DNA from: an uncultured Butyricicoccus sp.
GTDB lineage: Bacteria > Bacillota > Clostridia > Oscillospirales > Butyricicoccaceae
Length of the DNA: 64,000 nt
Assembly (NCBI GenBank): GCA_904420185.1
Contig: CAJFUJ010000057.1
Span: 1 to 64,000, forward strand
Reading direction: 5' to 3'
This document shows positions 1 through 64,000 of this stretch, one piece after another; the first letter of the stretch is position 1, and each line of letters opens with the position of its first letter. Under the pieces are notes generated by a model. That model searched no databases, was not told the origin of the DNA, and saw only the letters and a program-made list of their open reading frames with translations. The position numbers were made by a program, and so were the translations under genes.

Positions 1-338
1 CCCATCTTGACCAGCATGGTGCCGAAGTAGTTGCCCTTGGCCAACGCGGCGCGGCACTGCTCCTCGGTCATCTTGCCCTTGCGCAGTTCGACCATCTTGG
101 CGACCATTTCGTCCATCTTGTCGAAGGTGGCCGGGTCGATGATCTCCAGGCCCTCGATGTCAAAGCCGCCGGCCTTGGCGGCTGCCTGTACTTCGTCCAC
201 ATTGCCCACCAGGATGGATTCCAGGATGCCGTCCTTTTTCAGGCGGGAAGCCGCTTCCAGGATGCGGGCGTCCGGCCCTTCGGTGAATACGATCTTGCGG
301 GGATTGGCTTTCAGAGTTGCTACCAGGTTCTCTAACAT
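1..338 (-). CDS. pta: Phosphate acetyltransferase (N-terminal part, cut by window edge)
   Basis: Phosphate acetyltransferase interconverts acetyl-CoA and acetyl phosphate in the cytoplasm and normally works with acetate kinase to make ATP and acetate. The ORF track misses this gene because it runs off the window. Reading the minus strand from the ATG at 338 gives MLENLVATLKANPRKIVFTE followed by the GPDARILEAA stretch typical of the PTA/PTB family N-terminus. A good ribosome site (gaaggagaa) lies just upstream and a promoter is visible at 410-438. About 112 residues are present, against roughly 330 for the full enzyme. Phosphate butyryltransferase is related, but the N-terminal sequence fits Pta better. 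Confidence 0.88.
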   Translation of the reverse strand, partial: MLENLVATLKANPRKIVFTEGPDARILEAASRLKKDGILESILVGNVDEVQAAAKAGGFDIEGLEIIDPATFDKMDEMVAKMVELRKGKMTEEQCRAALAKGNYFGTMLVKM

Positions 339-409
339 TGTTACTTCTCCTTCTTTCACACGGATAAAGGTGGCGGCTTTGCCGGGGCCAAGCGCGCCAT
401 AGTACCCTT

Positions 410-438
410 ATTATACACCCATCGTCCGGCCTTCTCAA
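410..438 (-). promoter_or_regulatory. Sigma-A type promoter for pta
   Basis: On the minus strand TTGAGA (438-433) and TATAAT (415-410) are separated by 17 bases. It lies about 70 bases upstream of the pta start codon. Confidence 0.7.
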
Positions 439-471
439 CCAGAAAAATTGAAAAGATTCCAAAATAGCGGC

Positions 472-1026
472 TTATTCGGCGTGTAAAATTTCCATCTGTA
501 AGCCGCGCAGTACATCGAGCGCCTTTTGGTGCAAATCCGGGTCAGCGCTGCCGCATAGAGCGGCATCGACGGCGATGTGGGCGTTGGGCCAGGCCGCTTG
601 CAGCAGCACCGCATTGGATAGTACGCACAGATTGGTGACCAGGCCGACGATCAAGATGTCGTCCACCTGTCCCAGCCGCTCGCGCAGCCGTAGCACCTCG
701 GCCGGGTCCATGCCGAAGGAATGCTTGTGCACGACGTGGATTTGGGCATTGGCGCAGGTTTCACAGCACAGCGCCTGGGTTTTGCCGTACAGCTGGGCGC
801 CGAACGAACCGGCCAGGCAGTGCGGGATGGGCAGGGCCTTGCCCTCGCGGGTTTGCAGGTAATCGTCGCCATGGGTGTCCAGGGTGAACAGCACCGTGTC
901 CCCCATGGCTAGGCGCTCCTGGATTAGGTGGGCGATGCCTTCGTCCAGCGCCTGGGCGCCTGGGAACCCGAGCGCGCCGTCGACAAAATCGTTTTGGTAA
1001 TCGATCACAGCCAGCATCTTTTTCAT
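472..1026 (-). CDS. Nicotinamidase/isochorismatase-family cysteine hydrolase
   Basis: This 184-residue protein belongs to the isochorismatase-like hydrolase superfamily and is most like nicotinamidase (PncA), which deamidates nicotinamide to nicotinate for NAD salvage. The catalytic triad is visible as D9 (VIDYQNDF), K101 (HKHSFG) and C134 (VTNLCVLS). Metal ligands expected for nicotinamidase, D50/H52 in LDTHGDDY and H69 in IPHC, are also present. It starts 20 bases after hisC on the same strand, so the two are probably cotranscribed. Another amidohydrolase specificity within the superfamily cannot be excluded. Confidence 0.82.
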   Translation of the reverse strand: MKKMLAVIDYQNDFVDGALGFPGAQALDEGIAHLIQERLAMGDTVLFTLDTHGDDYLQTREGKALPIPHCLAGSFGAQLYGKTQALCCETCANAQIHVVHKHSFGMDPAEVLRLRERLGQVDDILIVGLVTNLCVLSNAVLLQAAWPNAHIAVDAALCGSADPDLHQKALDVLRGLQMEILHAE

Positions 1027-1046
1027 GGTGTTCTCCTTTGTTTCAC

Positions 1047-2117
1047 TTAGTTTGCCAGGATGTCGCGCAGCGCGGCGAGCAGCCGGTCCATCTCCTCGTC
1101 GGTGCCGATCGTGATGCGCAGATGGTTGTCGATGCGCGGCAGGTGAAAATACCGCACAAAAATTTTGCGTGCGCGCAGCGCGTCGAACAGCGCTTGGGCC
1201 GGAGCGGCTGGGTGGGTGACCAGCAGGAAATTGGTCAGGCTGGGCAGCACCGTGAAGCCGAGCGCTTGCAGCGCGCGGGCGGTCTGCTCGCGCGTGCGCA
1301 CGACCTGGGCGCAGGTCTGGCGGAAATAGGCGTCATCCTCCACCGAAGCCGTGGCCGCAGCCAGGGTCACGCTGTCCATGGTGTAGGAGTTGTAGGAATT
1401 TTTGACCGCTTCAAGCACCGCGATCAGCGCTGGGCTGGCCAGGGCAAATCCCACCCGCAAACCGGCCAGCGAGCGGGATTTGCTCATGGTCTGCACAATG
1501 ACCAGGTTTTCGTATTCATCGAGCAGCGGCAGCGCCGATGTACCGCCGAAGTCGATGTACGCCTCGTCCACGATGACGATGGCGTCCGGGTTGTTGTCGA
1601 GCAGCCGGCGCACGAAGTCCAGCCCTTCCCCGATGCCAGTGGGCGCGTTGGGGTTGGGCAGCACCACGCCACCGTTTGCGGGCGCATAATCGTCCGGCCG
1701 GATGCGAAATTGGTCATCCAGCGGGATGGTCCGGTAGGGGATGTGAAACAGCGAACACCACACCGGATAGAAGGAATAGGTCAGGTCGGGGAAGAAGATG
1801 GGCTTGTCCGCGCAGAAGAAGGCCTGGAAGCACAGCGCCAGCACGTCGTCCGAGCCGTTGCCCAAAAAGACCTGATCGGCGGCAAGGCCGAAATGCCGGG
1901 CCAGGGCGGTGCGCAGTTGGGTCGCATTCGCATCCGGATACAGGCGCAAGCCGTCCGCATGGAAGGCACGCAGCGCCTGCTGCACGCGCGGGGAAGGGGG
2001 ATAGGGGTTTTCGTTGGCGTTGAGCTTGACAATATCCGGGTCTTTGGATTGCTCGCCGGGCACATAGGGCGTAATCTTTCGCAGTTTGTCCTGCCAGGGC
2101 TTGTTCATGGTGGTCAC
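1047..2117 (-). CDS. hisC: Histidinol-phosphate aminotransferase
   Basis: A class I/II PLP-dependent aminotransferase of 356 residues, the usual HisC length. It converts imidazole-acetol phosphate to histidinol phosphate using glutamate. The PLP pocket is visible as NGSDD near residue 87, VDEAYIDF with the PLP-contacting Asp, and TMSKSRSLAGLRVGFA with the Schiff-base lysine. It is not next to other his genes in this window, so a broader role as an aromatic aminotransferase is possible, as is known for HisC homologues. It is the first gene of a two-gene unit with the nicotinamidase-like gene. Confidence 0.9.
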   Translation of the reverse strand: MTTMNKPWQDKLRKITPYVPGEQSKDPDIVKLNANENPYPPSPRVQQALRAFHADGLRLYPDANATQLRTALARHFGLAADQVFLGNGSDDVLALCFQAFFCADKPIFFPDLTYSFYPVWCSLFHIPYRTIPLDDQFRIRPDDYAPANGGVVLPNPNAPTGIGEGLDFVRRLLDNNPDAIVIVDEAYIDFGGTSALPLLDEYENLVIVQTMSKSRSLAGLRVGFALASPALIAVLEAVKNSYNSYTMDSVTLAAATASVEDDAYFRQTCAQVVRTREQTARALQALGFTVLPSLTNFLLVTHPAAPAQALFDALRARKIFVRYFHLPRIDNHLRITIGTDEEMDRLLAALRDILAN

Positions 2118-2138
2118 CTCGTTGCAATGTATGGGGAT

Positions 2139-2167
2139 AGTTTAGCACAATAAAGCAGCAAAGTCAA
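2139..2167 (-). promoter_or_regulatory. Sigma-A type promoter for hisC
   Basis: On the minus strand TTGACT (2167-2162) and TAAACT (2144-2139) are separated by 17 bases and lie just upstream of hisC. Confidence 0.7.
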
Positions 2168-2221
2168 CCGGCACAGCAGGTGAAATTTGCCGCCGGGCCG
2201 GTGGGCCGCTTTGCCCCATGG

Positions 2222-2250
2222 TTGCCATCGCCCCGCAAAGCTGTTATAAT
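2222..2250 (+). promoter_or_regulatory. Sigma-A type promoter for rarA
   Basis: TTGCCA (2222-2227) and TATAAT (2245-2250) with a 17-base spacer, about 50 bases before the rarA start. It diverges from the hisC promoter across a short intergenic region. Confidence 0.7.
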
Positions 2251-2303
2251 CAAACCATACCGCCAAACGGCGGACCCCCTTATTTAAGAAAGGAACGAGG
2301 GAT

Positions 2304-3569
2304 ATGTATCAGCCTTTGGCCGATCGCCTGCGGCCGCAAACCCTGGACGAGGTGGTGGGCCAGGCCGCACTGCTTGGGCCGGACGGCGTGCTGCGCCGGG
2401 TGATTGCAAACGGGCAAATCCCCAATATGATTTTTTACGGGCCGTCCGGCGTGGGCAAGACCACAGTGGCTTCTATCATCGCCCGGCAGACCGCCCGCAA
2501 GCTGTACCGCCTGAACGCGACAACCGCGTCGATTGCTGACATCCGCCGGATTGTGGACGAGCTGGACACCTTCCTGGCCCCCAACGGCGCGCTGGTCTAT
2601 TTGGACGAAATCCAGTATTTCAATAAAAAACAGCAGCAGAGCCTGCTGGAGTTCATCGAGGACGGGCGCATCACCCTCATCGCGTCCACGACCGAAAATC
2701 CGTATTTTTATGTGTATGCGGCCGTGCTTAGCCGGTGTACGGTGTTCGAGTTCCAGCCGGTGGAACCGGCTGAAATGCGCAAGGCGGTCACGCGCGCGTT
2801 CGACCTAGCGTGCGCGGACAAGGACATTACCCTGGCCGACGGGGTGGTGGACGCCATCGCAACCGGTTGCGGCGGCGATGTGCGCAAGGCGCTCAACGCG
2901 GTCGAGCTGCTCGTGGACAGCGTGCCGCCGGGCGGCCAAATCGCCCTGGACGACGCGTTCGCGGTGGCCCAGCGCTCCAACATGCGCTACGACCGGGACG
3001 GCGACGCCCACTACGACATTTTGTCCGGCTTGCACAAATCGGTGCGCGGCTCCGACCCGGATGCCGCGCTGCATTACCTAGCCCGGCTGCTCGAGGCAGG
3101 GGATTTGATTTCGGCCGCCCGCCGGCTGCTGGTCATCGCCTTTGAGGACGTCGGCCTGGCCTATCCCCAGGCGGCCAGCATCGTCAAGGCGTGCGTGGAC
3201 GCCGCCTTCCAGCTCGGCCTGCCGGAAGCCCGTATCCCCTTAGCCCAGGCGGCGATCTTGCTGGCCACAGCCCCCAAGTCCAACTCGGCGATGCGCGGCA
3301 TCGAAGCGGCGCTGGCCGACGTGCGCCGGGGCGATTGCGGCGATGTGCCGCCGCACCTTAAAGACAGCCATTATGCCGGTGCGGCCAAACTGGGCCGCGG
3401 CCTGACCTATCAATACCCCCACGATTTTCCCGGCCACTGGACGCCCCAGCAGTATTTGCCGGACGCCCTGACTGGGCGGACTTACTATGTGTACGGGGAG
3501 AACAAGAACGAGCAGGCCGCGCGGATGTACTGGGACAAAATCAAGCGTACCGCGCCGCCCGCGCCCTAG
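2304..3569 (+). CDS. rarA: Replication-associated recombination protein A (AAA+ ATPase)
   Basis: RarA/MgsA is a tetrameric AAA+ ATPase related to clamp-loader subunits that acts at stalled replication forks. The 421-residue product has the family N-terminus PLADRLRPQTLDEVVGQ, a Walker A GPSGVGKTT near residue 50, a Walker B VYLDEIQ, and the C-terminal MgsA domain ending in KLGRGLTYQYPHDFPGHW. The start is supported by an upstream aaggaacgaggg site. Its stop codon overlaps the stop codon of the convergent S1-domain gene. Confidence 0.93.
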   Translation: MYQPLADRLRPQTLDEVVGQAALLGPDGVLRRVIANGQIPNMIFYGPSGVGKTTVASIIARQTARKLYRLNATTASIADIRRIVDELDTFLAPNGALVYLDEIQYFNKKQQQSLLEFIEDGRITLIASTTENPYFYVYAAVLSRCTVFEFQPVEPAEMRKAVTRAFDLACADKDITLADGVVDAIATGCGGDVRKALNAVELLVDSVPPGGQIALDDAFAVAQRSNMRYDRDGDAHYDILSGLHKSVRGSDPDAALHYLARLLEAGDLISAARRLLVIAFEDVGLAYPQAASIVKACVDAAFQLGLPEARIPLAQAAILLATAPKSNSAMRGIEAALADVRRGDCGDVPPHLKDSHYAGAAKLGRGLTYQYPHDFPGHWTPQQYLPDALTGRTYYVYGENKNEQAARMYWDKIKRTAPPAP

Positions 3570-4516
3570 GGGCAGCTTGGGCTGTCCGGCTCCCCGAATT
3601 TGGTGGCGATGTACTTGCCCGCGCAGCAGGGCGGCGAGTAGACCCACTGTTGGATCCGCCCCTCGGTGATGAAATACCGCAGCGGCGTGGGGTCGGGCCG
3701 CCCGTCCGGCGAGGGCGGCAGACGGTCGATGACCGCCAGCTTGATCTTCATCCGCTCAGGGAGGATGGACTTGATGTAGATGGAAACCGCGTCGCCTGCG
3801 CACAGACCGGCCCGCCGCTCGGCCAGGCCGGACAGATTGGGCGCCAGCTCAATGAATATGCCATAGGACTCGATGCTGCGCACGATGCCGCGGACGGTTT
3901 CGCCCGCCTGGAAGCAGGCCGCGTTTTCCGCCCAGGTGCCCAGCAGTTCGCGGTGGGTCAGGTGGACCCGTCCTTCCGACGGGTCGGTGTAGAGCACGGC
4001 GGCGTAGATGTTCTGCCCGCAAGCAAACCGTTCGGCGGGGTGGGAGATGCGGGAAACCGAAATGTTCTCAATGCCGATAAAAGACGGGACGCCGCAGCCA
4101 ATATCCACAAAGGCGCCAAAGGGCTCCAGGTGGGTGACGCAGACGGGCAGCACCTCGCCGGGCTGGCGGGATAGCAGAAAGCCGAGCGCCTGCTCCTGTG
4201 CGCGGCGGCGGGATAGCTGCAAAACGCCATCCTCCATGCCGGTGACAACAAAACAGACCGGCTTGCCCACGCGGGAGAGGATGGCGATTTCCCGGGTTTT
4301 GCCGTCGGCCACGCCCAGCGCGCACTCTGTGCGGGGAATGACGCCGCGCAAGCCGCCCAGATCCACGGCGAGATTGTGCGCCCGGTCGCAGGACACCGCT
4401 ATGCCCTCCAGGATGGTTTGGCCCTCTATGGCGGTTTGCAGCCCCGCAGGCGTGGAAAGCAGGGTTTGGCTTTTTTGTATCCGGCTGCCCTCTGGGGCGA
4501 AATCTTGTAAATTCAT
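3566..4516 (-). CDS. S1 RNA-binding domain protein
   Basis: A 316-residue protein with about three S1-type OB folds. The best is near residues 120-195 (LEPFGAFVDIGCGVPSFIGI), and another is near 205-265 (RGIVRSIESYGIFIELA). S1 domains bind single-stranded RNA. Ribosomal protein S1 itself is probably supplied by the IspH-S1 fusion elsewhere in the window, so this is a separate RNA-binding protein of unknown target. The C-terminal tail with YSPPCCAGKY is not part of an S1 fold. Homologues in Clostridia are often labelled ribosomal protein S1, which the small size does not support. Confidence 0.75.
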   Translation of the reverse strand: MNLQDFAPEGSRIQKSQTLLSTPAGLQTAIEGQTILEGIAVSCDRAHNLAVDLGGLRGVIPRTECALGVADGKTREIAILSRVGKPVCFVVTGMEDGVLQLSRRRAQEQALGFLLSRQPGEVLPVCVTHLEPFGAFVDIGCGVPSFIGIENISVSRISHPAERFACGQNIYAAVLYTDPSEGRVHLTHRELLGTWAENAACFQAGETVRGIVRSIESYGIFIELAPNLSGLAERRAGLCAGDAVSIYIKSILPERMKIKLAVIDRLPPSPDGRPDPTPLRYFITEGRIQQWVYSPPCCAGKYIATKFGEPDSPSCP

Positions 4517-4621
4517 GCACAGGCCTCCTTGCGCGGCGGCAGGTCATCCCGCCGTTTTTCCATTCTTTCTACAAAGCATATGCGGAAGGCGGCCAAAACT
4601 GAACCGAAGGAGGGAAGCAAA

Positions 4622-4816
4622 TTGGATATTCGCTTGGGCGATGTGCTGACCATGAAAAAGGCGCATCCCTGTGGTAGCAAGCAATGGCTGGTGCTGCGGG
4701 TGGGCATGGATTTCCGGTTGCGGTGCTGCGGCTGCGGCCATGAGGTTATGCTGCCGCGCGCCAAGGCGGAAAAGAACATTCGCGCAGTTGAAAGGAAGGA
4801 TCAAGATGCTGATTGA
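4622..4816 (+). CDS. DUF951 family protein
   Basis: A 64-residue protein matching the DUF951 family, which is widespread in Firmicutes and has no established function. The ORF track starts it at 4529, but the ribosome site aaggaggg lies directly before a TTG at 4622, giving LDIRLGDVLTMKKAHPCGS, the family's usual beginning. Cysteines occur in HPCGS and RCCGCGHEV, suggesting a metal site. It overlaps the start of the uridine phosphorylase gene by 11 bases, so the two are probably translationally coupled. Confidence 0.85.
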   Translation: MDIRLGDVLTMKKAHPCGSKQWLVLRVGMDFRLRCCGCGHEVMLPRAKAEKNIRAVERKDQDAD

Positions 4817-5561
4817 CGGAAAACAGATGCACATTCAAATCACAAAAGGCCAGGTTGGGCGGTATGTCATTTTGCCGGGCGACCCGGGCCGGTGCCAGAA
4901 AATCGCCCAGTACTTTGACCAGCCGGAAAAGTTGGCCGAAAACCGCGAATACACCGTCTACACCGGATTTCTGGACGGCGAGCGGGTGGGCGTGTGCTCG
5001 ACCGGCATCGGCGGGCCGTCAGCTGCCATTGCGCTAGAGGAGCTCGCTGAGTGCGGGGCGGATACCTTCATTCGGGTGGGCACCTCGGGCGGGATGCAGG
5101 ATCATGTCAAAACCGGTGACATCTGCATCGCTACGGCCGCCATCCGCCAGGAGGGCACCACCCGGGAATACCTGCCCATCGAATTCCCGGCAGCTGCAAA
5201 TTTTGATGTGACGCTCGCCCTGCGGGACGCGGCCCAAAACCTGGGTTACCGCTACCACACCGGCGTTGTGCAGTCCAAGGACAGCTTTTACGGGGAGCTG
5301 CGCCCGGAAAAACAGGCGATTGCAGCCCAGTTGCAGGCTCAATGGATGGCCTGGAAGGCGGGCGGCGCGCTGACAAGCGAAATGGAAACCGCGGCGCTCT
5401 ATATTGTGGGTGCGGTGCTGGGCGTGCGGTGCGGCGCGGTGCTCAATGTCATCTGGAACGCAGACAACGACGCGGCCGACACCATCCCACCGGATGCGAC
5501 CGAACGTGGCGTGCGCGCCGCCGTAGAGGCGCTGCGGCTGCTGATCGCACGGGATCGATAA
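4806..5561 (+). CDS. udp: Uridine phosphorylase
   Basis: The 251-residue product belongs to the nucleoside phosphorylase family and closely follows the Udp pattern: VILPGDPGRCQKIAQ at the phosphate-binding N-terminus, CSTGIGGPSAAIALEEL, RVGTSGGMQ and the C-terminal SEMETAAL with the ribose-contacting Glu. It phosphorolyses uridine to uracil and ribose-1-phosphate in pyrimidine salvage. The track extends it to 4671, but the ATG at 4806 follows gaaaggaaggatcaag and fits family length. A broader purine specificity is possible but less likely. Confidence 0.88.
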   Translation: MLIDGKQMHIQITKGQVGRYVILPGDPGRCQKIAQYFDQPEKLAENREYTVYTGFLDGERVGVCSTGIGGPSAAIALEELAECGADTFIRVGTSGGMQDHVKTGDICIATAAIRQEGTTREYLPIEFPAAANFDVTLALRDAAQNLGYRYHTGVVQSKDSFYGELRPEKQAIAAQLQAQWMAWKAGGALTSEMETAALYIVGAVLGVRCGAVLNVIWNADNDAADTIPPDATERGVRAAVEALRLLIARDR

Positions 5562-5618
5562 TCTTTTCTCCTCCCTTTGCATACGATAAAAGCAAAGCAT
5601 GGGAAGGAGAGAAGGCAT

Positions 5619-6422
5619 ATGACCAAACCCGAACGGCTGACCTGGCGAGAGGTGCGGTTGCTGCTGAGCGCGGGGCTGTTTTTGGCCGCTGTGGTGCTCA
5701 AGACCTCGGGCGCGCCCTGGGCCGACACCCTGCGGGCCCAGACCGCGGCAGCCCTCAAAGGGGGCATTCCCGCCCAGCAGGTGTTTGAAACGGCCGGCCG
5801 CACGCTGGAGGATGGCGGCTTGTCGGCGGTGTTCGCCGAGTTGTCCACCCCACCTGCGGAAAAGGAATCCCAGGCACAACCCGCCGGCAGTACCCAACCA
5901 TCCGAAGGGCAAACAGATGCAACCGCCGCGCTGGGCGAGGTGTATATGGAATCCGGCTTTGGGGAGGATGAGCTGTCCAGCAGGACCGAATCCAATTTCC
6001 CCAAAGAAGTGGATGAAACCGTGTATATCTTGGATTTTGACACCAGTACGCCGGTGGAGGGCACGGTCACATCGCCATTTGGCGCGCGCATCCATCCAAT
6101 TTCCGGGCGGGAGAGCTTCCACTATGGGGTGGACACCGGTGCGCCCGAGGGGACTGACATTTGCGCCTTTGCCGCTGGGACGGTGCGCCAAACCGGCCAG
6201 AGTGATTCCTACGGCAACTATGTGATCGTGGACCATGCCGATGGGTTTTCCAGTCTATATGCCCATTGCAGCAAGGTGTATGCTGCGCAGGGCGGGGCAG
6301 TATCGGCGGGTGATGTACTTGCGGCGGTCGGCCACACGGGCAACGTAACCGGCGACCATCTGCATTTTGAACTGTGGCGGAACGGAAAGGCACTCGACCC
6401 GTCGCAATATCCGGCGGGATGA
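5619..6422 (+). CDS. spoIVFA: M23/LytM-domain membrane protein, SpoIVFA-like
   Basis: A 267-residue protein with an N-terminal membrane segment (residues about 11-27, VRLLLSAGLFLAAVVL), a low-complexity linker and a C-terminal M23 domain. Because the next gene, overlapping by four bases, is an SpoIVFB-type protease, I read it as SpoIVFA, which in Bacillus holds SpoIVFB inactive in the forespore outer membrane until sigma-K activation. Unlike the degenerate LytM domain of Bacillus SpoIVFA, the zinc-ligand motifs look complete here: HYGVD and HLHFE. The ATG at 5619 is preceded by gggaaggagagaag. A generic M23 endopeptidase remains an alternative. Confidence 0.72.
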   Translation: MTKPERLTWREVRLLLSAGLFLAAVVLKTSGAPWADTLRAQTAAALKGGIPAQQVFETAGRTLEDGGLSAVFAELSTPPAEKESQAQPAGSTQPSEGQTDATAALGEVYMESGFGEDELSSRTESNFPKEVDETVYILDFDTSTPVEGTVTSPFGARIHPISGRESFHYGVDTGAPEGTDICAFAAGTVRQTGQSDSYGNYVIVDHADGFSSLYAHCSKVYAAQGGAVSAGDVLAAVGHTGNVTGDHLHFELWRNGKALDPSQYPAG

Positions 6423-7015
6423 GCGGACGCATCCAGATCGGCGATTCCTTTCTGATCTTGGCAGCGTTGGTCGTATTCCTGGACGAAGAAGGGGTGGGGC
6501 AGCTCTTTTTGGCAGCCGCCGCCTTGCACGAAACCGGCCATGCGCTGGCGGTGCAGTTGTGTAGGGGACAAATATTGTGCTTGCGGCTGACCGCTGTGGG
6601 CGGGGTGCTGCGCTACCGGCTGCATCGTCCAAATCGGGTGCACGATCTTTTGATTGCGGCAGCAGGTCCGCTGGCCGGCCTATTGGCCGCTATGGCGGCA
6701 GCGCGGGCCGGGTGTTACACCTTTGCCGGGGCCAATCTGCTGCTCAGCCTGTTCAACCTGCTGCCCATCCGGCCGCTGGATGGTGGGCAGATACTGTACG
6801 CGCTGCTCGGTGGCCGCCCGGCGCAAGTGCGGGTGGAAACTCTGACTTGCCTGGCTGCCGTGTTCACCGGCCTGTGGAGCGCGATGCACGGCGGCGGCGT
6901 GGGGCTTTTGCTGCTGAGCCTGCTGCTGTGGCAGCAACAAAAAACATACCAAGGGAGGACCCATCCATGCGGTGGAAAAAGAAAACCGAGGACCGGCCCT
7001 ATATTTCGGCGGTGA
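6419..7015 (+). CDS. spoIVFB: SpoIVFB-like M50 intramembrane metalloprotease
   Basis: A 198-residue polytopic membrane protein. Zinc-protease signatures are visible: HETGHA (HExxH variant) in the first third and NLLPIRPLDGGQIL (NPDG-type motif) in the middle. SpoIVFB is the site-2 protease that cleaves pro-sigma-K during sporulation. Start at 6419 uses an ATGA overlap with the stop of the SpoIVFA-like gene, a standard coupling for this pair. Its 3' end overlaps ispD by 49 bases, which is long but consistent with the clear ispD ribosome site. Confidence 0.83.
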   Translation: MSGRIQIGDSFLILAALVVFLDEEGVGQLFLAAAALHETGHALAVQLCRGQILCLRLTAVGGVLRYRLHRPNRVHDLLIAAAGPLAGLLAAMAAARAGCYTFAGANLLLSLFNLLPIRPLDGGQILYALLGGRPAQVRVETLTCLAAVFTGLWSAMHGGGVGLLLLSLLLWQQQKTYQGRTHPCGGKRKPRTGPIFRR

Positions 7016-7692
7016 TCCCGGCGGCGGGCACGTCCAGCCGCATGGGGGACGGGTGCAACAAGCTGCTCCTGGAGCTGGACGGCGTGCCAATTCTCGCGCG
7101 TACCCTGCTCACCTTTGAGCGCTGCCCGCTGATTGACGAGGTCATTGTCGTGTGCCGGGAGACCGACATGGTCGCCTATGCGCGCCTGTGCGCCGCCTTT
7201 GGCATCACCAAAGTGCGCCAGCAGGTGCGGGGCGGACAGACACGCACCGAATCGGTCTGGCGGGGCGTCCAAGCCTGTGATGCGCGCGCGGCGTATATCG
7301 CCATCCACGACGGCGCGCGGCCGCTGCTGCCGCAGGCGCTGCTCAGGCAGGTGCTGGCCGACGCCATAACATACGGCGCTGCCGCGCCGCTTGTGCCGGT
7401 CAAGGACAGCATCAAGCGGCTGGAGGACGGCTTTATTCAGGGGGATGTGCCGCGCGCCGCCATCGCGGCTGTGCAGACCCCACAGGTCTTTCAGCGGGCG
7501 CACATCCAAAACGCGCTGGACAACGCGCTGAAAAAAGGGCTGTCGCCCACCGACGATTGTGCGGCAGCCGAGCTGATCGGCGTGCGGGTATACGCGACGG
7601 CGGGCAGCTATGTCAATCTCAAAATCACAACGCCTGAGGATTTATGGACCGCGCAGGCGTTTCTTCAGGAGGGACAGGACACGTGCGAATAG
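6967..7692 (+). CDS. ispD: 2-C-methyl-D-erythritol 4-phosphate cytidylyltransferase
   Basis: IspD transfers CMP to MEP in the non-mevalonate isoprenoid pathway. The 241-residue product shows the nucleotidyltransferase start [12 protein letters not shown], then [16 protein letters not shown], the [10 protein letters not shown] motif and the C-terminal [10 protein letters not shown]. The track extends it upstream, but the ATG at 6967 follows aagggaggaccc and gives the normal length. It is followed by ispF with overlapping ends, the usual ispDF arrangement. Confidence 0.93.
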
Positions 7693-8177
7693 GACATGGA
7701 TACGATGTACACCGCCTGGTGACGGGCAGAAAGTGTATACTGGGCGGTGTGGAAATCGCCCACGAAACCGGCCTGGACGGACATAGCGACGCCGACGTCC
7801 TCGCCCATGCGGTGATGGATGCCCTGTTGGGCGCAGCGGCGTTGGGGGACATTGGCCGGCATTTTCCCGACCACGACCCGGCTTATGCAGGGGCGGACAG
7901 TATGGTACTGCTCCGGCAGGTGGGCCAGCTGTTGGCTGGACAAGGCTGGCGGATCGGCAACATCGATGCAACAGTCATCGCACAGGCACCCCGCCTGGCG
8001 CCGCATATTGGGGCCATGCGGGAAAATATTGCCGCTGCGCTGGGTATTGAGACTGGGCAGATCAATGTCAAGGCCACGACCGAGGAAAAATTGGGCTTTA
8101 CCGGCGCAGGGGAGGGGATCGCCACCCATGCGGTTTGCCTGATTATCCAGGGATTTGGTGGGACTTTAGACGTGTAA
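7683..8177 (+). CDS. ispF: 2-C-methyl-D-erythritol 2,4-cyclodiphosphate synthase
   Basis: IspF cyclises CDP-ME2P, releasing CMP. The 164-residue product begins [11 protein letters not shown], the metal-binding signature (Asp and His ligands), followed by [11 protein letters not shown] and the C-terminal [17 protein letters not shown]. The start is GTG at 7683, inside the last codons of ispD, with an aggaggga ribosome site upstream; the earlier start in the track adds residues absent from the family. Together with ispD and the IspH part of the fusion at 15-17 kb it shows use of the MEP pathway. Confidence 0.93.
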
Positions 8178-8411
8178 ATCAGATTAGTTTTACTAAAATT
8201 TGTAGATTGTTTTGGACGAAATGTAAATTTGAAATTTATTTGCGCTGATTTGGATAGAATAAATTAACATATTATATACTTTCTCCAAGATGGTAGCGTC
8301 CCTTTTTTTTCTTTCATTGACATTTGCCCTTTTCATTTTGGGAAGAAGGTGCTATACTTAATACACAGAAACGGTTTGCCCCTGTGTAAACCGGAAAGGA
8401 GAATCATTCTG
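8178..8411. other. AT-rich intergenic region before the second sepF-like gene
   Basis: A stretch clearly richer in A and T than its surroundings, with no ORF I can support. A possible promoter (TTTTCA, 17 bases, TATACT at 8353-8358) precedes the sepF-like gene. A ttttactaaaa palindrome lies near 8188. No clear terminator for ispF is seen. Confidence 0.45.
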
Positions 8412-8885
8412 ATGGGTTTTGTGAACAGTCTGCGCGATGTATGGCGCAGTTTCTCGGGAGAGGAAGATGACGAATATACGCCCGATGACGTATACGCAAC
8501 AGCCAATCCAGGTTCTACTGCGCCCGACTACGCCGCTTATGCTGCCGCACAGCAGCCGCCGGTCACGCAGGCCCCCTCCCATCCCACCGCTGTACCCGAC
8601 GCAGTTGTTTCTAAGATCGTCCTGCTTCGGCCGGAAAAATTGTCGTCTGTGCGGGAAGCGGCCGATCATTTTCTCAAAGATGAGGCAGTCGTCCTCAGCT
8701 TGACGCGGACCGAGCCCACATTGGCCCGCCGCTGGCTGGACTATTTGGGCGGCGTTTCTTATGCGATGGATGGAAAAATCAATCGCATCGCGCCTTATAC
8801 GTATCTTCTTACGCCACGGGGCGTACAGCTCGTAGCTGGCTTTGAAACCGAAGAAGCGCCTGGCGAGCAGATTCAAGGGCAATAA
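8412..8885 (+). CDS. SepF-like cell division protein (second copy)
   Basis: A 157-residue protein with the SepF plan: an N-terminal amphipathic segment (MGFVNSLRDVWRSF), an acidic and then Ala/Pro-rich linker, and a C-terminal SepF domain (VVLSLTRTEPTLARRWLDYL, GGVSYAMDGKINRIAPYTYL). SepF tethers FtsZ to the membrane. The start follows ggaaaggagaatcattctg. A second, more canonical sepF lies at 47492 in the yggS-sepF-yggT-divIVA cluster, so this is a paralogue in its own transcription unit, ended by the hairpin at 8919-8965. Its division role is inferred from the family only. Confidence 0.85.
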   Translation: MGFVNSLRDVWRSFSGEEDDEYTPDDVYATANPGSTAPDYAAYAAAQQPPVTQAPSHPTAVPDAVVSKIVLLRPEKLSSVREAADHFLKDEAVVLSLTRTEPTLARRWLDYLGGVSYAMDGKINRIAPYTYLLTPRGVQLVAGFETEEAPGEQIQGQ

Positions 8886-8918
8886 ATCAGGCGCTGCATT
8901 TTTTCAGATGAAACTGGC

Positions 8919-8965
8919 AAATCCGCATACGCAAAGCCGCTTATGGCTCTGCGTATGCGGATTTT
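8919..8965 (+). terminator. Intrinsic terminator after the sepF-like gene
   Basis: Long inverted repeat: aaatccgcatacgcaaagcc pairs with ggctctgcgtatgcggattt across a six-base loop with one mismatch, followed by T residues. Confidence 0.8.
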
Positions 8966-8983
8966 GCATGTTGGGCGGGCCGG

Positions 8984-9151
8984 CTACATGATGTGCTCTT
9001 CGGCGCAGTCATCCAGAACCCGCATCCCCATGTCCTTGGGCTTTGCCACGCGGAATTTTGCAATTCCGGTTTGGTCAAATTTGGGGCAAAGCCTGCGCTC
9101 TGGGTTCAGGCGAAAACAAGGACTTTGCTCGGTGGGGGTTGTGTCGGCCAT
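8984..9151 (-). CDS. Small protein of unknown function (55 residues, three cysteines)
   Basis: I do not recognise this protein. The ATG at 9151 is preceded on the minus strand by a strong gcaaggagggagcatt ribosome site, which makes it more credible than the seven-residue-longer ORF in the track. The product is hydrophilic with cysteines in SPCFRL, RRLCPKF and DDCAEEH. It has no signal peptide or membrane segment and stands alone on the minus strand between two plus-strand genes. Confidence 0.6.
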   Translation of the reverse strand: MADTTPTEQSPCFRLNPERRLCPKFDQTGIAKFRVAKPKDMGMRVLDDCAEEHIM

Positions 9152-9264
9152 AATGCTCCCTCCTTGCCGCACCCGCAGAAAGCGGCCAGCGCCGCGCTCT
9201 GGCGGATACCCGATTAGTATGTCCCATAAAGCCGGAATTACGCGGCACGCTCTGTTGGCGGTTG

Positions 9265-9294
9265 TTGCGCATGTCCGGCATTTTGTGCTATACT
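9265..9294 (+). promoter_or_regulatory. Sigma-A type promoter for the DUF4317 gene
   Basis: TTGCGC (9265-9270) and TATACT (9289-9294) with an 18-base spacer, about 35 bases upstream of the start codon. Confidence 0.55.
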
Positions 9295-9329
9295 GAAATT
9301 TGCAAAATCAGACGAAAGGGGCGCATAGA

Positions 9330-10577
9330 ATGGAAATCTCCAAACGCGATGTTTTGGAGCTTCGGCGCAGGTTGACCAAAAAAGGATGCAGCTTTCAACA
9401 AATGGCAGGTTGCTATGTCAATGGAGAAAAAGAAATCTTGCTGGAATTCACTGAGTCGTTTACCGATTTGAGTGAGGATGAATTTTTTAAATATTTAGAA
9501 ATCGCAAAAAAGGCCCTGTCAGGTACGCTCGGCAGCAATCTGCTCGACTTGGAGTTTGATCGGGGGCAGGAGGCCGACGAACGGCAGCGCTTTCTGCTTA
9601 CGCTCAAGTCTAGCAAGCTCAAAAACCCCGATTTGCTGCGCCGGTTTTATGAACAAGTGATTGCACAATACGACAATCCCGGCAATTACCTCATCTTGGT
9701 CTTCCATGATATTTATGACGTCATCACACGCGCCAAGGACCGGGCTAAACTGGATGAATCTGAAGAAGTGTACGAATATATTATCTGCGCAATTTGTCCG
9801 GTGGAACTGTCCAAGCCCGGCCTGGGGTATCGGGAAGAAGAAAACCGCATCGGCTTGCGCGAACGTGACTGGGTGGTGGGCTTGCCCGAAATCGGATTTC
9901 TTTACCCGTCTTTCCGCAATCGGGGCAGCGACGTCAATGCCCTGCTGTACTACATCAAAAATGGAAAGGAAATCCATCCGACCTTTGTCGAACAGGCGCT
10001 TGGCTGCCAAACCAAACGGACGGCTTATGAAGAAAAACAGACCTTCCAGGAGATTGTTCAGGACGCCTTTGGGGCGCAGAGCGACCAAGCGGATGCCGCA
10101 TTTGTCGCTTTGCAGCGCAACTTAAACGGTCTGATTGAGGTGGAGGAGCGCGGGGAAAGCCCACTGACCACCAGCGAAGTGTCCGGTCTGCTCGAGGATG
10201 TGGAAATGCCGCAAGAGGTGCGCGAACAAATTGAGCGCGACTATCAGCAGACCTTTGGCGACGCGCTGCCAGCTGCCGGACATCTGCTCGACCGCAAGCT
10301 GGCTGAGGAAGGGATGCGGCGCGCCCAGACCATGGAGCTGCAAAGCCAGATCGTTTCTTTGCAACAGCAGCTCCAGCAAACCCAGGCGGAGGGGGCGCTG
10401 CCCGACCGGATTTTGCAGCTGGTGCCGTCCGAGCGGCGCGGCCAGGTGCGCACCCAGATACTGGATGGCCAGCGCTATCTGCTCATCCCACTCGCAGATG
10501 GGGAAACCATGGCCGCGGACGGCGCCGCCCAGGCAGAACAAGCCCCTGCAAGCGATGACAGGGTTCCCTGGGATTGA
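9330..10577 (+). CDS. DUF4317 family protein
   Basis: The 415-residue product starts MEISKRDVLELRRRLTKKGC and matches the DUF4317 family of Clostridia, whose function is not established. It has no signal peptide or membrane segment. The C-terminal third contains a Gln-rich likely coiled coil (about residues 335-365, SQIVSLQQQLQQTQAE). The start at 9330 follows cgaaaggggcgcat and replaces the ten-residue-longer track version. It is monocistronic, with its own promoter and a terminator at 10581. Confidence 0.82.
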   Translation: MEISKRDVLELRRRLTKKGCSFQQMAGCYVNGEKEILLEFTESFTDLSEDEFFKYLEIAKKALSGTLGSNLLDLEFDRGQEADERQRFLLTLKSSKLKNPDLLRRFYEQVIAQYDNPGNYLILVFHDIYDVITRAKDRAKLDESEEVYEYIICAICPVELSKPGLGYREEENRIGLRERDWVVGLPEIGFLYPSFRNRGSDVNALLYYIKNGKEIHPTFVEQALGCQTKRTAYEEKQTFQEIVQDAFGAQSDQADAAFVALQRNLNGLIEVEERGESPLTTSEVSGLLEDVEMPQEVREQIERDYQQTFGDALPAAGHLLDRKLAEEGMRRAQTMELQSQIVSLQQQLQQTQAEGALPDRILQLVPSERRGQVRTQILDGQRYLLIPLADGETMAADGAAQAEQAPASDDRVPWD

Positions 10578-10580
10578 AAA

Positions 10581-10620
10581 AGGCCCTTTCCACTCTGTAA
10601 AGGGCGGAAAGGGCCTGCTT
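10581..10620. terminator. Bidirectional terminator between DUF4317 gene and metK
   Basis: aggccctttcc (10581-10591) pairs with ggaaagggcct (10606-10616). T-runs follow the stem on both strands (cttttc on plus, tttttc on minus), fitting the convergent gene ends. Confidence 0.85.
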
Positions 10621-10631
10621 TTCTACTCTGA

Positions 10632-11819
10632 TTATTCGGCGACTGCCTTTTTCAGTGCATCGATGCGGTCGGTCTTTTCCCAAGCCACGCCGAGATCTTC
10701 GCGGCCCATGTGGCCGTAAGCGGCCAAGGGGCGGTAAATCGGTTGGCGCAGGCCAAGCGTGTTGATAATGGCGGCCGGGCGCAGGTCAAAGACCGCTTCC
10801 ACGGCGTCAGTCAGCTTGCTTTCGTCCACCTTGCCGGTGCCGAAGGTATCGACCATGATCGATACCGGACGCGCCACGCCGATCGCGTAGGCCAGCTGCA
10901 CCTCACAGCGGTCAGCCAGGCCGGCGGCTACGATATTCTTGGCCACATAGCGTGCAGCATAAGCGGCCGAACGATCCACCTTGGTGGGGTCCTTGCCCGA
11001 AAAGGCACCGCCGCCGTGGCGGCCGATGCCGCCATATGTATCGACGATGATCTTGCGGCCGGTCAATCCAGAATCACCCTGTGGGCCACCAATGACAAAC
11101 CGGCCGGTCGGGTTGACCAAAAAGCGGGTGTGCTCGTCGAGCAGGTGGGCGGGGATGACCGGGGTGATGACCTGCTCGATCATGTCCTGGCGGAGCTGCT
11201 GGATGGAAACTTCGGGGGAGTGCTGGGTGGACAGTACAACCGTATCCACACGGATCGGGCGGCATGCGTCGTCATATTCAACGGTGACTTGGGTCTTGCC
11301 GTCCGGGCGGAGGTAGTCAAAGGTGCCGTCCTTGCGCACCTGGGTCAGGCGCTTGGCCATTTTGTGGGCCAGCGAGATGGGCAGGGGCATTAGCTCGGGG
11401 GTATCGTTGCAAGCGTAGCCGAACATCATGCCCTGGTCGCCCGCGCCGGTGGCGAAGGCGGCTTCTTCGTCGCCCTCCTTGCGTTCGAGCGAATTGTCCA
11501 CGCCAAGCGCAATGTCGGCGCTTTGTTCGTCGATGGTAGTGATCACCGCGCAGGTGTCGCAGTCAAAGCCGTATTTGGCGCGGTCATAGCCGATGTCGCG
11601 GATGACCTGGCGGACCACCTTGGGGATATCGACATAGCATTTTGTAGAAATTTCACCCATGACCGAGACCATACCGGTTGTGCAGGTGGTTTCGCAGGCG
11701 ACGCGGGCATAGGGGTCGTTTTCCAGCATGGCGTCCAGGATTGCGTCGGAAATTTGGTCGCAAATTTTATCGGGATGTCCTTCGGTGACCGATTCAGAAG
11801 TAAATAAATGTTTTGCCAT
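10632..11819 (-). CDS. metK: S-adenosylmethionine synthetase
   Basis: MetK makes S-adenosylmethionine from methionine and ATP. The 395-residue product has family length and signatures: [20 protein letters not shown] at the N-terminus, [12 protein letters not shown] near the middle, and [19 protein letters not shown] in the C-terminal half. It lies downstream of a SAM-I riboswitch and a strong promoter on the same strand, so its expression should fall when SAM is abundant. Confidence 0.97.
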
Positions 11820-11856
11820 AGTGCTTGATAGATCCTTTCACATAAAATAAGGGAAA

Positions 11857-12010
11857 ATAAAAAAGCGCCCTCCGACGGAGCGAGCGCACTTGAGCCTCAT
11901 CTTTCGGTTCGCTGAACGAACAGAAGTACCGCCGGATTTGGCACCTTGCCAACTGGCAGGTTGCCGGGTTTCATCGGGCCGATCCCTCCACCGCTCTTGA
12001 TAAGGTATCC
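11857..12010 (-). promoter_or_regulatory. SAM-I (S-box) riboswitch controlling metK
   Basis: Read on the minus strand, the leader begins CTTATCAAGAGcGGTGGAGG, followed by the conserved GATGAAACCCGGCAACC block, the hallmarks of the S-box aptamer. It ends in a GC-rich hairpin (gcgctc...gagggcgc) followed by TTTTTTATTTT at about 11857-11863, the expression-platform terminator. SAM binding is known to favour the terminator in this class. Confidence 0.95.
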
Positions 12011-12026
12011 CTATGAATTTAACTTC

Positions 12027-12055
12027 ATTTTAGCGGAAAAGCCCGCGCTTGTCAA
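12027..12055 (-). promoter_or_regulatory. Promoter for the metK transcript
   Basis: On the minus strand a consensus TTGACA (12055-12050), 17-base spacer and TAAAAT (12032-12027) stand immediately upstream of the S-box. Confidence 0.8.
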
Positions 12056-12132
12056 GCCCTATTCCGACATCTTGCGTATGCAAGGGTTTGCAAATTACCT
12101 GAAAGACTCTTTGAAAAAATACACTTTTGTTC

Positions 12133-12161
12133 TTGACAAGATTCGCTTGCTACGCTATACT
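12133..12161 (+). promoter_or_regulatory. Promoter for the P-type ATPase transcript
   Basis: Consensus TTGACA (12133-12138), 17-base spacer and TATACT (12156-12161), just before the yybP-ykoY riboswitch. Confidence 0.8.
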
Positions 12162-12169
12162 TGTGTTAC

Positions 12170-12321
12170 GTTTCCAAAAGGGAGTAGTCATAAGCGTCGC
12201 CATCAACATCCCGATTTGGGGTTTCCCCAATCTGGTGGCGGCCGCCGGCTTTGGTACGGTCACAAGACTTTTGCGCGAGCGTTCCGGTTTTTGCCGGAAT
12301 GTAGGGCAAAAGTCTTTTTTT
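12170..12321 (+). promoter_or_regulatory. yybP-ykoY family (Mn2+) riboswitch
   Basis: The leader contains the two conserved blocks of this class: AAAAGGGAGTAG near 12176 and CCGGCTTTGG near 12245, followed by the CACAAGACTTTT closing strand. The closing strand can alternatively pair with gcaaaagtcttttttt (about 12306-12320) to form an intrinsic terminator. Members of this class sense Mn2+ and switch on transcription of Mn2+ homeostasis genes, including P-type ATPases. The assignment rests on sequence blocks read by eye, not a covariance search. Confidence 0.85.
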
Positions 12322-12377
12322 ATACCATATGCAAGGCGGAGTACGCAAAACTGAATGCAAAAGGAGTCTGTACAACT

Positions 12378-15011
12378 ATGGAAACTCTACATTACCGAAG
12401 TTCGGCCGAACAAGTGCTTGCCGACGTGGACAGCCGCCGCAGCGGCCTGGAGCCCGCAGAAGCAGCAGCGCGGCTCGAACGGATCGGCCCCAACGCATTG
12501 TCGGAAGGCAAGAAAAAATCGGTCGCGCAGGTGTTCTTCGAGCAGTTCAAGGACCTGCTGGTCATCATTTTGATTGCAGCGGCCGTGATCTCCATGCTTT
12601 CGGGCAACGTCGAAAGCACTATCGTCATTTTTGCAGTGCTGATCTTGAACGCAGTATTGGGTACGGTGCAGCATTGCAAGGCAGAAAAATCCTTGCAAAG
12701 CCTCAAGTCTATGTCCGCACCCAGTGCAAAAGTGATTCGCGGCGGAAACCGCATGGTTGTCCCTTCGGCGGAAATCGTGCCAGGTGACATCGTTGAGCTG
12801 GAAGCCGGCGATATGGTTGTGGCCGACGGCCGCATCCTGGAAAACTATTCGCTGAAAGTCAATGAAAGCGCGCTGACCGGCGAAAGCGAGAGCGTGGAAA
12901 AAACCGCCGAAGCGATTGCAGGCGATCAGCAAGTGGCCCTGGGCGACCGCAAGAACATGGTGTTTTCCGGCTCGCTCGTGACCTATGGCCGCGCGGTGCT
13001 GGTGGTTACGGCCACCGGCATGCAGACCGAGCTGGGACGGGTCGCAGCGCTGATGAACCAAACCCAGCAGCGCAAAACCCCGCTGCAGCAAAGTTTGGAC
13101 GATTTCAGCCGCCGCTTGGCCGCAATCATCCTGGTGATTTGCGCAGGCGTATTCGCACTTAGCCTGTACCACGCGGGTGGCATCAACGCCCAAAGCGTGC
13201 TCGATTCCATGATGTTTGCAGTGGCCCTTGCGGTTGCGGCCATTCCGGAAGCGCTCAGCTCAATTGTCACCATTGTACAGGCAATGGGTACCCAAAAAAT
13301 GGCCCGGCAGAACGCGATTATCAAGGAGCTCAAAGCAGTAGAAACCTTGGGCGCGGTATCGGTCATCTGCTCGGACAAAACCGGTACGTTGACCCAAAAT
13401 AAAATGACCCCGCAAAAAATCTATGCGGACGACCAATTGCTGGATGAAAAACATTTAGACCTTGCCAATGATGTGCAGCGGTTGCTGCTGAAATCCGCTT
13501 TGCTGGCCAGTGATGCCACAACCGATGAGGAAAACGGCACGGCCATTGGCGACCCGACCGAAATCGCGCTCGTGATGATCGGCGACCGTCTGGGCGTGGA
13601 GGAGAGCGCTTACCGCGAACAACATCCCCGCCTGCAAGAGCTGGCTTTTGACTCCGACCGCAAGCTGATGAGCACCTTGCACGATATCGAGGGCGTGCCG
13701 ACCATGTACACCAAGGGCGCCATCGATGTGCTGCTCAGCCGTTCGTGCAGCGTGATGACCTCGGCTGGTCCGGAACCCATGACCGATGAATGGCGTGAGC
13801 GCATCCAACAGGTCAACCGCGAGTTGTCCGAAGAAGGCCTGCGCGTGCTGTGCTTTGCCATGAAGACCTTGCCGGAAGTCCGTCCGCTGACGTTGGAGGA
13901 TGAGCACGAGTTTACCTTTATCGGCTTGATTTCCATGATCGACCCGCCGCGTCCGGAGGCAATCCGCGCAGTCGCTGACGCAAAACGGGGTGGTGTGCGC
14001 ACCATTATGATTACAGGCGACCATAAAATTACCGCTGCGGCCATCGCCAAGCAGATCGGCATTCTGCGCGAAGGCGATCTTGCGGTGTCCGGCGTGGAGC
14101 TGGACGCCATGAACGACGAGGAGCTGGACAAAAAACTCGCCTGCATCTCGGTCTATGCCCGCGTTTCGCCCGAGCATAAGATCCGCATTGTCGAAGCTTG
14201 GCAGCGGCAGGGATGCATTGTGTCGATGACCGGCGACGGCGTCAACGACGCACCCGCGCTCAAGGCAGCCGATATTGGCGTCGCCATGGGCATCACCGGC
14301 ACCGAGGTCTCCAAGGATGCGGCGGCCATGATTCTCGCGGATGACAATTTTGCAACCATTGTCGGTGCAGTGGTCAATGGCCGCGGGGTATATACCAATA
14401 TCAAAAATGCAATTAATTTCCTTCTATCAGGCAATATGGCGGGCATCCTTTGCGTATTGTTCACGTCCATCATGGCATTGCCCAACCCGTTTGCACCTGT
14501 TCATTTGTTGTTTATCAATTTGCTCACCGACTCACTTCCGGCCATTGCCATTGGTGTAGAGCCTGCAACAGGTGATCTGCTGCGCCAGCGGCCGCGCGAT
14601 CCCAAGGAGCCGATTCTAAATAAGCCGCTGTTGCTGCGCATCTTTGTGTACGGCGCGCTCATCGCCTGTGCAACAATGGCGTCCTACTATATCGGACTGC
14701 AAAGCGGCGGGGCTGCGTTGGCGATGACCCTGGCGTTTGCAACCTTGACCCTGTCGCGTTTGTTCCATGGCTTTAACTGCCGTGGGGAAAAGTCGATCTT
14801 CGGGCTGGGCTTTGGCACCAACCGCGCAAGCCTGCTCGCATTTGTAGCCGGCGTACTGCTGCTGGCGGCGGTGTTGTTCATCCCGGGACTCAGCAGCCTG
14901 TTCCAGGTGGCTTCTTTCACAGCCCAACAAATCGGCTTGGCCGCACTGTTGGCGCTGCTGCCCACCGTGGTTATCCAGGCATATAAAATCTACCGCGACG
15001 CCAAGCAATAA
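12378..15011 (+). CDS. P-type cation-transporting ATPase (Ca2+/Mn2+ type)
   Basis: An 877-residue P2-type ATPase. Visible landmarks: N-terminal cation ATPase domain, TGES in the actuator domain, the phosphorylated Asp at about residue 333 in SDKTGTLTQNK, GDGVNDAPALKAADIG, and a C-terminal transmembrane bundle with FINLLTDSLPAIAIG, whose Asn/Asp are typical of Ca2+-pump site residues. The M4 motif reads PEALSS rather than the usual PEGLP. Start at 12378 follows aaaaggagtctg; the track's 144-residue extension runs through the riboswitch. General annotation would be calcium-translocating ATPase; the upstream yybP-ykoY element points to manganese export instead of or in addition to Ca2+. Confidence 0.9.
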   Translation: METLHYRSSAEQVLADVDSRRSGLEPAEAAARLERIGPNALSEGKKKSVAQVFFEQFKDLLVIILIAAAVISMLSGNVESTIVIFAVLILNAVLGTVQHCKAEKSLQSLKSMSAPSAKVIRGGNRMVVPSAEIVPGDIVELEAGDMVVADGRILENYSLKVNESALTGESESVEKTAEAIAGDQQVALGDRKNMVFSGSLVTYGRAVLVVTATGMQTELGRVAALMNQTQQRKTPLQQSLDDFSRRLAAIILVICAGVFALSLYHAGGINAQSVLDSMMFAVALAVAAIPEALSSIVTIVQAMGTQKMARQNAIIKELKAVETLGAVSVICSDKTGTLTQNKMTPQKIYADDQLLDEKHLDLANDVQRLLLKSALLASDATTDEENGTAIGDPTEIALVMIGDRLGVEESAYREQHPRLQELAFDSDRKLMSTLHDIEGVPTMYTKGAIDVLLSRSCSVMTSAGPEPMTDEWRERIQQVNRELSEEGLRVLCFAMKTLPEVRPLTLEDEHEFTFIGLISMIDPPRPEAIRAVADAKRGGVRTIMITGDHKITAAAIAKQIGILREGDLAVSGVELDAMNDEELDKKLACISVYARVSPEHKIRIVEAWQRQGCIVSMTGDGVNDAPALKAADIGVAMGITGTEVSKDAAAMILADDNFATIVGAVVNGRGVYTNIKNAINFLLSGNMAGILCVLFTSIMALPNPFAPVHLLFINLLTDSLPAIAIGVEPATGDLLRQRPRDPKEPILNKPLLLRIFVYGALIACATMASYYIGLQSGGAALAMTLAFATLTLSRLFHGFNCRGEKSIFGLGFGTNRASLLAFVAGVLLLAAVLFIPGLSSLFQVASFTAQQIGLAALLALLPTVVIQAYKIYRDAKQ

Positions 15012-15019
15012 CCTACAAA

Positions 15020-15060
15020 TAAAAAGGGCCTTGCTTCCACTGGAGGCAAGGCCCTTTTGC
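15020..15060. terminator. Bidirectional terminator after the P-type ATPase gene
   Basis: aaaagggccttgc and gcaaggccctttt form a long stem; T-rich sequence follows on either strand. Confidence 0.8.
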
Positions 15061-15064
15061 TTGC

Positions 15065-15098
15065 AAAAATCCCCCTGGCATAACCCCCGCCAGGGGGA
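15065..15098 (-). terminator. Terminator for the ispH-S1 operon
   Basis: tccccctggc (15070-15079) pairs with gccaggggga (15089-15098); on the minus strand the stem is followed by tttttgc. Confidence 0.8.
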
Positions 15099-15110
15099 CA
15101 GTGTGCAATC

Positions 15111-17054
15111 TTATTCTTCGTCCTCGTCCTCGCCGGTCAACAGCGCACGGATGGACAGGGAAACCTTCTTCTTTTCTTCGTTGATGTCGATGATCTTGGC
15201 ATCCACCTCTTCACCGATGGACAGGGTCTCGTCAGCCTTAGCGATGCGATGATCGGCAATCTGAGAGATGTGGATCAAGCCGTCTACACCCGGGACGATC
15301 TCAGCGAATGCGCCGAACGGCATAAACTTGAGGATCTTGACCTTGGCGGTATCGCCAACCGAATACTGGGATGTAAAGATGTTCCACGGATTATCCTCTT
15401 CGCGCTTGTAACCCAGCGAAATCTTGCGATTCTCGCGGTCCAGGCCGATGACATAAACCTTAACTTGGTCGCCAATCGAAACCACCTCAGAGGGGTGCTT
15501 AATCCGGCCCCAAGACAGCTCAGAGATGTGGATCATGCCGTCTACACCGCCGATATCCACAAATGCGCCATAGGAAGTCAGGCTCTTAACCGTGCCTTCA
15601 TACTCGTTGCCAACTTCGATAGTCTCCCAAATTTTTTCAGCTGCTGCTTTGCGTGCCTCCTGCAGGACCGCGCGGATCGAGCCGACCACGCGCTTGCGCT
15701 GCCGGTTGATCTCGGTGATATAGAACGACTGCTTGGTCTTGACCAGCTTGCTCATGGAGTCATCCTTGGGCACGCCAGTCTGGGAAGCTGGAATAAATAC
15801 GCGCACGCCAAACGCACTGGCCACAACACCGCCACGGTTTTCTTCGGTGATGATACCTTCTACAATTGTGTGCTCTTCCTTGGCTGCCTCAATCATCTCC
15901 CAGCCCTTGAGCTGGTCTACGCGCTTTTTAGACAGCGAAATCAGGCCTTCGCCATCGTTTACGCGGACAACGACTGCCTCGATTTCGTCGCCTGGGTGGA
16001 TATTCTCCTCCACGTTGTAGGACGGATCATCCGACAATTCTTCGATCGGGATATAAGCAGTCTGCTTGGTTCCCAGATCGACCTGCACGTCCTTCGGAGA
16101 AATTGCAATTACAGTGCCGGTTACTTTTTCTCCGTTCTTTATAGACTTGAGGGATTCCTCCAGCATCGCGGCGAAATCCTCACCAGTTTCCACTTTCATT
16201 TCTTCGCTCATCATGTCACTGACCTCCTTAATAATCCATGCCGGGGTGGAAGCGCCTGCTGTGATCCCAATCGTAGGGCTTCCTAACCGGGTTATCTCAT
16301 CTGCCTTCCATTCGGTTGCGTCCTCAATGTAGAATACATACGGGCAGAGAGTTTTGCTGATTTCATAGAGCCGCTTTGTGTTCGAGCTCTGTTTATCCCC
16401 AATCACAATCATGCATCCCGATTTTCCGGCAAGAAGACGAGCCTCGGCTTGGCGCTCGTCTGTCGCATTACATATTGTATCAAATATTTTGCAGTTTGTA
16501 CACCTTTTTTTCAGAATTTTCACAGAAATATCCCACACCGCCCGGTTGAGGGTGGTTTGTCCGACCACGCTGAGGGGGTCGTCAGCAGTGAAAATGCCTT
16601 GGGAAAAAGCGGCATCCAGTTGGTCGGGGGATTGAAAGACCGCCGCGTGGCCACACCATCCTGCAATCCCGACGACCTCTGGGTGACCAGGGCTGCCAAG
16701 AATTATAATTTTGCGTCCTTGTGCATATTCTTTCGCCACAATCCGGTGAATTTTGGAGACAAATGGGCAGGTCGCATCCGATACTGTGCAGCCTTTTTGC
16801 GCAAGCGTTTCATAGACCGTACGGGGGACGCCGTGGGCGCGAATTAATACAGGCGCGCCATCTGGTATTTCATCCAGCGTGTGGGCGGTACGCATTCCAA
16901 GCCCTTCTAGGCGACGGATCTCGTGGGTGTTATGGATAATTTCCCCATAACAGTAGACCGGCTGCTGCTGCCGGGCCAGCTGCTCGGCCATATCGACCGC
17001 CCGCCGAACACCAAAGCAGAATCCGGCCGTTTTGGCCACCTGTACCCGGCTCAC
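15111..17054 (-). CDS. ispH: IspH-ribosomal protein S1 fusion
   Basis: A 647-residue bifunctional protein. Residues about 1-280 are IspH (HMBPP reductase), the last MEP-pathway enzyme; the three [4Fe-4S] cysteines are visible as C13 (GFCFG), C96 (DATCPFV) and C195 (TICNATDE). From about residue 305 to the end come four S1 RNA-binding domains, the third ([20 protein letters not shown]) and fourth ([20 protein letters not shown]) being the most canonical. Such fusions are known in Clostridia and the S1 half probably supplies ribosomal protein S1 function. It is the last gene of the rpiR-HI0933-cmk-plsC run and its start overlaps the plsC stop. Confidence 0.95.
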
Positions 17055-17635
17055 TGCTCAGCCTCCCGCAACGCATAGATGCGGCGCAAAATTTCCTCGG
17101 ATACGGCGGCGTAATCGCGCGTTTTGGGGTCGGGCTGAAAGGGCTTGCCAAAGATGACGACCGCCCGGCAGCGGCGGGTTTTGTTCTCTGTGACATATAC
17201 GGGGACAATCGGTGCGCGCGTGCGCACCGCCAGCATAGCAGCGCCCTCCTTGGCCTCATGTTCACCGCCGCCACGGGTACCCTGTGGAAAAATAATGAGC
17301 TTGTTTCCATCCTTCACCGCTTGTAAAGCGGTTTTAATCGCGGTAATATCGGCCCGATCACGGTCCACAGGGAAAGCACCCAGCCAGGCGATGAGCCGGC
17401 CGAAAAATTTACCTTGAAACAGCTCTTTTTTTGCCATGAGACGAATGCGGATGGGGTTGCCGATGGCGGCCGACACCAACGGCGGATCGATGACGTCCGA
17501 ATGGTTGGGACAAATTACGCAGCCGCCTTCTGGGATATTTTCGTGGCCAATCACCTTATAGCCGAAATACAAATGCAGGGCAAACGCTACACATGGCAGC
17601 GCAAGATGCTGAAAGATGGGATGAAACTTTGCCAT
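17051..17635 (-). CDS. plsC: 1-acyl-sn-glycerol-3-phosphate acyltransferase
   Basis: A 194-residue PlsC-type acyltransferase that adds the second acyl chain in phosphatidic acid synthesis at the membrane. The catalytic HX4D box is visible as NHSDVIDPP, and the substrate-binding box reads FPQGTRGGG where most members have FPEGTR. The start at 17635 follows aaggaggttttt; the track version is ten residues longer. It sits between cmk and ispH-S1, a gene order common in Clostridia. Confidence 0.88.
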   Translation of the reverse strand: MAKFHPIFQHLALPCVAFALHLYFGYKVIGHENIPEGGCVICPNHSDVIDPPLVSAAIGNPIRIRLMAKKELFQGKFFGRLIAWLGAFPVDRDRADITAIKTALQAVKDGNKLIIFPQGTRGGGEHEAKEGAAMLAVRTRAPIVPVYVTENKTRRCRAVVIFGKPFQPDPKTRDYAAVSEEILRRIYALREAEQ

Positions 17636-17676
17636 AAAAACCTCCTTGGGATGGCCGGTCAGCACGGCTTCCCGTT

Positions 17677-18351
17677 TTATACCTCCTGCGCCTTGCGGAT
17701 GATTCGCAAAGCGGCGTCAATGCTCTCTTCGAGCGTTAAGTTGCTTGTATCGAGCAGCACAGCGTCGGGCGCGCGGCGTAAGGGCGCAACCGCCCGGCCG
17801 GCGTCCATCGAATCGCGCCGGGCCATATCGGCGAGCACCTGTTCCAAGGTTGTCTGCTGGCCTTTTTCGCACAGCTCGGCACACCGGCGTTCGGCGCGTT
17901 TTTCAGCTGAGGCGGTCAGAAAAATCTTTACATCTGCTTGCGGCAGAATGACTGTGCCAATGTCGCGCCCATCCATCACAACGCTGTTTTTGACCGCCAT
18001 GTCGCGCTGGATGCCGAGCAAGAACTCTCGCACCTCGGGGACCGATGACACACGGGAGGCAAACTGTGAAATTTGCGGGGTGCGGATGAGGTCGGTGACA
18101 TCCTCGCCGTTTAAGTAGACCCGCTGCAGGTCGAGCAAATACCGCAGCTCAATTTGCAGGTCAGGCAGCACCGAAATGACCTCTTGCCGGTCCATGGCGT
18201 CATAACCGCGCCGGCACACCGCCAGTCCGATCGCGCGGTACAGTGCGCCGGTGTCCACATACAGAAAGCCGAGCGTTTTGGCACACGCCCGCGCAATCGT
18301 ACTTTTGCCAGCCCCGGACGGACCGTCGATGGCAACTGAAATTCGTTTCAT
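17677..18351 (-). CDS. cmk: Cytidylate kinase
   Basis: Cytidylate kinase phosphorylates CMP and dCMP. The 224-residue product begins RISVAIDGPSGAGKSTIARA with the P-loop, followed by VDTGALYRAIGL, and carries VMDGRDIGTVILP and the SAEKRAERR lid region. Family length and order are normal. Its start overlaps the stop of the upstream flavoprotein gene (ATGA). Confidence 0.96.
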   Translation of the reverse strand: MKRISVAIDGPSGAGKSTIARACAKTLGFLYVDTGALYRAIGLAVCRRGYDAMDRQEVISVLPDLQIELRYLLDLQRVYLNGEDVTDLIRTPQISQFASRVSSVPEVREFLLGIQRDMAVKNSVVMDGRDIGTVILPQADVKIFLTASAEKRAERRCAELCEKGQQTTLEQVLADMARRDSMDAGRAVAPLRRAPDAVLLDTSNLTLEESIDAALRIIRKAQEV

Positions 18352-19592
18352 TTTGTATCCTCCTCCAAAGCCGCGGAAAGGCCGGCCAAACGGCCGGTCG
18401 CCCAGGCGATTTGCAGATTGAAACCGCCGGTGTAAGCGTCCACATCCAGCACTTCTCCAGCAAAATACAGGCCCTTCACCTTTTTGGAAGCCATGTTTTT
18501 GGGGTTGACCTCCTTGACTGACACGCCGCCGGTCGTGATGATGGCCTCAGCGATCGGCCGTGCGCCTGCAATGCGCACCGGGAAGGCCTTGAGAATATTT
18601 ATCAGTTTTTGCCTTTCGATCCGGGTAACCGAATGCACCTTTTCGCGCGGGTCGATGCCGGACAGCTGTACGACCACCGGAATGAGTTTGCGCGGCAGCA
18701 GCTCGCCCAGAGCGTTGATAAAATCGCTGTTTTTGTGCTTTTCAAAGTCGGAAAGTAAGCGCTTATCCAGGGTCTTTTCGTCAAGTGCAGGCTTGAGATC
18801 GATCGCAAGACGGTAGGTTTTGCTGCCAAAATGGCGCAAATGTGCCGAAGCGGACAAAATCAGCGGGCCGGATACGCCAAAATGGGTGAAGAGCATCTCA
18901 CCAAACTCCTCAAACACCTTTTTTTCATTTTCAAAGGCGGAAACACGCACATTTTTCAGCGAAAGCCCCATGAGCTCCCGGCACAGCTCGCCGTCCTCGA
19001 CCAGCGGGACCAGGGAGGGCCGGGGCGGGATGACCGTATGCCCCAGCGCGCGGGCAAAGCGGTAGCCGTCGCCGGTCGAGCCGGTCGCCGGATAGGATGC
19101 CCCACCAGTGGCTACAATCACGCGGGTGGCCGGGTAGTCTTTGCCGCCCGCCCGCACGCCGCAAATGGCGCCGTCCTGCGTGAGCAGCGCCTGCACCGGA
19201 TAAAAGACAAGTTGTACGCCTTGCTCTTTGACAAAATGGAACAAGGCGTCCACAACATCGGCCGCCTTGTCGGACACCGGGAATACCCGTCCGCCGCGCT
19301 CGGTCTTCAGCGGCACCCCGCGCGCTTCAAAGAAGGCCATGACCTGTGTCGGGGGAAACTGCCCGAGTGCCGAATATAAAAAGCGCGGGTTGACTGGGAC
19401 ATGATCCAGCACTTGCTGCACGGCGCAATTGTTGGTCAAGTTGCAGCGGCCCTTGCCGGTGATGTAGAGCTTGCGGCCCACCTTGGGGTTGGTTTCAAAT
19501 AAGCGCACCTGCGCGCCGCTTTGGGCGGCAAATCCGGCGGCCATCAGCCCAGCGGCGCCGCCGCCCACAACCGCGATGGTTTGCGTGGTCAA
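18348..19592 (-). CDS. HI0933/YhiN-family NAD(P)/FAD-dependent oxidoreductase
   Basis: A 414-residue flavoprotein of the HI0933-like family. The FAD-binding Rossmann motif is at the N-terminus (VVGGGAAGLMAAGFAAQ), followed by the family mark GKGRCNLTNN. ATGGASYPATGSTGDGY lies mid-protein, and a second FAD contact (YFAGEVLDVDAYTGGFNLQ) near the C-terminus. The substrate is not known; BaiN-type names given to homologues are not secure. It lies upstream of cmk in the same operon. Confidence 0.88.
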   Translation of the reverse strand: MTTQTIAVVGGGAAGLMAAGFAAQSGAQVRLFETNPKVGRKLYITGKGRCNLTNNCAVQQVLDHVPVNPRFLYSALGQFPPTQVMAFFEARGVPLKTERGGRVFPVSDKAADVVDALFHFVKEQGVQLVFYPVQALLTQDGAICGVRAGGKDYPATRVIVATGGASYPATGSTGDGYRFARALGHTVIPPRPSLVPLVEDGELCRELMGLSLKNVRVSAFENEKKVFEEFGEMLFTHFGVSGPLILSASAHLRHFGSKTYRLAIDLKPALDEKTLDKRLLSDFEKHKNSDFINALGELLPRKLIPVVVQLSGIDPREKVHSVTRIERQKLINILKAFPVRIAGARPIAEAIITTGGVSVKEVNPKNMASKKVKGLYFAGEVLDVDAYTGGFNLQIAWATGRLAGLSAALEEDTK

Positions 19593-19612
19593 AATTGAAA
19601 AACCTCTTTCTG

Positions 19613-20479
19613 TTAGGATTCATCTTCCACCGATTCATACACATGGTATTCATCCCAGATGGATTCGAGTTGGTTGAAGGTGGATTCAACCTCCTCCTGC
19701 CGGCCCATGGTCACTTGCACGATCAGCGCGTTGATGACCGACAGTGGGGCTACCAACGAATCGACGAAGCTGGCCATGTCGCTCTTGGCGATCAGTGTGT
19801 GGTCAGCGTAGCGCGCCAGGGGGGACAAACGGGAGTCGGTCAACGCGATAACTTTGGCGCCGCGGTCCTTGGAATACTTCATGGCCGACAGCGTGCGCTG
19901 GGAGTAGCGCGGGAAACTGATGCCAACGAACACATCCTCAGGGCCGATGTGCAGCAGCTGCTCGAAAATTTCGCTGACACTGTTGGTGTAAAGCACGCAG
20001 ACATTTTCAAACAGCAGGGTAAAATAAAATCCCATAAAGTTGGCCAATGCGCTGGCCGAACGGACACCCAAGATATAGATTTTGCGTGCGCCCGCGATGG
20101 CCTCGGCTGAGCGGTGAAAGGCATCGCGGTCCAGCTCGTCGAGTGTCAGGCGGATTTTTTCCACATCCGAGCCCAGCACGGTTTCGAGCACATCCCGGTT
20201 GCCCATACGGTCGCCCGCGACCTCCATACGCTGCACAGCGGTCAAGCGGTTGCGGATCATCTCCTGCAACGCCTTTTGCAGGTGCGGGTATCCATCATAC
20301 CCCAGCTCAGTGGCAAAGCGGACAACGGTCGATTCACTGACGCCAACCGTAGCCCCCAAGCGGCTGGCGGTCATAAATGCGGCCTTGTCATAATGTTCGG
20401 CGATATAGCGGGCAATGAGCCGCTGACCTTTTGAAAAACCGGATAGGTTGGTTTGAATTTTGCTCATGAGATCATTCAC
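19613..20479 (-). CDS. MurR/RpiR-family transcriptional regulator
   Basis: A 288-residue regulator with an N-terminal HTH_6 domain (about residues 1-75, with TASRLGATVGVSESTVVRFA) and a C-terminal SIS phosphosugar-binding domain (KIYILGVRSASALANFM, VGISFPRYSQRTL). Members usually sense sugar phosphates. I chose GTG at 20479 because aaggggag lies about 11 bases upstream; the ATG at codon 5 of this frame is an alternative, and the longer track start runs back through the promoter. It heads the cmk operon, and no sugar gene is adjacent, so its target is unknown. Confidence 0.85.
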   Translation of the reverse strand: MNDLMSKIQTNLSGFSKGQRLIARYIAEHYDKAAFMTASRLGATVGVSESTVVRFATELGYDGYPHLQKALQEMIRNRLTAVQRMEVAGDRMGNRDVLETVLGSDVEKIRLTLDELDRDAFHRSAEAIAGARKIYILGVRSASALANFMGFYFTLLFENVCVLYTNSVSEIFEQLLHIGPEDVFVGISFPRYSQRTLSAMKYSKDRGAKVIALTDSRLSPLARYADHTLIAKSDMASFVDSLVAPLSVINALIVQVTMGRQEEVESTFNQLESIWDEYHVYESVEDES

Positions 20480-20516
20480 GACTGAATACTCTCCCCTTGA
20501 CAAATTTCCTATGTTT

Positions 20517-20545
20517 ATTTTACTGGCCCCGCATGAAAATTGCAA
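20517..20545 (-). promoter_or_regulatory. Promoter for the rpiR-cmk-ispH operon
   Basis: On the minus strand TTGCAA (20545-20540), 17 bases, TAAAAT (20522-20517), about 40 bases from the RpiR start codon. Confidence 0.65.
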
Positions 20546-20671
20546 GTTCTTTCGGACTGTTCATGCAAAATTCAAAGAATTTTTTTACATCCCATGTTTG
20601 ACAGGCGGATGCGTGCAGGGCAGCGCTAGGGGGATGCATTGGTCAAAATTCTGGCGGCAGACCTTCAACCA

Positions 20672-20700
20672 TTGCATTACAGGAGAAAATCCGGTATACT
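20672..20700 (+). promoter_or_regulatory. Promoter for the macro-domain gene
   Basis: TTGCAT (20672-20677), 17-base spacer, TATACT (20695-20700). It implies a 5' leader of about 120 bases. Confidence 0.65.
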
Positions 20701-20830
20701 TAAACGATAAAAGCTGATCGAGACCGTGTGATGAAATAGCGAGGGTGGCGGAAAATGCCGATCGTGCAGAACCCGATTGGCAGCCCCGCTTGCACACACT
20801 AGGTAATTTACCTGAAAGGAGAGCCTTGCG
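20701..20830 (+). other. Untranslated leader of the macro-domain gene
   Basis: No ORF with a ribosome site lies here. The leader is purine-rich with short complementary segments (tgatcg/cgatcg) and ends in a perfect inverted repeat aggtaa-t-ttacct at 20801-20813 immediately before the aaaggagag ribosome site. It matches no riboswitch class I recognise. The 20546-20671 part of this intergenic region shows nothing further. Confidence 0.45.
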
Positions 20831-21340
20831 ATGAAGATCCAGATCGAACGCGGAGATATCACAACCTATGCAGTAGACGCCATTGTCAATGCAGCCAACA
20901 CTTCTCTCTTGGGCGGTGGCGGGGTGGATGGCGCCATCCATCGCGCCGCAGGCCCCGAACTGTTGGCCGAATGCCGCACGTTAAACGGTTGCCAAACCGG
21001 CCAGGCCAAGATCACAAAGGGCTACCGGCTACCGGCTAAGTTCGTCATCCACACGCCAGGACCTGTCTGGCGGGGCGGGACCCATGGCGAAGCTGCGCTG
21101 TTGCGCGACAGCTATCGCAATAGCCTGCTACTTGCACAGGAAAACGGCTGCCAGAGCGTAGCATTTCCATCGATTAGCACCGGGGTCTACCACTTTCCCC
21201 TCGAACAAGCGGCCGAGATCGCCTGTGCCACCATCCGGCAGACCCTGGCTGAATGCCCGGGCATCCAAACGGTCTATGTCGTGTGCTTTAACCAGCAGAC
21301 TTTGGATGCTTTCCGGCGCGCGGAGCAAAAACTGCTATGA
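20831..21340 (+). CDS. Macro-domain protein (O-acetyl-ADP-ribose deacetylase type)
   Basis: A 169-residue stand-alone macro domain. The ADP-ribose-binding signatures are clear: VDAIVNAANTSLLGGGGVDG near residue 18 and FPSISTGVYHFPLEQAA near residue 115. The length and sequence fit the YmdB/MacroD class that hydrolyses O-acetyl-ADP-ribose or mono-ADP-ribosyl groups. The ATG follows gaaaggagagccttgcg. The next gene starts inside its last codons, so the pair is coupled. Confidence 0.93.
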   Translation: MKIQIERGDITTYAVDAIVNAANTSLLGGGGVDGAIHRAAGPELLAECRTLNGCQTGQAKITKGYRLPAKFVIHTPGPVWRGGTHGEAALLRDSYRNSLLLAQENGCQSVAFPSISTGVYHFPLEQAAEIACATIRQTLAECPGIQTVYVVCFNQQTLDAFRRAEQKLL

Positions 21341-22233
21341 AGACGCTTTATGCGGCGTGCCGTCTGTGCCCGCGGGCATGCGGCGTCAACCGGCTGGCGG
21401 GGGAAAAAGGGGCATGCGGCGCAACCGCCCGCTTGGAGCTCAGCCGCGCCGCCTTACATCTGTGGGAAGAACCGCCGCTGACCGGCGCGAAAGGCTCGGG
21501 GACGGTGTTTTTCACCCACTGTGCGCTGGGGTGTGTATACTGCCAGAACCGTGCAATTAGCGTGCGCCAAGCCACCGGTGTGCCGACAGACGAAGTGCGT
21601 CTGGCGCAGATCTTCTTGGAGCTGCAGGCGCAGGGCGCGCAGAATGTCAATTTGGTCACAGCCGGGCAGTATTTGCCCCATGTGGTTTTGGGTATCCGCC
21701 GGGCGCGCGCGGACGGCTTGCGCATCCCGGTGGTGTATAACTGCGGCGGCTATGAATCGCCGGACGCGCTGCGGCTGCTGGACGGATTGGTGCAAATCTA
21801 CCTGCCCGATTTGAAGTATTATAGCAGCTATTATGCCGGGATGTATTCGAATGCGCCCGATTATTTTGAGGTTGCAGATGTGGCAATCGGGGAAATGGTG
21901 CGCCAGGCCGGTCCGGTCGCATTCGATTCCCAGGGGAATATGCTGCGCGGTGTTATCATCCGCCACCTGATGCTGCCCGGCCTTTTGGGCGACACCAAGC
22001 AGGTGCTCCGGCACATCGCCGCGCATTGGGGCGATCGGGTGCAAGTCAGCTTGATGCGGCAGTATACCCCCACCGGCATGGAGGGGTATCCTGAACTTGA
22101 CCGCACTGTCACGCAGGAAGAATACGACGAAGCGGTGCAATATTTTTCCGACCTGGGTCTTTGCGGCTATTTGCAGGATGCGGAAACTGCGTCCGAAAGC
22201 TTTATCCCCTCTTTTTTAGGAGAGGGGATTTGA
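21337..22233 (+). CDS. Radical SAM protein, PflA-like (PflX/YflX type)
   Basis: A 298-residue radical SAM enzyme. The [4Fe-4S]/SAM motif CX3CX2C is at C62, C66 and C69 (THCALGCVYCQNR). An extra N-terminal cysteine set (CRLCPRACGVNR plus GACGA) resembles the auxiliary motif of putative pyruvate-formate-lyase activating enzyme homologues. The true target is unknown. Its start overlaps the macro-domain stop by four bases (ATGA). A hairpin formed by tcccctc...gagggga overlaps its last codons and may act as a weak terminator. Confidence 0.87.
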   Translation: MKTLYAACRLCPRACGVNRLAGEKGACGATARLELSRAALHLWEEPPLTGAKGSGTVFFTHCALGCVYCQNRAISVRQATGVPTDEVRLAQIFLELQAQGAQNVNLVTAGQYLPHVVLGIRRARADGLRIPVVYNCGGYESPDALRLLDGLVQIYLPDLKYYSSYYAGMYSNAPDYFEVADVAIGEMVRQAGPVAFDSQGNMLRGVIIRHLMLPGLLGDTKQVLRHIAAHWGDRVQVSLMRQYTPTGMEGYPELDRTVTQEEYDEAVQYFSDLGLCGYLQDAETASESFIPSFLGEGI

Positions 22234-22239
22234 AGGCGC

Positions 22240-22268
22240 TTGACGGCGCGGAAAAAGTGTGCTATATT
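22240..22268 (+). promoter_or_regulatory. Promoter for the T-box transcript
   Basis: TTGACG (22240-22245), 17-base spacer, TATATT (22263-22268), located right after the radical SAM gene and before the T-box leader. Confidence 0.75.
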
Positions 22269-22279
22269 GAATGTACTTT

Positions 22280-22576
22280 AGAAGTTTATAGCGAAATATG
22301 CGATGAAAAGAAGAGTACTCGGCAGGCAAACGCAACAGAGAGCTTTCGTTTGGTGAAAGAAAGCGCGCACTTGCAGCCGTGGAAAATGGCCTTGGAGCTG
22401 CGCACCGACCCTGCACTTTTGCGGGTTAGGATGCGATGGGCGCGCCCATTACAGCGCTTGGAGTATCGGAATAGGCCTGTACTCGACAAGGTCCGCACTG
22501 TGAGGTGCGGATGAACCAAAGGTGGTACCACGAAGCTATGCTCTCGTCCTTCGGCAAGGAGGACGGGGGCTTTTTT
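22280..22576 (+). promoter_or_regulatory. T-box leader, specifier read as AUG (Met)
   Basis: The region carries the T-box hallmarks in order: gaagagta-type 5' element (agaagagtac), AGAGAGC with GGTGAAAG (Stem I), a specifier region ggaaaATGgccttggagc, the antiterminator sequence AAGGTGGTACCACG at about 22519-22532, and a terminator (ctctcgtcct/aggacggggg then TTTTTT) at 22541-22576. By alignment with the usual gaa-NNN-purine pattern the specifier is ATG at 22386-22388. The bulge UGGU fits a tRNA with A73, which agrees with tRNA-Met and not tRNA-Trp. GCC (Ala) is the main alternative. Confidence 0.88.
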
Positions 22577-22598
22577 ATTGTTGGAAAGGAGAATCAAT

Positions 22599-23102
22599 AT
22601 GCAAATTACATTGCGCAAATGGGAAGAACGGGACAGGAACAGTCTGGCGCAGTATGCAAACAACCCCAAAATTTCGGCCTGCCTGCGGGATACGTTTCCA
22701 TATCCCTACACAGAAGAGGACGCTGCATTTTTTATCCGCACGGCGCGCCATGCCCATTCGGAACGGGAATGGGTTCTGGCGATCGATTGCTGTGGTCAGG
22801 CCATTGGGGGCATCACGTTACAATTTGGCAGCGATGTATACGCACGCACGGCCGAGCTGGGGTATTGGGTAGGCGAGCCCTATTGGAACCAAGGCGCTGC
22901 AACCCAGGCCGTACAAGCATTGTGTACACGCGCTTTTGCGGAAACCCCTACGGTGCGTATCCAAGCCGAGGTGTTTGCCAACAATCCCGCGTCTATCCAG
23001 GTGTTGCAAAAAAACCGCTTCATCCAAGAAGGCTATTTTTGCAATCGGATTTACAAACAGGGGAGGTTTCTCGATTCGGTTTTGTTTGCCTTCTTGAAGT
23101 GA
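22599..23102 (+). CDS. GNAT-family N-acetyltransferase (RimJ-like)
   Basis: A 167-residue GNAT-fold acetyltransferase of the RimJ/RimL branch, with the N-terminal ITLRKWEERDRNSLAQYANN, the core strand IGGITLQ, and the acetyl-CoA-binding GYWVGEPYWNQGAATQAV. The start at 22599 follows ggaaaggagaatcaat. It is the only gene after the T-box, so its expression should respond to uncharged tRNA. The acceptor substrate cannot be told from sequence; small molecules, including amino acids or amino-acid analogues, are possible. Confidence 0.88.
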   Translation: MQITLRKWEERDRNSLAQYANNPKISACLRDTFPYPYTEEDAAFFIRTARHAHSEREWVLAIDCCGQAIGGITLQFGSDVYARTAELGYWVGEPYWNQGAATQAVQALCTRAFAETPTVRIQAEVFANNPASIQVLQKNRFIQEGYFCNRIYKQGRFLDSVLFAFLK

Positions 23103-23193
23103 GCAAGGCGTTCAAAAAACAGGTACCCAGTGGGTTCGGCCTAGTTCACGGTCTGTTTCCGGTTACAATTTTATTACGGTGCCACTAGAGAAC

Positions 23194-23222
23194 TTGACAG
23201 GATTCGACAGATACAGTATCCT
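23194..23222 (+). promoter_or_regulatory. Promoter upstream of the SGNH lipoprotein gene
   Basis: TTGACA (23194-23199), 17-base spacer, TATCCT (23217-23222). Confidence 0.65.
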
Positions 23223-23280
23223 TAACTCAGTATCGAGTTTTACCGAAATACTTTTCCATTTAAAAGGAAGCCGTTGATCG

Positions 23281-23314
23281 AACAGTTCGGTGGATGCACA
23301 CCGAACTGTTTTAA
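23281..23314 (+). terminator. Terminator-like hairpin in the leader of the SGNH lipoprotein gene
   Basis: aacagttcggtg and caccgaactgtt form a perfect 12-bp stem around gatgca, followed by tttt. It lies about 50-80 bases after the likely transcription start and before the coding region, so it may attenuate the operon or end a short RNA. Confidence 0.65.
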
Positions 23315-23356
23315 CATCTGAGAGTGTTTTAACTTTAGAAAAATGGGGTAAATCTG

Positions 23357-24100
23357 ATGATTCCAAATAAGAAATTGCTTGCTTTCATAACTGTAATGGT
23401 ATTTGCCTTTACAACCATATCCGGATGTGCGGGTGGGAAAGGCGCGTCAAGTGAAAGCCCAGACAGCGCTGCGGCGAGCAGTGCGCCGGCAGCATCCCAA
23501 TCGGCGGCGGATGAACCGCCGCAGCCGGCCGATTTGTCCACGGCCGCTATGGTGGGCAATTCTTACTTAGAAGGGTTCGTCGGGTACAATATCCTGCCGG
23601 AAACCGATTGCTTTTTCCGGGTTGGCTTGACCATCCGTACGGTGTTCACCGAACCGATGATTGGCCGCGATATTCCGGTGATCGACGAGCTGAGCAACGG
23701 GAAAACCTATGACCGGGTTTTCCTGTGTTTCGGTGAAAATGAGTTGGGATGGACCAATTTGCAGGCCTTTTACGACGGATATGGCGACGTGATCGATGCA
23801 GTTCGGGCGCGCCAGCCCGAAGCAGCCGTCTATGTGCAATCGATCTTGCCGGTATCTGCCGAGGTGTCGGCAAAGAATCAGGATTCCACCAACAACGATC
23901 GTATCCGGCAGTTCAACGAGATGCTCAAGCAGCTGGCAAGCGAGAAGGACGCGGTCTATTTGGACGTGGCCTCGGTGATGACCGACGAAAACGGAAACCT
24001 GCCCGATGGCGCCGCGACAGACGGCATCCATCCGGGAATTGAATACTATGAAATTTGGGCGGAATATCTGCGGGAAAATGCAATTCTGCCGAGCGAATAG
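23357..24100 (+). CDS. SGNH/GDSL-type lipoprotein
   Basis: A 247-residue predicted lipoprotein: N-terminal hydrophobic segment and lipobox ending ISGCAGG, a Ser/Ala-rich spacer to about residue 65, then an SGNH hydrolase fold. Block I is MVGNSYLEG (GNS where GDS is typical, nucleophile Ser kept), block III is FGENELGW, and the catalytic Asp/His are in DGIHPG near the end. It is likely anchored outside the membrane and acts as an esterase or acetyltransferase on a surface glycan. It opens the four-gene O-acetylation locus. Confidence 0.8.
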   Translation: MIPNKKLLAFITVMVFAFTTISGCAGGKGASSESPDSAAASSAPAASQSAADEPPQPADLSTAAMVGNSYLEGFVGYNILPETDCFFRVGLTIRTVFTEPMIGRDIPVIDELSNGKTYDRVFLCFGENELGWTNLQAFYDGYGDVIDAVRARQPEAAVYVQSILPVSAEVSAKNQDSTNNDRIRQFNEMLKQLASEKDAVYLDVASVMTDENGNLPDGAATDGIHPGIEYYEIWAEYLRENAILPSE

Positions 24101-24114
24101 AGGAGAAATAACCG

Positions 24115-24582
24115 ATGAAAAGCAAAAGAACTTTACAGGCATTTGTAGGACTGGCTCTTGCCTTTACACTGACCGCTTGCGGCGGACAAACCGAGATCGA
24201 TCCTGCGCAGGCACTCTCTTCTATGGAGGAGCAGCTGACCTTCACCGACCAGCTGGCCCAAATTGACAAGAGCGGCGCTTGCCGTGCATATGGTGTGGAG
24301 GAGGATCTGGTGGAGGACTGTGCCGCCCTGTCCGGTTCGGGCGCCACGGCTGAAAGCCTTTCGGTCTGGAAAGCAGTGGATGCGGACAGCGCCGAACAGA
24401 TCGAGTCCCAGCTGCAAACCTTTGTGGACGGCTACATCGAGGGCTATGCATCGTACAAGCCCGAAGAGGTCCCCAAGTTAGAGAGTGCCATTTTGTCCCG
24501 CTCGGGTGTGTACGTCATCCTGTGCGTTTCGGCGGACAATGAGGCGGCCCAATCGGTGGTTGAGCAAGCGCTGCAATCCTAA
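24115..24582 (+). CDS. DUF4358-type lipoprotein
   Basis: A 155-residue predicted lipoprotein with signal peptide and lipobox (LTACGGQ, Cys at residue 22). The mature part resembles the DUF4358 family, small exported proteins of Firmicutes with no established role that often lie near MBOAT/DHHW genes. No catalytic motif is visible. It is 14 bases after the SGNH lipoprotein gene and 24 bases before the MBOAT gene. Confidence 0.75.
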   Translation: MKSKRTLQAFVGLALAFTLTACGGQTEIDPAQALSSMEEQLTFTDQLAQIDKSGACRAYGVEEDLVEDCAALSGSGATAESLSVWKAVDADSAEQIESQLQTFVDGYIEGYASYKPEEVPKLESAILSRSGVYVILCVSADNEAAQSVVEQALQS

Positions 24583-24606
24583 CAAAGCGGAGAAAGGACG
24601 CGCGCT

Positions 24607-25995
24607 TTGAGCTTTGCCAGTTTAACGTTTTTGTATTTTTTCCTGCCCTTGGTTTTGCTGGGGTATTATCTCTTGCCCAATGGGCTGCGCAACGGGTTCC
24701 TCCTGCTCGCCAACCTGGTGTTTTATGCGTGGGGGGAGCCCTCCTTTCTGTTTGTCATCTTATTGACAACCATTGTGAATTTCTGTGCGGCAAAATGGAT
24801 GGTCAAGCGCCCAGAAGGCAAGAAAATGTGGGCGGCAGCGGCGATTGCCATCGACTTGCTGCTGCTTTTGGTGTTTAAATATGCGGCGTTTGTCGTGGAT
24901 ACCTTGCGGCCGCTCTTTTTTTGGACCGAGCTGCCCCATTTGGACATCACGCTGCCGCTGGGCATCTCCTTTTACACCTTCCAGGTGCTGTCCTACATCA
25001 TCGATGTATACCGCGCCGACGTGCAGCCCGAAAAAGGATTTGTCCGCTTTGCTACCTACATGACTCTGTTCCCACAGCTCATCGCTGGACCCATTATCCG
25101 TTACCGCGACCTGGCCGACCAGCTGGGCGTGCGGCGGCAGAACCTGCAACGGTTTGCCGACGGCGTGCGGCTGCTTCTCATCGGGCTGAGCAAAAAAATC
25201 TTGCTGGCCAACCCCATGGGCGCGCTGTGGGAGGGGTTGCAGGCCGCGCCCGCAGAAAACGGGCTGCTGGGCGCCTGGCTGGGCGCGCTGGCGTTTACGC
25301 TGCAAATCTACCTGGATTTCAGCGCCTATTCGGATATGGCGCGTGGGCTAGGTAAGCTGTTTGGCTTTGAGATCCCGATCAACTTCGACTATCCCTATAT
25401 TTCGCGCAGTATTACCGAGTTTTGGCGGCGCTGGCACATTTCGCTGGGCACCTGGTTCCGCGACTATGTCTATTTCCCGCTGGGCGGCAGCCGCGCGAGC
25501 CGCGGGAGAACCGTGCGCAATCTGTTGGTGGTGTGGGCGCTGACCGGCCTGTGGCACGGCGCAAGCTGGAACTTTGTGCTGTGGGGGCTGTATTACTTCG
25601 CGCTGCTCGTTCTGGAAAAGCTGTGGCTGGGCCGGATACTCAGCCGGTGCCCGGGCTGGGTCTGCCATGTGTACGCCATGTTTTTCGTCGTGGTGGGCTG
25701 GGTGCTGTTCGCCTTTGACGGGTTTGACGGCCTGGGCGGCTATTTGTACGCGATGTTCTGCCCGGCGGACGGCCTGATCGGTGAACACGCGCGGGTACTG
25801 GCGCTGACCTATGCGCCGCTCGTGTGCGTCTCCATTTTGGCCTGCCTGCCGCTGGGCAAAAAGCTGGCCGGGCGATGGAAGCAAAAGGTGGCCTGGCCGG
25901 TGGCCGAATGTCTGCTGTGCGGCGGGGCGGTGCTGCTGTGCACGGCCTCGCTGGTCGCGCAGAGCTATAACCCCTTCTTGTATTTCCGGTTTTAA
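24607..25995 (+). CDS. MBOAT-family O-acyltransferase (AlgI/DltB-like)
   Basis: A 462-residue polytopic membrane protein of the MBOAT family. It has the family blocks ITEFWRRWHISLGTWFRDYV and PLGGSR, and the essential histidine at about residue 317 in TGLWHGASWNF. AlgI-type proteins pass acetyl groups from the cytoplasm across the membrane to an extracytoplasmic transferase. The start is a TTG at 24607 after gagaaaggacg. The partner is probably the DHHW protein encoded 12 bases downstream. Confidence 0.93.
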   Translation: MSFASLTFLYFFLPLVLLGYYLLPNGLRNGFLLLANLVFYAWGEPSFLFVILLTTIVNFCAAKWMVKRPEGKKMWAAAAIAIDLLLLLVFKYAAFVVDTLRPLFFWTELPHLDITLPLGISFYTFQVLSYIIDVYRADVQPEKGFVRFATYMTLFPQLIAGPIIRYRDLADQLGVRRQNLQRFADGVRLLLIGLSKKILLANPMGALWEGLQAAPAENGLLGAWLGALAFTLQIYLDFSAYSDMARGLGKLFGFEIPINFDYPYISRSITEFWRRWHISLGTWFRDYVYFPLGGSRASRGRTVRNLLVVWALTGLWHGASWNFVLWGLYYFALLVLEKLWLGRILSRCPGWVCHVYAMFFVVVGWVLFAFDGFDGLGGYLYAMFCPADGLIGEHARVLALTYAPLVCVSILACLPLGKKLAGRWKQKVAWPVAECLLCGGAVLLCTASLVAQSYNPFLYFRF

Positions 25996-26007
25996 GGGGG
26001 TATACGC

Positions 26008-27126
26008 ATGAAAAAACAAAATCTTGTGTTGACGGTCGGGTTTTGCCTGCTGCTAGCCGGAATGCAGGCGGCCTTTTGGCTGCTGCCCAAACAGAGCTTT
26101 TCGGAGAATGAAAAGCGGGTGTTGCAGGAGGTCCCGTCCTTTAGCCTGTCCAGCTTGTGGAGCGGCCGGTGGTTCCAATCCATGGATTCCTACTTTTCCG
26201 ACCATTTTGCCGGGCGGGATTTCTGGGTGGGCCTGCATGCCTACGCCAACCAGCTGGAGGGGCTGAACGCCGCCGGGGAGATCTACCGCGGCAAGGACGG
26301 CTGGCTGCTGCACCGGCCGGTGGAGGCGGGTGATATCTGGGAACAGAACCTGCAAACGCTTTCGGATTTTGCGGAGCAGCATCACAATTTGACCATGCTG
26401 TGCATCCCGACCACGGGCGCGGTGATGACCGACAAGCTGCCCGCGCTGCACGACCGCTATCCGGACCAGGACCTGCTCGCCGCATTGCAGCAGTCGTGTG
26501 ACGGGATGCAGTGGGTGGATTTGCTGCCTGTGCTGGCCGAAAACAAGGATGCGGGCGTGTATTACCGGACCGACCACCATTGGACCAGCTATGGCGCCTA
26601 CCTGGGCTACTGCGCCCTGGCTAGGGCCTGGGGGCTGGACGCGGCCGCGCAAACCGACTACCAAATCCAAACCCACGATGGGTTTTATGGGACCGCCTAT
26701 TCGGAAAGCGGCCTGTGGGCGACTGCGCCGGACAGCATCGCCCTATGGACCGACCCGGCAGTCCAGATCCATACGACCATCTACGACCAGAACATCCCGG
26801 CCCCGATCGAGCAAGAGGGAGTCTTTTTCCGCGAGCATCTGGAACAGGCCGACCAGTACCCGGTGTTTTTAGACGGCAACCACGCGCGCGTGACCTTGAC
26901 GTCAGATGCGCCGGGCGGTAAGTTGCTCGTGGTCCGCGATTCGTTTGCCCATTGCTTGGCCCCCTTTTTCAGCCGCCACTTCCAGACGGTTGACCTGATC
27001 GACCTGCGATATTTTAAGGAGCAGACCATCTCCCAGCTGATAAAGCAGAACCAGTACGACCGGGTTTTGTTTGTCTTTGGTCTGGATACCCTGACCAGTG
27101 ACCGCAGCCTGCAATGGCTGGAATGA
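26008..27126 (+). CDS. DHHW-family (AlgJ/AlgX-like) extracytoplasmic acetyltransferase
   Basis: A 372-residue protein with an N-terminal signal/anchor segment (LVLTVGFCLLLAGMQAAFWL) and an SGNH-like AlgX/AlgJ domain. The DHHW motif is at residues 189-192 (TDHHWTSYGAY), the RGKDGWLL block is near residue 94, and the likely nucleophile Ser is in VVRDSFAHCLAPFF. In alginate and related systems such proteins transfer acetyl groups delivered by the MBOAT protein onto the polysaccharide. The glycan target here is unknown because no glycosyltransferase genes lie nearby. Confidence 0.88.
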   Translation: MKKQNLVLTVGFCLLLAGMQAAFWLLPKQSFSENEKRVLQEVPSFSLSSLWSGRWFQSMDSYFSDHFAGRDFWVGLHAYANQLEGLNAAGEIYRGKDGWLLHRPVEAGDIWEQNLQTLSDFAEQHHNLTMLCIPTTGAVMTDKLPALHDRYPDQDLLAALQQSCDGMQWVDLLPVLAENKDAGVYYRTDHHWTSYGAYLGYCALARAWGLDAAAQTDYQIQTHDGFYGTAYSESGLWATAPDSIALWTDPAVQIHTTIYDQNIPAPIEQEGVFFREHLEQADQYPVFLDGNHARVTLTSDAPGGKLLVVRDSFAHCLAPFFSRHFQTVDLIDLRYFKEQTISQLIKQNQYDRVLFVFGLDTLTSDRSLQWLE

Positions 27127-27150
27127 CGGCCGAACGATATAGAGCACCGG

Positions 27151-27193
27151 CAGCCCCGGAAAGCGATGGATGTGCGCTTTCCGGGGCTGTTTT
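27151..27193 (+). terminator. Terminator of the O-acetylation operon
   Basis: cagccccggaaagcg (27151-27165) and cgctttccggggctg (27175-27189) form a perfect 15-bp stem followed by tttt. Confidence 0.9.
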
Positions 27194-27320
27194 GCATGGG
27201 GCAGTGCCGGAAAACGTGCAGACGGTAGGCGAGGGGATGGGGCCACTGTCAAGACTCCCAAAAATAAGGGCAAAGTTTTGTGAAATCAGACAAAAGTAAC
27301 TGTGATAAAATAGATATATA

Positions 27321-27350
27321 TTGACAAAGCGTCGGAAAGTAAGGTAAAAT
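27321..27350 (+). promoter_or_regulatory. Promoter of the sugar catabolic genes
   Basis: TTGACA (27321-27326), 18-base spacer, TAAAAT (27345-27350), upstream of the xylulokinase-type gene. The rest of 27194-27320 shows no gene. Confidence 0.7.
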
Positions 27351-27364
27351 AGACATATAGAAAA

Positions 27365-27380
27365 TACTTTTGCAAAAGTA
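27365..27380 (+). promoter_or_regulatory. Perfect palindrome, candidate operator
   Basis: TACTTTTGCAAAAGTA is a perfect 16-bp palindrome located a few bases past the expected transcription start, a position where a repressor would block transcription. The cognate regulator is not in this locus. Confidence 0.55.
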
Positions 27381-27404
27381 CCGGACTCAAAAGGAGAGAG
27401 AGCT

Positions 27405-28928
27405 ATGGAATATTTGCTGGGTGTTGACATTGGCACATCGGGAACTAAAACCGTGCTGTTTGATACGCAAGGGAATGTGGCGGCCTCCAAAACCATCGAA
27501 TATCCGATGCAGCAGCCGCAAAACGGCTGGGCCGAACAAAACCCCGAGGACTGGTGGCAGGCGGTCTGCGGCGGCATCCGGGCGGTTGTGGCGCAGAGCG
27601 GCGCGGCGCCGGGGGAGATTGTGGGCGTCGGGCTGTCCGGGCAAATGCACTCTTTGGTCATGCTGGACGCGGACAACCAGGTATTGCGCCCGGCTATCCT
27701 GTGGTGCGACCAGCGCACCGCTGCTGAATGTGAGGAGATTTACCGGCGCGTGGGCAAGGAGCGCTACATCGAGCTGACCGCCAACCCGGCACTGACCGGT
27801 TTTACGGCTGGCAAGATCCTGTGGGTGCGCAACCATGAACCGGAAATCTATGCAAAATGCCGTCACATCCTGCTGGCCAAGGACTATGTCCGGCTGCGCC
27901 TGACCGGTGTGTATGCGACCGAAGTGTCCGACGCTTCGGGCATGGGCCTATTGGATGTGCCCCATCGCTGCTGGTCGGACGAGGTGCTCGAAAAGCTGGA
28001 GATCGACCGCGCGCTGCTCGCCGAGGTCTATGAGAGCCCTGAGGTCACCGGCCGCATCACCGCCGAAGCCGCCCAGCTGACCGGCCTGGCCGAGGGTACG
28101 CCGGTGGTCGGCGGCGCGGGCGACAACGCAGCTGCCGCGGTCGGCACCGGCGTGGTGGAGGACGGCCAAGCCTTTGCTACCATCGGCACTTCGGGCGTGG
28201 TGTTCGCGCACACCAGCGGCCTTTCGGTCGACCCCAAGGGCCGCGTGCACACCTTCTGCTGCGCGGTGCCGGGCGCATGGCACGTCATGGGCGTGACGCT
28301 GGCGGCAGGGCAGTCGCTCAAGTGGTACAAGGACCAGTTCTGCGGGCTGGACTGCCAGCAGGCCGAACAAGAAGGGGTGGACCCCTATGTGCTGCTCGAC
28401 CGCGCCGCCGAACAGGTGCCGATCGGCTCCAACCGGCTGCTCTATCTGCCCTATCTGATGGGCGAGCGCACCCCGCACCTGGACCCCGATTGCCGCGGCG
28501 CCTTTGTCGGCCTGTCCGGGATGCACACCCGCTATGACCTGCTGCGCGCGGTGATGGAGGGCGTGACCTTCAGCCTGCGCGACTGCGCTGAAATTTTGCG
28601 CGAGATGCAGGTACATCCGACCCAAATTTTGGCCTGTGGCGGCGGCGGGACCTCGCCGTTGTGGCGGCAAATGCTGGCCGACGTGCTCGGCTGCCCGGTC
28701 GCGACCACGGTCAGCAAGGAGGGGCCGGCGCTCGGCGTGGCCATCCTGGCCGGCGTGGGCGCAGGCGTGTACGGCTCGGTCGAAGAGGGGTGCCGCAAGC
28801 TGATCGCGGTCAATGCCGCGCAAGCGCCCATCCCGGAAAACGTGCAGGCCTACCAGGCGTTTTATGAAATCTATCGGGCGCTGTACCCAGCGCTGCGCGA
28901 TTCCTACCACGCGCTGGCACAGCTGTGA
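27405..28928 (+). CDS. xylB: Xylulokinase-type FGGY carbohydrate kinase
   Basis: A 507-residue FGGY-family kinase. The N-terminal phosphate-binding motif is VDIGTSGTKTVLFD, the substrate loop GLSGQMHSLVMLD is typical of xylulokinases, and the C-terminal ATP domain has LACGGGGTSPLWRQMLADVL. It would phosphorylate a ketopentose such as D-xylulose in the cytoplasm. It is the first gene of an operon with a DUF4867 protein and a fucose-isomerase-family enzyme. No xylose isomerase gene is present, so the actual substrate may not be xylulose from xylose. Confidence 0.88.
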   Translation: MEYLLGVDIGTSGTKTVLFDTQGNVAASKTIEYPMQQPQNGWAEQNPEDWWQAVCGGIRAVVAQSGAAPGEIVGVGLSGQMHSLVMLDADNQVLRPAILWCDQRTAAECEEIYRRVGKERYIELTANPALTGFTAGKILWVRNHEPEIYAKCRHILLAKDYVRLRLTGVYATEVSDASGMGLLDVPHRCWSDEVLEKLEIDRALLAEVYESPEVTGRITAEAAQLTGLAEGTPVVGGAGDNAAAAVGTGVVEDGQAFATIGTSGVVFAHTSGLSVDPKGRVHTFCCAVPGAWHVMGVTLAAGQSLKWYKDQFCGLDCQQAEQEGVDPYVLLDRAAEQVPIGSNRLLYLPYLMGERTPHLDPDCRGAFVGLSGMHTRYDLLRAVMEGVTFSLRDCAEILREMQVHPTQILACGGGGTSPLWRQMLADVLGCPVATTVSKEGPALGVAILAGVGAGVYGSVEEGCRKLIAVNAAQAPIPENVQAYQAFYEIYRALYPALRDSYHALAQL

Positions 28929-28946
28929 CAAAAGGAGTGCGGAACT

Positions 28947-29600
28947 ATGAAGATTCAATCGGTTTATGACGAAGCGTTTGCCGTCTATGGGCGGGTGCTG
29001 GAGGGCTTTGACTTTGGCAGCCTGCTGGATACCTTGCAGGACAAGACCCCGCGCCCGGATGACGGGGTGGTCTATGTGCCGGGCGACGCGGCGCTGGAGG
29101 CGGACGCGGCCTATGCGGTGCTGCGCGACCATGTCTACGGCGGTATGCCCATCCAAATCGGCTACTGCAACGGCACCAACACCAAGCTTAACTGTGTGGA
29201 ATACCATCGCGACAGCGAAATCGACATCGGCGCACAGGACTTCATCCTGCTCGTGGCGCGGCAGCAGGACATTGCACCCGACCACACGCTGGACACCGGC
29301 AAGGTGGAAGCCTTCCTGGCGCCCGCAGGCGCGGCAATCGAGCTGTACGCGACCACGCTGCACTACGCCCCCTGTGACGCCAAGCCCCAAGCCGGGTTCC
29401 GGGTGGTCATTGTGCTGCCCGAGGGCACCAACACCGAGCCGCCCGCCCTCACCGACCTGCACATGGACGACCGGCTGCTGCGCGCGCGCAACAAGTGGCT
29501 GATCGCCCATCCGGACGCGGCCGAAGCCCAGGACGGCGCCTTTGTCGGCCTGACAGGGGAGAACATCGACATCGCACCCGCGCTCTGCGCGCAGGCATAA
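28947..29600 (+). CDS. DUF4867 family protein
   Basis: A 217-residue protein matching the DUF4867 family, uncharacterised as far as I know. The middle of the sequence looks like a cupin barrel: NCVEYHRDSEIDIGAQD supplies Glu/His candidates for a metal site and LYATTLHYAPC a further His. It has no signal peptide. Its position between an FGGY kinase and a sugar isomerase, with 18-base spacings, suggests a step in the same sugar pathway, for instance as an epimerase or isomerase; this is inference. Confidence 0.78.
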   Translation: MKIQSVYDEAFAVYGRVLEGFDFGSLLDTLQDKTPRPDDGVVYVPGDAALEADAAYAVLRDHVYGGMPIQIGYCNGTNTKLNCVEYHRDSEIDIGAQDFILLVARQQDIAPDHTLDTGKVEAFLAPAGAAIELYATTLHYAPCDAKPQAGFRVVIVLPEGTNTEPPALTDLHMDDRLLRARNKWLIAHPDAAEAQDGAFVGLTGENIDIAPALCAQA

Positions 29601-29618
29601 CAAAAGGAGGATACCAAT

Positions 29619-31091
29619 ATGAAGAACATTCCGGAAATCAAAATGGGGATTATTTCGGTCAGCCGCAGCTGCTTCCCGATCTCGCTGTCGGAAAAGCGCC
29701 GGGCCAACGTGGTCAAGGCCTACGGCAGCGGGCTGTATGAATGCCCGGTGTGCGTGGAGACCGAGCTGGACGCCAAAAAAGCCGTCGAGGACGTGAAGCA
29801 GGCGGGCGTCAACGCGCTGTGCGTCTATCTGGGCAACTTTGGCCCGGAAACCCCGGAAACCATGATCGCAGAACTGTTCGACGGCCCGATCATGTACACC
29901 TCGGCCGCCGAGGGCGACGGCGACCTGTTCGACGGCCGCGGCGACGCCTACTGCGGCATGCTCAACGCCTCCTACAACCTGGGCATCCGCGGCAAAAAGG
30001 TCTATATCCCTGAATACCCCTGCGGCACGGCCGACGAGGTCGCCGCGCAGATTCGGGAATTTGTGCCCATCGCACGCGCACTGGTCGGCCTCAAGGGGCT
30101 GAAAATCTTCGCGTTCGGCCCGCGGCCCAACGATTTTGTCGCCTGCAACGCGCCCATCAAGGCGCTGTACGACCTGGGTGTATCGGTCGAAGAGCATTCT
30201 GAACTGGACCTGCTGGTCGCCTACAACAAGCACAAGGACGATCCGCGTATCCCGGCCAAAGCCAAGGAGATGGCCGAAGAGCTGGGCAGCGACAACCCCT
30301 ATGCGGGCGTGCTGCCGCGCCTGGCTCAGTATGAGCTGACGTTGGAGGACTGGATGGCCGACAACCTGGGCTGCTCGCAGTATGCCGCCTTTGCCAATAA
30401 GTGCTGGCCGGCCTTCCAGACCGAGTTCGGCTTTGTGCCCTGCTATGTCAACTCGCGCTTTACCGGCCGCGGCATCCCGATTTCGTGCGAGGTGGATATC
30501 TACGGCGCGCTGAGTGAATACATCGGCTTGTGCGTATCCGGTTCGCCGGTCACCCTGCTCGACATCAACAACTCGGTGCCCGCCCAGATCTACGAGGAGG
30601 ATATCAAGGGCAAAGCAAATTACCGCCTGAACGAAACCTTCATGGGCTTCCACTGTGGCAACACCTGCTCTTCGCTGCTCAAAAACCCGCACATGGGTTA
30701 CCAGCTCATCATGAAGCGCCAGCTCGAGCCCGACCTGGCCGAGCCCGACATCACCCGCGGCACCATGGAGGGCGATATCAAGGCAGGCGATATCACCTTC
30801 TACCGGCTGCAATCGACGGCCAGCACCCAGCTGCGCGCCTACATCGCCCAGGGCGAGATTTTGGACGTGCCCAGCCGCTCGTTCGGCTCGATCGGTGTAT
30901 TCGCCATCCCGGAGATGAACCGGTTCTACCGCCATGTGCTCATCGAAAAGCAGTATCCGCACCACGGGGCTGTGGCGTTCGGTCACTACGGCAAGGCGTT
31001 GTTTGAGGTGTTCAAGTACCTGGGTGTGGGCGATATCGCCTACAACCGGCCGGCAAGCTTGCCCTATCCGAGCGAGAATCCGTTTGCATAA
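29619..31091 (+). CDS. L-fucose/L-arabinose isomerase-family protein
   Basis: A 490-residue protein of the FucI/AraA-like isomerase superfamily. The N-terminal half forms the substrate-recognition domains (KMGIISVSRSCFPISLSEK, VCVYLGNFGPETPET), and the C-terminal half carries the FucI-like domain with EVDIYGALSEYIG and FHCGNTCSS. Classic FucI is longer (about 590), so this belongs to the shorter family of less defined specificity. It probably interconverts an aldose and a ketose that the adjacent kinase phosphorylates. A strong aaaaggagg ribosome site precedes it. Confidence 0.82.
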   Translation: MKNIPEIKMGIISVSRSCFPISLSEKRRANVVKAYGSGLYECPVCVETELDAKKAVEDVKQAGVNALCVYLGNFGPETPETMIAELFDGPIMYTSAAEGDGDLFDGRGDAYCGMLNASYNLGIRGKKVYIPEYPCGTADEVAAQIREFVPIARALVGLKGLKIFAFGPRPNDFVACNAPIKALYDLGVSVEEHSELDLLVAYNKHKDDPRIPAKAKEMAEELGSDNPYAGVLPRLAQYELTLEDWMADNLGCSQYAAFANKCWPAFQTEFGFVPCYVNSRFTGRGIPISCEVDIYGALSEYIGLCVSGSPVTLLDINNSVPAQIYEEDIKGKANYRLNETFMGFHCGNTCSSLLKNPHMGYQLIMKRQLEPDLAEPDITRGTMEGDIKAGDITFYRLQSTASTQLRAYIAQGEILDVPSRSFGSIGVFAIPEMNRFYRHVLIEKQYPHHGAVAFGHYGKALFEVFKYLGVGDIAYNRPASLPYPSENPFA

Positions 31092-31508
31092 TCTTTTTCT
31101 GCGCAGGGAAATGGGTTGCTCCCTAAAAAAGCCCATTTCCTTGCGTCTAACAAAAGTCATGTGATTTTTGCCCCTTTCAAAAAGCGCAAAGATGAAACCA
31201 AAATAAAGACACCCGCCTAAAAATTACACAAGATTCTGATGATATAGACAAAAATGCGCAACATTTTGATTGTTTTTTAGGTAAGCAGATGCTATAATAA
31301 CAACATAGATTAGATAATAGTGCTAAAAAAGAAGGCGTGAATGCAGATTTTATAGTGAAATTGTCGTTCTGTGAAGATGGACCAAATTTGCAAGTCTGTA
31401 CGGATTCACACAGCGCTTTTGGAAAAGGCGAGGCCTTTCTTACGTGGATATAGACCGGCTCGCCGGTTTATATAGAGAAGAAGACTTCATTTTTAAGGAG
31501 GAGAAGAA
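31092..31508. other. Regulatory intergenic region between isomerase gene and xylF
   Basis: No gene is supported here. It holds a ggaaatggg/cccatttcc hairpin at 31108-31140 with a weak T-run, a dyad CAAAAATGcgcaaCATTTTG at 31249-31268, a promoter at 31270-31298, and a leader of about 200 bases. The leader has two small perfect hairpins, AAAGGCgagGCCTTT at 31424-31438 and ACCGGctcgCCGGT at 31454-31467. The ribosome site taaggaggagaag ends the region. Confidence 0.6.
31270..31298 (+). promoter_or_regulatory. Promoter of the xylFGH transporter genes
   Basis: TTGTTT (31270-31275), 17-base spacer and a consensus TATAAT (31293-31298). The dyad at 31249-31268 lies immediately upstream of the -35. 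Confidence 0.65.
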
Positions 31509-32666
31509 ATGAAAAAGAGAAGACTGTTCGCCGCCTTGACGGCAGCGGCTATGGCCGTGTCTATGACAGCCTGCACCAGCAGCGGCGACTCGGGTGGTGC
31601 TGCCGGCAGCACAGGTGGCGGCGGCGAAACCAAGGACATTTCTGATATCGTGGTCGGTGTTTCGGTCGGTAACACGACAGAGGAACGCTGGAACCGTGAA
31701 ATCGAGATGTTCCGCCAGTATGGCGAAGAGCATGGTTTTGAGATGAACATCCAGATTGCGAACAACGACGTTAACCGTCAGATTTCGCAGTGTGAAAACC
31801 TGCTCAACCAGGGCGTTGACGTATTGATCGTACAGTCGCTGGACGCAGAGGCGGCTGGCCCGATTGTTCAATCGGCACATGATGCCGGCGTTCAGGTTAT
31901 CGCATATGACCGCTTTATCATGAACAGCGACCTGGACTACTATGTAACCTTCGACTCGTTCAAGGTTGGCCAGGTTGAGGCCCAGTTCGTTGTTGACGCT
32001 GCTCCGTCTGGCAACTACATCTGGCTCAAGGGCGCTCCGGAAGACAACAACGCACATCTGGTAGCCGATGGCCAGGCTGACGTGCTGCAGCCGTACATCG
32101 ACAGCGGCGACATCACCATCGTCACCGAGCAGTGGTGCACCGGTTGGGACCCGAACGAAGCGCTGTCCCATACCGAGAACGGCCTGAGCTTGGCTGGTAA
32201 CGACATCCAGGGCGTTATCGCTTCCAACGACGGCACTGCGGGCGCAGCGGTAGAAGCGCTGGCAGCACAGGGCCTGGCTGGCACAGTTCCGATCTGCGGT
32301 CAGGACGCTGACTTGGCGGCTTGCCAGAGAATCGTAGAAGGCACCCAGACCGGTACGGTTTACAAGCCCTTGGCTCCGCTGAACCAGGCAGCTTGCGAAC
32401 TGGCTGTTGCGATTGCAACCGGCGCATCCGACCCGATGAGCGAGGTTGACTCCAGCCTGGGTACTTGGCAGACCCTCAACAACAACACAAAGGATGTCAA
32501 TTCCTTCACGGTTGACGTAGAAGCGATCGATGCCAGCAACATTTATGAGATTATCTGCGTACGCGACGAGTTCCACTCGGTAGAAGAAGTTTACGCGAAC
32601 ATCCCGCAGGATCAGTGGCCGACCGGTTCGGACACCAGCGGCGCGGCAAGCTCTGCAGCTGCATAA
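31509..32666 (+). CDS. xylF: Sugar ABC transporter substrate-binding lipoprotein (XylF-like)
   Basis: A 385-residue exported lipoprotein: Lys/Arg N-terminus, hydrophobic segment and lipobox ending MTACTSS. The mature domain is a type I periplasmic-binding fold (SBP_4) resembling D-xylose-binding XylF/ChvE, with VVGVSVGNTTEERWNRE and VIAYDRFI. It would capture a monosaccharide outside the cell and deliver it to XylGH. A hairpin just downstream (32705-32740) likely favours higher SBP expression than the membrane components. The ligand is not determined by sequence. Confidence 0.9.
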   Translation: MKKRRLFAALTAAAMAVSMTACTSSGDSGGAAGSTGGGGETKDISDIVVGVSVGNTTEERWNREIEMFRQYGEEHGFEMNIQIANNDVNRQISQCENLLNQGVDVLIVQSLDAEAAGPIVQSAHDAGVQVIAYDRFIMNSDLDYYVTFDSFKVGQVEAQFVVDAAPSGNYIWLKGAPEDNNAHLVADGQADVLQPYIDSGDITIVTEQWCTGWDPNEALSHTENGLSLAGNDIQGVIASNDGTAGAAVEALAAQGLAGTVPICGQDADLAACQRIVEGTQTGTVYKPLAPLNQAACELAVAIATGASDPMSEVDSSLGTWQTLNNNTKDVNSFTVDVEAIDASNIYEIICVRDEFHSVEEVYANIPQDQWPTGSDTSGAASSAAA

Positions 32667-32704
32667 GCTCAATAAGCGGTAATTTCATACGAAATGTGAG
32701 AAGC

Positions 32705-32740
32705 GGGGTGCACGGTTGCATCGGGCGGCCGTGTGCCCCC
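32705..32740 (+). terminator. Attenuating hairpin between xylF and xylG
   Basis: ggggtgcacgg (32705-32715) pairs with ccgtgtgcccc (32729-32739) and is followed by tttcttt. It is imperfect as a terminator and likely sets the ratio of binding protein to permease. Confidence 0.6.
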
Positions 32741-32796
32741 TTTCTTTGCTGCAAAAAACGTAATTTGTCTTTTTTTGAAATTTGGGGGTGTATAGC

Positions 32797-34317
32797 ATGT
32801 CCGATTATATTTTGCAGCTGCAAAATATAACCAAGGTTTTCCCCGGCGTAAAGGCGCTGTCCGACGTCAGCTTCGATGTGCAGCGCGGACAGGTCCATGC
32901 CCTAGTTGGTGAAAACGGCGCCGGTAAATCGACGCTGATCAAAGTTATTTGCGGCGTATATCCCTACGGTACATACGATGGTAAGGTCCTTTTTGAAGGG
33001 CAAGAATGCAAATTCAGAACCATCCGTGACGTAGAAAAAGCCGGCATCGCTTGTATCCACCAGGAGATGAACCTGGTGCCGGATATGAGCGTTAGTGAAA
33101 ACATCTTTTTGAACAACCAGCCCAGTAAGATGGGTATTGTAGACTTCAACGTAATGCATGACCGTTGCGTTAAATTGTTAAAGGACGTCGGCTTGGACGT
33201 AAGCCCGGAAGAGATGGTGCGCAACCTGGGCGTCGGCCAGCAACAAATGGTCGAAATCGCCAAGGCACTGGCGCGCGACGTCAAGCTGTTGCTGCTCGAC
33301 GAACCGACAGCGGCGCTGACCGAGGCCGAAGTAGACATCCTGCTCGACCTGGTCGATAAGCTGCGCCGGGAGCAGGGCGTAACCTGTATCTATATTTCCC
33401 ACCGCTTGGACGAGATCATGCGCCTTTGCGACTCGATTACCGTCCTGCGCGACGGCCAAACCATCGACACCCGTCCCAAGTCCCAAATGTCCAAGGACGA
33501 CATGATCTCCCTGATGGTCGGCCGCGAGATGACCAATATGTTTCCGCGCGAACCGCACACCCGTGGCGAGGTCGGATTTGAAATCAAGAATTTTACTGTT
33601 CCGCATCCGGATATCCCGGGGCGCAACATCATCAACAACGTCAGTCTCAAGGCCTATCGGGGCGAGATTTTGGGTATCAGCGGCCTGATGGGTGCCGGAC
33701 GTACCGAATTGTTCACCGCGGTCTACGGCGCATACCGCACCAAAGGCACCGGCGAAGTATATATCGACGGCAAAAAGGTGGACATCAAAAAGCCGCTGGA
33801 CGCACTGGAGGCCGGCTATGTCATCGTCAGCGAGGACCGCAAAAAATTGGGCCTCAACCTGATTATGAGCATCAAGGAAAACACCACACTGGCTGCGCTG
33901 GACAAGGTGTCCAAGTTCGGCATCCTCAACGACGACGCTGAAGTTGCCTACACGACCAAGTACGTCGAAGAGATCCGCACCAAGACACCAAGCATCGATG
34001 TGGCCGTCAACACGCTGTCGGGCGGTAACCAGCAGAAGGTCGTTTTGGCCAAGGCGCTGATGAGCGACCCCAAGGTCATGGTGCTCGACGAGCCGACACG
34101 CGGCATTGACGTCGGTGCAAAATATGAAATCTACAAGATTATGAATGAACTCGTGGATAAAGGCGTGGTAATCATCATGATCTCCTCGGAAATGGAAGAG
34201 ATCCTGGGTATGAGCGACCGCATCCTCACGGTTGCAAACGGCGAGATTACCGGCGAATTTGACGTAAAGGACGCGACGCAGGAAATCCTGATGCGCGCCG
34301 CCGTAGGGAGGGGCTAA
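32797..34317 (+). CDS. xylG: Sugar ABC transporter ATP-binding protein (XylG/GguA-like)
   Basis: A 506-residue tandem ABC ATPase typical of the monosaccharide CUT2 class. The first cassette has GENGAGKST (Walker A), LGVGQQQMVEIAKAL (signature) and LLLLDEPTAAL. The second has a degenerate Walker A (GLMGAGRTE), LSGGNQQKVVLAKAL and MVLDEPTRGIDVG, the standard asymmetry of this class. Start at 32797 follows ttgggggtg. It is followed seven bases later by the permease gene. Confidence 0.93.
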   Translation: MSDYILQLQNITKVFPGVKALSDVSFDVQRGQVHALVGENGAGKSTLIKVICGVYPYGTYDGKVLFEGQECKFRTIRDVEKAGIACIHQEMNLVPDMSVSENIFLNNQPSKMGIVDFNVMHDRCVKLLKDVGLDVSPEEMVRNLGVGQQQMVEIAKALARDVKLLLLDEPTAALTEAEVDILLDLVDKLRREQGVTCIYISHRLDEIMRLCDSITVLRDGQTIDTRPKSQMSKDDMISLMVGREMTNMFPREPHTRGEVGFEIKNFTVPHPDIPGRNIINNVSLKAYRGEILGISGLMGAGRTELFTAVYGAYRTKGTGEVYIDGKKVDIKKPLDALEAGYVIVSEDRKKLGLNLIMSIKENTTLAALDKVSKFGILNDDAEVAYTTKYVEEIRTKTPSIDVAVNTLSGGNQQKVVLAKALMSDPKVMVLDEPTRGIDVGAKYEIYKIMNELVDKGVVIIMISSEMEEILGMSDRILTVANGEITGEFDVKDATQEILMRAAVGRG

Positions 34318-34323
34318 AGCAAA

Positions 34324-35472
34324 ATGGCAACAGAGAAGAAGAAACTGGGCGCAAAAATAGATATCCGCATGTTGACGATGGTTCTTGTCCTCATCATCTT
34401 GTGGATTGCCTTCACCGCGACAACGGGCGGTAACTTTTTAACCACACGAAATCTTTCCAACCTGCTGCGTCAGGCAGCGTTTACAGGCATTATGGGCGTC
34501 GGCATGACGCTGGTCATCGTAACCGGCGGTATCGACCTTTCGGCTGGTATGACCATGGGCTTTATCGGCTGCGTTATGGCGGTCTGCCAGGTATGGTGGG
34601 GCCTGTCCACCCCGGTTACACTTGTAATCGGTTTGCTTGTCGGCATCATCATCGGTACGGCAGAAGGTGTGCTGATCGCTTACACGAGCGTTGCGCCCTT
34701 CATTGTAACCTTAGGTGCACAAATGATATTCCGCGGCGGTATGCTCGCCATAACAGGCGGCCAGACCATCGCACCATTCCAAGAATCCTATAAGTTCTGG
34801 GGCACACAGTATGTCCTGCCGTTCGCCGGCTGGATCATTGCGGCGGTCGCTATCATCGCGTTGCTGCTGGCCGAGCTCAACAAGCGCCGCCAGAAGCAGA
34901 AGTACGGCAGCGCATTGGAGCCGATGGGCGCCATGATCGGCCGCTGGGCGGTGATGTCGGTGCTGATCGTAGCGGCAGTATGGGTGCTCAACGACTTCCG
35001 CGGCATCCCGATCCCGGTACTGGTTATGGCAATTGTCGTCGTCATCTTCACCTTCATCGCGCAGAAGACCACTTTCGGCCGCAGCGTTTACGCCATTGGC
35101 GGCAACATCGCGGCAGCGCGGTACGCTGGTATCAATGTTCCCAAGAGCTTGACCCTGGTTTATATGCTCAACGGCTTGCTGTGTGCGGTTGCGGCGGTCA
35201 TCTACACCGCACGTCTCAACGGCGGTACCTCGCAGGCTGCAAACGGTAACTACGAATTGGACGCGATCGCTTCGGCGGTTATCGGCGGTACGTCGATGAC
35301 TGGCGGCGTCGGTAAAGTTTCGGGCGCGATCCTCGGTGCGGTGATCATGATGTCCATCGATAACGGCATGTCGCTGATGAACCTGGATGCTTACTGGCAG
35401 TTCATGGTAAAGGGCGTCATCCTGGTAGCAGCCGTTTGGTTCGATACCCAAACCCAAAAGACTAGCAAGTAA
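34324..35472 (+). CDS. xylH: Sugar ABC transporter permease (XylH/GguB-like)
   Basis: A 382-residue polytopic CUT2-family permease with about ten hydrophobic segments. Typical family stretches are GVGMTLVIVTGGIDLSAGM, TLGAQMIFRGGMLAITGG, and the conserved GGNIAAARYAGINV cytoplasmic loop that meets the ATPase. Together with XylF and XylG it makes a complete monosaccharide importer. A terminator at 35494 ends the unit. Confidence 0.93.
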   Translation: MATEKKKLGAKIDIRMLTMVLVLIILWIAFTATTGGNFLTTRNLSNLLRQAAFTGIMGVGMTLVIVTGGIDLSAGMTMGFIGCVMAVCQVWWGLSTPVTLVIGLLVGIIIGTAEGVLIAYTSVAPFIVTLGAQMIFRGGMLAITGGQTIAPFQESYKFWGTQYVLPFAGWIIAAVAIIALLLAELNKRRQKQKYGSALEPMGAMIGRWAVMSVLIVAAVWVLNDFRGIPIPVLVMAIVVVIFTFIAQKTTFGRSVYAIGGNIAAARYAGINVPKSLTLVYMLNGLLCAVAAVIYTARLNGGTSQAANGNYELDAIASAVIGGTSMTGGVGKVSGAILGAVIMMSIDNGMSLMNLDAYWQFMVKGVILVAAVWFDTQTQKTSK

Positions 35473-35493
35473 ACTTCTTCATCCTCTGATACA

Positions 35494-35533
35494 TGGCTCC
35501 GTTCTTCCCCCGGGAAGGGCGGAGCCACTTTAT
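35494..35533 (+). terminator. Terminator after xylH
   Basis: tggctccg (35494-35501) and cggagcca (35520-35527) enclose a second small hairpin ttcttcccccgggaag; ctttatttt follows. Confidence 0.75.
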
Positions 35534-35672
35534 TTTGCGCAGTTTGGCCGGAAAATCAAACGAATCCCGTCCGAAAGAAAATTTTCATGTCATTTGCCGC
35601 GGAAGTGTGGTATAATCGTGAAAGAATGGTGCGCCGGCTGGAAACGGCGGCCATCCAAGTGAGGAGGAACAT

Positions 35673-37511
35673 ATGCGAAATGCAAAGCTGGAACGGATTC
35701 TCCCCCAGGTGCAAAAACCGGCCCGATATGTGGGCGGCGAGTGGGGAGCGGTTTCCAAGGATCGAAATAAGGTAGCACTGCGGTTTGCCTTTTGCTTTCC
35801 CGATGTGTATGAGGTGGGGATGAGCCATTTGGGTTCGCGCATCCTGTACGGCCTGCTCAACGACCAGCCCGATATCTGGTGTGAGCGTGTCTTTGCCCCC
35901 TGGGTAGATATGGAGGACGCCATGCGCACAGAGGGGATTGCACTATACGGCTTGGAGAGCGGCGACCCGCTGCACTGCTTTGACATCATCGGCTTTACCC
36001 TGCAATACGAACTGTCGTTTTCGAATATTTTAAATATGCTGGATCTGGGCGGCGTGCCGGTGCTGGCCAGCGAGCGAACCGGGCTGAAAAACCTGGTGGT
36101 CGCCGGCGGGCCCTGCGCATACAACCCTGAGCCGCTTTGCGATTTTATCGACCTGTTTATGATCGGCGACGGAGAAGAGGTCATGCTGGACCTGACCACC
36201 CTCTACCGCAAAGCCAAAGAGGCCGGATGGGGAAAACAGGAATTTTTGATTGCGGCCGCTCAGATCCCGGGCATTTACGTCCCATCGCTGTACACCGTGA
36301 CCTACAAGCCGGACGGAACCGTCCAGGCGGTCACACCACAGCACGGTGCGCCGGCATTCGTGCAAAAGCGCATCGTCAAGGATTTGGATACCATGTACTA
36401 TCCTGCATCCTTTGTCGTCCCCTCGACCGAGATTGTCTTTGACCGGGCCATGGTCGAGCTGTTCCGCGGCTGCCCGCGCGGGTGCCGGTTCTGCCAGGCC
36501 GGGCATACCTACCGTCCGCTGCGCCGCAAGTCCAAGGAGACGCTCGTCCAGCAGGCCGTCTCTGTGCTGCAAAATTCCGGCTACGAGGAAATCTCGCTGT
36601 CCTCGCTGTCTACCAGCGATTATAGTGGCCTGTCCGGCCTGACCGAGTGCCTGCTCGATTACTGCGAGCCGCGCCACATCAGCCTGTCGCTGCCCAGCCT
36701 GCGGGCGGACAGCTTTTCCCGGGAACTGATGCAGCGGGTGCAAAAGGTGCGCAAGAGCGGCCTGACCTTTGCCTGTGAGGCGGGCACTCAGCGCCTGCGC
36801 GACGTGATCAATAAGAACATCACCGAGGAGGATGTGCTGGGCGCGTGCGAAATCGCCTTCCAGGGCGGCTGGAACAACGTCAAGCTCTATTTTATGATTG
36901 GGCTGCCCACCGAAACCTCGGAGGACCTGGACGGCATCGCTGAAATCTGCAAAAAGGTTGCCTACTGCTGGCGGATGCACACCGACAACCGCGCGCGCGG
37001 CGTCAAGATTACGGCGTCAGCGTCCTGCTTTGTGCCCAAGCCGCAGACCCCATTCCAGTGGGATGCGCAAAACCCCCTGCCCATGCTGCGCGGCAAGCAG
37101 GCCTATATGAAGGAGATCATGAAGACCAAAAATGTCACCTACAACTGGCACGACGCCCAGACCTCGGTGCTCGAGGGCGTGATTGCGCGCGGCGACCGCC
37201 GGCAGGGCCGGGCGATCTACCTGGCCTGGCAGCGCGGCTGCAAAATGGACGGCTGGGAAAAACTGTTCGACTTTGAAAAATGGATGCAGGCGTTTGCCGA
37301 CTGTGGGCTGGATCCGGATTTCTATGCGGCGCGCCAGCGCCCGCTGGATGAGCTCTTCCCGTGGGACCACATCGGCTGTGGGACCACCAAGACCCACCTG
37401 CGGCGCGAATGGGAGCGCTCGCGCCGGGCGGAAATTACGCCCGACTGTATGCAAGCCTGTGCGGGCTGCGGCGCAAACGCCCTGTTGGAAGGGGGGAAGT
37501 GCTGTGTTTAA
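35673..37511 (+). CDS. B12-binding-type radical SAM protein, TIGR03960 family
   Basis: A 612-residue protein with an N-terminal domain of the B12-binding type (FCFPDVYEVGMSHLGSRILY) and a radical SAM core with the CX3CX2C motif in RGCPRGCRFCQAG near residue 270. It matches the TIGR03960 family found in Clostridia next to a TIGR03936/DUF2344 partner, as here. The C-terminus carries more cysteines (QACAGCGAN). The reaction is not established. The ATG follows gtgaggaggaac. A likely promoter region lies in the preceding 140 bases (tggtataatcg). Confidence 0.85.
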   Translation: MRNAKLERILPQVQKPARYVGGEWGAVSKDRNKVALRFAFCFPDVYEVGMSHLGSRILYGLLNDQPDIWCERVFAPWVDMEDAMRTEGIALYGLESGDPLHCFDIIGFTLQYELSFSNILNMLDLGGVPVLASERTGLKNLVVAGGPCAYNPEPLCDFIDLFMIGDGEEVMLDLTTLYRKAKEAGWGKQEFLIAAAQIPGIYVPSLYTVTYKPDGTVQAVTPQHGAPAFVQKRIVKDLDTMYYPASFVVPSTEIVFDRAMVELFRGCPRGCRFCQAGHTYRPLRRKSKETLVQQAVSVLQNSGYEEISLSSLSTSDYSGLSGLTECLLDYCEPRHISLSLPSLRADSFSRELMQRVQKVRKSGLTFACEAGTQRLRDVINKNITEEDVLGACEIAFQGGWNNVKLYFMIGLPTETSEDLDGIAEICKKVAYCWRMHTDNRARGVKITASASCFVPKPQTPFQWDAQNPLPMLRGKQAYMKEIMKTKNVTYNWHDAQTSVLEGVIARGDRRQGRAIYLAWQRGCKMDGWEKLFDFEKWMQAFADCGLDPDFYAARQRPLDELFPWDHIGCGTTKTHLRREWERSRRAEITPDCMQACAGCGANALLEGGKCCV

Positions 37512-38175
37512 AGCACGGATGCGCTTTGCAAAGGAGGGACGGGCCAAGTATATCTCCCACCTAGACCTGATGCATACCTTGCAGCGCGCCATGGCCCGCT
37601 GCCAAATGCCCTTGTGGTTTACCGAGGGCTACAACCAGCACGCCTATGTTTCGGTCGCCCTGCCGCTCGCAACCGGATTTTCAGGGGAATGTGAATTTTT
37701 GGACTTCAACCTGCTGTCCGATCAGACACCGCCCGATGCAGTGGCACGGTTAAACGCCGTGCTGCCGGAGGGGTTGCGTGCACTGGAAATCTATCCGCTG
37801 GCCGACGGCGGTCACAAAATTGCCGACATCGCTTGGAGCCGCTTTCGCATCACCTGGGGTTTTGCAGACTGCGTTCCAGACGGATTTGTAGAGCAGGTGC
37901 AAAGCCTATTTGCTAGGGACGAAATCCCCATTTTAAAGCGCTCCAAACGGGGCGAAAAAGTGGTCAACCTGCGGGAATTTCTCCATGAACTACCGCAAAT
38001 CCAGGCATTTGGCCACTTTGTACTCTGCGAGACCGTCGCAGCGGCCGGAAATCAGAGCCTGAGCCCGGAGTATCTGACCCGAGCTGTACAGCAATATTTG
38101 CCGCAGTTTTCCATCCAGGACGCGGCCTATCACCGTTTGGCGGTCTATACCGCCCAAATGGAGCCGTTTCGCTAA
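37504..38175 (+). CDS. DUF2344/TIGR03936 radical-SAM-associated protein
   Basis: A 223-residue protein beginning VFKARMRFAKEGRAKYISHL, the normal start of the DUF2344 family, which pairs with or is fused to TIGR03960 radical SAM proteins. I chose GTG at 37504, inside the end of the upstream gene, because ggaaggggggaag lies before it; the track start is 107 codons longer and is a frame artefact. Function is unknown; the constant pairing implies it helps the radical SAM partner. Confidence 0.85.
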   Translation: MFKARMRFAKEGRAKYISHLDLMHTLQRAMARCQMPLWFTEGYNQHAYVSVALPLATGFSGECEFLDFNLLSDQTPPDAVARLNAVLPEGLRALEIYPLADGGHKIADIAWSRFRITWGFADCVPDGFVEQVQSLFARDEIPILKRSKRGEKVVNLREFLHELPQIQAFGHFVLCETVAAAGNQSLSPEYLTRAVQQYLPQFSIQDAAYHRLAVYTAQMEPFR

Positions 38176-38205
38176 AACGGCAAAACCACAGAAAGGGAAA
38201 ATTTG

Positions 38206-39630
38206 ATGAATGTGAAAGCCCCCACCGCAGTCCCGCAGGATCAGATCGACCGTCAGCTGGACTATATCGAACGGGTCGCAGCGCTCAGCCGCGATTTTGC
38301 ACAGAAAAACGGCCACCGTCCGCGTGCTTATACCCAGACCTTTGGTTGCCAACAAAATGAGGCCGATACCGAACGTCTCGCCGGTATGCTCGACGAGATG
38401 GGGTACGAGAAGGTGGACCGGCCCGAAACGGCCGATGTACTCCTGTATAACACCTGCGCGGTGCGTGCGCACGCCGAGGACCGTGCGCTGGGCAACATCG
38501 GCGCGCTGGCCCATCTGAAAAAAGAACGGCCAGACATCACCATCGGTCTGTGCGGCTGCATGGTGCAGCAAGACCATATCCCGGATAAAATCCGCCGCAG
38601 CTATCCGCAGGTCAATTTGCTGTTCGGCACCCATGCGCTCTGGCGGTTCCCTGAGCTGCTCTACCGGCGCTTGACCGGTGAAAAGCGGGTGTTTGATACC
38701 AGTGGAACCGGCGAAATTGCCGAGGGCCTGCCCGTCCGGCGGGAAAAAGGTCCGCGCGCCTGGTTGTCCATCATGTATGGCTGCAACAATTTCTGCACCT
38801 ATTGCATTGTCCCCTATGTGCGCGGCCGGGAGCGTAGCCGCCATGCCGCAGACATCGAGGGCGAATTGCGTGAACTCGTCGCGCTGGGATATAAGGACAT
38901 TACGCTACTGGGCCAAAACGTCAACTCCTACGGCAAGGACCTGCCGGAGGGGATCGACTTCTCCGAACTGCTGGAAAGGCTCAATCGGGTGGAGGGGGAC
39001 TTCCTACTCCGTTTTATGACCAGCCACCCCAAGGATGCCTCAAAAAAGCTGTTTGATACCATGGCCGCCTGCAACAAGGTGGCAAAGCAGCTGCATTTGC
39101 CCTTTCAGTCGGGCTCGGATGCGATCCTCAAACGGATGAACCGTGGCTATACGGCGGCGCATTACCGGGAGCTGATCGCGTACGCCCGCGCCAAAATGCC
39201 CGAGATCACCCTGTCAAGCGACATCATCGTCGGGTTCCCGGGCGAAACCGAGGACGATTTCGGGCAGACCTTGGCCCTTGTGCAGGACATTGGTTTTGAT
39301 ATGCTGTATACCTTTTTATATTCCAAGCGCAGCGGCACGCCCGCGGCTTCCTATGCGGATGACACCCCCCAGGAAGAGAAGAAGGCGCGGTTTGCCCGCC
39401 TGCTGCAAGCCCAGGACCAATGTGTATGGCCGCGGCAGCAGGCGTATGACGGTAAAACCCTGCGCGTGCTGGTGGATGGCGTGAGCAAAGACCCGGCCTA
39501 TCCGTTTACTGCGCGTACAGAAGGCGGCCTGCTGGTCTGCTGCGCGGGGCCATCGCTGCAAATCGGGGGATTTGCGGTGGTGAAAATTGAAAAACCGACC
39601 TTGCGCTGCCTATTTGCGCGCGAGGTATGA
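38206..39630 (+). CDS. miaB: tRNA-2-methylthio-N6-dimethylallyladenosine synthase
   Basis: MiaB adds the 2-methylthio group to i6A37 of tRNA. The 474-residue product has the N-terminal MTTase domain with three cluster cysteines (TFGCQQNEAD, YNTCAVRAHAED, LCGCMVQ), a radical SAM core (GCNNFCTYCIVPYVRGRERS) and a short C-terminal TRAM region. miaA, encoding the enzyme of the preceding step, follows mutSL downstream in the same run. The ATG at 38206 follows gaaagggaaaattt. Confidence 0.95.
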   Translation: MNVKAPTAVPQDQIDRQLDYIERVAALSRDFAQKNGHRPRAYTQTFGCQQNEADTERLAGMLDEMGYEKVDRPETADVLLYNTCAVRAHAEDRALGNIGALAHLKKERPDITIGLCGCMVQQDHIPDKIRRSYPQVNLLFGTHALWRFPELLYRRLTGEKRVFDTSGTGEIAEGLPVRREKGPRAWLSIMYGCNNFCTYCIVPYVRGRERSRHAADIEGELRELVALGYKDITLLGQNVNSYGKDLPEGIDFSELLERLNRVEGDFLLRFMTSHPKDASKKLFDTMAACNKVAKQLHLPFQSGSDAILKRMNRGYTAAHYRELIAYARAKMPEITLSSDIIVGFPGETEDDFGQTLALVQDIGFDMLYTFLYSKRSGTPAASYADDTPQEEKKARFARLLQAQDQCVWPRQQAYDGKTLRVLVDGVSKDPAYPFTARTEGGLLVCCAGPSLQIGGFAVVKIEKPTLRCLFAREV

Positions 39631-39650
39631 GATAGAATGCGAGGCATACT

Positions 39651-42251
39651 ATGGCAGAACTCACGCCCATGATGAAACAGTACATGGAAATCAAAAAAAA
39701 GTGCCCCGACTACATTGTGTTTTATCGCTTGGGCGACTTTTATGAAATGTTTTATGAGGACGCACTGGTGGCGTCCCGGGAGCTAGATCTCACCTTGACC
39801 GGCAGGGATTGTGGGCAGGAGGAACGCGCGCCCATGTGCGGCGTGCCGTTTCATTCGTATGAAAATTATGCTGGCCGTTTGGTACGCAGGGGGTATAAGG
39901 TCGCCATTTGCGAGCAGGTAGAGGACCCCAAGTCTACGAAGGGGATTGTGCGGCGCGAGATCGTGCGCATGATATCGCCCGGCACGGTGATTGAAGAATC
40001 TATGCTGGACGACAGCCAAAACAACTTCCTCGGTTGTGTGTATGGCGCGAATGGGGAAAATGGTCTGTGCTTTTGCGACTTTTCAACCGGCGAGGTCTAT
40101 GCCACCCAGGTCGATGATGATGACAAATACCAGATGCTTTTCAGTGAATTTGGCCGCTTTTTACCGCGCGAGGTACTTTTGGGTGGCGACTGTGCGCAAA
40201 GTGATGCATTGAAGGAATTTATCAAAAAACGGCTGGAGGGCATTTTTTCAGTCCGGTCAGCTGAGGATTTTGCCGAAGCACCGGCAGCTGAGATGGTTTG
40301 CCAACAGTTCCATCTGGACAGTTTGGAGTCGGCTGGCTTGGAAAATATGCCAATCGTGGTGTGCGCCCTGGGCGGCTTGTTGTGCTACCTAAACCAGACC
40401 CAGCACAACAGCCTAGGCCATATCAACACTTTGAATGTCTATCAGAAGAGTCAGTATATGGAGCTCGATCTGACCGCGCAGCGAAACCTGGAGCTGTGTG
40501 AAACCATGCGCAGCAAGGAAAAACGCGGCTCACTGCTGTGGGTGATCGACAAGACCAAAACCGCTATGGGCTCCCGATTGATCCGCCGCTGGCTGGAAAA
40601 ACCGCTGCTCAATCCGATCCTTATCCAAAAACGGCAAGATGCAGTACGCGCACTGGCCGAGGATGTGGTGGCGCGCGACGCATTGACCCAGCAGTTGCGC
40701 CAGGTGTTCGACATGGAGCGCCTGATCGGACGGGTGGTCTATGGTTCGTCCAACTGCCGTGACCTGTGCGCGCTGCAATCGGCAATCCTACATCTGCCCG
40801 ATATTCAGCGCCAAAGTGCCGGCTTTACCGCGCCGCTGCTGTGCGAATTGCATCAGCAGCTGGATCTGCTGACCGATGTCGCTTCTCTCATTGAACGGGC
40901 CATCGTTCCTGATCCGCCGGCATCGGTCCGGGATGGCAATTTTATTCGTGAAGGATATAGCGAGGAGATCGACCGGCTGCGCGATTTGGCCAGCGGCGGG
41001 AAAAAGAAGATCAACTCGATTGAGTTGCGGGAAAAAGAACAGACCGGTATTAAAAATCTGAAGATCGGCTATAACCGGGTGTTCGGGTACTATTTAGAGG
41101 TCTCGAAAAGCAACCTCAGCGCAGTTCCACCCCATTATATCCGCAAGCAGACATTGGCAAACGGTGAGCGCTACATCACCGAAGAACTCAAAAACCTGGA
41201 GCATATGGTGCTGGGCGCACAAGAGCGGTTGACCATGCTAGAGTACGAACTGTTTTGCAAGCTGCGTGTAGAAATCTCCGCCCAGGTGCACCGCATTCAG
41301 CGCACCGCCCAGGCCATCGCCAACTTGGATGTGCTGTGCGCCTTGGCCGAGCTGGCGTGCGAAAACCACTATGTTTGCCCACAGGTCGATTTTTCCGGAC
41401 AGATTGAAATCAAGGATGGCCGGCACCCAGTGGTGGAAAAAATGCTGGAGGGCGGCTTCTTTATCCCCAATGACACCACCCTGGACAACCAGACCCAGCG
41501 GGTTTCCATCATCACCGGCCCGAATATGGCGGGCAAATCCACCTATATGCGGCAGGTGGCGCTGATCACAATTTTGGCACAGATGGGCTCCTTTGTACCG
41601 GCTGCCTCGGCGCATATCGGCATCGCTGACCGGGTGTTTACCCGCGTGGGCGCTTCGGACGATCTATCCAGCGGCAAATCTACCTTTATGGTGGAAATGA
41701 GCGAGGTGGCCGATATTTTGAAAAACGCTACCCGCAATAGCCTGCTCATTCTGGACGAGATCGGGCGCGGGACGTCAACCTATGACGGGATGTCGATTGC
41801 GCGCGCGGTGATCGAATTTGTGGCTGACAAAAAGAAACTGGGCGCGCGTGCGTTGTTCTCCACCCACTACCACGAACTGACCGACTTGGAGGATCTGCTG
41901 GACGGCGTGCTCAATTACAACATCGTGGTCAAAAAACGGGGCGATGACATCACCTTCCTGCGCAAGATTGTGCGTGGCGGTGCGGACGATAGCTACGGCA
42001 TTGAGGTGGCCAAACTCGCCGGCGTACCCAATCCAGTGATCAAGCGCGCCAAACACATCTTGGAGGACCTGGAGGCCCATGCACCCAAAATTACACTGCA
42101 AAATCTCCCCGAAGAGGAGGAAGAACCGCAGATTACGATGACTGATTTGAGCGGCGCGGCCGTGGCTGAACGGCTGCGTACCCTACCAATCGACACCTTG
42201 ACGCCGATTGAAGCGTTAAATACCCTGTATGAACTGAAGAAAATGGTGTGA
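39651..42251 (+). CDS. mutS: DNA mismatch repair protein MutS
   Basis: MutS recognises mismatches and small loops. The 866-residue product has the N-terminal mismatch-binding motif YRLGDFYEMFYEDA (the Phe-X-Glu element), connector, lever and clamp domains, and the C-terminal ATPase with GPNMAGKSTYMRQVALI, LLILDEIGRGTSTYDG and STHYHELTDLE. Length and order are normal. It starts 20 bases after miaB. Confidence 0.97.
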   Translation: MAELTPMMKQYMEIKKKCPDYIVFYRLGDFYEMFYEDALVASRELDLTLTGRDCGQEERAPMCGVPFHSYENYAGRLVRRGYKVAICEQVEDPKSTKGIVRREIVRMISPGTVIEESMLDDSQNNFLGCVYGANGENGLCFCDFSTGEVYATQVDDDDKYQMLFSEFGRFLPREVLLGGDCAQSDALKEFIKKRLEGIFSVRSAEDFAEAPAAEMVCQQFHLDSLESAGLENMPIVVCALGGLLCYLNQTQHNSLGHINTLNVYQKSQYMELDLTAQRNLELCETMRSKEKRGSLLWVIDKTKTAMGSRLIRRWLEKPLLNPILIQKRQDAVRALAEDVVARDALTQQLRQVFDMERLIGRVVYGSSNCRDLCALQSAILHLPDIQRQSAGFTAPLLCELHQQLDLLTDVASLIERAIVPDPPASVRDGNFIREGYSEEIDRLRDLASGGKKKINSIELREKEQTGIKNLKIGYNRVFGYYLEVSKSNLSAVPPHYIRKQTLANGERYITEELKNLEHMVLGAQERLTMLEYELFCKLRVEISAQVHRIQRTAQAIANLDVLCALAELACENHYVCPQVDFSGQIEIKDGRHPVVEKMLEGGFFIPNDTTLDNQTQRVSIITGPNMAGKSTYMRQVALITILAQMGSFVPAASAHIGIADRVFTRVGASDDLSSGKSTFMVEMSEVADILKNATRNSLLILDEIGRGTSTYDGMSIARAVIEFVADKKKLGARALFSTHYHELTDLEDLLDGVLNYNIVVKKRGDDITFLRKIVRGGADDSYGIEVAKLAGVPNPVIKRAKHILEDLEAHAPKITLQNLPEEEEEPQITMTDLSGAAVAERLRTLPIDTLTPIEALNTLYELKKMV

Positions 42252-42301
42252 TGCCGCAGGATTCATCGAAATTGCATCCTAGGTTTTAGAAAGGATAAGC
42301 C

Positions 42302-44260
42302 ATGGCTATCATTCACGAATTATCTCCCCATCTGGCCGACCTGATTGCGGCAGGCGAGGTGGTGGAGCGCCCGGCATCCGTGGCAAAAGAACTGATCGAA
42401 AATGCCATCGATGCTGGTGCCACACGCATTCAAGTGGAGATTGAACACGGCGGCATAAGTTATTTGCGCATCATGGACAACGGCTGCGGTATGTCGCCCG
42501 AAGATGCGCCTGTGGCTTTCCGCCGGCACGCGACCAGTAAGCTGCGCACCGAAGAAGATCTGACCGCAATCGGCACGCTGGGATTTCGCGGGGAAGCGTT
42601 GGCAGCGATTGCAGCAGTGTCCCGGATTGATCTGTTTACCAAACAATCGGGTGCACTCGCCGGATTCCATCTGCGCTTGGAAGCTGGGCAGATCCAGGTC
42701 CAAGAAGAGGCCGGTTGCCCAGATGGAACCACCATCATCATCCGGGATCTGTTTTTTAACACCCCAGCACGTATGAAATTCCTCAAAAAGGATTTTACTG
42801 AGGCGGGATATGTCAGCGGCGTGGTCCAACATGCTGCCCTTTCCCACCCGGAAATCGCCTTCTCCTTTTTGCGCGACGGCAAACAGGCCTTTGTAACAGC
42901 GGGGGATGGCAAGCTCATCACCCCGGTGTTCGGCGTGTTCGGTCGGGAAATTACCGCCAATATGATTGAGGCCGACCGGTTCGAACGGGCAGGGATTGCA
43001 GCGTGGGGCTATCTCACAAAACCCCATTTTTGCCGCCCCAACCGGAGTATGCAGCATTTTTTTGTCAACGGACGGTATATCAAAAGTCGGCTGCTGCAAG
43101 CCGCCTTGGAGGAAGCGTACCGAAATAAGATCATCACTGGCAAATACCCGAGCTGTGCGTTGTTTTTACAGCTGCCGCTCAATCAAGTGGATGTCAATGT
43201 GCATCCAGCCAAAACCGAAGTCAAGTTTGCGCAGGAAAAGGCAGTCTTTGAGGCGGTCTATATCGCTTGTAAAAATACACTCGAAAAACACGATAATATC
43301 CCTGTCATGCAGCCGCGTGCGGCCCGGTCCGTCAAGGAGGACAACTTGACCACCTTCCAGCAACAGCTTCCATCTTCTGTACCGCCGGTTTCCCCGGCGC
43401 AGGATCTGCCCCAATCAGAGCCGGCCAAACCGGCACCGCCCGCTTCACCCAAACCAACCGCGCCCAAATTCCGGCCGCCGCTGATCGAGTATGACGAAGA
43501 TGAGCAAGACGAGCCGTACGCGCCGCTGGCGGTGCACCAAACACCCGAGGCGCGTACGTCCCCGACATATAAAACGGGCGTCGTACCACTTTCCAGCCTC
43601 ATTCCACCGCCGCTCTTTCCAAAAGCAGAGCCCAAACAGCAGCCTTCCCCCGAATCCCCGGTGCAAGCCCAGCCGGAGGACGATCAATGGGCACCGTCTG
43701 CACAGGTGATCGGAGAAGCCTTCCACACCTATCTGGTGGCAGAACAAGGAGAAAGCTTGATCTTACTCGACAAGCACGCGGCCCATGAACGGATTTTGTT
43801 TAACCAACTGCGCGCTACAACCCAGGTGCCGCAGCAACAGCTGCTCACCCCGTATATCGCGGATCTCAGCGCTTCAGAATTTGCAGCGCTACAAGAAAAT
43901 CAAGACCTAGTCGCCAGTGCCGGATTCGATATCTCGCCGTTTGGCGAAAACAGCCTGGCAGTGCGTGCGGTACCAGCCTATTTGGATGCAGCCGATTTGC
44001 CTTCGGTGTTGGCCGAGATGGCAGACAAGTTGGCGTCAGGCCGCAGCCCAACACCCGACCGGTTGGACGATCTGCTCCATACGGTGGCCTGTAAGGCGGC
44101 GATCAAAGCCGGAAGGCAGACCTCACCCGCCGAATTGCAACGGCTGTGTAACCGTGTATTGTCCGACCCAACGGTCGGCAGCTGTCCGCACGGGCGGCCG
44201 GTTACGGTGCGGCTGACCAAATATGAAATTGACAAGCTGTTTAAGCGGGTGAATCAATAG
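42302..44260 (+). CDS. mutL: DNA mismatch repair protein MutL
   Basis: A 652-residue MutL. GHKL ATPase motifs are clear: ENAIDAGATR, DNGCGMSPED and GTLGFRGEAL. A Pro-rich linker (about residues 345-455) separates the C-terminal endonuclease/dimerisation domain. There the DQHAxxExxxxE motif reads DKHAAHERILFN, so the last Glu is replaced by Asn, while ACKAAIKAG and CPHGRPV are present. The next gene, miaA, begins on the base after the mutL stop. Confidence 0.96.
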   Translation: MAIIHELSPHLADLIAAGEVVERPASVAKELIENAIDAGATRIQVEIEHGGISYLRIMDNGCGMSPEDAPVAFRRHATSKLRTEEDLTAIGTLGFRGEALAAIAAVSRIDLFTKQSGALAGFHLRLEAGQIQVQEEAGCPDGTTIIIRDLFFNTPARMKFLKKDFTEAGYVSGVVQHAALSHPEIAFSFLRDGKQAFVTAGDGKLITPVFGVFGREITANMIEADRFERAGIAAWGYLTKPHFCRPNRSMQHFFVNGRYIKSRLLQAALEEAYRNKIITGKYPSCALFLQLPLNQVDVNVHPAKTEVKFAQEKAVFEAVYIACKNTLEKHDNIPVMQPRAARSVKEDNLTTFQQQLPSSVPPVSPAQDLPQSEPAKPAPPASPKPTAPKFRPPLIEYDEDEQDEPYAPLAVHQTPEARTSPTYKTGVVPLSSLIPPPLFPKAEPKQQPSPESPVQAQPEDDQWAPSAQVIGEAFHTYLVAEQGESLILLDKHAAHERILFNQLRATTQVPQQQLLTPYIADLSASEFAALQENQDLVASAGFDISPFGENSLAVRAVPAYLDAADLPSVLAEMADKLASGRSPTPDRLDDLLHTVACKAAIKAGRQTSPAELQRLCNRVLSDPTVGSCPHGRPVTVRLTKYEIDKLFKRVNQ

Positions 44261-45199
44261 ATGGAAAATCAACTGATTTGCATCGTTGGACCGACCGCCA
44301 GCGGCAAAACCGCTCTTTCGGTGGCCCTGGCGCAGCAACGTGGCACCGAGATTATCTCAGCTGACTCCATGCAGATTTACCGCCGTATGGATGTCGGCAC
44401 GGCCAAACCCACCACCGAAGAACGGGGTGGGGTGGTGCACCATCTGCTGGATGTGTGCGACCCTGGAACCGATTTTTCGGTGGCACGCTATGTCGAGATG
44501 GCCGACCACTGTGCGCAAGACATCCTTTCGCGCGGCAAAACGCCCATCGTGGTGGGCGGGACCGGCTTATACCTGGATGCGCTGATCGACTGCAATACCT
44601 TTTCAGGGGAGGAGACCGATCCCAAGCTGCGGCAGGAGCTCAACCAGTTCGCCGAAACCCACGGTAATGCGGCGCTGCATGCGCGGCTACAAGCGGTTGA
44701 TCCTGTGGCGGCCGCGCGATTGCACCCAAACAACCGCAAACGGGTGGTGCGGGCGCTGGAAGTGTATTTGCAGACCGGCAGCACGCTCGACGAGCTCAAT
44801 GCGCGCAATCGCCGCCGTGCGCCCAAGTATCGGGCGGTCAAGCTGGGGGTTTGCCCGCGTGAACGAGAAACGCTGTACCGGCGTATTGACCAGCGGGTCG
44901 ATCAGATGCTCTCGCAGGGCCTGCTGGACGAGATTGGGGCCCTGCTAAACGACGGCGTGCTGACCGGAACAGCAGCACAGGCAATCGGATATAAGGAGTA
45001 TTTCCCGTACTTTGCCGGACAGGCTACGCTGGAAAGCTGTACCGAACTGCTCAAGCAGCATTCGCGTAATTATGCAAAACGGCAGCTGACCTGGCTGCGG
45101 CGGGATGGGTCCATCCATTGGATTTCCTATGATGGACAAACGCCATTTGACGAGGTCATTCGTCGTTCGACAGAAATTTTGACAGAAGAAGGGGTATGA
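44261..45199 (+). CDS. miaA: tRNA dimethylallyltransferase
   Basis: MiaA transfers the dimethylallyl group to A37 of tRNAs reading UNN codons, making the substrate of MiaB. The 312-residue product opens [18 protein letters not shown] (P-loop), followed by [31 protein letters not shown] and the C-terminal [11 protein letters not shown] and [12 protein letters not shown]. It lies between mutL and hfq, a widely conserved order. Confidence 0.97.
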
Positions 45200-45233
45200 T
45201 GTTGCCATAAATTACTATTCGCGGAGGGACATC

Positions 45234-45464
45234 ATGAAAACCGAAATGAATTTGCAGGACGCTTTTTTAAACGTGGTGCGCCAACAGGAGCAGCCAGTCA
45301 CCGTATTTTTGATGAATGGCTTCCAAATGCGTGGGATTGTGCGCGGCTTTGACAACTTTGTCGTCATTTTCGACGTCGAAGGACGACAGCAGATGATCTA
45401 CAAACACGCCATTTCCACGGTTGTACCCCAACGCCGGGTGGACTTTTACACCCGTAAGGAATAA
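45234..45464 (+). CDS. hfq: RNA chaperone Hfq
   Basis: A 76-residue Hfq with Sm1 ([22 protein letters not shown]) and Sm2 ([10 protein letters not shown]) motifs. It forms a hexameric ring binding A/U-rich RNA. In Firmicutes its regulatory role is variable. Directly follows miaA with a gcggaggga ribosome site. Confidence 0.97.
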
Positions 45465-45486
45465 AAAATTTTTGGGATGAAGGCAT

Positions 45487-46740
45487 ATGAACGACAAAAC
45501 ACCCAAACGAATCTTTCATATCGGCTCGCTGCTGGCGATCAGTATGGCGGCGCTGTTTGCCATCTTTATGCTTTTACAGCTGACAGCTCGGCTGCTCAGC
45601 GGCATGGAGACGACAACCGCGGTCCAGGTGACAGCGGACAACTCCTTTACCACAACCGGTTGGTTTTTCCGGGAGGAGACCGTGGCCGACGCTGTATCCA
45701 GCGAAACCGTCCGCCATATCGTGTATAGCGGCGAAAAGGTGCAAAAAAATGCGGCATTGGCCGTGGTTTATACCGACACCGAGGCGCTGGAAATCAGCCA
45801 GCAGGTCGGCGTGCTGAGCGATGAGGTCGAACTGCTCACCGCGGCCATCGCGTCCACAACAAGCGGCAGCGATACCTCGCGTCTGGACCGTGAAATTGCT
45901 GCGCAGATCTCCAGCCTGTCAGCTGCTGTGCAAAGCGGTGTGACAACCGGGGTGCAGAACGAAACCACTGCCTTGCGCAACCTATGCCTGCGGCGCAGCG
46001 CCAGTGAACTGGACAGCGCTACCCTTTCTGCAAGGCTTTCGGCGCTGACAACCGAACGGGACTCGCTGGAGCAGCAGCTCGCCGGGCGAAGCGTCACCAT
46101 CGCATCGCCTGCTTCTGGCTATTTTTCTGACATCGTGGACGGCTTGGAGGGCGAGCTCACATTAGAGCGGATGGAGACCATCACGGTCGAGGAGCTCAAA
46201 GAGTTGGAGCGCACCTACGAAGAGGGGAGCGGTGGTAATCAGCTCGGTAAGATCATTCAAAATTTCAGATGGTATTTTGTGACAGTTGTTCCGACATCTG
46301 AAATTTCCGAATTGGAGGCTGGCGACTCCTTGCGCCTGCGTTTTTCTCAGGTCGAGGAGGACATCCCGGTCACGGTTTACGCCATCCGGGCCGAACGGGG
46401 TGCAGACGAGGCCGTGCTGGTGCTCAGTGGTATGGATGTGACACCTGAGCTGGTCACCATGCGTCACCAACAAGCTGAGGTGATTTACAGCTCGTATACT
46501 GGCATCCAGGTGCCAAAGAGCGCAGTTCGCATCCAGACCGACAGCGAAGGCAACCAGCAGCAGGGCGTATACATCCTAACCGGCAATGTACAGCGGTTCA
46601 AGCCGATTGAAATTCTGTATGAAGCCGACGACTATTATGTGGTGCAGCAGGGCATCACCAGCGAAGATACCGGCCTGGTTGTGGGAGATAACATTATTGT
46701 GCGCGCACGCGGATTGGACGAGGTGAGAATTGTATCATGA
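45487..46740 (+). CDS. HlyD-family membrane-fusion-like protein
   Basis: A 417-residue protein with one N-terminal membrane segment (about residues 14-38) and a HlyD-like extracytoplasmic part with barrel-sandwich/lipoyl-like half-motifs (SGEKVQKNAALAVVYTDTEA and VTIASPASGYFSDIVDG) flanking a helical hairpin region. No ABC or RND transporter partner is adjacent. Homologues occur beside yggS and sepF in Clostridia, suggesting an envelope or division-related role rather than classical efflux; that is inference. Its stop overlaps the yggS start. Confidence 0.75.
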   Translation: MNDKTPKRIFHIGSLLAISMAALFAIFMLLQLTARLLSGMETTTAVQVTADNSFTTTGWFFREETVADAVSSETVRHIVYSGEKVQKNAALAVVYTDTEALEISQQVGVLSDEVELLTAAIASTTSGSDTSRLDREIAAQISSLSAAVQSGVTTGVQNETTALRNLCLRRSASELDSATLSARLSALTTERDSLEQQLAGRSVTIASPASGYFSDIVDGLEGELTLERMETITVEELKELERTYEEGSGGNQLGKIIQNFRWYFVTVVPTSEISELEAGDSLRLRFSQVEEDIPVTVYAIRAERGADEAVLVLSGMDVTPELVTMRHQQAEVIYSSYTGIQVPKSAVRIQTDSEGNQQQGVYILTGNVQRFKPIEILYEADDYYVVQQGITSEDTGLVVGDNIIVRARGLDEVRIVS

Positions 46741-47456
46741 CAGAACAAGAACAACTGCAGCTCAAGCAAAACATCGAAGCGGTATATGAGCGCATCGAAG
46801 CTGCTGCCCAGAAAGCAGGGCGCAAAGGACGCGACATCCATTTGGTGGCCGCGTCTAAGATGAACGACGCCGAACGGGTGCGCGCTGCGATCCAATATGG
46901 CATCGGCATCGCGGGCGAAAACCGGGTGCAAGAGCTTTTGGAAAAATATGAACAGCACGCGTATGACGGCGCACAGCTGCATTTTATTGGGACCTTGCAG
47001 ACCAATAAAGTGAAATATTTGATAGGGAAGGTATCCCTTATCCAGTCGGTAAGCTCGGAAAAATTAGGCGCTGTAATTTCCAAAGAAGCACAAAAACATG
47101 GGATTCGTCAAGATATTCTCTTGGAAGTAAATATTGGGAAAGAAGAGTCAAAAAGTGGCCTAGACCCCGAAAATTTAGATAAAATTCTTGAGAATATTTG
47201 TAAAATGCCTGGTTTGCGCATTCGCGGGCTGATGGCAATTCCGCCAGCCGCGCAAGAAAAGGGCGGAAATTTGCATTATTTCGATAGAATGCGCCAACTA
47301 TTTATTGACATATCACAGAAAAAATACGATAATGTATCTATGGACTTTCTGTCAATGGGTATGTCCGGCGATTTTGAGGACGCAATTTCTTGCGGCGCCA
47401 ATATGGTGCGCGTGGGGACAGCGATTTTTGGCCTGCGTCCCTATATGATAAAATAA
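46737..47456 (+). CDS. yggS: YggS/PLPBP pyridoxal phosphate homeostasis protein
   Basis: A 239-residue PLP-binding protein with an alanine-racemase-like barrel. The PLP lysine lies in HLVAASKMNDAERV, and the family signatures GENRVQELLEKY, HFIGTLQTNKVKYL and MGMSGDFEDAI are visible. It buffers intracellular pyridoxal phosphate. It starts with an ATGA overlap from the HlyD-like gene and precedes sepF, a common arrangement in Gram-positives. Confidence 0.95.
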   Translation: MTEQEQLQLKQNIEAVYERIEAAAQKAGRKGRDIHLVAASKMNDAERVRAAIQYGIGIAGENRVQELLEKYEQHAYDGAQLHFIGTLQTNKVKYLIGKVSLIQSVSSEKLGAVISKEAQKHGIRQDILLEVNIGKEESKSGLDPENLDKILENICKMPGLRIRGLMAIPPAAQEKGGNLHYFDRMRQLFIDISQKKYDNVSMDFLSMGMSGDFEDAISCGANMVRVGTAIFGLRPYMIK

Positions 47457-47491
47457 GGAAGTTAGAATATCCGTAAGGAGGAAATACAGCA

Positions 47492-47986
47492 ATGGCATCG
47501 TTAAAGGGATTTTTGGACTGGGTAAAAGGAGAGGATATGGAGGACGATTACGAAGAGTACGTCCCGCGCTCTCAACCGCGCCCCCAGCCACAGCCGAGCG
47601 CCGCACCCTCGCAGCAGGCGGCATCCACCGCCCCGCCCGCAGAGGACTCCCTTTCTTACACAGCAGACAACCAGCGGCCAAACAACAAAGTGGTAAACAT
47701 CCATGCGACCACCCAGCTTGCAGTTGTGCTGGTCAAGCCCGACCGGTTTGAAAATGCAGCCGAGATTGCCGACCACCTCAAGGACAAGCGCACGGTCGTG
47801 CTCAACCTGGAACAGACCAACAAGGATGTCGCCCGGCGCCTGGTTGACTTTTTAAGCGGTGTGGCCTATGCCAACGAGGGAAAGATCAAACGGGTGGCCA
47901 ACAACACCTACATCATCACCCCCTACAATGTCGATATCCTTGGCGACTTGTTGGACGAACTCGAAAACAACGGACTGTATTTGTAA
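47492..47986 (+). CDS. sepF: Cell division protein SepF
   Basis: A 164-residue canonical SepF: N-terminal membrane-targeting helix (MASLKGFLDWVKG), acidic and Pro/Gln linker, and C-terminal domain with TVVLNLEQTNKDVARRLVDF and SGVAYANEGKIKRVANNTYI. It links FtsZ filaments to the membrane at the division site. The yggS-sepF-yggT-divIVA context is the classical one, unlike the second copy at 8412. Confidence 0.96.
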   Translation: MASLKGFLDWVKGEDMEDDYEEYVPRSQPRPQPQPSAAPSQQAASTAPPAEDSLSYTADNQRPNNKVVNIHATTQLAVVLVKPDRFENAAEIADHLKDKRTVVLNLEQTNKDVARRLVDFLSGVAYANEGKIKRVANNTYIITPYNVDILGDLLDELENNGLYL

Positions 47987-47990
47987 GACT

Positions 47991-48263
47991 GTGACATATA
48001 TATTGATTCAGCTGGTGCTCACGATTATCCGGATTCTGGAGTTCCTGATGTTTGCCCGCGCGATTTTCTCCTGGTTCCCACAGATGCAAAATTCGTCAAT
48101 TGCCGAATTTTTGTATATGGTGACCGAACCGATTATTATGCCGTTCCGGAGCTTGCTCGATCGTTTCCGCGGGATGCGGATGATGCCGATCGACCTATCG
48201 TTTTTGTGCGCATTTGTGGCGCTAGAATTTCTTCGTATGCTGTTGTATTACAGCGTTTACTGA
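47991..48263 (+). CDS. yggT: YggT-family membrane protein
   Basis: A 90-residue protein with two membrane segments flanking the YggT signature (ILEFLMFARAIFSWFP...EPIIMPFRSLL). The start is GTG at 47991, four bases after the sepF stop; the track's longer ORF overlaps sepF in another frame. The family is found next to sepF and divIVA across Gram-positives; its molecular function is not settled. Confidence 0.88.
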   Translation: MTYILIQLVLTIIRILEFLMFARAIFSWFPQMQNSSIAEFLYMVTEPIIMPFRSLLDRFRGMRMMPIDLSFLCAFVALEFLRMLLYYSVY

Positions 48264-48271
48264 CGAGGTAC

Positions 48272-48298
48272 TGGCCGGGGCGGCTCCCCGGCCATTTA
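48272..48298 (+). terminator. GC-rich hairpin between yggT and divIVA
   Basis: tggccgggg (48272-48280) pairs with ccccggcca (48286-48294), followed by ttta. It may be a partial terminator or processing site. Confidence 0.55.
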
Positions 48299-48343
48299 CC
48301 GTATTTTACAATTTACCAAAATTGAACTGGAGGGATATTGGAT

Positions 48344-49060
48344 ATGCTGACTGTTCAGGAGATACAGGCTGTTAATTTCGAAAAAGCGGTTTTTGGCGGC
48401 TATGATATGAAGTCCGTAGATGAATTCCTTGAGCATATCACAGAGGATTTTGCGGCGCTGCAAAAGGAGAATGCAGCCCTCAAATCCAAGATGAAGGTAA
48501 TGGTCGATAAGATCGAGGAATACCGCAGCGTGGAAGAGGGGATGCGCCGCGCGCTGGTTTCGGCGCAAAGCATCGCCCAGGAAACGCTCGACAAGGCCAA
48601 GACCGAGGCCGAGCAGCTGTTGCTCAAGGCCCGCACAGAGGCCGAAAACCGCATCGAAAATTACCGGATGCAGATCGCCTCAGAGGGCAAAAAGCTGGAG
48701 GAGGCCAAGGCCAAAAATGCGGAATTTGTCGCGCAGCTGTCCGCCGTATACGAAGAGCAGCTCAAATCGCTGGTTTCGCTCTCGGCGTCGGACATCTTTG
48801 CGAGCGATCAGGCGTTTCCAACCGAGCCCATCTCGATGACCGCCGAGCCCACAACCCCGCAGCCGCCGGTATCACCGGTTTCCGATGACACCCAGCAGTT
48901 TACCACCGAACCGCCTGCGTCCGGACGCAACGATAAAAAGGAATCGCGCTTTAAAATCACCGAAGTGGCTCTTTCGAGCAGCGACGCGCCCAAGGCAGGC
49001 AGCAAGCCCCCCTTCGAAATGGACGACCTCCATCTGGGGGACACCAAACCCGGGAAATAA
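48344..49060 (+). CDS. divIVA: DivIVA-domain protein
   Basis: A 238-residue DivIVA/GpsB-like protein. The N-terminal lipid-binding domain is MLTVQEIQAVNFEKAVFGGY with DMKSVDEFLEHI, followed by a long coiled coil to about residue 150 and an unstructured Pro/Thr-rich tail. It recognises curved membrane at poles and septa. ATG at 48344 was preferred over TTG at 48338 because of spacing from ctggaggg. Confidence 0.92.
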   Translation: MLTVQEIQAVNFEKAVFGGYDMKSVDEFLEHITEDFAALQKENAALKSKMKVMVDKIEEYRSVEEGMRRALVSAQSIAQETLDKAKTEAEQLLLKARTEAENRIENYRMQIASEGKKLEEAKAKNAEFVAQLSAVYEEQLKSLVSLSASDIFASDQAFPTEPISMTAEPTTPQPPVSPVSDDTQQFTTEPPASGRNDKKESRFKITEVALSSSDAPKAGSKPPFEMDDLHLGDTKPGK

Positions 49061-49093
49061 AATTTGTAGACACGAAAGGACGGACACGGTACA

Positions 49094-51892
49094 ATGCCGC
49101 AGGATTATAACCAAACCATCAATCTTCCCAAAACCGATTTCCCCATGCGGGCGGGGCTCCCCAAGCGTGAACCCGGCTTTTTGGCCGATTGGGAACAAGG
49201 GGATAACCAGCTCTACCATGATATCATGCAGAAAAATGCGGGCAAGCCTCTGTTTGTGCTGCACGATGGACCGCCGTATGCCAATGGCAACCTCCATATG
49301 GGCCACGCGCTCAACAAGGTGCTCAAGGATTTCATCGTCCGCTATAAAAATATGGCGGGCTTTTACGCGCCGTACATCCCAGGCTGGGACACCCACGGCC
49401 TGCCGATCGAGCGCCAGGCCATCAAGGCCTACGGCATGGATCGGGACAAGGTCTCGGTTTCGGAATTTCGCCGCAAATGCGAAACCTTCGCCCGTGAGCA
49501 TGTGGACACCCAGCGCACCCAGTTCAAGCGCCTGGGCGTTCTTGGCGATTGGGAGCGCCCCTACTTGACCCTGACCCATGATTTCGAAGCCAAGCAAATC
49601 GAAATTTTCGGTGAGATGGCCAAAAAGGGGTATATCTATAAGGGGCTCAAGCCGGTCTACTGGTGCCCGCACGACGAGACCGCGCTGGCTGAGGCTGAAA
49701 TTGAGTATCAGGAAGAGCCGTGCGCTTCCATCTATGTGAAGTTTGCCGTGACCGACGACAAGGGCGTGTTCACTAAGCTGCTCGGGACGAGCGACAACAT
49801 TTACTTTGTCATCTGGACCACAACGACTTGGACGCTACCCGGCAACTTGGCCATTTCGGTCAACCCGGTTTTTGAATACGACCTGGTCAAGGTGCCAAAC
49901 GGCGAAATCTATGTGTTGGCCAAAGAATTGACCGAGTCGGTTATGCGGGCGTCAGGCATCGATTCTTGGGAGGTGCTTGGCACCGTGCTGGGCTCGGAGC
50001 TGGAGCTGATGAAGACCCAACACCCGATCATGGCACGCGAAAGCGTCATTCTGTGCGGCGACCATGTCACTTTGGACGCCGGCACCGGCTGCGTACACAC
50101 TGCCCCGGGCTTTGGCGCCGAGGACTTCACGGTCTGCCAGCAATATGGCATCCCGATCATCGTGCCGGTGGACGGCAAGGGCTATGCGACCGCCGACGCG
50201 GGCAAGTATGCGGGGATGTACTACGACAAGACCACACCGGTCATCCTGGAGGACCTGAAGGCGTGCGGTGCGCTGCTGGCCGTCGAGGAGATCGAACACA
50301 GCTATCCCCACTGCTGGCGCTGCAAACACCCGATCATCTTCCGTGCGACCGAGCAGTGGTTCTGCTCGGTGGACGCCCTCAAGGACAGCGCGGTCAACGC
50401 CTGCCACGAAATTACCTGGCTGCCCGGTTGGGGAGAGGAGCGCATGATTTCCATGATCCAGGAGCGCTCGGATTGGTGCATTTCGCGCCAGCGTATCTGG
50501 GGCGTCCCCATCCCGATCTTCCTGTGCAAAAAGTGCGGCAAGCCGTTGGTCAATGAGCAGACCATCCGCATTGTGTCCGACCTGTTCCGGAAAAAGGGCG
50601 CCAACGCCTGGTTCGAAATGGACGCCAGCGAGATTCTGCCGCCTGATGTACGCTGTGAATGCGGCGGTGATTCGTTCGACAAGGAGACCGACACCATGGA
50701 TGTGTGGTTTGACTCGGGCTCCAGCTGGGCGGCCGTCATCGCCGAGCGCGAAAAGCAGCCCATCCCGGTGGACGTATACCTGGAAGGCAACGATCAGTAC
50801 CGCGGTTGGTTCCAGTCGTCCATGCTCACGGCCATCGCCACCCGGGGCATCGCACCCTATAAGACGGTCATTACCCACGGCATGATCGTCGATGAAGAAC
50901 GGCAGAAAATGTCCAAATCGGCGGGCAACGGCATCAGCCCGCAAGACCTCATCAAGGAATACGGCGCAGATCTGCTGCGCTTGTGGGTGTCTTCGGCCGA
51001 TTACCGGCAGGATATGCGCATCTCCAAGGAGATGTTTAAGCATCTGTCGCAGAATTATCTCAAGATCCGTAACACCGCCCGCTATATTCTGGGCAACCTC
51101 AAGGGCTTTGACCCGGCCCAGCCAGTGGCCTATGACCAGCTGCCGCAGCTGGACAAGTGGGCACTGATGAAGCTGAACGATTTGGTAACCCGTGTGCGCG
51201 GCGGCTACGATGCCTATGAGTTCCATACGGTCATGCACGCCATCCACAATTTCTGCGTAGTGGATATGTCCAACTTCTATCTGGACGTCATCAAGGACCG
51301 CCTGTATTGTGATGGCGCCGACAGCTTGAGCCGCCGGGCCGCCCAGACCACCATTTACACCATTTTGGATGCGCTGGTGCGCATGATCGCGCCCATCTTG
51401 TGCTTTACCGCGGACGAAATCTGGAAAGCCATGCCCCATCGCGAAGGGGACGACCTGCGCAACATCGCCCTCAACGAGATGCCAGCCATTCAGGCGCAGT
51501 TTGATCTGCCGCAGCAAGAGCGCGCCAAGTGGGAGCGCTTGACCGCGCTACGTGACGAGGTGAATAAGGCGCTGGAGGCGGCGCGCAACGCCAAAGTGAT
51601 CGGCAAGCCGCTGGAGGCGTGGGTGACCGTCAAGGCAGGTGAGCGCACGGCAGGCTTCCTGGAGCAGTGCGGTTTGTCGCTGGAGGAGCTGGCGGCATTG
51701 TGCATTGTCTCCAAGCTGCGCGTGGTCCGCGATGCCGAACTCAACGGCGACGAAAAGGACCTCGCGGTGCAGGTAGAGCGCGCGTCGGGCGACCGGTGCG
51801 AGCGCTGCTGGATGTATGTCGATTCGGTCGGCCAGGATGCCGAGCACCCGTCCCTGTGCAGCCGGTGCGCTTCGGTCGTCCGGGCGCTGTAA
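49094..51892 (+). CDS. ileS: Isoleucyl-tRNA synthetase
   Basis: IleS, 932 residues, class I synthetase. The HIGH motif appears as PYANGNLHMGHALNKVLKD, the KMSKS motif as RQKMSKSAGNGISPQ. The C-terminal zinc finger CERCWMYVDSVG...CSRCASVV identifies the bacterial form with Zn-binding tail. The CP1 editing domain lies between. No T-box is seen upstream of it, although that is frequent for ileS in Firmicutes; it appears to be read with divIVA. Confidence 0.97.
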   Translation: MPQDYNQTINLPKTDFPMRAGLPKREPGFLADWEQGDNQLYHDIMQKNAGKPLFVLHDGPPYANGNLHMGHALNKVLKDFIVRYKNMAGFYAPYIPGWDTHGLPIERQAIKAYGMDRDKVSVSEFRRKCETFAREHVDTQRTQFKRLGVLGDWERPYLTLTHDFEAKQIEIFGEMAKKGYIYKGLKPVYWCPHDETALAEAEIEYQEEPCASIYVKFAVTDDKGVFTKLLGTSDNIYFVIWTTTTWTLPGNLAISVNPVFEYDLVKVPNGEIYVLAKELTESVMRASGIDSWEVLGTVLGSELELMKTQHPIMARESVILCGDHVTLDAGTGCVHTAPGFGAEDFTVCQQYGIPIIVPVDGKGYATADAGKYAGMYYDKTTPVILEDLKACGALLAVEEIEHSYPHCWRCKHPIIFRATEQWFCSVDALKDSAVNACHEITWLPGWGEERMISMIQERSDWCISRQRIWGVPIPIFLCKKCGKPLVNEQTIRIVSDLFRKKGANAWFEMDASEILPPDVRCECGGDSFDKETDTMDVWFDSGSSWAAVIAEREKQPIPVDVYLEGNDQYRGWFQSSMLTAIATRGIAPYKTVITHGMIVDEERQKMSKSAGNGISPQDLIKEYGADLLRLWVSSADYRQDMRISKEMFKHLSQNYLKIRNTARYILGNLKGFDPAQPVAYDQLPQLDKWALMKLNDLVTRVRGGYDAYEFHTVMHAIHNFCVVDMSNFYLDVIKDRLYCDGADSLSRRAAQTTIYTILDALVRMIAPILCFTADEIWKAMPHREGDDLRNIALNEMPAIQAQFDLPQQERAKWERLTALRDEVNKALEAARNAKVIGKPLEAWVTVKAGERTAGFLEQCGLSLEELAALCIVSKLRVVRDAELNGDEKDLAVQVERASGDRCERCWMYVDSVGQDAEHPSLCSRCASVVRAL

Positions 51893-51915
51893 GCGCGGAT
51901 TACACCGTATTGCAA

Positions 51916-51952
51916 AAAAGGGGACTGTCTTTTGTAGACCGTCCCCTTTCAT
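51916..51952 (+). terminator. Terminator between ileS and lspA
   Basis: aaaggggactgtc and gaccgtccccttt pair with one mismatch around ttttgta and are followed by catttagg. Confidence 0.65.
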
Positions 51953-51968
51953 TTAGGGAGAAGTGTGC

Positions 51969-52469
51969 ATGATTTTAGGGATTCTTTGTGTTTTATGCGG
52001 CGTTTTGCTCGACCAAGTGGTGAAATATTGGGCGGTGCAGACGCTTACGGCCGGGGCTATCGCCATTATCCCGGGCGTGTTCGAGCTGACCTATGTGGAA
52101 AACCGGGGCGCAGCATTCTCTTTGCTGCAAAACCAGGTATGGCTATTTGTCATCATCACCTGTGTGGTGCTTTGTGCCATTTTTTTCTGCCTATATAAGC
52201 GGATGATGCGCACCCGGTTGGGCGTGTGCGCGCTGCTGCTGGTGGCTAGCGGCGCGGTAGGCAACCTGATCGACCGGGTGGTCCGCGGCTATGTGGTCGA
52301 CCTGTTTTACTTCCGGCTGATCGATTTTCCGGTTTTCAATGTGGCGGATGTGTTTGTCGTGTGCGGCGGCATCCTATTTGTGTACTATGTGTTGGTGCAG
52401 CACGACCGGGCGATGGCGCGCGAAAAAGCCGAGCCGGACAAGCCAGATGGGGAAGAGGCCGATGAGTGA
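51969..52469 (+). CDS. lspA: Prolipoprotein signal peptidase
   Basis: LspA is the membrane aspartyl protease that cleaves lipoprotein signal peptides. The 166-residue product has four hydrophobic segments and both catalytic aspartates: GNLIDRVVRGYVVDLFYF and FPVFNVADVFVVCGG. ATG at 51969 is preferred over GTG at 51963 by distance from agggaga. It would process the XylF, SGNH and DUF4358 lipoproteins of this window. Its end overlaps the rluD-family start. Confidence 0.96.
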   Translation: MILGILCVLCGVLLDQVVKYWAVQTLTAGAIAIIPGVFELTYVENRGAAFSLLQNQVWLFVIITCVVLCAIFFCLYKRMMRTRLGVCALLLVASGAVGNLIDRVVRGYVVDLFYFRLIDFPVFNVADVFVVCGGILFVYYVLVQHDRAMAREKAEPDKPDGEEADE

Positions 52470-53382
52470 CACATTGACCGTCCAGGCCACGGACGCCGGC
52501 AAGCGGCTGGACGCCTACTTGGCCGAACAATACCCGGATATGACGCGGAACATGGCGCAGAACTTGATCGCAGACGGGCGGGTGACCTGCGCGGGCCGCG
52601 CGCTCAAAAAAAATTACAAACTGCTCGGGCAGGAGGTCTTGCAGATTGACCAGCCAGCGCCCCAAGCGGTTTCACTGCAGCCAGAAGATCTGCCGCTGGA
52701 CATTGTCTACGAAGATGGCGACATCATTGTGGTCAACAAGGCAAGGGGAATGGTGGTCCACCCGGCGGCCGGCAACTGGAGCGGCACGCTGGTCCATGCG
52801 TTGCTGTACCACTGCGGCGACCGGCTTTCGGGCATCAATGGGGAGATCCGGCCGGGCATCGTCCACCGGATCGACAAGGACACCAGCGGCCTGTTGGTCG
52901 TGGCAAAAAATGACGCGGCCCACCACGCGCTGGCCGAGCAGATCGCCCGTCATGCAGTGCGCCGGGAATATGAAGCCGTGCTGTCTGGCGTACTGCGGGC
53001 AGATACCGGCGTGATCTCCCAGCCGATTGCGCGGCATCGGACAGATAGGAAGAAAATGTCTGTTGATCCAGCAGGGAAGCCGGCGATTACCCATTATCAG
53101 GTGATTGCACGATATCCGGGCTATACGCACGCGGCGTTTTCACTGGAAACCGGCCGGACCCATCAGATCCGGGTGCATACCGCCTATATTGGACATCCAA
53201 TTGTGGGCGATCCTGTATACGGACCTAAAAAAGACCGGTTTGCGTATTTAAACGGCCAATGCCTGCACGCAGCGCATTTGACGTTTGACCATCCGCGGAC
53301 CGGCCAAACGCTGCGGCTTGACGCGCCGCTGCCAGAATATTTTGTCGAAGTTCTGCAAAAGCTGCAACGGCTGGCGCAATGA
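52462..53382 (+). CDS. rluD: RluA/RluD-family pseudouridine synthase
   Basis: A 306-residue pseudouridine synthase: N-terminal S4 domain (GKRLDAYLAEQYPDMTRNMA, QNLIADGRVTCAGR) followed by the catalytic domain with HRIDKDTSGLLVVAKND, containing the catalytic Asp, and ETGRTHQIRVHTAYIGHPI. Start at 52462 overlaps the lspA stop, a common lspA-rluD coupling in Firmicutes. Its rRNA target is inferred from the family. Confidence 0.93.
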   Translation: MSDTLTVQATDAGKRLDAYLAEQYPDMTRNMAQNLIADGRVTCAGRALKKNYKLLGQEVLQIDQPAPQAVSLQPEDLPLDIVYEDGDIIVVNKARGMVVHPAAGNWSGTLVHALLYHCGDRLSGINGEIRPGIVHRIDKDTSGLLVVAKNDAAHHALAEQIARHAVRREYEAVLSGVLRADTGVISQPIARHRTDRKKMSVDPAGKPAITHYQVIARYPGYTHAAFSLETGRTHQIRVHTAYIGHPIVGDPVYGPKKDRFAYLNGQCLHAAHLTFDHPRTGQTLRLDAPLPEYFVEVLQKLQRLAQ

Positions 53383-53681
53383 CTGGATAAATCCGAAATA
53401 AAAATGAAAGAAAGCAGACAAACTGTGCAAAGATATAATCCAAGGCGCAGCCGAAGCAAACAGCGGCAAACCGGCTGCGTCTTGGATAAAACCGGGAATT
53501 TCGAAAAAATCCCTCCCCAAATTATACAAAATCTTTATTTTGCATAATTAAATATCCGGCAAAGAGAGGGGCTTTCTTCCAGTTTTCCGCCCCTCTCTCA
53601 TATCGTTTTGCAATTTTAAAAATCAGCGCTGGACCTAGCCAATTGGTATCTGTCTAAGTTCAGCGCTACGTTTGCGTGATT
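53383..53681. repeat. Convergent intergenic region with a series of inverted repeats
   Basis: No gene is supported. Three strong hairpins occur in a row: ccaaggcgcagccg/cggctgcgtcttgg (53440-53485, 14 bp with one G-T), agagaggggc/gcccctctct (53563-53598), and agcgctggac/gttcagcgct (53625-53667). Smaller ones around gggaattt/aatccc and the tacaaaatctttattttgca segment lie between them. The third serves as the hslO terminator; the first may end rluD although no T-run follows. Confidence 0.6.
53618..53667 (-). terminator. Terminator for hslO
   Basis: On the minus strand [15 protein letters not shown] with gtccagcgct (one G-U pair) and the stem is followed by gattttt. Confidence 0.65.
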
Positions 53682-54563
53682 TTATTTGTGCAGCGCTTGG
53701 TCCAAAATGCGCTGCATTTGATCTTTGGAAAACCGATACACCTGGTCACAAAATTGACAAGTAATTTCCATTTGATTTTCCTCGTCGATCAGCTTTTGCA
53801 GTTCCTTGGGACCCATGCTGATCAGTGCGCGCATTACCTTATCCTGATTGCAATTGCATCGGTATTCGAATGACGACTCCTCCAAGAATTCGACCGTGAA
53901 TCCTTGCAGCACGGTTGCAATGATCTCTCGCAGATGCATCCCGCGCGACAACATGGCCGTGATCGCCCCAGCATTCTGGATGTTTTCTTCCAGGCGTGCG
54001 ATATCCGTGTCGGTACAGCCGGGCATGAGCTGCACCAGGTACCCGCCCGCATGGCGCACGCTCTGGTCGGTATCCACCAGCACGCCCAAGGCGCAGGCCG
54101 ACGGGATCTGCTCGCTTTCAGCAAAATACCGGGTCATATCCTCGGCAATCTCGCCGTTGACCAGCACGGTCGTCCCGGTCACCGGGTCCTTCAGCCCAAT
54201 ATCCTTGATGACCATCACATAGCCCTGTCCCACGCCGGCGCCGACGTTCAGTTTGCCGTCCGGCCGCAGCGGCAAATCGCAGGCTGGATTTTGCAAATAA
54301 CCGCGCACATTGCCTTCGGCATCCGACACGCACACAATCGAACCCAACGGGCCGTTGCCCTTGATTTGCACGGTCACAGAGCCGTCATCGACCTTGAGCT
54401 GGCTACCCATAATCGAACAAATGGTCAGTGTACGGCCGAGCGCCGCGGTTGCGGTGGGCAGCGTACGGTGAATGCAGCGGGCGCGTTCTACCGTTTGGGT
54501 GCTGTCCACAGCCGTGATTTGGATGGCCGCGTCGGCGGCAATCGCACGAATGCGTGTATCCAT
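53682..54563 (-). CDS. hslO: Hsp33 redox-regulated chaperone
   Basis: Hsp33 is a holdase activated by oxidation. The 293-residue product carries the C-terminal zinc-binding redox switch as YRCNCNQDKV and TCQFCDQVYRF (CXC and CXXC). The N-terminal domain has GPLGSIVCVSDAEGNVRGYL. It is 3 bases after the methyltransferase gene on the same strand. Confidence 0.95.
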   Translation of the reverse strand: MDTRIRAIAADAAIQITAVDSTQTVERARCIHRTLPTATAALGRTLTICSIMGSQLKVDDGSVTVQIKGNGPLGSIVCVSDAEGNVRGYLQNPACDLPLRPDGKLNVGAGVGQGYVMVIKDIGLKDPVTGTTVLVNGEIAEDMTRYFAESEQIPSACALGVLVDTDQSVRHAGGYLVQLMPGCTDTDIARLEENIQNAGAITAMLSRGMHLREIIATVLQGFTVEFLEESSFEYRCNCNQDKVMRALISMGPKELQKLIDEENQMEITCQFCDQVYRFSKDQMQRILDQALHK

Positions 54564-54566
54564 AGA

Positions 54567-55316
54567 TTATTTCCTCTTTCTAGCTGATATGAAAATCCGA
54601 TCCTCCCCGGTTAAGCGGTCGTAAGGCGCGGATGGAAATTGCAGTTCCGGATAGAATTGAACATCCAGGAAACCGAGATCGTCCAGCATTTGCGCAAGAA
54701 AATCGGGCGCATAGTATCGCTCGGTATGGGTTTCCTGCTGTCGTGACCAGCAGTCCCCTTCCCTTGTGAAAATGTCGAAATCATACCGGCATACCGGGTT
54801 TTTGAACACAGCCTGCCACACACAAAACACGTCGGCATCCTCGCGGACATAGCACTCCCCGTCCATCCGGTCGAATTTTTGCTGGGTATTGACGTCAAAA
54901 ATAAAGATGCCGCCAGGCTCCAAAAATAGCTCCACCCGGCGGAAGGCTTCCCGGAGCGTGGCAGGCTCTGTGATATAGTTGACACTGTCCAGGCAGCACA
55001 GGCATGCGTCCACCGTGCCGTACAGGTCCAGCCGCTCCATGCGCTGGTTGAGGAAAATCGGACGCGGCTGCAAAGAAAGGGTGTTGTCCATGGCTTGCAT
55101 GAGCATTTCTGCGGACGCGTCCACCCCGATGACCTCATAGCCGCGGCGCGCGAATTCGGCCGAAAGGCTGCCAGTGCCGCAGGCCAGATCGAGCAGCAGA
55201 TGGGGCTGGAGCCCCTCGGCTACAAAGATCCGTTCGAAAAAATCCGCCCAAGCGGCGTAGCCGACGTCATCGGTAAACCGGTCATAATAAGAGGAAAGGA
55301 ATTGGTAGCTGTTCAT
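54567..55316 (-). CDS. Class I SAM-dependent methyltransferase
   Basis: A 249-residue methyltransferase with the Rossmann motif I LLLDLACGTGSLSAEFARRG and GVDASAEMLMQA. A GGIFIFDVNTQQKFDRM stretch marks the middle of the fold, and the C-terminal half is a beta-rich lid. The substrate is not evident. It lies directly after yerC (stop at 55318, start at 55316) and before hslO. Confidence 0.87.
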   Translation of the reverse strand: MNSYQFLSSYYDRFTDDVGYAAWADFFERIFVAEGLQPHLLLDLACGTGSLSAEFARRGYEVIGVDASAEMLMQAMDNTLSLQPRPIFLNQRMERLDLYGTVDACLCCLDSVNYITEPATLREAFRRVELFLEPGGIFIFDVNTQQKFDRMDGECYVREDADVFCVWQAVFKNPVCRYDFDIFTREGDCWSRQQETHTERYYAPDFLAQMLDDLGFLDVQFYPELQFPSAPYDRLTGEDRIFISARKRK

Positions 55317-55317
55317 C

Positions 55318-55611
55318 TTACTCCTCTTGTTTCAGGCGGTCAAGTACGGTACGGTAGCCATCGGTGCCATAAATCAAGCATTTGTTGACCCGGCTAATGG
55401 TGGCCGTGCTCGCGCCTGTTTCGTGGACAATGTCGCTGTAAATCTGGCCGTGGTCGAGCATTTTGGCTACCTGGAACCGCTGCGCCATGGCGCGCAATTC
55501 GTTGATGGTGCACAGGTCTTCAAAGAAATTATAGCACTCCTCCACCGATTGCAAGGATAAAATGCCGGTGAAAAGCTCATCCATATGCCCGTCTTTCAAT
55601 TTGCTGTTCAT
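55318..55611 (-). CDS. yerC: YerC/YecD TrpR-like DNA-binding protein
   Basis: A 97-residue protein of the TrpR-related YerC family. A helix-turn-helix is visible in YSDIVHETGASTATISRVNK, preceded by DLCTINELRAMAQRFQVAKML. Start at 55611 follows gtggaggga; the track adds 36 residues before it. The family occurs across Firmicutes; its target is not established. Confidence 0.9.
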   Translation of the reverse strand: MNSKLKDGHMDELFTGILSLQSVEECYNFFEDLCTINELRAMAQRFQVAKMLDHGQIYSDIVHETGASTATISRVNKCLIYGTDGYRTVLDRLKQEE

Positions 55612-55770
55612 GCTGATTCCCTCCACCGCTTCGATAGGATTATTATTATAGTAACACATCACATTATGAAAGTAAATAAGCGCGGCAAAAAAACAAGAAT
55701 CAGTTGCGATCAATTGCAAACAGAAACAGGCGGAAGGTTTGGTTCCGCCGGTTTCATTTGCCGTATTCGC

Positions 55771-57204
55771 TTAAAGTTTGTCCAATTCCTGGGCCAGCAG
55801 CTTGTTGATGATCTTGGGATTGCCTTGGCCCTTGGAGGCCTTCATGCACTGCCCAACCAGGAAACCGGTCACATTTTTCTTGCCGGCCTTGTAGTCAGCG
55901 ACGCTCTTGGGGTTATTCGCCAGCACTTCCTGAACCAGCGCCAAAATCGCGCCTTCATCGGACACCTGCTTGAGGCCCAGCCGCTCCACGATCTGTTCGG
56001 CCGATTCGTCGGTTTCAAACAGCGAGAGTAGCACCTTTTTGCCGGCCGCACCCGAAATTGCGCCCGAATCAATCAGACAAACCATATCGACCAGCTTTTG
56101 TGCGGTCAACTTGGTATCGGACAGTTCGACCTCTTTGTCGTTGAGGTACTTGGAGATGTCCGACAAAATCCAGTTGGCGGCTGCCTTGGGCTTGATCTTG
56201 CCCGACGCCGCGGCGGCGTCCAGCAGGTCGGATTTGGAGACCGAATCCATCAGCTGCCGGGCTTCCATGGCGGTCATACCGTATTCGTTGAGGTACCGCT
56301 CATAGCGGGCAATGGGCAGCTCGGGGATCTCGCTTTGGATCTGCCCATACCAGTCATCGTCGATTTCGACCGCGATCAGGTCCGGGTCGGGGAAATAGCG
56401 GTAATCCTGCGCGTCCTCTTTGGTGCGCATGACGGTGTTTTTGAGCTTGACGTCATCCCAGCGGCGGGTCTCCTGCTGTACCTGCCCGCCGTGCTCGACC
56501 AGGTCGATCTGCCGCGCAACCTCATAATCGATCGCGCGCACCGCGCCCGAAAAGGTGTTGATGTTCTTCATTTCCACGCGCGTGCCCAGCTCCTGCGAGC
56601 CTTCCGGCCGGATGGAGACGTTGACGTCGCAGCGGATCGAGCCCTCCTCCATCTTGCAGTCGCAGATGTCCAGGTAGGACAAGGTGGTCTTAATCATCTC
56701 CAAGAATTCCTTGGCCTCGGCCGAGGAATGCAGGTCGGGCTTGGTGACCATTTCGATCAGCGGCACGCCGCAGCGGTTGAAGTCGACGACCGTGCCGTCG
56801 ATCTCGTCGTGCAGCAGCTTGCCGGCGTCCTCTTCGAAGTGGATGCGCTCCAACCGGCAGGACTTCTTCTCCCCGTCCACATAGAAGAACACCTCGCCGT
56901 TTTCGCACAACGGCACGTCGAACTGCGAAATCTGGTAGGCCTTGGGTAGGTCAGGGTAAAAATAGTTCTTGCGGTCGGCCTTGCACAACCGGTTGATGGT
57001 GCAGCCGGTGGCCAAGCCCATTTTGGCGGCATAATGCACCACCTGCTTGTTGAGCACAGGCAGCGCGCCCGGCATCCCGGTGCACACCGGGCAGGTGTGG
57101 GAATTGATGTCTGCGCCGAACTTGGCCGAACAGGCGCAATAGATCTTGCTTTGGGTCGAAAGCTCGGCGTGGACTTCCAGACCGATCACAGCTTCATATT
57201 TCAT
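55771..57204 (-). CDS. gatB: Asp-tRNA(Asn)/Glu-tRNA(Gln) amidotransferase subunit B
   Basis: GatB, 477 residues, the subunit that binds and phosphorylates the mischarged tRNA. N-terminal YEAVIGLEVHAELSTQSKIY, metal-site region SHTCPVCTGMPGALPVLN, and the C-terminal YqeY-like tail domain are visible. It is the last gene of ligA-gatC-gatA-gatB on the minus strand. Its presence implies indirect synthesis of Gln-tRNA and/or Asn-tRNA. Confidence 0.97.
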   Translation of the reverse strand: MKYEAVIGLEVHAELSTQSKIYCACSAKFGADINSHTCPVCTGMPGALPVLNKQVVHYAAKMGLATGCTINRLCKADRKNYFYPDLPKAYQISQFDVPLCENGEVFFYVDGEKKSCRLERIHFEEDAGKLLHDEIDGTVVDFNRCGVPLIEMVTKPDLHSSAEAKEFLEMIKTTLSYLDICDCKMEEGSIRCDVNVSIRPEGSQELGTRVEMKNINTFSGAVRAIDYEVARQIDLVEHGGQVQQETRRWDDVKLKNTVMRTKEDAQDYRYFPDPDLIAVEIDDDWYGQIQSEIPELPIARYERYLNEYGMTAMEARQLMDSVSKSDLLDAAAASGKIKPKAAANWILSDISKYLNDKEVELSDTKLTAQKLVDMVCLIDSGAISGAAGKKVLLSLFETDESAEQIVERLGLKQVSDEGAILALVQEVLANNPKSVADYKAGKKNVTGFLVGQCMKASKGQGNPKIINKLLAQELDKL

Positions 57205-57218
57205 GGTTTCTCCTCCCC

Positions 57219-58688
57219 TTACAGCGCAGCGACGATATTTTTCAGGCCGGACGCCTGCTCGAATGCGAGTCCGGCGTTCAGCAGGGTTTGTTCGCCAAAG
57301 CGCGGGCCGATCAGCTGCATCCCGACCGGCAGATGGTTTTCGTCAAAGCCGCAGGGCTGGACCAGGCCGGGCAGGCCCGCGATGTTGACCGATACCGTGC
57401 AGATGTCGCCGGCGTACATTTCCAGCGGGTTGGTGGTCTTGGAGCCGATTTCGTAGGCAGTGGTCGGCGCGACCGGCGTGAGAATCACGTCGCACGTTTC
57501 AAAGGCGGCGGCAAACTCCTGGCGGATCTTGCGCTGGGCCGCGCGTGCCTTCTTATAATAGGCGTCATAGTAGCCCGAGGACAACACATAGGTACCCAGC
57601 ATGATGCGGCGCTGCACTTCGGCGCCAAAGCCCTCGGAGCGCGACTTGGTGTACAGGGCGATCAGATCGTCGCCTGCGTGCGGTGTGCGGTAGCCGTATT
57701 TGACGCCGTCAAACCGCGCCAGGTTGGACGAAGCTTCGGCCGACGACAGGATGTAATACACCGGCAGCGCATACTCAACCAGCGGCAACGAGATTTCGAA
57801 CACCTCGGCCCCCAGGCTTTTGTAGGTGTCGGCAGCGGACAGCACCTGGGTACGTACCTCGTCTGAAATACCTGCGCCGAAGTACTCCTTGGGCAGGCCG
57901 ATCTTCATGCCCTTGACATCCGCGCGCAGGTTGGCGCGGGTGGTCCCCTCGAACGGGGTCTGGACCGAGGTCGAGTCGTGCTTGGGGTCGTGGGCGGTGA
58001 TGGCGTCGAGCAGCATGGCCACGTCCTCAACCGACCGCCCAAAGGGACCGATCTGGTCGAGCGAGGAGGCAAATGCGATCAGGCCATAGCGGGAGACCGC
58101 CCCGTAGGTCGGCTTCAGGCCGACTACCCCGCAAAACGACGCCGGCTGGCGGATGGAGCCGCCGGTATCCGAGCCGAGCGAAATGGGCACCGCGCCCGAT
58201 GCGACCACGGCCGCCGAACCGCCCGACGAGCCGCCCGGCACGCGCGACAGGTCGTGCGGGTTGTGGGTGGGGTGCATGGCCGAATTTTCGCACGAGGAAC
58301 CCATAGCGAATTCGTCCATATTGGCCTTGCCGGTGACGACCACGTCGTGTGCGGCCAATTTTTCCACCACCGTGGCGTTATAGGGCGGGTTGAAATTGTA
58401 AAGCATCTTGGATGCGCAGGTGGTCAGCGTCCCCTTGGTGCAGATGTTGTCCTTGATGGCCATTGGGATGCCGGCCAGATCGGACAAAGCCTGCCCGGCG
58501 GCGCGTTTTTCGTCCACCTTGGCCGCCTGTGCGAGCGCCTGCTCGCGCGTAACGGTGACAAAGCCCTGCACCTTGTCCTCGACCGCGTCGGTCCGCGCGA
58601 GCAGCGATTGGGTCAGTTCCACCGCGCTGATCTCCTTGGCCTGCAGCATGGCCGACAGCTCGGCGGCTGTTTTCTGATAAAGTTCCAT
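57219..58688 (-). CDS. gatA: Asp-tRNA(Asn)/Glu-tRNA(Gln) amidotransferase subunit A
   Basis: GatA, 489 residues, the amidase that frees ammonia from glutamine. The Ser-cisSer-Lys triad is visible: Lys in GIPMAIKDNICTKG, and Ser residues in PGGSSGGSAAVVASG and GSDTGGSIRQPA. It lies between gatC and gatB with short spacings, forming the heterotrimer GatCAB. Confidence 0.97.
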   Translation of the reverse strand: MELYQKTAAELSAMLQAKEISAVELTQSLLARTDAVEDKVQGFVTVTREQALAQAAKVDEKRAAGQALSDLAGIPMAIKDNICTKGTLTTCASKMLYNFNPPYNATVVEKLAAHDVVVTGKANMDEFAMGSSCENSAMHPTHNPHDLSRVPGGSSGGSAAVVASGAVPISLGSDTGGSIRQPASFCGVVGLKPTYGAVSRYGLIAFASSLDQIGPFGRSVEDVAMLLDAITAHDPKHDSTSVQTPFEGTTRANLRADVKGMKIGLPKEYFGAGISDEVRTQVLSAADTYKSLGAEVFEISLPLVEYALPVYYILSSAEASSNLARFDGVKYGYRTPHAGDDLIALYTKSRSEGFGAEVQRRIMLGTYVLSSGYYDAYYKKARAAQRKIRQEFAAAFETCDVILTPVAPTTAYEIGSKTTNPLEMYAGDICTVSVNIAGLPGLVQPCGFDENHLPVGMQLIGPRFGEQTLLNAGLAFEQASGLKNIVAAL

Positions 58689-58703
58689 AGTATCCCCCTC
58701 CTT

Positions 58704-58991
58704 TTACTCTACAACGCGCGGCACAGCCACGCCGCCCGCCTGGAAGTCGGGCGCATTGGGCGCGATCAGCGTGTCGGGCGTGAACGCCTGCTCCACGACA
58801 TCCGCGCGGAAGGCATTTTTGCGCTCGGCGTCGATTTGGTCGGTGATGTCACCCAGGTCGAGCTTTTGCAGCTGATCGACCATGGCCACGATGCCCTGCA
58901 TATCTGCGGCCAGATGGTCAAAGTTGGCATCGCCAATATCCAGCCGCGCCAGCGCGGCGATGTGTTCGATTTCCTTTCGTTCGATTGCCAT
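58704..58991 (-). CDS. gatC: Asp-tRNA(Asn)/Glu-tRNA(Gln) amidotransferase subunit C
   Basis: GatC, 95 residues, the small clamp subunit stabilising GatA. N-terminal KEIEHIAALARLDI and C-terminal RADVVEQAF are typical. ATG at 58991 follows agaggaggttttt, nine codons inside the track ORF. It starts 13 bases after ligA. Confidence 0.95.
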   Translation of the reverse strand: MAIERKEIEHIAALARLDIGDANFDHLAADMQGIVAMVDQLQKLDLGDITDQIDAERKNAFRADVVEQAFTPDTLIAPNAPDFQAGGVAVPRVVE

Positions 58992-59004
58992 AGAAAAACC
59001 TCCT

Positions 59005-61002
<1,998 letters not shown>

Positions 61003-61099
61003 CTATACACCTTGTCATTATAGCAAATTTTTGCGGCATATGAAAGTGTAAATTTCGCAGAGAATTGCCGCCCTGTGCGCAGAAATTTGTCCATTGACA

Positions 61100-61142
61100 G
61101 CGAAAAGCGCTGTGCTCCCTTGCGGTGCGCAGCGCTTTTTGA
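61100..61142. terminator. Terminator after tyrS
   Basis: aaaagcgctg (61103-61112) and cagcgctttt (61130-61139) form a stem that, with its flanking T/A tracts, works for the minus-strand tyrS transcript and could act in both directions. Confidence 0.8.
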
Positions 61143-61168
61143 TCAGTATATGCGGTTTTTCGGACGCT

Positions 61169-62398
61169 TTATTCGTGCAATACCGCCTTATGGTAGGTTT
61201 TTTTGCCCTTTTTGAGGATGCGCGCCTGGGCAAAGCTGTCCTTTTCCAGCATCTGCTTGGGGTCGGTCAGCTTTTCGCCGTCGAGCGAAACGCCGCCGCC
61301 CTGGATGAGCTTGCGCGCCTCGCCGTTGGAGGACGCCAGACCGCATTTGACCAGCAGCGTCAGCACGCCGATGGCGTTGTCCGCAAAGTCGCCGTCCGTA
61401 AGCTCGGTGCAGGGCATATTTTCGTCCGACGCGCCGCCGCCAAACAGCGCGCGCGCCGAAGCCAGGGCCTTATCGGCCTCTTCCTTGCCGTGCACCATGG
61501 ACGTGATCTCGTAGGCCAGGCGCTCCTTGACCGGGTTGAGCGCCGCGCCGTCCAGCTTTTCGAAGGCGGCGATCTCCTCCAGCGGCACAAAGGTCAGCAG
61601 CTTCATGCAGCGCACCACGTCGGCGTCGTCCACATTGCGCCAGTACTGGAAGAAGTCATAGGGCGAGGTCTTGTCCGGGTCCAGCCAGACCGCGCCTTTT
61701 TCGGTCTTGCCCATCTTCTTGCCCTCCGAGGTGGTGAGCAGGGTGAAGGTCAGGCCGTAGGCGTCGTCCTTGCCGTCCACCCGGCGGATGAGGTCGGCGC
61801 CATTGATGATGTTGGACCACTGGTCGTCGCCGCCCAGCTGCAAATGGCAGTCCATGGTGCGGTACAGATGCAGGAAGTCGTAGGACTGGAGCAGCATGTA
61901 GTTAAACTCGATGAAGCTCAAGCCCTTTTCCAGCCGGGATTTGAAGCACTCGGCGGTCAGCATCCGGTTGACCGAAAAATGCACGCCGACCTCGCGCAAA
62001 AAGTCCATGTAGTTGAATTGCAAGATCCAGTCGGCGTTGTTCATCATCACCGCCTTGCCGTCGGAAAAATCGACCAACCGGCGCATCTGGCGGCGGAAGC
62101 ATTCTGCATTGTGTTCGATTTCCTCTTTAGTCAGCATTTTGCGCATATCGGTCTTGCCGGTGGGGTCGCCGATCATGGTGGTGCCGCCGCCGATGAGCGC
62201 AATCGGGCGGTGGCCGGCCTTTTGCAGACGGCTCATGACGACCAGCTGCAAAAAGTGGCCGACGTGCAGGCTATCCGCCGTGGCGTCAAAGCCGATGTAA
62301 AAGGTGGTCTTATGGTTGTCCAGCAGGTCCTGCACCTTTTCTTCATTGGTACACTGCGCGATCAGGCCGCGCGCTTTTAACTCTTCAAAAACAGTCAT
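61169..62398 (-). CDS. tyrS: Tyrosyl-tRNA synthetase
   Basis: TyrS, 409 residues, class I. The HIGH-type motif is [14 protein letters not shown] near residue 45, the KMSKS-type motif reads [14 protein letters not shown], and a C-terminal S4 domain ([18 protein letters not shown]) binds the tRNA. The sequence is of the usual bacterial TyrRS type with [13 protein letters not shown]. Only 86 bases separate it from recN upstream, and no T-box is visible there. Confidence 0.96.
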
Positions 62399-62484
62399 AT
62401 CGGTATAAGCTCCTTTTCTATTTTTTGCTCGGTGGTTTGCCGGGCTTCAAGGGGCGCGTTCTTTGAAATTCTCGTGGATGATAA

Positions 62485-64000
<1,516 letters not shown>

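Follow-up and report, generated by a model that had tools for sequence, protein, structure and literature searches.

A T-box leader with a methionine specifier precedes a single GNAT acetyltransferase gene related to operon partners of metG

Introduction

Why should a leader RNA that senses uncharged tRNA be placed in front of an acetyltransferase gene? The question is raised by a locus within a 64,000-nucleotide stretch of DNA from an uncultured Butyricicoccus sp. (the whole of which is called the window below). T-boxes are well known, as are those that specify methionine and those that precede metG, the gene for methionyl-tRNA synthetase (MetRS). Their targets are taken to be synthetase, biosynthesis and transport genes. 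A preliminary description of the window had recognized a promoter, the elements of a T-box with a likely methionine specifier and a terminator, all upstream from a lone RimJ-like gene of the GNAT superfamily. It had suggested that the enzyme acts on methionine, on a methionine analogue or on some product accumulating during amino acid starvation. Neither a T-box with a GNAT gene as its only target nor a T-box-GNAT-metG operon was found in the literature searched, which is no proof of absence, and acetyltransferases are not mentioned in the main text of the TBDB paper on 23,535 T-boxes.

Results

Scanning the window with the Rfam covariance models (cmscan) yielded a single T-box (RF00230, E 1e-19), whose score of 95.6 bits exceeds the gathering cut-off of 93 and confirms the earlier assignment. 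It is one of 11 T-boxes identified with Rfam in the source genome (G000), a 2.1 Mb draft in 66 contigs, 83% complete, with Butyricicoccus species as its closest named relatives. Promoter, T-box elements and terminator were all located in the order previously proposed (Table 1). The region contains two promoter-like sites against 0.8 expected. The terminator stem (fold z = -3.8) and the antiterminator share sequence, namely the 3′ arm of the latter, so that the two structures are mutually exclusive. RNAalifold analysis of 14 leaders of GNAT genes revealed compensated changes at 23 of the 53 consensus pairs.

The GNAT gene starts with the ATG at 22599; the open reading frame listed from a TTG at 22578 is merely the mechanically longest one. 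Because a strong hairpin separates GNAT from the following GDSL gene (at 23357), the T-box transcription unit consists of a single gene, as the preliminary description had it. Two genes upstream from the T-box lies the gene for a macro-domain protein (20831-21340) that scores over the NCBIfam cut-off as an O-acetyl-ADP-ribose deacetylase. The window also carries a SAM-I riboswitch (85 bits; 11894-12006, minus strand) directly upstream of metK (10632-11819, minus strand); S-box and T-box thus coexist in the methionine/SAM control of the source genome.

Table 1. Features of the T-box-GNAT locus (positions in the window).
Feature	Position	Strand	Basis or remark
Radical SAM protein gene, upstream neighbour outside the T-box-GNAT unit	21337-22233	+	same position in G046 (L013) and B. 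pullicaecorum (L045)
Sigma-70-type promoter, TTGACG-17-TATATT, extended -10 TG	22240-22268	+	10/12 matches
T-box leader (RF00230): stem I, specifier loop, stem II/III region, antiterminator	22294-22554	+	cmscan and covariation
Specifier codon AUG (Met), followed by G22389 and the basal stem I helix	22386-22388	+	invariant; register from covarying pairs
T-box motif AAGGUGGUACCACG	22519-22532	+	read from sequence
UGGU bulge, complementary to A73-CCA	22523-22526	+	within the T-box motif
Intrinsic terminator, 13-pair stem (22540-22570) plus T6	22540-22576	+	alternative to the antiterminator
Ribosome binding site AAAGGAG	22585-22591	+	read from sequence
GNAT acetyltransferase, 167 aa, Acetyltransf_3, RimL/RimJ-like	22599-23102	+	Pfam/NCBIfam, PDB profile and structure comparison
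Terminator-like strong hairpin between GNAT and the next gene	about 23281-23311	+	-22.6 kcal/mol, z -4.3

In the Rfam alignment, the segment GAA-A-AUG-G precedes the basal helix of stem I. Run unprompted on the 14 GNAT leaders, RNAalifold makes column pair 18:99 the closing pair of the specifier loop, leaving AUG in columns 95-97 and one G before the helix. Changes on both sides with preserved pairing occur among these leaders at 7:107 (G-C to A-U), 15:102 (A-U to G-C) and 18:99 (G-C to A-U), and the methionine leaders of metG add a C-G pair at the 15:102 place (L194) and an A-U pair at the 18:99 place. Since these covarying pairs fix the edge of the helix, the codon is read as AUG followed by one purine, with the caveat that the basal helix is topped by an A·C mismatch in the window, as it is in the closest relative. 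AUG is invariant in all 14 leaders. Folded alone, stem I does not adopt the T-box fold in single-sequence free folding (z 0.4); the register therefore rests on covariation and not on single-sequence energy. When the same register rule was applied to the 10 other T-boxes of the genome, the amino acid fitted the downstream gene (named from its protein sequence) in nine: Val for ilvB and valS, Leu for leuA, Phe for pheS and the DAHP synthase gene, Trp for trpB and trpE, Ala for alaS and Thr for thrS. The tenth (L011; G000:C4:19233-19451) specifies Ile (AUC) and precedes genes for a multi-subunit 2-oxoacid:ferredoxin oxidoreductase, with no classical Ile gene; it may serve reductive synthesis of branched-chain amino acids. 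Covariation and invariance thus uphold the AUG specifier and its following G, and the fold places no other codon in the specifier loop.

The 3′ end of the source genome's elongator tRNA-Met reads ...CCGCU-A-CCA (A73), and that of its initiator tRNA (L147:1501-1576) ...CCCUGCA-C-CCA (C73). In the Butyricicoccus-type clade of the window, each of the 13 initiator tRNAs retrieved (L152-L164) has C73; those of Agathobaculum-type and other genomes have A73. The UGGU bulge is complementary to the discriminator of the elongator and not to that of the initiator. As C73 cannot pair with UGGU, the leader should read the elongator in the Butyricicoccus-type clade, and the match of the bulge to A73 tRNA-Met pointed out previously stands for this tRNA and fails for the initiator. 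C73 is an unusual residue in an initiator tRNA, possibly linked to the T-box-free state of metG in this clade (see below).

The GNAT gene is found in 30 of 87 genomes of the family (E ≤ 1e-15). A T-box lies right upstream in each of the six nearest relatives (56-74% identity in GNAT), always with AUG; seven Butyricicoccus-type genomes (the window and L013-L018) have the methionine T-box and GNAT together. The order radical SAM gene/T-box/GNAT is common to the window, G046 and B. pullicaecorum, indicating that the T-box-GNAT unit was inherited. A methionine T-box is also present in six Agathobaculum-type genomes whose GNAT is about 43% identical. A scan of 85,462 species produced one further, more distant case (L075); 354 relatives make up the GNAT subfamily as found in one scan. 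The pairing therefore recurs in relatives of both types and in L075.

A search with the specifier region through the order detected the same leader immediately ahead of metG in Agathobaculum-type genomes without GNAT. In other families it precedes metG or genes for a metN-like ATPase or a metQ-like lipoprotein. In L075 and all Agathobaculum-type T-box-GNAT loci, metG follows GNAT. The distance is mostly 43-49 nt, as in the simple T-box-GNAT-metG arrangement of G008, G022 and G023; G017 and G025 have an added alpha/beta hydrolase gene (PF12146) and G011 has an added CPBP-like ORF, with about 670 nt from GNAT to metG. Altogether, 11 of the 22 Agathobaculum-type genomes carry T-box-metG alone, 6 carry T-box-(cargo)-GNAT-metG, 2 (G019 and G001) have remnants of a decayed GNAT between T-box and metG, and in 3 no T-box was found. 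The stretch from T-box to metG in these genomes holds varied cargo (L208:1028-1456, L206, L210) and resembles a small hot spot for inserted genes, governed by tRNA-Met. Since GNAT sits in the MetRS T-box operon of relatives, the leader is of the MetRS type and not one recruited for amino acid catabolism, and GNAT is best read, from gene order, as an accessory of that operon. This link had escaped the preliminary description, whose other main points (T-box, methionine specifier, single GNAT) stand; the recurrence in relatives that it had asked to be tested is borne out.

GNAT is not part of a metG operon in the source genome, where metG lies elsewhere (G000:C11), as it does in the other Butyricicoccus-type genomes. 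No T-box was detected upstream from metG in any of 11 Butyricicoccus-type genomes (L225-L231, L241-L244), including all seven that have the T-box-GNAT pair; in these seven, the leader is thus kept for GNAT alone. As AUG, UGGU and terminator survive before GNAT in genomes whose metG has no T-box, selection probably maintains tRNA-Met control for GNAT itself. In a quick tree of the GNAT proteins, the T-box-linked members fall into three groups, which made repeated independent capture look likely. The AU test does not reject a single origin behind the leader (p-AU 0.13), for which reason such capture is not claimed; GNAT may have come under the leader on one occasion or on as many as three.

The protein matches Pfam family PF13302 (Acetyltransf_3; E 1.3e-24, 87.9 bits against a cut-off of 25.4). 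Its best NCBIfam match is RimL, with 37.1 bits against an equivalog cut-off of 184; RimJ scores 25.1 against 190. A profile search of the PDB with the T-box-linked GNATs retrieved MccE (2.1e-11) and RimL (about 3e-11), both about 20-24% identical to GNAT, behind only uncharacterised GNATs and mycobacterial RimJ. Spermidine acetyltransferases and phosphinothricin-type enzymes ranked lower. In MccE, Phe466 and Trp511 belong to the adenosine pocket and Ser553 is the general acid (PMC4363471). The corresponding F45 and W90 are invariant in our alignment and S132 is nearly so; the comparison covers these three positions, that of Trp453 not being alignable. Both aromatic residues, F45 and W90, recur widely in this section of the GNAT superfamily; their presence does not prove a nucleotide substrate. 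The AlphaFold model (pLDDT 79, moderate) has a TM score of about 0.7 to many solved GNATs, and a structure search with it did not discriminate between substrates.

Most relatives of GNAT have no T-box and lie beside other genes, often translation genes, so that the reaction need not be specific to methionine. The neighbours include translation-quality genes, in the arrangements rnr-GNAT-smpB, hflX-GNAT, pth-GNAT, queA-GNAT-tgt and next to truA (L066, L068, L092, L096, L100, L101, L105, L110, L116; L051, L070, L087, L090; L050; L077; L099, L109, L121), an observation uncorrected for the general frequency of GNAT genes near translation genes. A gene of the PF06838 (Met_gamma_lyase) family precedes GNAT in L098, L104 and L108; as a methionine link it was discarded as weak, the gene lying behind miaA (seen in L104). 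GNAT is followed in L098 and L104 by an alpha/beta-hydrolase-like protein whose Pfam match is weak or absent, so that GNAT lies beside a hydrolase for the second time; the hydrolase-like proteins of L022 and L104 show no detectable relationship.

Discussion

Regulation of GNAT by tRNA-Met through the T-box is well supported by the comparison of sequences. The best explanation for the data as a whole, in which we place moderate confidence, is that a tRNA-Met T-box controls a MetRS-linked GNAT, a putative RimL/MccE-like N-alpha-acetyltransferase that would remove a small aminoacyl compound tied to MetRS. Methionine shortage, or a blocked or overloaded MetRS, would leave elongator tRNA-Met uncharged. 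Its CAU anticodon would then pair with the specifier AUG and its A73-CCA end with the UGGU bulge, the antiterminator would form, and GNAT would be made. We infer that induction takes place when MetRS cannot charge tRNA-Met and, more weakly, that some small aminoacyl compound of MetRS serves as the substrate. The arrangement suggests that the enzyme protects or supports methionine loading.

Two candidate substrates for N-acetylation may be considered. MetRS makes homocysteine thiolactone at low methionine, in proportion to the MetRS level, and excess methionine stops the reaction (PMC5370406). Acetylation of the amine would quench the toxic thiolactone released by MetRS proofreading under these conditions, with the operon's alpha/beta hydrolase as a candidate for opening the ring. 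The second candidate is an adenylate-type inhibitor. RimL and MccE acetylate many aminoacyl-nucleotides, and acetylation of the alpha-amine inactivates synthetase inhibitors of the aminoacyl-nucleotide class (PMC3817062). By raising the level of uncharged tRNA-Met, a MetRS inhibitor would switch on the very enzyme, GNAT, that could counteract it. Against both candidates speaks the placement of relatives that have no T-box next to other genes, often related to translation, which would equally suit a RimL-like action on proteins. That GNAT is a dedicated guard of MetRS clearing one or the other compound, in some species together with the operon's alpha/beta hydrolase, is a tentative idea, to which we would give rather low odds in this precise form.

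A quite different possibility is that chance placed GNAT behind a metG leader, which it merely retained; responding to tRNA-Met would then mean nothing for the reaction catalysed. Such an accident would agree with the other cargo in the gap between T-box and metG (hydrolase in G017 and G025, CPBP-like ORF in G011), with the decay of GNAT in two genomes and its absence from 11 others, and with the many unrelated operons in which its relatives are found. A useless leader should, however, decay, and here it is complete (AUG, UGGU, terminator) before GNAT proteins of identity down to 56%, in genomes whose metG lacks a T-box. Retention of the leader on GNAT while metG has none is the strongest argument against a mere relic. 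The presence of the subfamily behind methionine T-boxes in three tree groups points the same way, although one origin is not rejected. We consider the accident unlikely. Doubtful, too, is a role as a RimL/RimJ-type modifier of protein N-termini or ribosomal proteins, adjusting translation to a shortage of methionyl-tRNA. The top NCBIfam match is RimL, which is also close in structure, and in other lineages the gene adjoins smpB, hflX, pth and truA; yet the RimL and RimJ scores fall far under their equivalog cut-offs.

That methionine or one of its analogues is itself acetylated, after the manner of methionine sulfoximine/phosphinothricin acetyltransferases, appears improbable. Such a reaction would suit the methionine specificity of the leader and some structural likeness to phosphinothricin acetyltransferases (5dwn), but the match to the phosphinothricin-type profile (1vhs, 8.8e-5) is far weaker than those to MccE and RimL. 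Free methionine in particular is not favoured because its acetylation would deepen the very starvation that induces the enzyme. To this extent the substrate proposed in the preliminary description is unlikely; its broader class, an analogue or a starvation product, remains our preference, in the form of a methionine analogue or a product of starved or blocked MetRS. Finally, reading of tRNA-Trp (UGG, +1 base), tRNA-Asn (AAU, -1 base) or, as preferred by the S. aureus met T-box (PMC3771891), the initiator is very improbable: both codons overlap AUG, but the covarying pairs place AUG plus one purine before the helix, the genome's genuine Trp leaders show UGG in the register of AUG, the leader belongs to metG in relatives and the clade's initiator has C73, so that covariation, operon context and C73 rule these tRNAs out.

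The conservation of a methionine T-box over several genera for an acetyltransferase, and the comparison tying this enzyme to MetRS, give an uncharacterised GNAT subfamily its first functional handle. They make it testable whether bacteria possess an inducible enzyme for the removal of homocysteine thiolactone or of MetRS inhibitors. If GNAT does guard MetRS, a tRNA-sensing riboswitch would be controlling detoxification and not amino acid supply or charging.

Several known systems bear comparison with this one. Certain GNAT toxins act on charged tRNA, an example being AtaT on Met-tRNA-fMet. The GNAT of the window is like them in fold and in a possible link to Met-tRNA; no antitoxin-like gene was seen beside it and no toxin occurs among the PDB profile matches. 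The acetyltransferase domain of MccE, which confers self-immunity to microcin C, and RimL share the GNAT subfamily fold and, as far as the positions could be aligned, the conserved Ser and aromatic residues; the enzyme of the window differs in its T-box control, and no microcin cluster was seen beside its gene. The staphylococcal met T-box (metICFE-mdh, PMC3771891) is likewise a methionine T-box on a non-synthetase operon. There it governs biosynthesis and prefers the initiator tRNA, whereas here it governs GNAT, and C73 of the initiator favours the elongator. Closest are the leaders of metS and metG (RF00230), with the same architecture, AUG specifier, UGGU bulge and transcription terminator; the sister genus carries the window's type of leader on metG itself. 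In the window, in contrast, a lone GNAT lies downstream, and metG of the source genome is without a T-box, a clear example of a riboswitch leader retained by a one-time operon partner in genomes whose synthetase gene has escaped its control.
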